A DNA stretch of 32,124 nt, taken from the IMG/VR virus record IMGVR_UViG_3300035698_004096, positions 1-32,124 of that record. One strand, given 5' to 3'. Below the pieces are notes generated by a model. The model was not told where the DNA came from and did not search any database. It worked only from the letters and a program-made list of their open reading frames with translations. The DNA is from a virus. Positions 1-32,124 of the stretch are shown here, one piece after another (positions within the stretch are counted from its first letter, which is position 1; each line of letters starts with the position of its first letter). The position numbers and the translations under genes were made by a program.

Positions 1-770
1 CCAGTATAACCAAGAGATCCAGTATAACCTATAACACCTTGGTCACCTTGAGATCCAGTGTAACCAAGAAGTCCTCTGGATCCTGTATAGCCAAAAGAAC
101 CAGTATATCCAAGAGATCCAGTATAACCTGTAACACCTTGGTCACCTTGAGATCCAGTGTAACCAAAATCTCCTTGTGTTCCTTTAGAACCAGTATAGCC
201 TATGTTTCCTTGATCACCCTGAGATCCATCATAACCAAGAAGTCCTCTAGATCCTGTATAACCAAACGTTCCTTGATCACCCTTAGATCCGGTATAGCCA
301 GCAGTTCCCTGAACTCCTCTAGATCCTATATATCCCGTATCTCCCTGTATTCCTTTAGAACCATTGTAACCTATGTTACCTTGATCGCCTTTAGAACCAG
401 CATATCCAGTATCGCCTTTTGATCCAGTATAGCCAATTACTGTAGAAGCAGATCCAGTATAACCAATATCTCCACTAGATCCAGTATATCCTGTTGAAAT
501 CGAAGACCAATAAAGGGAAGATCCATTTGATGTTAATGTTTGACCAGAAGAACCAGTTCCACCATTAGCAGAAATTGCATTTAATGCAGCAGCACCTGTC
601 ACATTCAATGATGTAACATTAGCTCCAATTTCAAAAATTTCAGCTCCATCAGATGAGTATAGAATACCATCTGTTATATTAACAGCAAGTTCGCCAACAT
701 CAATTGTAGAAGTATTTGGTTGTTTACCAGAAACCGAAGTTCTTTTAACTTGGATTTTATTACCGGCCAT
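1..770 (-). CDS. Collagen-like tail/virion fibre protein (3' end outside window)
   Basis: The frame stays open from an ATG at 768-770 to the left edge, so at least 256 residues are present and the C-terminus is missing. Residues 1 to about 90 resemble the virion-anchoring N-terminus of phage fibres (IQVKRT, then GELAVNITDGILY, then a GGTGSSGQTL stretch). From about residue 93 onward it is Gly-X-Y collagen-like sequence, mostly GYTGSxG, GDQG and GSKG units, with one short break (GSASTVIG). I translated the visible repeat codon by codon and found no proline; Y positions are mainly Thr, Gln, Ser, Asp, Lys or Arg. A good ribosome site (AAGGAGA) lies just upstream of the ATG, and a perfect late promoter sits at 856-863. 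Phage collagen-like segments usually form trimeric fibre shafts. The receptor-binding end is not visible. Confidence in the frame is high; the exact fibre identity is unknown. Confidence 0.88.
   Translation of the reverse strand, partial: MAGNKIQVKRTSVSGKQPNTSTIDVGELAVNITDGILYSSDGAEIFEIGANVTSLNVTGAAALNAISANGGTGSSGQTLTSNGSSLYWSSISTGYTGSSGDIGYTGSASTVIGYTGSKGDTGYAGSKGDQGNIGYNGSKGIQGDTGYIGSRGVQGTAGYTGSKGDQGTFGYTGSRGLLGYDGSQGDQGNIGYTGSKGTQGDFGYTGSQGDQGVTGYTGSLGYTGSFGYTGSRGLLGYTGSQGDQGVIGYTGSLGYT
21..166 (-). repeat. 99-bp-spaced near-identical direct repeats in the collagen shaft
   Basis: The segments at about 21-67 and 120-166 are nearly identical over about 47 bases and lie 99 bases (33 codons, 11 Gly-X-Y triplets) apart. 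This is a higher-order unit above the 9-base triplet repeat. It is consistent with growth of the shaft by unequal recombination or slippage, which can change fibre length between relatives. Confidence 0.75.
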
Positions 771-807
771 ATGTCGGATTCTCCTTATCAGTATGTACTG
801 ATTTTTT

Positions 808-815
808 TATAAATA
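808..815 (+). promoter_or_regulatory. T4-type late promoter octamer TATAAATA for the glycosyltransferase gene
   Basis: A perfect TATAAATA lies 55 bases before the start of the large plus-strand gene. The predicted start of transcription is near 821. It lies to the left of the minus-strand promoter at 856-863, so the two promoters fire toward each other and then past each other. Confidence 0.7.
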
Positions 816-823
816 GGATATAT

Positions 824-839
824 ACATTTATATAAATGT
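824..839. promoter_or_regulatory. 16-bp perfect palindrome between two facing late promoters
   Basis: The sequence acatttatataaatgt equals its own reverse complement. It sits inside the 30 or so bases predicted to be transcribed from both strands, so each leader RNA would carry the same AT-rich hairpin close to its 5' end. It also contains TATAAATG in both orientations, one base from the late octamer. It could be an operator, an RNA-stabilising hairpin or a degenerate promoter pair; the sequence does not decide. Confidence 0.55.
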
Positions 840-855
840 GTGATATAATTATAGT

Positions 856-863
856 TATTTATA
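856..863 (-). promoter_or_regulatory. T4-type late promoter octamer TATAAATA for the collagen-like fibre
   Basis: The plus strand reads TATTTATA, giving TATAAATA on the minus strand, a perfect match to the T4 late consensus that is read by the phage sigma factor gp55. By T4 spacing, initiation would be near 850, leaving a leader of about 80 nt before the ATG at 770. It faces the promoter at 808-815. Confidence 0.7.
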
Positions 864-869
864 TGGAGA

Positions 870-3800
870 ATGAATTTGAGAATTGCTTTTATTGATATTT
901 TAGGATTAACATATGATGGAAATACTCTTTCACAAAGAGGTTTAGGTGGATCAGAATCGGCCGTAATACTTCTTTCAAAATCTCTTTCAAAATTAGGTTT
1001 TAATGTAACAGTTTTTAATAATTGTTTAGATGATCATTGTTCTCCAGGAATATACGATGGTGTAGAATTTATAGATCTTACTCAAATAACAGATCATGAA
1101 ACTGATATATTAATATCTTCTCGTTCTACAAAACCATTTTTAGAAGAAAGATATGAATCTTTAAGAATATCTGCTAAACACAAAGTTATATGGATGCACG
1201 ATACTTTTATAATGGATGGAGGAGATAGAGCTTTAGAGCCACTTATAGTATCTGGAGCAATAGATGAAATATTTACATTATCTGATTTTCACACATCTTA
1301 TGTTACTACATGCTCTCATGGAGAAAAAAGAAATTTTGAGGTACTTAAAAACAAAATATTCCAAACCAGAAATGGCGCAGTAAAATATGGGCCAAATGAA
1401 GTAGATTTAAATGCAAAAGATCCTGATCTTTTTGTTTTTAATGCTTCTGTGACTAAAGGAATGGTTCCTTTAGTAGAACGAATTTGGCCAAGAGTGAAAG
1501 AGAGAATACCAAATGCGAAACTTACAATTATTGGTGGGTTCTACCGATTCAGAAGCAGCAGCGGTCCTGACGATCAAGAAAAAACATTTCAAGTACTCCT
1601 ACGAGACAGTAAACATAAGAAACTCGATATTGCTTTCACTGGCGTTATACCTCAAAAAGACATAGCTAATATACTAAAAGAAGCTTCTTTTATGATATAT
1701 CCATGCGCATTTCCAGAAACATTTGGAATATCATCGTTAGAATCTCTTTTATATAATACTCCACTTATAACATGTCGATTTGGCGCTCTTGAAGAAACTG
1801 CTATAGATTTGGCCTGTTATAAAATTGATTATCCAATTGAGCCAAATAATCTTTTTCCTAATATAAACACAGATAAACAAATCGATAAATTTGTTGACTT
1901 GGTTGTAAAAGCTCATTCTGACAAATATTTATATCAACAGAAATCAAATTATTGTAGCATTATTAAAGATATAGTAGGCTGGGATTCTATAGCTCTTCAA
2001 TGGAAGCAACATTTATATAGCAAAACTAATGAATATCTTCCTGTAAATGAATACAGAGAAGTAAGCAAAATTAACCAAAGAGTTCATAAAATTTTTGGCC
2101 GAAGATTCTCAAATCCAGAAGAAAATAAAATACAGCGAAATTCAAAGCAAAAAATAATTAATGTTATTACTCCATTTTATAATGCAAGAGAATATATTGA
2201 AGATTGTATAGATTCTGTAGCTTCTCAGGATTATGATGAGTACCAACACTTTTTAATAGATGATTGTTCAACAGATGATTCATATGATGTAGCAGAAAAT
2301 TATATTAAAACTCTTCCTAAAGAAGTTCAGAATCGTTTTGTTTTAATTAAGAATGAAGAAAACAAAGGTGCTTTATATAATCAAATAGAAATGATGCAAG
2401 ATATAAAAGCTCTTAGCAACACATGGAATAATATTATCATACTTCTAGATGGTGATGACAAATTAGTAAATGATCCAGAAATATTTCATTTTTATAATAA
2501 TCTTTATCATGAAGGATATGAATTTACTTATGGATCAATGTGGTCAATAACAGATAATATTCCATTAATAGCTCAAGATTATCCAGATGAAGTAAAACAG
2601 AATAGGTCATATAGAGAACACAAATTTGCGTGGAATATGCCTTACACTCATTTAAGAACTTTTAGGCTTGGAAATCTTCCATCGAGAACTGATTTATATC
2701 TAGATGAGAATGGTGAATATTATAGAGCCGGTGGCGATGGTGCTCTATTTTACGCCATAATAGAAAATACTGATCCAGACAAAGTACTAGCAGTAAAAGA
2801 TATAGTTTATGTGTATAATGATGATTCTCCATTGAATGATTATAAAGTGAATGCAAACGAACAATTTAAAAATGCACAATCGATTTTAAAAAAAAAGGAA
2901 AACAGTGAAGTGAAGAAAATATTAATCGCAATACCAACAGCCAGATATATTGAACCAGATACATTCAAATCCATTTATGATTTAGAAGTTCCTGATGGAT
3001 ATAAAACAGAATATCAGCATTTTTATGGCTACAATGTAGATCAAGTTAGAAATCTAATAGCAGATTGGATAGTTAATAAGGATTATGATTATCTATTCTC
3101 AGTAGATCATGATATAGTATTTAAGCCAGATACTCTTAAAAAGTTATTATATCATGATAAAGATATAGTAAGTGGCCTTTATTATCAACGAATTCCAGGT
3201 AAAGAAATATTAGAAATATATAAAGATGCTGGGTTTGATGGAGTTGCTCATATCGAGAAAAATGATATTGTAAGTGATTTTATGGAAATAAAAGCATGTG
3301 GATTTGGTTGTGTTCTTGTAAAAAAAGAAGTTTTCAATAAAACAGATCTTCCACATTTTTATTATAAGTCTGCAATTGATCACAAAAACACGATATCTGA
3401 AGATATTTATTTCTGTCAGAATGCTAGAGAATGTGGATTTAAACTTTACGCAGATACGACAATTCAGTGTGAGCATATAGGTGAAACAAGATGGAAGGTT
3501 GATATTAACACACGACCTAATGTCGAACCTCTTGAAAATAAAGAATATGAAAGACTTGTTAATTTGTATGAACAAAATCTATTGCCATATCAGCATCGTA
3601 CACATTTAAGAACAATGAGAGATGCACAACAGATATATCCAAATGTGATTTATGATATTGGATCTTGTGTCTTGCATTGGGCTAAGCCAGCTAAAAATAT
3701 ATGGCCTGATGCTAGAATTATTTTGTTTGAAGCTATGCCAGAAGTAGAACAATTATACAATAATCTTGGCTGGCAGGACTACATGATTGGACCTCTTGGA

Positions 3801-4214
3801 AACAAAGATAAAGAAGAAATCGTCTTTTATCAAAACACAATGTATCCCGGTGGAAATTCATATTATAGAGAAAATCCAGATATAAATCCAGAAGCGCTAA
3901 AGTATTTTCCAGATTCTTCAGCTCGTAAAATGATTATGAGAACGCTGGATTCTATGGTAGAACAATATAATATACCACTTCCAGATCTTATTAAAATGGA
4001 TGTTCAAGGAGCAGAATTAGATATTCTAAAAGGAGCTGAAAAAACTCTTAAATCTTGCAATCATATAATTTTAGAAGTTCAAAAAGTAGAATATAACAAA
4101 GGAGCTCCTCAGCAAAAAGAAGTTCTAGATTATATGAAATCTATAGGATTTGAAAACTGGGAAGAGTTTTGTTCACATGAATATGATAGTGATTGGCATT
4201 TTTGGAGAGTATAA
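870..4214 (+). CDS. Four-part glycosyltransferase / FkbM methyltransferase fusion
   Basis: A large multidomain sugar-transfer enzyme of 1114 aa. Residues 1 to about 390 look like a GT-B (GT4-type) glycosyltransferase: LGGSE near residue 25, IIGG near 220, and the EX7E motif with E283 and E291 in PETFGISSLE. Residues about 428-675 are a GT2 (GT-A) unit: VITPFYN at 432-438, IDD at 463-465 and DGDD at 527-530. Residues about 680-905 form a further GT-A-like unit with a D746-H-D748 motif. Residues about 925-1110 match FkbM-type methyltransferases: YDIGS at 928-932, LFEAMPE around E954 and KMDVQGAE at 1042-1049. The start is uncertain: GGAGA at 865-869 touches the ATG at 870 but would space well to a TTG at 876. 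The gene is driven by the late promoter at 808-815, so its product is probably made during assembly. Acceptor and sugars cannot be read; a virion fibre is my inference, a host surface glycan is the alternative. Confidence 0.88.
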   Translation: MNLRIAFIDILGLTYDGNTLSQRGLGGSESAVILLSKSLSKLGFNVTVFNNCLDDHCSPGIYDGVEFIDLTQITDHETDILISSRSTKPFLEERYESLRISAKHKVIWMHDTFIMDGGDRALEPLIVSGAIDEIFTLSDFHTSYVTTCSHGEKRNFEVLKNKIFQTRNGAVKYGPNEVDLNAKDPDLFVFNASVTKGMVPLVERIWPRVKERIPNAKLTIIGGFYRFRSSSGPDDQEKTFQVLLRDSKHKKLDIAFTGVIPQKDIANILKEASFMIYPCAFPETFGISSLESLLYNTPLITCRFGALEETAIDLACYKIDYPIEPNNLFPNINTDKQIDKFVDLVVKAHSDKYLYQQKSNYCSIIKDIVGWDSIALQWKQHLYSKTNEYLPVNEYREVSKINQRVHKIFGRRFSNPEENKIQRNSKQKIINVITPFYNAREYIEDCIDSVASQDYDEYQHFLIDDCSTDDSYDVAENYIKTLPKEVQNRFVLIKNEENKGALYNQIEMMQDIKALSNTWNNIIILLDGDDKLVNDPEIFHFYNNLYHEGYEFTYGSMWSITDNIPLIAQDYPDEVKQNRSYREHKFAWNMPYTHLRTFRLGNLPSRTDLYLDENGEYYRAGGDGALFYAIIENTDPDKVLAVKDIVYVYNDDSPLNDYKVNANEQFKNAQSILKKKENSEVKKILIAIPTARYIEPDTFKSIYDLEVPDGYKTEYQHFYGYNVDQVRNLIADWIVNKDYDYLFSVDHDIVFKPDTLKKLLYHDKDIVSGLYYQRIPGKEILEIYKDAGFDGVAHIEKNDIVSDFMEIKACGFGCVLVKKEVFNKTDLPHFYYKSAIDHKNTISEDIYFCQNARECGFKLYADTTIQCEHIGETRWKVDINTRPNVEPLENKEYERLVNLYEQNLLPYQHRTHLRTMRDAQQIYPNVIYDIGSCVLHWAKPAKNIWPDARIILFEAMPEVEQLYNNLGWQDYMIGPLGNKDKEEIVFYQNTMYPGGNSYYRENPDINPEALKYFPDSSARKMIMRTLDSMVEQYNIPLPDLIKMDVQGAELDILKGAEKTLKSCNHIILEVQKVEYNKGAPQQKEVLDYMKSIGFENWEEFCSHEYDSDWHFWRV

Positions 4215-4465
4215 TGAAATCATATAAATGGAAAATGACCGGAAAATTTGCTGGATATATTTATGAATCAACAGAAGGAAACACATCTATTATTCACAAT
4301 TCTTACTATAAAGTTGATGATAGAATTGCTCATGATAATCCATATTGTATATTTTACAAAACAAAAAGATATCAAAAGCTAACGGATGGAATTAGTGAAA
4401 TTAATGCGATCTCAATTTTAATGAAACACAAAATAACAAGATTCTTTTACAGTCAAAAGTATTAA
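4214..4465 (+). CDS. Small unknown protein coupled to the glycosyltransferase gene
   Basis: An 83-aa product, starting MKSYKWKMTG. The ATG at 4214 overlaps the stop of the upstream enzyme (TAATG), and GGAGAG at 4204-4209 is a good ribosome site, so I prefer this start over an in-frame ATG at 4193 inside the upstream gene. The protein is basic and aromatic-rich, with no signal peptide or membrane segment visible. I do not recognise the family. Co-transcription suggests it serves the same process as the enzyme, but that is inference. Its stop codon shares TTAA with the stop of the convergent gene. Confidence 0.7.
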   Translation: MKSYKWKMTGKFAGYIYESTEGNTSIIHNSYYKVDDRIAHDNPYCIFYKTKRYQKLTDGISEINAISILMKHKITRFFYSQKY

Positions 4466-4785
4466 AACTCACCACCATCAATAGTAGTGAAAATAGGAAC
4501 GCCAGCAGCCGATAATTGAAGAACTTCATATGGATCTCCAGAAGCTTCTGAGACAGGGTCTGTTCCTTGGCCATATATAATGGCATTATTCGTGATGGAT
4601 TGAACTCCGGTGCCTCCATTTGCTACAGAGACCCTAGCTATAGAAATTTCGCCAACCTGCCCAGTAAGTGTTACTGGATATTGGATTGGATTTGATAAGA
4701 GCAAATTCCCAACAGCTCTTACTATAACATTAGCAGTACGAGAACCAGAAGAAGTTACAATAGCATTTGCTAATGTTACAGACAT
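4462..4785 (-). CDS. Small fibre-like virion protein (107 aa)
   Basis: Starts MSVTLANAIV and ends TTIDGGEF. The middle holds VANGGTGVQSITNNAIIYG, and the end has VLQLSAAGVPIFTTIDGG. This GGTG...YG...L...G.P.F style is common in phage tail-fibre linker and tip segments. There is no Cys and no membrane segment. It is last in the minus-strand unit starting at 5118, only 6 bases after the upstream stop. I infer a small structural or decoration protein of the tail or head fibre; the family is not identified with certainty. Confidence 0.7.
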   Translation of the reverse strand: MSVTLANAIVTSSGSRTANVIVRAVGNLLLSNPIQYPVTLTGQVGEISIARVSVANGGTGVQSITNNAIIYGQGTDPVSEASGDPYEVLQLSAAGVPIFTTIDGGEF

Positions 4786-4791
4786 CTATAT

Positions 4792-5118
4792 TTACCTTGT
4801 TACGTTTGGAGTTACAGTTACAATTCCTTCAACAATTCTAGATACAGCATTAGACTGATCTACAAGTTCTACATCATATACATATCTTCCAGCAACAATA
4901 TTTGCTGTTGCAGCTGCAGATAATGAAAGAGTTATTATACCGGTATTTGTAGTAGCAATATCTATACTAACTGAATTGCTTGAAGTATAATGCTTTCTAA
5001 TTTGCGAGCGTCCGGTATATGTAGAAAGATCAATGGCAGCGCCAGTTTCATCATTGAGATTGATAGTTGTAGCAAAATCTGCTCCCTGATCTATAAGTAA
5101 ATTAACTTTTGTTGACAT
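4792..5118 (-). CDS. BppU-N-like small virion protein (108 aa)
   Basis: The sequence begins MSTKVNLLIDQGADF, followed by INLNDETGAAIDLSTYTGRSQIRK, then alternating beta-rich sequence ending VTPNVTR. The pattern QG.....I.L.D..G..IDL..YT...QIRK is typical of N-terminal domains of baseplate upper/fibre adaptor proteins (BppU-like) and of small virion proteins in aquatic T4-like phages. A perfect late promoter lies 27 bases upstream at 5145-5152, so this gene heads its own late unit. Most likely a structural adaptor; the assignment rests on pattern only. Confidence 0.72.
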   Translation of the reverse strand: MSTKVNLLIDQGADFATTINLNDETGAAIDLSTYTGRSQIRKHYTSSNSVSIDIATTNTGIITLSLSAAATANIVAGRYVYDVELVDQSNAVSRIVEGIVTVTPNVTR

Positions 5119-5139
5119 TTCTCATCTCTATTTGCTATT

Positions 5140-5721
5140 TTATTTATTTATATAATCTTTTTCGCGAAACCACTGTGTAATAATCCATTTTTCGCCTTCT
5201 TTAATTCGACAGCCAGCATGCATTTCTTTTCTATCTGCTGTATAATTATAAAAAAGAGCATTACCTTTAATTGCTGGGACTTTAATCTGGCGCGATGGAA
5301 ATATTGTTTCTCCGCCTTTTTCTGGCGTATTAAGATAAAGAATCAAAGTTGCATTTCGATTAACATCATCAGGTAAATGATCAATATAATCAGAATGAGG
5401 TTTAAAGAAATCCCCGACTTTGTAATGCATTAAAACACATGATTCGGATTTATCAATTGGCCAATTCACTAAATTTGAAATTTTCTGTTTTAAAGTAGGA
5501 ATATCAATAGATAATGCTGAACACTTACGATAATATTCATCGACATATGAATTACCATCTGATGAATATACTCCGCCAGATTTCAAATCCCACTCACTTT
5601 TCATTATCTTATCGCATTCTATATCAGATAAAAAATTCTCAATTAGATATATATTGCTATTTGGTTTAATTTCATTTATTTTCCACGACACATCAGTAAA
5701 TAATGTTGGTAGCTTTTTCAT
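5140..5721 (-). CDS. 2OG-Fe(II) oxygenase, prolyl-4-hydroxylase-like
   Basis: A 193-aa dioxygenase expected to use 2-oxoglutarate, O2 and Fe(II) to hydroxylate a target. The metal site is visible: H109-S-D111 (HxD) and H168. K178 lies ten residues after H168, the spacing and residue of the 2-oxoglutarate-binding lysine in prolyl 4-hydroxylases; lysyl hydroxylases have Arg there. The stretch LILYLNTPEKGGET and the ending WIITQWF are also family-typical. The length fits a single catalytic domain. The start codon overlaps the stop of the Hint-fibre gene by one base (TAATG) with no clear ribosome site, suggesting translational coupling to it. Such oxygenases are common in aquatic T4-like phages, usually with unknown substrates. 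A virion protein target is inference from context. Confidence 0.9.
   Translation of the reverse strand: MKKLPTLFTDVSWKINEIKPNSNIYLIENFLSDIECDKIMKSEWDLKSGGVYSSDGNSYVDEYYRKCSALSIDIPTLKQKISNLVNWPIDKSESCVLMHYKVGDFFKPHSDYIDHLPDDVNRNATLILYLNTPEKGGETIFPSRQIKVPAIKGNALFYNYTADRKEMHAGCRIKEGEKWIITQWFREKDYINK
5145..5152 (-). promoter_or_regulatory. T4-type late promoter octamer TATAAATA
   Basis: TATTTATA on the plus strand gives TATAAATA on the minus strand, with a second, overlapping AATAAATA at 5141-5148. Predicted initiation near 5139 gives a leader of about 20 nt before the ATG at 5118. The octamer overlaps the end of the upstream oxygenase gene. Confidence 0.65.
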
Positions 5722-7661
5722 TAAGTACCAATTTTAGAATCATAATCAATTATGCTCTCATCAGCCCAACCAGAGAAGCAGAATCCATCTACATACATTG
5801 TTCTACAATTATCTAATGCTAAAGAATATAATTGAGTATCTGGTGCAAAATTAGTATCTTCTATCATGCTAGTTAATGGCATCCATTTTAATGAACCATA
5901 TATCGCAAGTTCATGCACGTTTGGTTTAAGAATATTCATCTTATCTGGATGACATGGTCTATAAATTTCTTTCCAAGATGTATTATTGGTGTTATCAAAT
6001 AATTCGAATTCACCCATCCAATCATTATTCACATAATAATCATAATCTATAACTGCCCATCCTGTTTTAGTCCAAGTTGGGTGTTCTGCAGTATTATAAC
6101 ATATATTATTTAGTTTCCACATGCTACGATTACCAAGTATTGGCTTCTGGATCGCGCGCACCGTATTGATTGACCAGCGTCCACAAACTCTGTCTCCAGT
6201 AATAATTTCACCAATAGGTTTTGTGGTTCCATCTGCCATAAGGACTTTTTGCCAAGCAAAGAAACATGAGACGGGTGGTGGACTTACTGGTGGATTTGGG
6301 AAGGCGCTTGTATAACTGCTAGAAGTAGCATCTACTGTTTCACCAGTAAATGTTGCTTCTGATGCAATGCTCTGCCAAGTACCACTTGATTTAACATAAA
6401 CATTTGTAGCCGGCTTCCATGTGCCAGCATCTTTAGCATAAAAAGCTGTTGAAATTTTCCAAGTACCACTATCTTTAACATTCCAGTCAAACCCAATATA
6501 ATTATCCAAATCAAAACCAGTTATATTAGTTCTAGCTACAGTACTAGAATCAGTCCCCTCACCTTTCCATATTATTTCAATTGTATTATTTCCAGAAGAT
6601 AAATTTTGAATTCCAGCAAAACCAGCAGACCACAAAGAACCAGAACTTCCTGTAAATGAACTTACCCTATCTTCTGGTTCAACTGAAATATCTGTAGTAT
6701 AAACATCAGATCCATTTATTTGTATATTTGATAACCACGATCTAGAGGTGTTATTATAAGAACCCCACCACGAACTAAGTATCAAATTGTTTCCACTACT
6801 ATCTAAATTTACTGTTATTGTTTCTGCTGTTTGATCTGACGTAGAAACTGTTGTTTGCCTATTTTCAGCGTGTGATGAATAAACATGTCTAAATTCAGAT
6901 CTATCAAGAGCTAAAATAGTTCTAAATGACGCAGTCATAATAGAATTCCAATCTTCAGCAGCTCTAAGATCATAATTAGTATTAGCTGCAGGAGAAGCAT
7001 TCATAACATACCAATATGGATAATCTACATCAGACCCAGCTAAATATGAAGAATCTATATATCCATATGGATTGTTATTAGTATCATCCCATAGCAAAAG
7101 TCTAGTTCGTACATCCGAACTTGCCGAAGTCTGATCACTGCTATATGCACACGATCCAACAATAGTATAATCACCAGGTGGCACTGTTAATGTATTAAGT
7201 GTTTGATATTGATCATCACCATCTGTTCCATCAGATCCACCTGTTATAGAAGTGTGTGTTAATGTGTTATTAAATATATCTGTGCCAACAAGTTCTACTG
7301 CTGTTAAATAAGCATCTTGAATTTTTGCTGTGCTTCCAGATCTTCGGCAATATTGTAATGAAAATGTTGTAGAAGCTGGTGATATTCCTTCTTCATATAT
7401 TGCGACACCAGTTACAGCCATTTGATCAGTTGTATCTTTTGGAGTCAATATGACTTCATACATTTGTATAGCATCAGTAGAATTATATAACTGAACTCTA
7501 ACATCAGATGAAGTGCTACTTTGAGTAACAAGGCACGTGAAAAAAATAGCATAGTTAGTACTAGCTACTGGAGTAAAAGTAAGTGTAACTTTATCTTGAT
7601 AAGTAGTAGAAGTAGTCGAGCTATTTCCTAAACTTGTATTGCTATAATAAGTTTTTGCCAT
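5721..7661 (-). CDS. Tail-fibre-like protein with C-terminal Hint (hedgehog/intein) domain
   Basis: A 646-aa protein. Residues 1 to about 385 are three beta-rich modules of about 125 residues, ending near AVELVG, TILALD and ITGFDLD. Residues about 396-432 hold three 14-residue GTWK/GTWQ repeats (W401, W415, W429), then a Pro-rich linker (NPPVSPPPVS). Residues 466-646 look like a Hint domain: C466 opens CFFAWQKVLMADGTTKPIGE, then GDRV, the block-B motif T524-A-E-H527-P, and a final MYVDGFCFSG. The usual intein-ending His-Asn is not visible, so N-terminal cleavage or thioester transfer (hedgehog-like) is more likely than splicing. The first part probably sits on the virion as a fibre or decoration. 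The oxygenase gene follows with a one-base overlap. Confidence 0.85.
   Translation of the reverse strand: MAKTYYSNTSLGNSSTTSTTYQDKVTLTFTPVASTNYAIFFTCLVTQSSTSSDVRVQLYNSTDAIQMYEVILTPKDTTDQMAVTGVAIYEEGISPASTTFSLQYCRRSGSTAKIQDAYLTAVELVGTDIFNNTLTHTSITGGSDGTDGDDQYQTLNTLTVPPGDYTIVGSCAYSSDQTSASSDVRTRLLLWDDTNNNPYGYIDSSYLAGSDVDYPYWYVMNASPAANTNYDLRAAEDWNSIMTASFRTILALDRSEFRHVYSSHAENRQTTVSTSDQTAETITVNLDSSGNNLILSSWWGSYNNTSRSWLSNIQINGSDVYTTDISVEPEDRVSSFTGSSGSLWSAGFAGIQNLSSGNNTIEIIWKGEGTDSSTVARTNITGFDLDNYIGFDWNVKDSGTWKISTAFYAKDAGTWKPATNVYVKSSGTWQSIASEATFTGETVDATSSSYTSAFPNPPVSPPPVSCFFAWQKVLMADGTTKPIGEIITGDRVCGRWSINTVRAIQKPILGNRSMWKLNNICYNTAEHPTWTKTGWAVIDYDYYVNNDWMGEFELFDNTNNTSWKEIYRPCHPDKMNILKPNVHELAIYGSLKWMPLTSMIEDTNFAPDTQLYSLALDNCRTMYVDGFCFSGWADESIIDYDSKIGT
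6362..6487 (-). repeat. Three 42-bp (14-aa) GTWK repeats
   Basis: The protein repeat reads roughly GTW(K/Q)xxxxxYxKxx, with tryptophans 14 residues apart (W401, W415, W429). Such units form small beta modules between the head and tail parts of phage fibre proteins. Here they connect the beta modules to the Pro-rich linker and Hint domain. Confidence 0.65.
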
Positions 7662-7666
7662 TAAAT

Positions 7667-8008
7667 TTATTCTGGCTTATCTGGCCAGATAACAAAATCT
7701 GGATCTTCAAAAAATTGTGGAACTTCTCTTAAGTCTTGTCTATATTTTTTCCACTTAGCTTTATTCTTTTTTGGAGCATCTGCTAATTGTGTCCAATCAG
7801 AATTTCTAAGAAGCTTGTCTCTTTCATTACGAACGTCTTTCCACTGATAAAAAATATCAGCTTCATCTTTAGCTTCTATAATTTCTTTTTCTGTAGGTTT
7901 TGAATCTATATTAGATGGCATCCATGAAAAAGTAGAGTAATCATCTTCATCAATTTTCCAACTATTTTTTGGCCATTTATAATGTATAATTTGTGCATAT
8001 GTCACCAT
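7667..8008 (-). CDS. Tail-fibre-assembly / tail-chaperone-like protein (113 aa)
   Basis: The C-terminal half carries the pattern RNERDKLLRNSDWTQLADAP, then KKYRQDLREVPQ. This pattern (R..RD.LL..SDW..L.D.P....W..YRQ.LR..P) is the hallmark of phage tail fibre assembly / tail assembly chaperone proteins. The N-terminal part, with YKWPKNSW, is less typical. It sits directly before the Hint-fibre gene (5-base gap) and after the repeat-rich virion protein, so a role in folding or attaching one of these fibres is a reasonable inference. Confidence 0.78.
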   Translation of the reverse strand: MVTYAQIIHYKWPKNSWKIDEDDYSTFSWMPSNIDSKPTEKEIIEAKDEADIFYQWKDVRNERDKLLRNSDWTQLADAPKKNKAKWKKYRQDLREVPQFFEDPDFVIWPDKPE

Positions 8009-8021
8009 AATAATTTATCTC

Positions 8022-8969
8022 CTATGATACTACTACAACCCAAACATCACCATTATTACCGCCAGACGGCGCCGATGTGCTCACAGTATAGTTTGTTATT
8101 GAATTTCCAGAAGCAAAAGTAAGTCCGGCGTTTGCTGTAACAGCTTTAGTAAATTTTGAATTAGCAGTAACGTTTAAATTATCTCCTGCTATATTTGTAT
8201 TACTTGTAGTTCCATTAGATGTAATGCTTATAGCTGTAATTGATGAATTAGTGCTAAATTGCTGTAGATTAGCTATTACACTTATATTAGCAGTAAAATT
8301 AGTATTACCAGAAAAATCTGCATTGCTTGTGAAAGTTGCAAGGCCTGCAATATCTATTTTTGAAAAAACAGCATTAGCAGTAACGTTTAAATTATCTCCT
8401 GCTATATCTGTATTACTTGTAGTTCCATTAGATGTAATGCTTATAGCTGTAATTGATGAATTAGTTTGGAAAAGCTGAGATTCTGCAGTAACAGATAAAT
8501 TAGCACTTAGTGTTGATACTCCATTAGCAGCAAAGGTTGTTGCTGTAATCCCATTAAATATAGAATTGGCTGTGATACGAAAATTATCACCCGCTATATT
8601 AGTATTGGTAGAACTCCCATTTGATGTAATACTTAATGCTGTTACTGAAGAATTTGTTTGAAAAACCTGTGAGGTTGAAATTGATAAAACGTTTGCAGTA
8701 GAATTTATTTGAGATCCAGTAAAATTAGCATTCGATGAAAAAATTATGTGCGCTGGCGTATTAACATTTCCACCGCGTATTGTAGTTCCAACTAATGTAG
8801 TAGCTCCAAATATTCCTGTTACAAAACCATTACCAGATGATGTATCGCCGGCTGTATTTGCTTTAAGTGTAACAGTCTCAGAAAAAGCATCAAGCATAGT
8901 ATTAGTTCTATCGAACCAAACTTGCCAAATATCAGTATTTGCATTAATTTGTGTATATGTTCGTGCCAT
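8022..8969 (-). CDS. Repeat-rich virion structural protein (315 aa)
   Basis: Starts MARTYTQINANTDIWQVWFDRTN, a start style seen in virion proteins of aquatic T4-like phages. It then consists of Asn/Thr/Ser-rich beta repeats: QTNSS.TA.SITSNG..(S/T)NT.IAGDN..(V/I)TAN occurs three times (near residues 105-135, 165-200 and 240-272). It ends GDVWVVVVS. There is no Cys and no membrane segment. It is probably a fibre or whisker-like shaft of the baseplate. A perfect late promoter lies at 9110-9117, inside the preceding small gene. Confidence 0.75.
   Translation of the reverse strand: MARTYTQINANTDIWQVWFDRTNTMLDAFSETVTLKANTAGDTSSGNGFVTGIFGATTLVGTTIRGGNVNTPAHIIFSSNANFTGSQINSTANVLSISTSQVFQTNSSVTALSITSNGSSTNTNIAGDNFRITANSIFNGITATTFAANGVSTLSANLSVTAESQLFQTNSSITAISITSNGTTSNTDIAGDNLNVTANAVFSKIDIAGLATFTSNADFSGNTNFTANISVIANLQQFSTNSSITAISITSNGTTSNTNIAGDNLNVTANSKFTKAVTANAGLTFASGNSITNYTVSTSAPSGGNNGDVWVVVVS
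8160..8464 (-). repeat. Two 92-bp near-identical direct repeats, period 213 bp
   Basis: 8160-8251 and 8373-8464 match at all but one position that I could see (attt against atct). The 213-bp offset is exactly 71 codons, so recombination between copies would delete or add 71 residues in frame. A third, more diverged copy lies at about 8573-8654. The near-identity at nucleotide level points to recent duplication or gene conversion. Confidence 0.85.
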
Positions 8970-8972
8970 TTA

Positions 8973-9182
8973 TTAACTTAATGCCTTTTGAAGTAGTTGT
9001 TTAATTTCTGCTAGGTCGTTCTTAATAGAGCCAACTTCATTTTTAAGAGTATCAATTTCTTTTGCCTGATCAATTTTCATTTTGTAATCTAGGTGATCAC
9101 TAATACTTTTATTTATAACGACAGAAGTATTCTTATTAATATAATAAGAGCTTCCTTTTGATATTTTAGCTAAATTATTCAT
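8973..9182 (-). CDS. Small coiled-coil protein (69 aa)
   Basis: Residues about 36-69 (IDQAKEIDTLKNEVGSIKND and on to LAEIKQLLQKAL) have a clear heptad pattern of Ile/Leu/Val, indicating a coiled coil. The N-terminal half is polar and basic. The start overlaps the stop of the 929-aa gene by one base (TAATG). I do not recognise the family. It may trimerise or anchor the fibre encoded next to it. It also contains a late promoter for the downstream gene. Confidence 0.68.
   Translation of the reverse strand: MNNLAKISKGSSYYINKNTSVVINKSISDHLDYKMKIDQAKEIDTLKNEVGSIKNDLAEIKQLLQKALS
9110..9117 (-). promoter_or_regulatory. T4-type late promoter octamer TATAAATA inside the coiled-coil gene
   Basis: TATTTATA on plus, TATAAATA on minus. 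The predicted start near 9104 leaves about 135 nt before the ATG at 8969, so this could drive the fibre cluster from 8969 leftward. It lies within coding sequence, and AT-rich DNA produces some chance matches, so confidence is moderate. Confidence 0.5.
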
Positions 9183-11971
9183 TAGGCACTAACACCAACT
9201 ACCCTGATATTATTAACTCTTGGGATTATATTATCACTATCAGATAAGAACACTATTTTAACTGCGAGTGCGTTATATCCATCATATTCTCTAAGACCAG
9301 AATCATAATATCTAACGACATTATCATTCAATGAATTATTAAAAGCCTGTTTTTCAAATTCTAATTTATCGATTAAAAGACCGGCTCCAACTACATTGTT
9401 ATTAGTTACTAAATTGTTAATAGTAAGAGATGTATTAGAAGCAATAGTATTAATAGATGATACCATATAATTCTCGGGGAACAGTGGAGAATATATTTTA
9501 ATCAAATCATTATTAGCAAATTCAGTTTCAAATATAGTATCGACACCTGTTATTGTAGCGCTGCTTCCAGTAGTAGTAATAGAGCCAGTTCCAATAAACT
9601 GAGAATTTGGATATGCTGAAAACCCACACTCATATTCAACTTCATCCCGAAGCAGTCCTAAAGCGCTATATGATAAATTAGTATCATTTTTATATTCTAG
9701 AAGAGTCCAGTTCTTATCATCAAATGGCTCTGGATCTTTGTTATTCCAAATTTTAGAATAGATTTTTAAATCTGTTCCAAGAGGCCTATATGCATCAAAG
9801 AATATTCTAATATCCTCGGCATATCTATCATCAGCAAAAGTTATCTTCTGAGAAATGTGTTTAGAAATAGCTCTTCCATTTCCAAGATGTTCATTTGTAT
9901 AATCATTGTTAATGGCATATTTGCTATAGAAAACGTCTAGTTCACCAGATTCAATATCTGCAGTTGACCAAATATTATTCGACGTTATAACCATTTCTAC
10001 AAAGGACGAAATATTTGTATTAACCATTAAACCAGTATCTAGAGTCAAAGTAACTTCTGGATTTGTTACTTCATTAGATCTTGAAAGTATCAATGGTGTA
10101 TTTGCTGTGTTTACAAATTCTTTATTTTGATCTAAGTTTATAATCGATTGTTCTGGAGTTGTGTGCTGGGATGATGTATATCTATCTACTCCAAGAACAG
10201 GAATTAAATTAGCACCAGATCCAGTAGGAGCTGAAACAGTAGGAGCTGTTGTATATCCATCGCCTTCTGCAGTCATTATTACATCAACAATTATTCCAGA
10301 CGAATCTGTTAATAATTTAGCAGTCGCTCCAGTTCCACCCCCACCAGTAAATGTGACAAGAGCATTATTAACATATCCACTAGTTCCGCCATCATAAATA
10401 GCTACATCTAAAACACCAGATCCAGTTGAATAATATGTATAGTGCTTTTTCAAAAAGAATGATGTTCCAGAAGGATTTTCTACATCTAGGCCGGCTACTT
10501 CTGTTTTATTTAAAGGTAAATTAAAGATCTGACAATTTGAAAACTGAGCATTTGAAAATTCTGTAATCAATGTGCATCCAACTGAAAAATCAATATTAGC
10601 CGAAGAGCCAGCCGAGTTAGAACCTATACTATTATAAATGATGTATGTTGGCTCTTCTACAAATCCAATTCCTTTATTATTGAAATTTATATCAGATATA
10701 GTTCCATTAGCATCTGTTATTACATTTGCAGTAGCATTCACAGAAACACTAGTATTGTTAGGCCCGCCGCCATTTACTACAATATAATCGGTGTTGCTAT
10801 ATCCTGTTCCACCATCATTAATAGTAGAATCTTCTATAACATTATTTGTAAATCTAAGAGAAGAATTAGCGTTTGATTGTTCTAATAAAATAAAACTTTC
10901 TCTCTTTTTAAAGATATTCGACACAGCTTGGACAGAAAGTCTCCCAGCCGAAACTTTAGAAAATCTAGATTGAGCATTAGAGAACGTTAGAGGTATATCA
11001 ACCTGAATAGAAGTATTTGATGATATATCAATCACTCTGCGCACATTTTTTTGTGCTCCACTGTGTATTACAATGTATTGTTCTTCTGCAGAATCGTTAT
11101 CAAACACACTAGTAAAGTTAACATTAGATCCAGTAACTAAAACTGATCCATTTGATACTACTACAGATTGAGCTATAAGAACATTGTTCTGATATACTAG
11201 CTCTCCTGGTCTTACATCAAAAACATTATTAGATGTTAGTGGATTGAATGCTATAAACTCATAATCTTTTTTAGGAAGAAGAAATGATCTTTTTCCTACA
11301 ACTTGAGTATAAGTCGCTCCATCGGTAGTCGTTACTGTAGTATTAGAATAAGTGTCAAATTCATATTGCGCAGCATATACCTTAAATTTCAGATCGGTGT
11401 TTTTTATAGATTTAACCTGAGTATAGTTGTTGGTCGGGGCAAACGAAGTAGCTTGCTGGAGAGTCGAATTAGAATTGATTCCAATCGTATTAATTGTTCC
11501 AGCTTCAAAGTATTCACCAACATACTGCCCAGCAGGGCCAGCTGATTTATCATTTGTTCCTACCAAAATCTTACCTTCGACGCTTGTCCATAAAGCAAAA
11601 TCTTCATCGCCATCAAATTTTATACATATAGCATATTTGTATGATGTTTTAATAGCAATTGGATATTCAAATTCAAATCTAGAAGATGATGAGGCGTCTC
11701 CAGATGCTATTATTTGTTCAAATTCATTTCTTGCATATGCTCCAGTGAATTTAGTTTGTGGGTCTGGAGATCCATCGGTTTTAGTTTTGCACAAAAATAC
11801 TTCTACACCTGGACTTACTATTCCAGATTTATTATCAATGATTTTTGGCTTAGCTCTAAAAAACAAGTCTATAGCAGAAATAGCAACAGTTTCTGAATTA
11901 TTAACTACTGCTGGATCTATAAAAAATGTTTGTGCTCTATTAAATATAATTGGCGTAGAAGATGTGCTCAT
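9182..11971 (-). CDS. Large virion (baseplate-periphery) structural protein, 929 aa
   Basis: Begins MSTSSTPIIFNRAQTFFIDP. The first 130 residues resemble large structural proteins of aquatic T4-like phages: GVEVFLCKTKTDGSPDP, then YPIAIKTSYKYAICIKFDG. Inside are two 'GTG...GvGT.F' beta modules (about residues 270-335 and 793-860) and several G.GY modules (for example GGTGYSNTDYIVVNGGG and GDGYTTAPTV). The Gly-rich GGGGTGATAK stretch is part of one of these. It ends VRVVGVSA. By position after gp8 and the 1610-aa protein it may take the place of T4 gp9 to gp11, but I see no direct match to them. A virion role is well supported; the exact part is unknown. Confidence 0.8.
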   Translation of the reverse strand: MSTSSTPIIFNRAQTFFIDPAVVNNSETVAISAIDLFFRAKPKIIDNKSGIVSPGVEVFLCKTKTDGSPDPQTKFTGAYARNEFEQIIASGDASSSSRFEFEYPIAIKTSYKYAICIKFDGDEDFALWTSVEGKILVGTNDKSAGPAGQYVGEYFEAGTINTIGINSNSTLQQATSFAPTNNYTQVKSIKNTDLKFKVYAAQYEFDTYSNTTVTTTDGATYTQVVGKRSFLLPKKDYEFIAFNPLTSNNVFDVRPGELVYQNNVLIAQSVVVSNGSVLVTGSNVNFTSVFDNDSAEEQYIVIHSGAQKNVRRVIDISSNTSIQVDIPLTFSNAQSRFSKVSAGRLSVQAVSNIFKKRESFILLEQSNANSSLRFTNNVIEDSTINDGGTGYSNTDYIVVNGGGPNNTSVSVNATANVITDANGTISDINFNNKGIGFVEEPTYIIYNSIGSNSAGSSANIDFSVGCTLITEFSNAQFSNCQIFNLPLNKTEVAGLDVENPSGTSFFLKKHYTYYSTGSGVLDVAIYDGGTSGYVNNALVTFTGGGGTGATAKLLTDSSGIIVDVIMTAEGDGYTTAPTVSAPTGSGANLIPVLGVDRYTSSQHTTPEQSIINLDQNKEFVNTANTPLILSRSNEVTNPEVTLTLDTGLMVNTNISSFVEMVITSNNIWSTADIESGELDVFYSKYAINNDYTNEHLGNGRAISKHISQKITFADDRYAEDIRIFFDAYRPLGTDLKIYSKIWNNKDPEPFDDKNWTLLEYKNDTNLSYSALGLLRDEVEYECGFSAYPNSQFIGTGSITTTGSSATITGVDTIFETEFANNDLIKIYSPLFPENYMVSSINTIASNTSLTINNLVTNNNVVGAGLLIDKLEFEKQAFNNSLNDNVVRYYDSGLREYDGYNALAVKIVFLSDSDNIIPRVNNIRVVGVSA

Positions 11972-12004
11972 TAAAATTCCATCTGTTTGTTTATATATGT
12001 CATA

Positions 12005-12484
12005 TTAGTGATGATAATCTTCATTGCGTGGAAGATTACAACTATTGGTTTGAACTGTTTTTGTTTTAATTTTTACTTCAATAGAAGCCTCGGCTAACGA
12101 ATTTCCATCTAAAGATTTTACTGTAAGTTTTTGCGGGCTTTCTGGAATTATAGCTCTTGGATATTTACTAGAAGTTCCAGAACCACTATACCCATCAATT
12201 TGATATGGACTATTTTCAGGAGAAAAGAAATAATAAAATTCAAGTTTTCCGTTTATCCCACTAATAAGATTTGACCCAATGTTGTATGAAGTTCTTATTG
12301 ATTGAACTTTATTAGAAGTTAAAGATAATAGCGATGACAAATTATACCCAAACAAACTATTAACATTAGTTCCAGTAAGCGGAGCACAATCTTCAGTTAC
12401 TTCTTTATCTAAAAGATAAACTTTATGTAATGTGTCTGGCTTTAATCCAGATATATTGATATTAAATACTTGTGGGCCAAACAT
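12005..12484 (-). CDS. Unknown virion-region protein (159 aa)
   Basis: Starts MFGPQVFNINISGLKPDT and ends NSCNLPRNEDYHH. The first part (INISGLKPDTLHKVYLLDKEV) looks like a fibronectin-III-like beta strand pair, a fold frequent in phage structural proteins. It has a Gly/Ser-rich middle (YSGSGTSSKYP) and two Cys. A strong ribosome site (GGAGAG) and an AATAAATA octamer lie just upstream, so it may head its own late unit. I do not recognise the family; location argues for a baseplate-periphery or fibre-attachment protein. Confidence 0.72.
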   Translation of the reverse strand: MFGPQVFNINISGLKPDTLHKVYLLDKEVTEDCAPLTGTNVNSLFGYNLSSLLSLTSNKVQSIRTSYNIGSNLISGINGKLEFYYFFSPENSPYQIDGYSGSGTSSKYPRAIIPESPQKLTVKSLDGNSLAEASIEVKIKTKTVQTNSCNLPRNEDYHH

Positions 12485-12506
12485 TAAAATACTCTCCGTT
12501 TAATTC

Positions 12507-12514
12507 TATTTATT
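12507..12514 (-). promoter_or_regulatory. Late-promoter-like octamer AATAAATA
   Basis: It matches the looser NATAAATA late consensus described for T4-like cyanophages. Predicted initiation near 12501 leaves a 17-nt leader that contains a good ribosome site (GGAGAG) before the ATG at 12484. The 40-base gap here is the largest in this part of the operon, which supports a real promoter. Confidence 0.5.
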
Positions 12515-12524
12515 CTATAAATCT

Positions 12525-15500
12525 TTACCATGCGCCAGTTCCACCAGCTCCACCATTTCCAGCTTCGCCGCCTCCGCCTATGCCACCACCACTTGCCGCG
12601 CTATCACCTTTATCGCGATCGTTAGGTGTACAAGCTTCTTTTGTTATAGTGTAAGAGAATGATGGCGATATCGACATAGTTCCATTATACATGACTGGTG
12701 ATGGTGTTGGAGTAGTTGGGCACGTACACGTATCACCATCTGTGCTGCTTGTTTCATTATAGAAATCGATTCTATATCTCCAAATCACAGAAGATTTCTT
12801 GACTACAATTCTGTATTCTCTTCCTAGACTTGGATTATGAACCCATGTTATTTTTCCAGAATATCTTAGATATCCATCTAGTTGACCAGCTGACCCTGAT
12901 CTATTTGTTAAGATTGTAGAATAATCATTATATCTTTGACTGCCACCAAGCTGTTGAGATAACCATGATGCGGTCAAACTAGAAGAATTAGCACTTCCTG
13001 ATCTATTACTAAACCCAGAACTTCCTGTAAAGAATGGATCTTTCCTAAGTTCTGTAATATCATCATCTGTGAGAGCCACTGCATCTGTTCCTGATGCAAT
13101 GAGTGTATCTCCTTGATAAACATAAATTTGATCTTTGCCACTGTAAAAATGACACCATAGCGTGGCATTAGATGACACAGTTCCCATTGTAATAGTCTGT
13201 ACTGGCTCATTGAATCTTCTATTTGCAGAATATCTTTTTAGATTAGATTGAGTAGCATATACAAAATGCTGAACCGGCACTGCATTACCAGATGAATCGA
13301 GTTCCGAGCATTCACATTCATCGCCTTCTACATCTGTTGCCATTGGTTGATCAATAATAGCTATTTGATCATAATTAACAGCAGATGGATCATTATTAGC
13401 ATGAACTATATTTAAAGTAGAATAAGCCGGCTGAGCATAATTATCTTCAACTGAAGCATTATATTCTGGACTTCTCCATTCCGTGAACGAATCAGTTTCA
13501 TATTCATCAACAAAAAAACCATATTTGAATCTATTAACGCTTGGAGAAATAGAACTTGGTATAACTCGATCTTTTACTTGATTTTGCATGAAATTAAGGC
13601 TAACATAATATTCGACGTCTCTTAATCGTCTATCAATAGATCCAATATCAGAATGAGTATAGTTTCTAGGTTGATTTTTATTAAAATCACTTTGTAAAAA
13701 TAAAGTCGTTGCTGTATTTTTTCTAATTCTAGAAACAGCTAATTGTTCGTTGCTAGTTCTAGTATTAACAATATCTTTAATTTGCTTAGACATGTTATAT
13801 GGCAGCGTTGGATACGATGGAATATAAACATCATTAACTAAAAGCGTTCCAGTAGGCTGTATTTGTGCTCCTGGTGTTTGATATGAACCAGGAAGAACAC
13901 TAATCTTTCCTCCTTTTGATACTATAACTCTATCTGTTCTTGGCAAATAAGTTTCTACATTATAAGTTAAAGTAGAATCTGGAACAGGGAAATATCTATC
14001 ACTTGCTGAGAAGGTAAATGTGTTGGACGGATTTATAGAAGCGCCTGCTACTAATGTAGCAACATTTGCTGTATTCGCAACATATGGTCTAAAATCAAAC
14101 ACATTAATAAGATCGTGATAAGTTCCATTATCACTAAAGAATTCTGGAATCTCAAGAGTATTAACAACTGTTGTTAATGCGCTAAGAGCTTTAGAATCTT
14201 CAGTTGTTCTTGTTATTGTGTTTGAACTAACATAAGAAGTTATATTATAAAAACCAGGAGACGCTGTAAAGCAGTCGAGTTTAACAAGAAGCCAGTCATC
14301 TAAAGTTAATTTAACTCCAGATGGATTCTTTTGATATAGATAGCCAAGATCATAATAATTTTGTGTTTGATTATGATCAATATAGAAACTATCAGTAATA
14401 TTAGTATCTGTTATGCTGACTCCAGAACTAGTGCCTCTATAGACTTCTTTTAATCTAAATATATCTGGTATTCCAAGGCACCATGGTCCAGAAGTTCCTC
14501 CACCCACGTCAGACAATCTAAGTTTTACATAAATATCTCTATTTACTGTTTTTGTAGCAGATTGAGCATTTGCAGATTCTACGTTATATGCTACAATAAT
14601 ATCTGTATTTGTTGCTGTATTAAAACCATTAGCTACATTTGATAATAAATCAATAGTCATAATTTCTGCAGCAGAATCTACACTTACAATATAATCTGTG
14701 TCATAACTTAATTGGATAGGAACATTTTGTGGCCATGCTTTATAAGCAGCATTCGCAACCGATGTAAATGAAACGTTTGCTTCAACTGTTAGGCTTGTAT
14801 TATTTGCAATTGATTCAACTCTACGAAATTCTGGGCTTCCACCATCAGTTAGTTGTAGATAGTCACCGACTCTTAAGTCTGTTATAAATGTCGTTCCAAC
14901 TCCTGTTACTGTGGGTGTTCCATCAGTACTAACAGTGCCAACAGAATCAAAAGAAATTAGATTTGCTGCTGGCGCCAAATAAATCTCTGCTTTTTCGGCA
15001 TCAGATAGAGTTCCTGTATATGGAAAAGTTTTAGTAATAGGAATTAATGATATTTGAACAGTTCCAGTATTACTAATAGAAAGAGTATCATTAGTTGTTC
15101 TATAATTATATGTTATGTTATTAGCATTTTTTAAAGACTGATAACTTGTAGCAAATACTAATTTATTATTATTACCATATAAAGTAGCGACATTCGCGCT
15201 AGTAGTTGAATCTAATTCTAATACAGTATCTCCAATACCATCATGGCTTGTTCCATTATAGTATATTGATCTTATATCTCTAAAGTTTTTTCCGGCATTC
15301 ATTTTAATATCGAAAACATATGCTCTGTAGATAGCGTTTGATGTTCCTGGAATCCCTTGTTCATGCATAAAATTTCTAATTCTAGCAGTTCCTATTTGAG
15401 TTCCTGTCGGATTAGTATTTCCAAGATTGATAGAATCGGATTCTGTTAAAAAGTTCTTAGCAGTATCATATAAAGATATTTCATTAGCCTGATCAAATTC

Positions 15501-17357
15501 AAAGAACCCGCCTACTTCATTTAGTCTAATATAGTTTTCATAGTTTAGACTTATTTTGCTGTTTTCAAATGTTTTTGATCCAATTCCTTTATCTACACTA
15601 TAAACAAAATTACCCAGCGTTTGTAGTCTATATCCTTCGACATATGCTGTGCCTGGATCAACTACGATATTGATAGTGTTACCTTCAAAACTATTGTTAC
15701 CAGGAGAAGTTGTAGATGTTAAAAATTCATCAATAACATAACTTCCATCTGTTTCATTTGTTCTTGTAGCCATCTCATCTGTTATAGAATTGAAAGAAGT
15801 TTTTTGATTTTGTTTATATGGAACACCATTTGAAAATTCTACTAGAGTGAAAACGCTACCATCAATTGTAGTATTATTAATTTCAAAAATAGAAAGATTT
15901 GCTGTAAGTTTAAGTCTATCAGCTCCTGGAGCATTAAGATTTGGTTCTCCAAGAGCATTATCTGTTAAACTAGTATCTTGATTAGAATTTATGATTTCTT
16001 CTGTTGTTTCAAAAGCTACTGCTACATTGTTTGGAAATCTAGAATAATTATCAACAATTATAGTCTGCGGCTGCACTTCGATAAAATGACCTTTATGAAA
16101 GATATGACCTTGTGTTATTCCAAAAGCATAACCAGATCCAACAGCATTAGTAACAGATGCAACAGTTGGTTTAGCTACATAATTTTGAGCTGTAATCTCA
16201 CCGCCAGAACCCGTTGTACTTTTTATAGAAGCAAACGGTGTTCTGTAATAACTCACTCCTTTATTATTAATTAAAGTATTAGTAATTTGACCAGTAGAAT
16301 TTGTTAAAATTTCCGCATCTGCGTTAAATCCTATAATACCAAGAACAGTTGCCAAATCGCTTGAAGATGCTCCCTGAATATTATTTCCAGAAACAAACAT
16401 CCAATTATTAGCAGTCGATGTCGTCGAAGACAAATCGCTATTTATTGGGCTATACTGAATTAAAACTTCTGAACTTGTAGTGTTAGCATAACTAGCTGTA
16501 GCATCAGTAAAAACTGCATTACTAACTAGATTCATTGCTGTGTTAGTAGACACAATATTGATCTTGTGTAAATCATAACTCGTTGAATTAGAATAAAGAG
16601 CTATATAATCGCCATTAGCAAAATCTGTAGAAAATACAGTGCTAGTTCCAGTAAGATTAACATCATTTGTGGTGACAGAAACAGTACCAGAAAGCTTAAC
16701 GACTGGTAATCTATCAGAAACTTCTGTAAGAGTTGTGATAGTTCCGTTTGCGCCTGATATAGGATCTGTAATTTGATCACCAACATTCAATGATCCAGAA
16801 GTAACATTAGCAAAAAGAACTGGTGTAAAAATAATACTATCTGTATTAGAATATCCAGAACCAGTTACAGCAATTGTTACATCCCAAATAGAATTATTGC
16901 TATCATAGACTGTTAATACTTGGCCAGCTTGAAAAGATATTTCATTAAAAGAATTTCCACTATTTATATAATTGAAATATAAAGATTTTAAGTCTGGATC
17001 AGATGCTTCAAACCCAGTTGATGAATTAATAATGAATGCTGTAAGGCCATTTGCGTTTTTAGCAAAATGACCAACATACGCGCCAGGATCAGCAGTAGTT
17101 CCGTTAATTAACACGTCCTTAATTTTAGCATAAGGATATTTATCATAAAAAGTAAAGTTGCAGCCGTCGAGAATGGTTCCGCGCTTAAAAATATTATTTC
17201 CGAATATTTCTACTTGTCTTTGAAGTATCTGTTGTAATTCATTTAATTCTCTAGTTTGAACGGCGATCGCTGGCTTAAACAACACTCTCTGGTAATTTTT
17301 AGCCGGATCACTATTTTCAAAATAAGGTGAGACGCTTAGGTCTGTTTCTAAAGGCAT
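12525..17357 (-). CDS. Very large virion protein with DUF4815-like N-terminus, 1610 aa
   Basis: The N-terminus contains PYFENSDPAKNYQRVLFKP, then VQTRELNELQQILQRQVE, GNNIFKRGTI; this is the signature of DUF4815 proteins of aquatic phages. The body is beta-rich with GTG/G.GT.F modules (about residues 221-282 and 804-864) and G.GY modules. The C-terminal section has a D-E-C-E-C motif near residue 1350, a C-T-C-P stretch near 1560, and ends in a Gly-rich tail of about 25 residues (GGGIGGGGEAGNGGAGG). AGGA overlapping the gp8 stop codon serves as ribosome site. It directly follows gp8, the position of gp9/gp10 in T4, so an outer wedge or fibre-docking role is likely. The size far exceeds T4 gp10 (about 600 aa). 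Confidence 0.82.
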   Translation of the reverse strand: MPLETDLSVSPYFENSDPAKNYQRVLFKPAIAVQTRELNELQQILQRQVEIFGNNIFKRGTILDGCNFTFYDKYPYAKIKDVLINGTTADPGAYVGHFAKNANGLTAFIINSSTGFEASDPDLKSLYFNYINSGNSFNEISFQAGQVLTVYDSNNSIWDVTIAVTGSGYSNTDSIIFTPVLFANVTSGSLNVGDQITDPISGANGTITTLTEVSDRLPVVKLSGTVSVTTNDVNLTGTSTVFSTDFANGDYIALYSNSTSYDLHKINIVSTNTAMNLVSNAVFTDATASYANTTSSEVLIQYSPINSDLSSTTSTANNWMFVSGNNIQGASSSDLATVLGIIGFNADAEILTNSTGQITNTLINNKGVSYYRTPFASIKSTTGSGGEITAQNYVAKPTVASVTNAVGSGYAFGITQGHIFHKGHFIEVQPQTIIVDNYSRFPNNVAVAFETTEEIINSNQDTSLTDNALGEPNLNAPGADRLKLTANLSIFEINNTTIDGSVFTLVEFSNGVPYKQNQKTSFNSITDEMATRTNETDGSYVIDEFLTSTTSPGNNSFEGNTINIVVDPGTAYVEGYRLQTLGNFVYSVDKGIGSKTFENSKISLNYENYIRLNEVGGFFEFDQANEISLYDTAKNFLTESDSINLGNTNPTGTQIGTARIRNFMHEQGIPGTSNAIYRAYVFDIKMNAGKNFRDIRSIYYNGTSHDGIGDTVLELDSTTSANVATLYGNNNKLVFATSYQSLKNANNITYNYRTTNDTLSISNTGTVQISLIPITKTFPYTGTLSDAEKAEIYLAPAANLISFDSVGTVSTDGTPTVTGVGTTFITDLRVGDYLQLTDGGSPEFRRVESIANNTSLTVEANVSFTSVANAAYKAWPQNVPIQLSYDTDYIVSVDSAAEIMTIDLLSNVANGFNTATNTDIIVAYNVESANAQSATKTVNRDIYVKLRLSDVGGGTSGPWCLGIPDIFRLKEVYRGTSSGVSITDTNITDSFYIDHNQTQNYYDLGYLYQKNPSGVKLTLDDWLLVKLDCFTASPGFYNITSYVSSNTITRTTEDSKALSALTTVVNTLEIPEFFSDNGTYHDLINVFDFRPYVANTANVATLVAGASINPSNTFTFSASDRYFPVPDSTLTYNVETYLPRTDRVIVSKGGKISVLPGSYQTPGAQIQPTGTLLVNDVYIPSYPTLPYNMSKQIKDIVNTRTSNEQLAVSRIRKNTATTLFLQSDFNKNQPRNYTHSDIGSIDRRLRDVEYYVSLNFMQNQVKDRVIPSSISPSVNRFKYGFFVDEYETDSFTEWRSPEYNASVEDNYAQPAYSTLNIVHANNDPSAVNYDQIAIIDQPMATDVEGDECECSELDSSGNAVPVQHFVYATQSNLKRYSANRRFNEPVQTITMGTVSSNATLWCHFYSGKDQIYVYQGDTLIASGTDAVALTDDDITELRKDPFFTGSSGFSNRSGSANSSSLTASWLSQQLGGSQRYNDYSTILTNRSGSAGQLDGYLRYSGKITWVHNPSLGREYRIVVKKSSVIWRYRIDFYNETSSTDGDTCTCPTTPTPSPVMYNGTMSISPSFSYTITKEACTPNDRDKGDSAASGGGIGGGGEAGNGGAGGTGAW

Positions 17358-17368
17358 TTATATTTTTC

Positions 17369-19390
17369 CTAGGATTCAAAAATAAATTTAAATGTTTCTG
17401 ATTGCTCAGATACTCTTGTAATTGGTTCTAAATTTTCAATATATAAAATATCGCCACTTTTAAATAAAACTTCTGGCTCATATTCACTTGTTATAGACAT
17501 AATAGCATCACTTATAGCACCATATACATTTTGATTTATATTAAAAGTTCCATATTTGTTTGTCGTGTACATAATACTCTGAGTTCCATTTGCTACAACA
17601 GAATGCAACAAAGCATTCGAAGTAGATAAAGAAGTTTGATATACAATTTCATCTTCTTCAAAGGTGCCAGAAATAATGCTACCATTATATTTATACATAT
17701 TAACAAAAGTGTTAAAATCTTTGTTTTCATTAGATCTATATATCGTGTTAGCTAATGTATATGCTCCAGAATCTATACCCATAAGTTTATTATCTGTTTC
17801 TATTATGATATTAACATTAGCTAAAGTAACATAAGTTGTATTTGATGATGATATATATCCGGCCAACTCTTTTCTTGGTATTAAATATTCTGCATTAGAA
17901 GATGTAAATGCAGCATTTGTGGTCAATGTTAAGTAAGTTGAATTAGATACTGTATTGACTATTCCTAACATTTTATTAGTTCCATCTACAATATAAATAA
18001 AATCATTAGAACTAAACTGATTAACAAAATCTCCTGTTACAGAAGTCACAGCAGTGTTTGTTTCATCAGTTATTAAATCAACTCCGAGTCTATATGGATT
18101 AATTTTATATACAGCTTCACTATCAATAAAAGTTCCTGTAGTATTGGCCCTTTCAATAGTTACACTTGTAAATATTGGATCTTTTAAAATACCAACTGTT
18201 CTATAATCATTTGTCTGTGGTATTGTATTAGATTCATTGTTTGCAAAAGTAACACTTATACATAAAGAGCTTCCACCAAGTTCTGCTGATATACTAGAGC
18301 CATGACCTGAATATGGTGATTTGATAGCTCTTAATTCTGCATTAGATGGATTTAATACGGTGGCATTATAAACAAAAGCATTAGCATTTTTATAACCAAC
18401 ACCTCTATTCAATACATCTATTTTATGAATTACATTTCCTGTTGAATTGACAATAGCTCTAGCAGCAGCGTTTACTGTTTCATCTCCAGCACCATTTATA
18501 ACAACTCCGGGGTATATTTCATATACAGAAGCAACACTAATAGCATTTGTAAAAGCTGTTTCTAGTTGTATAGCTTTAGCGCTAGAATTAACTATATAAT
18601 CTGTTATTTTTTTATATTGGCCAATTTCTCCAGAAGCTCCGTCTTTAATATAAATGTAACAACCATTATAAAAATCATCTGTAGAAGAAGCATTAGTATT
18701 ACTTGAAATATCATATAATAAAGCATCGCCTCCTAAACGTAATTCTGTTAAAGAAAAATAATTATTACCAGATATATAATTGGTGTAGCCATTTCCAGTT
18801 CCAACCACACTTATTATATCAATAGCTCCTTCGACTGCAGCGCTTTCAACTTCTGTGTTTGATGTTACTGGAAAATATTCTGTTGTTCCAAATTTTTGAA
18901 CAATAGCATTATTAACAGAATACATATATTTCCAAATATAACCATCAGAAGTCTCATAGTATTCATCTTCTGCAGAAATTAAACCAAAATCTGGTTCTAC
19001 TGTAGAAGCAGCATTTGAATTATTATACAAACATTTATATACATGATAAAAAGAAGTAGCATTAACTATAGTGTAAAATTCTTTATTAAATAAAGTAGAA
19101 TCTTGATCATCATACTGATAATATTTAGTTTCGGCTGCCCATTCATATCTTGGAATAAGAATAGAAAAATCTGTGTTTGATAGTTTTTTTCCAAAAATCA
19201 TATCATTATATAACTCTGTTTTTTTATCAACAGTATCAACTGGATCAGGAACACTACCATCACCACCGTCATAGGAGTCATGCTTTGATGTAAAAACATA
19301 ATAAACTGTGTTTGATGGCTCAACCAAAGATTCTATTAATTGATTTAAACTATGAGTTTTAAAATCATTAGTTATTAAAAAATTGCTCAT
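17369..19390 (-). CDS. 8: Baseplate wedge protein gp8
   Basis: A homologue of T4 gp8 (334 aa), here enlarged to 673 aa. The N-terminal part matches in pattern: YVFTSKHDSYD, then KKTELYNDMIFGKKLSNTDF, IPRYEW, and DGYIWKYMYSV near residue 150. The C-terminal end also matches: LFKSGDILYIENLEPITR, then ETFKFIFES, compared with the T4 ending HSGEMIYMENRPPI, INILFTF. Between these lie inserted beta modules (about residues 190-500), including one 'TSVTGDF...F...D.IYI' unit shared with neighbouring giant proteins. gp8 forms part of the wedge with gp6, gp7, gp10, gp25 and gp53. The start codon overlaps the gp7-like stop (ATGA). Confidence 0.88.
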   Translation of the reverse strand: MSNFLITNDFKTHSLNQLIESLVEPSNTVYYVFTSKHDSYDGGDGSVPDPVDTVDKKTELYNDMIFGKKLSNTDFSILIPRYEWAAETKYYQYDDQDSTLFNKEFYTIVNATSFYHVYKCLYNNSNAASTVEPDFGLISAEDEYYETSDGYIWKYMYSVNNAIVQKFGTTEYFPVTSNTEVESAAVEGAIDIISVVGTGNGYTNYISGNNYFSLTELRLGGDALLYDISSNTNASSTDDFYNGCYIYIKDGASGEIGQYKKITDYIVNSSAKAIQLETAFTNAISVASVYEIYPGVVINGAGDETVNAAARAIVNSTGNVIHKIDVLNRGVGYKNANAFVYNATVLNPSNAELRAIKSPYSGHGSSISAELGGSSLCISVTFANNESNTIPQTNDYRTVGILKDPIFTSVTIERANTTGTFIDSEAVYKINPYRLGVDLITDETNTAVTSVTGDFVNQFSSNDFIYIVDGTNKMLGIVNTVSNSTYLTLTTNAAFTSSNAEYLIPRKELAGYISSSNTTYVTLANVNIIIETDNKLMGIDSGAYTLANTIYRSNENKDFNTFVNMYKYNGSIISGTFEEDEIVYQTSLSTSNALLHSVVANGTQSIMYTTNKYGTFNINQNVYGAISDAIMSITSEYEPEVLFKSGDILYIENLEPITRVSEQSETFKFIFES

Positions 19391-22197
19391 TCTATTGTTA
19401 CCACTGCTGTTTTTGCAGTCTTTCCTATATTAATATTTGATTTAGATACATATCTACTAAATGATTTAGTTCCTGCAATATGTAAAATATTTTTTAACAT
19501 ATCTTTATATTTTTCTAATGTTATTGCTGATCTGATTTCATAAGAAAATTCTTGATAATAAAAACTATCTTGAAGATATTTATTAGAACTTAATAGGCTA
19601 TCATTTCTTTTATAATAACCAGTTCCACTGCCATGATTTCCAAGATTAGATAATCCTGCCCCAACACTAGCGTTTGTATTTGAATAAAAAGTTACAGGTT
19701 CGTCTTGATAGTAGCCATAACCAGAATCAACAACTTCTAAGTTACTTATAGATCCAACAGAGGTTGTAACGCTTGTTGATATATTAGCATTAAAACCAGA
19801 AATGGCTGACATAGTATCTTCCTGATACGATAATATATTAGCAATAGCTCCAGTTTGAACTCCAAATAATGTAGCTTCTTGCTCAGAATGAATTGGCAAA
19901 ACGCTTGTTTCTTCTGATAAATAATTTCCAGCTTCTGTAACTAAACTAAATGTTTCATCAAAAGTATCGTCGTATGTTATTCTTTTTAGATATAAAACAC
20001 TACTATTACTACCACTTTTAACAATTCCTTTATTATTACCCGATTGTTGAACGACTTCACCAACTAAGAATAAAGAAGTTGTGTTGCTAATATTAACAAC
20101 AAAATCTCTTTTTTCAAATGGAATTATAGATGGCTCTAATAAAATAATATAAGGAATATTATCATAGCCAACTCCAGAACCAGTAAGAGTAATAGAACTT
20201 ACTGTTCCATAGGTATACATATCATATGAAAAAGCATTAGCTATTATAGTATTCAAATTGGCTTGTGTACTAAATCCCCAATCTGAGTTAGCAATATCAA
20301 CAAGCAAATAATCATAAATATAATCTGTAGCAATATTAACAGATTGATTATAAAGAAATGTATTAGATATTGATATATCTGCTCCAGCCCCAGCGATGGG
20401 TGGTTGAACTTCACCATATGTGTTTGAATATAATCCAATAATAATATTATTATTAGTTGATAAAAATGTATTTTCTACTTGATATACTGCAACATCTAAA
20501 TTCAAATTTGAAACTACTCCGTTTGCAGTAGTTAATCTAGAATCTAATGTAAGTGATTTTGTAAACGCTCCACTTATATCTATTACTTTAATAGTCGCAT
20601 TAAGGCCAGAATATGTAATTGATTCGATAGTGGCATTAGCAATCTCAGTAGCAGATTCATTATTTTGATATACTTCTTCTCCGGCTATAAATTTAGTACT
20701 GCCAGCTCCTGTAATATAAAGATTATTATTAGAAGATGATAACATAACATTAGCAACAGCACTTATATCATCAAAAGATGATATAACAGCACTAGAAACT
20801 TCATCTTCCAAAGCAAACCCAGCGGCATCTTCAAACAATAATAAACTGTTATTTTGACCAGCCAATCTATAATGTTTATAAAAAGTAGATTGTTGAATTC
20901 CAATTATACTATTTGATGTTTCATCTAAAACAGCAAAATCAAAAGCAGCATTTGCTTCATCATGATAGAGGTGAGTATCAGCCCACTCAATGCTTTCAGC
21001 TCCAATAACAAGACCACGTTCAGTAACAATATCAAAACTGTTTTCTGTTTCAAGTTTTGCAGCAGGATTAAATCTATCTGCATACATAGAAATTACCATA
21101 CTTCCAGTAGTATTTGTAGCCGGTAGAACTGATAATATTCTAGCTTCTGATATTATATCTGCTGTGTCTGGATCATATCTATAAAGAAAATCTCCATTAG
21201 CAAAAGTTTCGCCGGCTAAATCAATATATGACACATTTGCTAGTGGTTGAACTATAGTTTCAAATTGATTATAAGTTCCATTAGAATTATTATTGCTTCC
21301 TATAACAAGATCACTTATTTTTAACACATTGTTTGATATGATTAATGTCGAATTAGAATTATATCCCCAACCACCATCATTTAAATTAAATTCTACGACT
21401 CCAACAGTATTACCAACACCAGCAACTCTAGCTTTTCCTTGAATTCCGCTATCAGCATAAATATCTACTATATCGCCAATGCTATAATTTTCACCACCAT
21501 TTATTATATCAAGTGTAGTTAAAGAACCTATAATAGTTGGACCAATTAATTCAGTTGGATGATTAAAATCTATTGCAGATTCTAAATTCGATGTTGTTGA
21601 TGTGGTAAATTTTTCTCCTGTATAAAAATTTCCAGTTATATTAGTTATACTAAAAATTTCTATATATCGACCATTTATTTTTTTTCTAATATATTTTTCT
21701 ACATATGCTGTAGCATTAGATTCTAATCCAATTATTTGATATCCAATAAATCTTTTTAGATTCTCTTCATAAGACACTTCTAAATATATAGGAATAATCC
21801 ATTCTGCAGATGATAATCTAAATAAATCGTCAGCCGGAAAATAAACTTCAGCCGGTTTTCCAAAAACTTCTTTAAAAAATAAATCTATAGATTGAGAAGT
21901 TCCTTTAGATCTATATAAATCTAAACTATGTTTTACTAACTGCCTTGTATTTGTAGCAGTATCAAATTGAATGGATGAAAGATATTTATTTTTAAAATGA
22001 ATTAAAAAATTATCAGTTGTTTCATCTATATCACCATATTCTAGTAATCTTCTAGAATGATAAATCATTTGTCCATCTGATTCTAACCATTCATAATATT
22101 TTTTGACGAATTCAATAAATATCGGTCCTTCTTCTTTATAGAAGTCCGGAAATTGATCTTCAATTAAATGAGATATTTTCTTTTCAAAAAATTCCAT
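19387..22197 (-). CDS. Baseplate wedge protein, gp7-like (by position and pattern)
   Basis: A 936-aa protein between gp6 and gp8, exactly where gene 7 lies in T4 (T4 gp7 is about 1032 aa). The N-terminus is rich in acidic and aromatic residues (LIEDQFPDFYKEEGPIFIEF, VKKYYEWLES), then LYRSKGTSQSIDLFFKEVFG near residue 100, a motif typical of this family in aquatic T4-like phages. Most of the rest is beta-rich with G.GY modules (for example GGWGYNSNSTLIIS and GSGVGYDNIPYI). The C-terminus (LKNILHIAGTKSFSRYVSK) is conserved-looking. Direct similarity to T4 gp7 is not evident to me, so the name rests on position, size and the initiator role expected for this slot. Confidence 0.75.
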   Translation of the reverse strand: MEFFEKKISHLIEDQFPDFYKEEGPIFIEFVKKYYEWLESDGQMIYHSRRLLEYGDIDETTDNFLIHFKNKYLSSIQFDTATNTRQLVKHSLDLYRSKGTSQSIDLFFKEVFGKPAEVYFPADDLFRLSSAEWIIPIYLEVSYEENLKRFIGYQIIGLESNATAYVEKYIRKKINGRYIEIFSITNITGNFYTGEKFTTSTTSNLESAIDFNHPTELIGPTIIGSLTTLDIINGGENYSIGDIVDIYADSGIQGKARVAGVGNTVGVVEFNLNDGGWGYNSNSTLIISNNVLKISDLVIGSNNNSNGTYNQFETIVQPLANVSYIDLAGETFANGDFLYRYDPDTADIISEARILSVLPATNTTGSMVISMYADRFNPAAKLETENSFDIVTERGLVIGAESIEWADTHLYHDEANAAFDFAVLDETSNSIIGIQQSTFYKHYRLAGQNNSLLLFEDAAGFALEDEVSSAVISSFDDISAVANVMLSSSNNNLYITGAGSTKFIAGEEVYQNNESATEIANATIESITYSGLNATIKVIDISGAFTKSLTLDSRLTTANGVVSNLNLDVAVYQVENTFLSTNNNIIIGLYSNTYGEVQPPIAGAGADISISNTFLYNQSVNIATDYIYDYLLVDIANSDWGFSTQANLNTIIANAFSYDMYTYGTVSSITLTGSGVGYDNIPYIILLEPSIIPFEKRDFVVNISNTTSLFLVGEVVQQSGNNKGIVKSGSNSSVLYLKRITYDDTFDETFSLVTEAGNYLSEETSVLPIHSEQEATLFGVQTGAIANILSYQEDTMSAISGFNANISTSVTTSVGSISNLEVVDSGYGYYQDEPVTFYSNTNASVGAGLSNLGNHGSGTGYYKRNDSLLSSNKYLQDSFYYQEFSYEIRSAITLEKYKDMLKNILHIAGTKSFSRYVSKSNINIGKTAKTAVVTIE

Positions 22198-22199
22198 TA

Positions 22200-24026
22200 T
22201 TATCCCTGACAGGTCGATCTAGTACTTCCAATTAGATCTCTCACACCTATAACATTAATTTTAATGTGTGATGGATCTAATTGTAGTAAAATATTTTTCT
22301 TAGTTTCAAAATCTTTAGTTCTTGGTATTACATAAAAATGTAATTCTGGTTCTGTAAGAGCATCAATATTAAAATTAAGAAGTTTTACTGCTCCTGTTTC
22401 ATAATCAACACTTCCAAGCGACGAATTAATAACTACAACTTTATCTTTAATTCTTTTAACTAATTTAAGATTTCCGATTCCATCATCATTAATTTTAACG
22501 CGCTCTCCATTTAACACAAAATCATCAGAATATAATGTAACTTTATCATCATAGTCGTATTGAGTTCCAAGTTTTGCTACTTCTTTTGTTAATTGAGTTT
22601 CAAACATAATATCTAAATTTTGTGGAACTCCAAACAAAGGATATATTTTTTTATAGATTGCTACATTTGTATCATTGCTAATCACACTAGCAGCGCAAGC
22701 ATCATCAATATATTTCACAAATTTAGAATACCTAAATTTTGCTTTAAAATCATTTAAATATGTAACATCATATTCTAAAATTTTATTTAAAACTCTACTT
22801 TTAATGTCTTCTTCTGTAAATGCTGTTAAATTTATGTTATATTTTACAGTTGTATCAACAGTGTAGTGCATATAAGAAGGCTCAATTATTGATGGATCAA
22901 TAGACAGTGGAGTTCTTGGTTTTAAATAATTATAATATTCTGTTTTTTTAGAATTTGGTAGACTATCTATTCCAGAAATATCTATAGCAATATAAACTTT
23001 ACCAAACTCTGGTGGATTTAAATCTTCTCCACCATACGCTGATATAGCATTAATTTCTGGAAACTTTTGCTTTAATAACAATTCATAATCAGCTGTATTA
23101 ATAGCTCGTTCTTGAAGTTGATAAAATCTTGGGGCATAATATTTAATAGATTCGATAGATTCTGGGTCTGCTCCACCAGTAGAAACCTGCACAGTATTTA
23201 TTATTGGCGTTGATAAAAATGATGTAAAAGAAGCGTCTAATGCAAATAAAGTTCCACCATTTGCTTCTTTTCCTCTAGTTACTCTATGCGAAATCTCAAT
23301 AACAGAATTATCTTTTGGTTTTCTTCCTATAATTCCATCACCAAATATTATTTCATATTTTCCTTGTTCTGCTCCTTGTAAAAAGAAAACATTATCTAAT
23401 GCTCCTAAACCAAGAAGAGATGTTGCAAGCGTATAATTTCTAACAATAGCAGTGTCATCTTCAGTAACTGTAACATATATACTTTGAGTATCAATTGTTG
23501 AATCTTCTAAAACAAATCTCTGTGTTGGATTTTCATAGTCTATTATAAAGGCGTCTATGACATACTGCCCTTCAAAAATCTTTAAATTTGAAACTTCAAA
23601 AGTGTTGTTTGTTGAAGTGATAACTTTATCTTCGTTTGTAATAAAAGTAAATAATTCAAATCCAATAGATGATGTGAACGAAGTTCCTTTTGGAATCGTA
23701 ACTACACTAGTGTTTGCTTCAAATTCTATATCAACTACAGCTGAAGCTGACCTAGAAGATCTTGGTGTATAATTCAATTCTTTTGCGTGTGATAAAACAG
23801 AATTTCTTAATTGCGCAGAATCTAAAAATGATTCTGAAGCTACCATATTCAGATAAAAAGCATTATGAAATGTATTATACGACATGATGTCTAATAATAC
23901 ATTAATATTAGATCCTTCAAAATCATAATCTTTAAATAGATCTTGAGCTTTTAAATATGTTTTTAAATTTGTTTTGATTGTATCAAAATCAAGATCTACT
24001 AAACTAAGTGATGAATTGGCTGCCAT
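22200..24026 (-). CDS. 6: Baseplate wedge protein gp6
   Basis: A 608-aa protein (T4 gp6 660 aa). The N-terminus has DFDTIKTNLKTYLKAQ, then GSNINVLLDIMSYNTFHNAF, YLNMVASESFLDSAQLR, and HAKELNYTPRSSRSA, all hallmarks of gp6/baseplate-J-like proteins. The central part includes the GKYEIIFGDGIIG segment and TVQVSTGGADPESIESIKYY, APRFYQLQERAINTADYE, the J-type core. gp6 dimers form the ring that joins wedges around the hub. The ATG directly abuts the gp25 stop codon (TAAATG). The length is normal and no lesion is seen. Confidence 0.95.
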   Translation of the reverse strand: MAANSSLSLVDLDFDTIKTNLKTYLKAQDLFKDYDFEGSNINVLLDIMSYNTFHNAFYLNMVASESFLDSAQLRNSVLSHAKELNYTPRSSRSASAVVDIEFEANTSVVTIPKGTSFTSSIGFELFTFITNEDKVITSTNNTFEVSNLKIFEGQYVIDAFIIDYENPTQRFVLEDSTIDTQSIYVTVTEDDTAIVRNYTLATSLLGLGALDNVFFLQGAEQGKYEIIFGDGIIGRKPKDNSVIEISHRVTRGKEANGGTLFALDASFTSFLSTPIINTVQVSTGGADPESIESIKYYAPRFYQLQERAINTADYELLLKQKFPEINAISAYGGEDLNPPEFGKVYIAIDISGIDSLPNSKKTEYYNYLKPRTPLSIDPSIIEPSYMHYTVDTTVKYNINLTAFTEEDIKSRVLNKILEYDVTYLNDFKAKFRYSKFVKYIDDACAASVISNDTNVAIYKKIYPLFGVPQNLDIMFETQLTKEVAKLGTQYDYDDKVTLYSDDFVLNGERVKINDDGIGNLKLVKRIKDKVVVINSSLGSVDYETGAVKLLNFNIDALTEPELHFYVIPRTKDFETKKNILLQLDPSHIKINVIGVRDLIGSTRSTCQG

Positions 24027-24449
24027 TTATCTTACTCGTACAAGTGTTAAATCAAGTTGGTTTACGACTGTATTATTTCTAGTTGTGAAAAATATAGTTA
24101 TATTATAAGCATTATTATCTGGATCTGTTTTAATTTGAACATCAAGATCTGCTACTCTTTCTTCATTTTGATGAATTAATAAATTTATATTTTCTTTTAA
24201 ATCGTCTGCTGTAAAATCATTTAGAGGCTCAAATAAGCTTCTTCTAATATTACCGCCAAGCCCAGGCTGAAAAAATCTTTCACCCTGATTGGTTAAAACC
24301 ATATTTTTTATAGCCTGTCGAACACTATCTTCATTTGTGATTTGATTAATTTGCCCACTTCTAGAATTGCTAGTGAATTTATTAAAAAAATCAGAAAAAT
24401 AGACTTCTGCTGTTCGGCTGGCCGTATATCTGTCTGCTCGTGTAGTCAT
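24027..24449 (-). CDS. 25: Baseplate wedge protein gp25
   Basis: A 140-aa protein, matching the usual 130-140 aa of the gp25/GpW family with a lysozyme-like fold. Visible family signs: DSVRQAIKNMVLTNQGERFF, QPGLGGNIRRSLFEPLN. The 'I..iL.T..GER...P..G...R..LFE' pattern is diagnostic. gp25 nucleates sheath assembly and binds gp6 and gp53 in the wedge. GAGGG five bases before the ATG is a strong ribosome site, and two late-promoter-like octamers lie just upstream (24465-24479). In T4 gene 25 is elsewhere; here it lies between gp5 and gp6, as in aquatic relatives. Confidence 0.94.
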   Translation of the reverse strand: MTTRADRYTASRTAEVYFSDFFNKFTSNSRSGQINQITNEDSVRQAIKNMVLTNQGERFFQPGLGGNIRRSLFEPLNDFTADDLKENINLLIHQNEERVADLDVQIKTDPDNNAYNITIFFTTRNNTVVNQLDLTLVRVR

Positions 24450-24464
24450 TAAAACCCTCGTTGT

Positions 24465-24479
24465 TATTTATTATTTATG
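24465..24479 (-). promoter_or_regulatory. Two overlapping late-promoter-like octamers before gp25
   Basis: CATAAATA at 24472-24479 and AATAAATA at 24465-24472 on the minus strand, both fitting NATAAATA. Initiation from the first would be near 24466, leaving a 17-nt leader that includes the GAGGG ribosome site. The 25-base gap between gp5 spike and gp25 is otherwise unusual in this tight operon. Confidence 0.5.
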
Positions 24480-25071
24480 GATTAAAGTCTATACGAGTAG
24501 CTTTTAATGTATAATTTCCATCTACTTCCCAATTAACATTGCCGCTGGTGTTCCATTTTACATTACCATTAGTTTTTATATTAAGATCACCAGTTTCTAC
24601 ATATGCTGCTCCGGCAGTTTTAAATCGAATTTCACCTTTTGCGACATGAACATTAAAATTTCCGGCAATTTTCAAATTGAAATCTTTATCAACTGCAACA
24701 TAAGCATCGCCACCTTTTCCATCTTTTGCTACAGTTCTTATTTGTATAGAACCATCTTTGTTCATCTGAGCATATGACCCAGATTTATGACCAACACGAA
24801 TTCTCTCTTCTCCTTCAGTCTGATCAAATTCTACAAAATGACCAGATCGATATTGTGTTACGTGGTTTCCTGGCTTATTATCCATTGGATAACTTGGCGC
24901 TACATAACCAGGAGAATTCTTTTGGTCATGTCTAGGCTCAGCAACCAGAACGCCATGCTCTTTGCTCGCAACTTTAAATGGTTTGTTTTCACCATTCTCT
25001 ACGAAGTTGGTCGTCTTACCAACTCCAATTTTTACTAATCCACTACTTGGATCATTTAGATCTTTTCCCAT
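24475..25071 (-). CDS. gp5 C-terminal spike part (tail needle base), separate ORF
   Basis: A 198-aa protein. YRSGHFVEFDQTEGEERIRV, then GHKSGSYAQMNKDGSIQIRT is the usual segment following the OB domain in gp5/VgrG proteins. The end is a short-period beta pattern (FNLKIAGNFNVHV, GDLNIKTNGNVKW, NVNWEVDGNYTLKA), as expected for the trimeric beta-helix of a puncturing spike. In T4 this is the C-terminal part of gp5. Here it is encoded alone, starting 9 bases after the stop of the OB-domain ORF and in the same reading frame. TAAGGA overlapping that stop gives it its own ribosome site. No lysozyme domain is seen in either half. Confidence 0.85.
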   Translation of the reverse strand: MGKDLNDPSSGLVKIGVGKTTNFVENGENKPFKVASKEHGVLVAEPRHDQKNSPGYVAPSYPMDNKPGNHVTQYRSGHFVEFDQTEGEERIRVGHKSGSYAQMNKDGSIQIRTVAKDGKGGDAYVAVDKDFNLKIAGNFNVHVAKGEIRFKTAGAAYVETGDLNIKTNGNVKWNTSGNVNWEVDGNYTLKATRIDFNP

Positions 25072-25080
25072 GCTATATCC

Positions 25081-25530
25081 TTATGGTAATAAATTTTTAA
25101 AAAACTGCAGCGATCCTAACAATTTAGAAAACGTTTGTTTGAAATTGCCTATTTTATCAATAATATTAATGTCTCCCATTGGTCCTAAATCAAATCCTTT
25201 TGGAATTGGAGGTCCTTTTTCTTTAAGTCCTTTAAATAAAGGCGGAAGAGAATTTGGAGACTGCGTTCCTGGATATATTGAACCCATTACAATTCCACTT
25301 CTTTGTTCTTCATCTGCAAACATAACACACACTTTAGATCCAACCTCAAGAGCATGAGTCTGACCAGCTCCAGCAATTGATGGACTACTAGAAGGCATCA
25401 TTGTTGGATACCAAGCAAGTTCTTTGTCTGGAATGTTCTTTTTATCATCTGTAACACCAAACACGCGAACCTGAACTCTTCCTTCACGAAGAGGATCTTC
25501 AACACTTACAACTTCTCCCATTCCCATCAT
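25081..25530 (-). CDS. 5: gp5 N-terminal OB-fold hub domain, separate ORF
   Basis: A 149-aa protein. MGEVVSVEDPLREGRVQVRV, then FGVTDD, WYPTMMPSSSP, GQTHALEVGSKVCVMFADEE and GIVMGSIYPG are the typical OB-fold of gp5/VgrG proteins, which sits on the gp27 hub trimer. The last 60 residues (Pro/Lys-rich, FKGLKEKGPPIPKG) are a linker. T4 gp5 continues into a lysozyme domain and then the spike; here the ORF stops and the spike follows as a separate in-frame ORF. It lies directly downstream of the gp27-like gene, as its partner should. Confidence 0.85.
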   Translation of the reverse strand: MMGMGEVVSVEDPLREGRVQVRVFGVTDDKKNIPDKELAWYPTMMPSSSPSIAGAGQTHALEVGSKVCVMFADEEQRSGIVMGSIYPGTQSPNSLPPLFKGLKEKGPPIPKGFDLGPMGDINIIDKIGNFKQTFSKLLGSLQFFKNLLP

Positions 25531-25542
25531 TTCATATTATCC

Positions 25543-26793
25543 TTAAGCCATTTTCTTTCCAGCACCAGATATATTAGAGCATGTTATGTATGTAACATAT
25601 CTCGGATTATCTGTGTGTGGACCAATATAATGAGTAACACCAACAACTAGGTGTTTCCCACTTTGATCTGTGTCTAAATTCATGCCAGATTCATTTGATT
25701 CTCTTAAATCCAACTGAATCATTTGGCCAACATTAATATTACTATTTCCGGGAACTTTAACTGTTACAGCTCCTTGATTTAAGTTATCAACTCCTGATTT
25801 TCTGGCAGCAGAAGTATCAGGTACATTACCAAGATTATTTCCAGATTCTCTAGAATCTTCCCAACTAATTCTACGAGTAGCCGCTTTTCCAGGGGCCTGG
25901 CCATAAGATCTTCCTGGTGAATTTGGTCCCATTTTAGCAGCTATGCTTTCCATTCCATCACCTATAGGATTTCTAGCTCTATCACCAGACATTCCAGTCA
26001 TGTTAAACTTAGTTGGTTGTTCGTGATGTCCCCCAGCAGCTCTTGCCATAGTCTGTGTTCCAGAGCCTCTCATAACTTGTAAAATAGTAAATTGATCTCC
26101 ACCACCAAGCGTCGTATTTCTTTCTAAGACTGTATCATTTCTATATGAAGCAACTGTTCCCTGTTTAGTTAATTCAGAAAGAGTTTTAACATTCCACTCT
26201 TCTTTACCAGAATCACCAACACCGACCCAAGAAACAAAACTATCATCTTTATTTTTACCAACAGCATTAAACTTAGATAACTTATTTATGTGTTCTATAG
26301 GAGTGCGCTGTGTCTGCACATAAGTCATATTATCAGTTCCACGCATTCCTATTGTATCACTTACATTAATTTTTTTATCAGTTTTTAATCCATTTTTTAA
26401 TGTAGATGTAATTATATCGCTGACTTTAGTATTCTTATGAGCTTTTTGATAGTTTGAATTAGTATAATTTTTTATCATATCATTAGAAACAAGTTCTACT
26501 GTTTGATTTTTATTTTTTTGATTAGGACTATCTGTACCAGATGAGAAACTATTGAAGGCCAAATTATATGTTCTTGGTTTTCCATCAACAGATGAAAATC
26601 TTATCTTAGCATCCCCACCGGTAATGCTTCCCTGTAAACCCTGTTGCTGATTAAGATCAAGTCTGCAGATGACGCCAGGAGAATCTATGCTTTCTGTTAC
26701 AGTGCACGACACAAGAAATTTTGTAACATCACCGGCTCCAGGTAATGAAATTCCAGATATTTCAACTGAACCAGGATCATTATTTTGTGGCAT
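25543..26793 (-). CDS. Baseplate hub protein, gp27-like
   Basis: A 416-aa protein (T4 gp27 391 aa), placed between gp53 and gp5. The early part (VTKFLVSCTVTESIDSPGVI, CRLDLNQQ...) and LVSNDMIKNYTNSN, VSDIITSTLKNGL resemble the first tube-like domains of gp27/VgrG/gpD proteins. The end (VGQMIQLDLRES, SGKHLVVGVTHYIGPH, YVTYITCSNIS) has the classic 'G....l..G.yLV..V.H.....Y.T.l' signature of hub proteins. It would form the central trimer that carries gp5. Direct T4 similarity is not obvious, so I label it gp27-like. Its ATG overlaps the gp53 stop by one base. Confidence 0.8.
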   Translation of the reverse strand: MPQNNDPGSVEISGISLPGAGDVTKFLVSCTVTESIDSPGVICRLDLNQQQGLQGSITGGDAKIRFSSVDGKPRTYNLAFNSFSSGTDSPNQKNKNQTVELVSNDMIKNYTNSNYQKAHKNTKVSDIITSTLKNGLKTDKKINVSDTIGMRGTDNMTYVQTQRTPIEHINKLSKFNAVGKNKDDSFVSWVGVGDSGKEEWNVKTLSELTKQGTVASYRNDTVLERNTTLGGGDQFTILQVMRGSGTQTMARAAGGHHEQPTKFNMTGMSGDRARNPIGDGMESIAAKMGPNSPGRSYGQAPGKAATRRISWEDSRESGNNLGNVPDTSAARKSGVDNLNQGAVTVKVPGNSNINVGQMIQLDLRESNESGMNLDTDQSGKHLVVGVTHYIGPHTDNPRYVTYITCSNISGAGKKMA

Positions 26794-27710
26794 TATTCTT
26801 CCATTGACTCTCTAAGTTTATCGAATACATCGAAGGCCAAATCGTCATCAACAAGATTTATATTTCTCTTTAATTCATTAAGTTCTTCTTCGTAATCATA
26901 TGCATAAACTGGTTCCCAATAAATATAAACATCGTTTGATAAATTGGTTTTAGTCCACGAAGTATCTCCATTAGCATATGAGCTTTTAATTTCAGTTGCT
27001 GTGCAATATATGTTTGTATTTGAATCTTGGTGTATTGTATACGTATTAGCCATATCACCAAGTTGTTTTTCTAAATATATAACAGAAGTGTTAGCTTTTA
27101 TAACTTCTGCTGTTCCTACTTCATTAACACCGAGTTTAATATCAACTAAATCTCCAGAAGTGAATTTTGAAGTATTTGCAGTGCTATTATTTGATACTTG
27201 AATTTTTAACAGTTTGTTTGTATGAACTACTGTATCATTTATCTTACGTACATATGAAATTAAAGTTCCATTATTGATATCATATTTTGGATTCCAATAA
27301 TTACTATGTGGACTTGTATATGTGCCAAATCTATTTGTAAAATCAGATTGAGAAATTTCTCTTTCGTCATTATACCAATTAGTTCTAAAAAACAAGATTT
27401 TCTTTTTAGCAAATTCTATTGATCCATATTTAACAGCAATGCTTTTATTAAAATCTGATTCTGTTAAAGTCCAATCATAATATGGATCAGTTACTTTATT
27501 AGAATAATAAACCAACCACGAATAATAAGGATCATTATAGTATTCATCAGCTATCTGATCTGGTCTCTGGTCTTTATCCAAATACATTTTGTAATAAACA
27601 TATGGAATGTTTACATACTTGTTTACTAATTTTGCATTTGATATAATATCAGTAGCATTATATCCAAGATACTTTATAGTTGGAAAATTTTGAAAATAAC
27701 TTTTTGCCAT
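26793..27710 (-). CDS. 53: Baseplate wedge protein gp53
   Basis: A 305-aa protein (T4 gp53 196 aa). The N-terminus shows YFQNFPTIKYLGYNATDI, then YYKMYLDKDQRPDQIADEYY and NDPYYSWLVYYSNKVTDPYY, the gp53 signature (Y....P..IA...Y.....W......N...DP). gp53 contacts gp6 and gp25 and links wedges to the hub. The extra length is mainly a beta insert at about residues 165-225 (FTSGDLVDIKLGVNEVGTAE), similar in style to the modules in neighbouring baseplate proteins. It follows gp48 by 3 bases. Confidence 0.9.
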   Translation of the reverse strand: MAKSYFQNFPTIKYLGYNATDIISNAKLVNKYVNIPYVYYKMYLDKDQRPDQIADEYYNDPYYSWLVYYSNKVTDPYYDWTLTESDFNKSIAVKYGSIEFAKKKILFFRTNWYNDEREISQSDFTNRFGTYTSPHSNYWNPKYDINNGTLISYVRKINDTVVHTNKLLKIQVSNNSTANTSKFTSGDLVDIKLGVNEVGTAEVIKANTSVIYLEKQLGDMANTYTIHQDSNTNIYCTATEIKSSYANGDTSWTKTNLSNDVYIYWEPVYAYDYEEELNELKRNINLVDDDLAFDVFDKLRESMEE

Positions 27711-27713
27711 TTG

Positions 27714-28565
27714 TTAGTTTATCTGACTTCTTGATTTTGATGTTGTAGTGCTTGTAGATGAAGCTCCGCCCAAAAACTTAGCTTTGTCTGTTGATCCATA
27801 ACTCTCTCTAGTGTTTAAAATGATTTCTAAAAATGACATAGTAATGGTCACCATATTTGGTGCTTTGCTTTCAGCAAAGAAAGATGGAGCTCCCATTGGA
27901 GCATAATTTGTAGTTACATTAGTTATAACAGCCGGTTGAAATTTATACATCTGTTCTTCATTAGAATATCTAATTAAAGCCATATCTGGATAACCATATA
28001 TTGATCCATAATTATTCGGTAAAGATGCCATTCTTAATGTTTCAATAATATCTTTTAGTGTTTCAGATTCTTCAACGCTGTTTGGAGAAAAAGTCCAACT
28101 GAATTGATGAGTTTTAAATTCTGGGTGTTTGAATAAAACAGTCAATAGTGGATTCATAGCTAGACCAGCTTGCTGCTGCGCAGCAGTACTTAATCCTTTT
28201 AGGACGCCTGCGCCAAGGCCACCGGTAGTTGCTGCTGCTGCCGAAAGACCTTTAACAGAAGCCTGAGCAATGTTTCCAATATTAAATCCTGCTTTTTCAG
28301 CCATCACCATTTCTGCTACATCATTCATAGATTCTACTGACCAATTTAAACTTTGACTATCAACAAGAGTAGCTGGCAAAGGCAATTTTATAGAATCTGA
28401 TCCTGTTCTACTTGAAGCTCCAAGTGTAGAATTTCTAGTGCTACTAACCATAGACGATTCTACAAAAGACACTGTCGTGTCTAATGGACTAGATCTTCTA
28501 TATGCTTTAAAATCTATAGATAAATAATATCTAGATCCTAAATCACTTGGAAATATTAACGACAT
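27714..28565 (-). CDS. 48: Baseplate tail-tube cap/initiator protein gp48
   Basis: A 283-aa protein, first gene of the long leftward baseplate unit. LRMASLPNNYG near residue 180 and NPLLTVLFKHPEFKTHQFSW, TFSPNSVEESETLKDIIETL match the tube-associated gp48/gp54 style (NP...F......F.F.F.P....E...I..II). Residues about 90-135 are Ala/Gly-rich and may be a membrane-like or helical insert. gp48 caps the hub so that gp54 and then the tube polymerise. AGGA seven bases before the ATG is the ribosome site; it lies inside gp4. Its start codon overlaps the gp4 start within a CATG palindrome. gp54 is the alternative, less likely because a tube-like candidate for gp54 lies downstream of gp4. Confidence 0.82.
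   Translation of the reverse strand: MSLIFPSDLGSRYYLSIDFKAYRRSSPLDTTVSFVESSMVSSTRNSTLGASSRTGSDSIKLPLPATLVDSQSLNWSVESMNDVAEMVMAEKAGFNIGNIAQASVKGLSAAAATTGGLGAGVLKGLSTAAQQQAGLAMNPLLTVLFKHPEFKTHQFSWTFSPNSVEESETLKDIIETLRMASLPNNYGSIYGYPDMALIRYSNEEQMYKFQPAVITNVTTNYAPMGAPSFFAESKAPNMVTITMSFLEIILNTRESYGSTDKAKFLGGASSTSTTTSKSRSQIN
28519..28526 (+). promoter_or_regulatory. Late-promoter-like octamer GATAAATA for gp4, inside gp48
   Basis: Fits the NATAAATA late consensus. Predicted initiation near 28532 leaves a 32-nt leader before the gp4 ATG at 28564. It lies in the 5' part of gp48 on the opposite strand, mirroring the promoter at 28638-28645. Confidence 0.5.
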
Positions 28566-29031
28566 GGTTAGATCCTACTACAAAGGTTATTTTAAGCCCA
28601 ACAAGCCTGAAAGATATAAGGGCAATCATACTAATATTATTTATAGGAGTTCGTATGAACTAAAACTGATGCTGTGGCTTGATAGTAATAAAAACGTATT
28701 AAAATGGTCATCAGAGGAAATAGTTATACCATACAAGTCTCCAATTGATGGTAAATATCACAGATATTTTGTTGATTTCTATGCTAAAGTTATAAATAAA
28801 GAAGGAAAGGTAGAAGAATTTTTAATTGAAGTAAAACCAGAAAGATTTACACAAGAACCAAAGATTAGAAAAAAGAAAACCAAATCATATATCAATGAAG
28901 TAACTCAATGGGCTATAAATAAATCTAAGTGGAAAGCAGCAGATGAATATTGCAAAGATAGAAAATGGAAATTCCAGATATTCACAGAAGACAAATTAGG
29001 TATTAATGTCGGAAAACGAAAAAAACCTTAG
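28564..29031 (+). CDS. 4: Head completion protein gp4
   Basis: A 155-aa protein (T4 gp4 150 aa). YYKGYFKPNKPERYKG, then IIYRSSYELKLMLWLDSN, then YHRYFVDFYAKVI and FLIEVKPERFTQ are the gp4 signature. The E...D...EVK arrangement (E in YRSSYELK, D in FVDFYA, E-V-K in IEVKPE) resembles a PD-(D/E)XK nuclease core, as noted for this family. gp4 acts on the filled head before tail joining. There is no strong ribosome site, and the ATG overlaps the gp48 start in CATG. It leads the rightward unit. Confidence 0.94.
   Translation: MVRSYYKGYFKPNKPERYKGNHTNIIYRSSYELKLMLWLDSNKNVLKWSSEEIVIPYKSPIDGKYHRYFVDFYAKVINKEGKVEEFLIEVKPERFTQEPKIRKKKTKSYINEVTQWAINKSKWKAADEYCKDRKWKFQIFTEDKLGINVGKRKKP
28638..28645 (-). 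promoter_or_regulatory. T4-type late promoter octamer TATAAATA for the baseplate operon, inside gp4
   Basis: TATTTATA on plus, TATAAATA on minus. Predicted initiation near 28632 gives a 67-nt leader before the gp48 start at 28565. It lies wholly within the gp4 coding sequence and is the only perfect octamer near the head of the 11-kb baseplate unit. Confidence 0.68.
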
Positions 29032-29554
29032 CAAATTAGGAGCCGAAAACACTCTTCCTGTTAAGCAACAAATAATAATAGATACTGAACGCAAAGGATT
29101 TTTTTTAGAAAATCTTGGAGCAGAAAGTATTGGAAAAATAGTTCATTATAGATATGATCCTTTACACAAAGATTCATTATATCAATATGATAAAAATCCT
29201 CTTGTTTTAATCTTAACAAATCATTCAGATGGATTTGCAGGAATCAACTTACATTTTCTACCTTCAGAAATGAATGCTATAGGCTTTATTTCAGAAGTAG
29301 CTAAAAATTTAACAAATGATAAAAATGATATAACAACTAAAATGATGGTTACATATCAAGTAATACAAGCACTTGAATCATTTAGTATAACCAAAAAAGC
29401 CTATAGAAGATATTTAACATCTAGATTAAGATCAAGAATTTTAATTATAGATCCATCACGCTGGTACGAGTCTCCTTATATTATAAGACCAGATTTTGTA
29501 ACAAAAAGCGCAGCAAAGAAAAAAGCAAAAAAGTATGGCAGATCAATTAAATAA
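29006..29554 (+). CDS. Conserved unknown protein of T4-like aquatic phages (182 aa)
   Basis: The recognisable part is GKIVHYRYDPLHKDSLYQYD, then KNPLVLILTNHSDGFAGINL, HFLP, near residues 43-87. I believe this 'F.Y.YDP......YD..PL......DGF.G.NLHYL' pattern is shared by aquatic T4-like phages, but I know no established function. The C-terminus is strongly basic (KSAAKKKAKKYGRSIK), suggesting nucleic-acid or virion contact. It overlaps gp4 by 26 bases with AGG five bases before the ATG, and overlaps the next gene by 20 bases. By context it could be a head-tail completion or baseplate protein. Confidence 0.75.
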   Translation: MSENEKNLSKLGAENTLPVKQQIIIDTERKGFFLENLGAESIGKIVHYRYDPLHKDSLYQYDKNPLVLILTNHSDGFAGINLHFLPSEMNAIGFISEVAKNLTNDKNDITTKMMVTYQVIQALESFSITKKAYRRYLTSRLRSRILIIDPSRWYESPYIIRPDFVTKSAAKKKAKKYGRSIK

Positions 29555-30272
29555 AAATCAACGATTTAATATAGATAGTTTTAAATCATCTATTAAAAAT
29601 AATGGATATCAGAAAACAACTGATTTCAGTCTTATTATAGATTCTTTACCAACTGGAATGAACTCAGCTTCACAAAATTCTCAGTTTAAAGAAACTATGA
29701 CTGATATGATGTTCAGAGTAGAAATGACTTCGCTGCCAGGTGTTAGTTTAGCAACAAACGAAATAAGAAGATATGGTGTAGGAGCTTTAGAAATGAAGCC
29801 TTATGTTTCTGTTTTTGCTCCACATGATATAACAGTTCTTGGAGACTCAGACGGTAAAATACACAATTTCTTCCAATCGTGGATGAATCTAATAGTCAAC
29901 TTTAATTCATCAACAGCTTTAAAAAATACTAATACAACTAACACTGCGATAGAAGGAGTTTCTTCTAACAAATATTGGTATGAAGTCGCATACAAAAAAA
30001 CATATGAAACCAATTTAACATTTGTATCATATGATCAGCACGGCGAAGAAGCTATTAAAGTTCATTTGATGCAGGCATATCCAATATTTTTATCACCAGT
30101 TCCAGTAAGCTGGAATAGTACAAACAATCTAGTAAGATTCCCAATAAGTTTTGCATATTATGATTGGTATACAGAAAAGCCAGCTTTCTCTACAACCAAT
30201 CAAGCACAAAATAGCAGTTATGTTGGCCCTGCTCAATTAGCACCAAAAACAATTAAACCAGACGGAAGTTAA
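29535..30272 (+). CDS. Tail-tube-fold protein, probable gp54 baseplate tube initiator
   Basis: A 245-aa protein. MTSLPGVSLATNEIRRYGVG, then KPYVSVFAPHDITVLGDSDG, KIHNFFQSWMNLIVNF, and the final IFLSPVPVSWNSTNN, FPISFAYYDWY follow the pattern of tube-fold proteins (T4 gp19 and gp54: LPG...R..G......D..V....D......F..W ... YP...........N....F.V...Y..W). Length and location next to gp26 and gp4 favour the gp54 tube initiator over the main tube protein gp19 (about 163 aa). It starts within the upstream gene; no clear ribosome site, so coupling is likely. Confidence 0.72.
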   Translation: MADQLNKNQRFNIDSFKSSIKNNGYQKTTDFSLIIDSLPTGMNSASQNSQFKETMTDMMFRVEMTSLPGVSLATNEIRRYGVGALEMKPYVSVFAPHDITVLGDSDGKIHNFFQSWMNLIVNFNSSTALKNTNTTNTAIEGVSSNKYWYEVAYKKTYETNLTFVSYDQHGEEAIKVHLMQAYPIFLSPVPVSWNSTNNLVRFPISFAYYDWYTEKPAFSTTNQAQNSSYVGPAQLAPKTIKPDGS

Positions 30273-30286
30273 AGGATGACTAAATA

Positions 30287-31018
30287 ATGACATTTCCAAA
30301 AATTGATTACCCAATAATAATGATAGAAGTTCCAACTACAAAAAAATCATTAAAATTTAGACCAATGATAGTAAAAGAAGAAAAAATTCTTTTAACTTCA
30401 AAAGCCGGAGATTCAGAAACAGATATATTTCTTCATATAAAGCAAATTGTAAATAACTGTTGCTTAGAAGAAAGTGATGTGTTTGATATCGATAAAATTT
30501 CTTTATTAGATTTAGAGTATTTGTTTTTAAAACTCAGAGGATATTCGATTGGTAATGTTATCAATTTGAGTTATAAAGATATAGAAGATGATGTAACAAG
30601 AGATTTTGCTATTAATTTAGATGATATTAAAATAGTTCATCCTAACACAGATCCTAACAATAACATTATTAGTGTTAGTGAACATATCAATGTTATTATG
30701 CGATATCCGCCAGCAACATTATATTCTAATAAAGACTTTTTGAATGCTGAAGATAATGAAGAGATAGCTCAAGAAATTTTAATAAGTTGTATATATGCTA
30801 TTGAAGAATCAGGTCAAAAACACATCGTAGATCATGATAAAGAAAAAACAGAATTAGAAGAATTCATTAACAATTTAGAAGCTGGTTCTGCCAGAAAATT
30901 AAATGATTTCTTCGAAAATGTTCCAAAAATGGAATATATTATTAAATACACAAACGACGCTGGGACAGAACGAGAAATAGTTCTAAATACGTTAAACGAT
31001 TTTTTTACATTGCTATGA
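30287..31018 (+). CDS. 26: Baseplate hub assembly protein gp26
   Basis: A 243-aa protein (T4 gp26 208 aa). LKFRPMIVKEEKILLTSKAG near residue 23 and IKQIVNNCCLEESDVFDIDK, ISLLDLEYLFLKLRGYSIGN are typical of the T4 baseplate gp26 family (P.....RP....EEK.LL ... I...NC ... L...D.E.LF..LR..S.G). gp26 helps assemble the central hub and tape-measure complex and is not known to remain in the virion. AAAGGA ten bases before the ATG is the ribosome site. Its last codons include a run of seven T (31000-31006), and its TGA overlaps the ATG of the next gene (ATGA). Confidence 0.9.
   Translation: MTFPKIDYPIIMIEVPTTKKSLKFRPMIVKEEKILLTSKAGDSETDIFLHIKQIVNNCCLEESDVFDIDKISLLDLEYLFLKLRGYSIGNVINLSYKDIEDDVTRDFAINLDDIKIVHPNTDPNNNIISVSEHINVIMRYPPATLYSNKDFLNAEDNEEIAQEILISCIYAIEESGQKHIVDHDKEKTELEEFINNLEAGSARKLNDFFENVPKMEYIIKYTNDAGTEREIVLNTLNDFFTLL
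31000..31006 (+). promoter_or_regulatory. Candidate -1 frameshift site T TTT TTT at the gp26 end
   Basis: In the gp26 frame the codons are GAT TTT TTT ACA, so the seven T fit X XXY YYZ exactly. A one-base backward slip puts ribosomes into the frame of the 58-aa downstream ORF, with no stop between (codons TAC ATT GCT, then its ATG at 31015). This would make a gp26-gp51 fusion joined about 4 codons before the normal gp26 stop. I see no clear downstream stem-loop. Confidence 0.6.
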
Positions 31019-31191
31019 GTCATGATACATTAGAGAATTGGTACATGACTATATTCTCTATGATTCATAGATTTAAATACAATTTGAATGAAATAGAAAA
31101 CATGATTATTTACGAAAAAGATTTATATCTACAAATGGTATTAGATGCCGTAAAACAAGAACAGGACATGGCTCAATCATATGGCTCTTAA
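31015..31191 (+). CDS. gp51-like baseplate hub assembly protein (58 aa)
   Basis: A 58-aa frame read directly from the sequence, starting MSHDTLENWYMTIFSMIHRF and ending AQSYGS. The middle, YNLNEIENMIIYEKDLYLQM, resembles the short C-terminal 'F.M......L.E.E.M...E...Y...L' pattern of small T4-like gp51 and other tail-chaperone second parts. gp51 of T4 (about 249 aa) is required for hub assembly. The ATG overlaps the gp26 TGA, there is no ribosome site, and the frame is -1 relative to gp26, which supports expression by coupling or frameshift. It overlaps the next gene by 11 bases. Confidence 0.7.
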   Translation: MSHDTLENWYMTIFSMIHRFKYNLNEIENMIIYEKDLYLQMVLDAVKQEQDMAQSYGS

Positions 31192-32124
31192 TAAAGACAC
31201 AATAGGATCAGTATTATCTTCAGTTTCTTTCTTTAAAGGAATGAAAGATAATACTGATAAAATACAGCAAGTATCTCAACTAGTATCAAAGAATGCTGGT
31301 CAGATTCGAAATGTGTTTGATAAAGTTGAATCAACTATGTCAACAAAATCAAGCACTAATATAGCATCTAGTCTAGAATCTGGACTAAATGATGTTACTA
31401 GAGTAATTGAAGAAAAAGATAGAAACACTCAAGGCAGTTTTTCAAACATAAAGCAAAAAATGTCTTTTATGAGAGATACATTAGATAATGTAAATGAAGA
31501 AGTGTGGGCTATTAAAAGCTCAGCATATAGAAATAGAACTTCTATTAAAACAATGCAATCGAATTTTGATTCTATACAAGCTAATTTTCAAAGACAGCAA
31601 TTTGCGAATATAGAACAAAAAAGAGAAGATGATTTTAGATATACTACTTTAAATCAACAAGTTATGCAAAATAAATTAGAAGTTGGACAGGCTAGAAGCG
31701 CTCTTGCAGATTTAGCAGCTACGCTTCAAAGCGCTGGATCAAATAATCCTAGTGGAAGTATTATAGGAAGTTATTTAGCTTATCAAATAGCAAAATTTGC
31801 TTTAAGAAATCCTTGGGTTCTTGCTGCTGGAGCAGGAATATTAGCTGTTGGCGCTATAGCCAGCTTTATAGCTCCAAAGGGAGATCCAGGAGAAAAAGTT
31901 AAGTCTGATGTAGATAAATTAAAAAAAGATCTTGGTACTGGGGCTGATGGTGGAATGAGCCCAAGGCGTGATCCAAGAAGAGGAGAAACTAAGTCTTCTG
32001 TTGCAACACAACAAAGAACAAACATTGGAAGAACTAAAAAATTAACTGATGGATTTGGACCCGGTGGAGCTGGCGGAAATGTGCACGGCCAGATTGAAAG
32101 ATTGTATGAAGGTGGTAAACCAAA
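31181..32124 (+). CDS. Probable tail tape-measure / hub protein, N-terminal part (runs off right edge)
   Basis: An open frame from the ATG at 31181 to the window end, at least 314 residues. The start (MALNKDTIGSVLSSVSFFKG) is followed by a long helical, Gln/Asn/Ser/Lys-rich region (residues about 20-190), probably coiled coil. A hydrophobic segment lies at residues 211-231 (PWVLAAGAGILAVGAIASFI). Then comes a polar, Gly/Pro-rich stretch. Long helices plus a hydrophobic segment are usual in tape measures, and the gene directly follows the gp26/gp51 chaperones, the normal position. A large virion protein with an enzyme domain further on cannot be excluded. Confidence 0.7.
   Translation, partial: MALNKDTIGSVLSSVSFFKGMKDNTDKIQQVSQLVSKNAGQIRNVFDKVESTMSTKSSTNIASSLESGLNDVTRVIEEKDRNTQGSFSNIKQKMSFMRDTLDNVNEEVWAIKSSAYRNRTSIKTMQSNFDSIQANFQRQQFANIEQKREDDFRYTTLNQQVMQNKLEVGQARSALADLAATLQSAGSNNPSGSIIGSYLAYQIAKFALRNPWVLAAGAGILAVGAIASFIAPKGDPGEKVKSDVDKLKKDLGTGADGGMSPRRDPRRGETKSSVATQQRTNIGRTKKLTDGFGPGGAGGNVHGQIERLYEGGKP

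Follow-up and report, generated by a model that had tools for sequence, protein, structure and literature searches.

Does the gp26 gene at the end of this T4-type phage sequence encode one protein or, by a change of reading frame, two? The window that we analysed is the whole stretch of 32,124 nucleotides (32% GC) spanning positions 1-32,124 of the IMG/VR virus record IMGVR_UViG_3300035698_004096. In its last part, gp26 runs into a gp51-like reading frame in the -1 register, whose end overlaps the start of a putative tape-measure gene (Table 1). The original prediction was that a -1 frameshift fuses gp26 to the gp51-like frame. Our reading of the sequence agrees: the tail assembly chaperone (TAC) gene of this phage very probably contains a programmed -1 ribosomal frameshift, which would yield two products, TAC-N (243 aa) and TAC-NC (301 aa). 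The fusion is strongly supported by a conserved heptamer, by an open -1 frame, by relatives in which this frame lacks a start codon, by a covarying stem, and by the fused organisation of T4 gp51.

Table 1. Features of the gp26/gp51-like junction (positions in the window).
Feature	Coordinates	Strand	Basis or remark
gp26 / TAC-N gene	30287..31018	+	243 aa, zero-frame product
Slippery heptamer T TTT TTT, gp26 frame	31000..31006	+	sequence; conserved in 95/97 representatives
-1 frame extension, gp51-like / TAC-C	31006..31191	+	61 aa after the predicted slip; stop 31189-31191
Spacer between heptamer and stem-loop, 6 nt	31007..31012	+	fold
Outer stem, 5' arm (CTATGAGTCA)	31013..31022	+	fold z -3.93; covariation in relatives
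Zero-frame stop of gp26, TGA	31016..31018	+	sequence
Inner hairpin, 31031-31042 with 31048-31060, one bulged base	31031..31060	+	fold of window sequence
Outer stem, 3' arm (TGATTCATAG)	31061..31070	+	fold; covariation in relatives
Putative tape-measure gene	31181..32124	+	begins within the last bases of the -1 frame; clipped by window end

The gp26 gene and the gp51-like frame

The gp26 product is a member of the Pfam family PF12322, T4_baseplate (E 3.5e-39, 135.2 bits, for a gathering cut-off of 24.5), and its PHROG match is phrog_150 (E 3.7e-41). We turned to fold comparison because a search of PDB sequences with the gp26 profile gave nothing convincing. The AlphaFold model of gp26 has a pLDDT of 92.4, and the best matches of its N-terminal 92 residues are 3fgx (Z 8.7), which is uncharacterised, the HK97 tail assembly chaperone 2ob9 (Z 6.9, 85 aligned, rmsd 4.1), and YqbN, 3klu (Z 6.8). 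The first clearly unrelated row has Z 2.8. The modelled N-terminal domain resembles a TAC-like fold; the Z values are moderate, and it is the agreement of the top rows that is informative. The model of the T4 gp51-like protein (pLDDT 83, six sequences) gave weak fold matches, with 2ob9 (Z 3.7) among unrelated rows.

In the window, the -1 frame is open between about position 30946 and its stop. It remains so, as had been predicted, through a 58-aa ORF starting at 31015, which matches phrog_634, 'baseplate hub assembly catalyst' (gp51), with an E-value of 2.5e-15 over 31015-31188. The predicted fusion would contain the junction-spanning peptide EIVLNTLNDFFYIAMSHDTLENWYMTIFSMIHR. In the relatives with enough sequence, the -1 frame is likewise open for about 140-190 nt beyond the gp26 stop and encodes the conserved pattern L.YY..NFAL.QHHKYS..E.ENMIP.ER. 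The gp51-like part in the window is divergent, with HRFKYN where relatives have HHKYS. The ORF that begins at 31181 is tentatively called a tape measure by its position and composition; it is incomplete at the window end, and had no confident family match among the Pfam and PHROG profiles.

The gp51-like ORF could instead be a separate 58-aa protein, made by termination-reinitiation: its ATG, at 31015, shares bases with the gp26 stop (ATGA). Besides this overlap in the window, such a scenario would fit the annotation of gp51 as a separate gene in some databases, and 52 of 95 relatives do have an ATG among the first 13 codons of their -1 frame. However, the position of the ATG is not conserved, and 26 of the 95, including ACG-2014b and Aeh1, have no ATG, GTG or TTG in these codons. 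The 58-aa ORF had been described as lacking a ribosome site, and we found no Shine-Dalgarno-like sequence before it in the window. Nor do relatives provide the good ribosome site for the second ORF that would have spoken against the original prediction: 93 of the 95 have no Shine-Dalgarno-like sequence upstream of a possible -1-frame start. Finally, reinitiation leaves unexplained both the nucleotide-level conservation of the heptamer and the covarying stem (see below), and T4 gp51 is no short protein but a complete fusion. We regard this scenario as very unlikely. Coupled reinitiation at the ATGA of the window is possible, but it is not a conserved route.

The frequent lack of a start codon of its own explains why gp51 is missed or truncated in some phage records. 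The gp51-like region is unannotated in ACG-2014b and Aeh1. In several phage records, unannotated gp51 shows up as what seems to be an intergenic gap separating gp26 from the gene after it: loci L081 (3712-3891), L087 (3709-3874), L086 (3745-4262), and L273 (1605-2108).

Conservation of the slippery heptamer

The seven T noted in the original prediction fall in the gp26 frame as GAT TTT TTT ACA TTG CTA TGA; they fit the X XXY YYZ pattern and end, as was stated there, 9 bases before the stop codon. The heptamer alone is weak evidence because the genes of this 32% GC window contain 79 in-frame X XXY YYZ sites in 9,833 codons. Two neighbouring upstream genes each have one near their stop as well.

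We gathered relatives of gp26 from IMG/VR and from named phages, and kept 97 representatives at <80% identity. Conservation of the heptamer in relatives had been proposed as a check on the frameshift, and 95 of the 97 have T TTT TT[C/T/A] in the gp26 frame at the matching site, with one to three codons separating it from the stop. The two upstream genes with a heptamer near their stop served as negative controls, and it was kept in none of the 89 relative hits of one and none of the 104 of the other. Among the Straboviridae, the family of T4, Aeh1 and EniLVp02 retain the heptamer; the two representatives in which it is absent are of the Ackermannviridae type.

One could argue that gp26 simply ends in a conserved Asp/Ser-Phe-Phe, that AT-rich genomes spell this end with the heptamer as a by-product, and that gp51 is a decaying or independent frame. 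T-rich codons do dominate elsewhere in gp26 (GAT 80%, TTT 71%), and heptamers are common in the window. Yet the codon preceding the two Phe codons has T at its third position in 95 out of 95 cases, over six amino acids (D, S, N, T, A or R; log10 P about -19), and the P-site Phe is TTT in all 95, whereas TTC accounts for 29% elsewhere in the gene (log10 P -14), P values that treat related phages as independent and are thus indicative only. The A-site codon is TTC in 51 representatives, TTT in 42, and TTA in 2. The heptamer is present even in phage DLP_6, whose GC content is 55%, and the other near-stop heptamers were not conserved. These observations already contradict the by-product explanation, to which we give next to no chance of being right. 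The codon pattern is the one that -1 slippage (X XXY YYZ) would need, and differs from what conservation of the protein by itself would produce.

A downstream stem-loop and other RNA signals

The original prediction had missed a structure that we add here: the 31013-31070 segment folds into a stem-loop of -20.6 kcal/mol, with a z-score of -3.93 and none of 200 shuffles as stable. When the outer stem was placed on 30 relatives, 83% of the cells were paired and double changes occurred in 7 of the 10 pairs. With 41 relatives these values became 86% and, for compensatory changes, again 7 of 10, when 0 of 500 shuffles reached the observed values and slid controls gave 24-37%; part of this pairing could stem from the coded peptide because the stem lies within coding sequence. 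Averaged over 95 loci, the 70 nt downstream of the heptamer have a z of -2.49, compared with -0.46 in other parts of the gene. A search for Rfam families in the junction region returned only chance matches.

Many cyanophages have instead a compact hairpin 5 nt downstream of the heptamer (93% paired, with fewer double changes), and roughly 9-10 nt ahead of the heptamer they carry a GGAGG-like stretch, in a position similar to that of the stimulator in Escherichia coli dnaX. Upstream stretches resembling a Shine-Dalgarno sequence were found in 47 of the 51 loci with the TTC form of the heptamer versus 12 of the 42 with the TTT form; before the heptamer of the window there is none. We tentatively suggest that the slip site T TTT TTY might be an ancient trait of T4-type chaperone genes and that the stimulator might have switched between lineages, a history that seems to us possible rather than probable. 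In such a history, the group of the window would use a long covarying stem, with 38 nt enclosed between its arms, and many cyanophages the upstream GGAGG and the compact hairpin. Ackermannviridae would have retained a non-canonical ATT TTC at the junction instead, in many cases with a -1 frame that lacks a start codon.

Ackermannviridae and related Vibrio phages show the -1 layout of gp26 and gp51 without T TTT TTY (locus L086, 3718-3905, and loci L268, L269, L272-L276, L278, L088, and L270). The junction at the gp26 stop is mostly a conserved ATT TTC in Ackermannviridae-type phages, and CTT TTC or GTT TTT in the Vibrio phages. The start of the -1 frame has no ATG in Kuttervirus, Taipeivirus, and phiEa2809, and is TAATG in others.

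Predicted products and comparison with known systems

We infer slippage at T TTT TTT, and its efficiency, from these elements. Most ribosomes would read gp26 to the stop at 31016 and produce TAC-N. A minority would pause at the stem-loop, where the P- and A-site tRNA-Phe would slip back by one base on T TTT TTT, and the slipped ribosomes would then continue in the gp51-like frame to 31189 and produce TAC-NC. In phage lambda, the ribosome slips into the -1 frame shortly before the short chaperone gene ends, which gives gpG and gpGT, and the tape-measure gene follows directly; this is the arrangement proposed in the window. The slippery sequences differ, being G GGA AAG in lambda and T TTT TTY in the group of the window. 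If the two products act like gpG and gpGT, TAC-N would cover the tape-measure protein, whose putative gene comes next, and tail-tube subunits would be brought in during assembly by the domain that only TAC-NC carries.

The two parts of the locus are homologous to T4 gp26 and gp51. T4 itself needs no frameshift, since its genes 26 and 51 are separate and divergent. T4 gp26 (208 aa) matches PF12322 only. In T4 gp51 (249 aa), the match to PF12322 covers residues 1-201 and that to phrog_634 residues 147-246, and the profile of the predicted fusions aligns with this protein across the junction. T4 gp26 is therefore like the short form, and T4 gp51, with a gp26-like domain followed by a C-terminal domain, is collinear with the predicted fusion. 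Since T4 gp51 consists of a gp26-like domain and a gp51 tail, the short and long forms are paralogous genes in T4, whereas in the group of the window both apparently come from one gene. Matches to T4 gp51 were found in 1,339 phage records, mostly from phages of enterobacteria. These comparisons suggest what gp26 and gp51, two hub proteins of T4 that are poorly understood, probably are: a single tail assembly chaperone in a short and a long form.

The original prediction held that frameshifting is not an accepted feature of T4-type gp26/gp51. This view is outdated, given that PMC10885494 and PMC12846349 credit the identification of T4-like TAC genes to Vladimirov, Gautam and Davidson (Virology 2022, 566:9-15; doi 10.1016/j.virol.2021.11.003). 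In the passages citing this work, PMC12846349 presents poly-T sequences as known -1 signals in the TAC-N genes of T4-like phages, and PMC10885494 mentions that some T4-like phages do without frameshifting and have two TAC genes, a short one and a long fused one. Because both articles cite Vladimirov et al. 2022 for T4-like TACs, the frameshift predicted in the window would be a new instance of a published kind, and would bring a divergent T4-type phage from the environment under the chaperone-frameshift rule. The TAC locus of Vandenendeviridae and Andersonviridae (phage Adele), as outlined in PMC12846349, also has a -1 open frame after TAC-N and a conserved T-rich motif before the tape measure. 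The motif is GTTTTT in these families and T TTT TTY in the group of the window.

Elsewhere in the window, a probable fibre protein with collagen-like GYTGS/GDQG repeats lies at the edge, on the minus strand (3-770). It is followed by a 1,114-aa protein (870-4214) that, by its appearance, has glycosyltransferase domains and an FkbM-like methyltransferase end. Within a probable tail protein encoded at 5721-7661 on the minus strand, the segment CFFAWQKVLMADGTTKPIGEIITGDRV resembles a Hint/intein-type domain.
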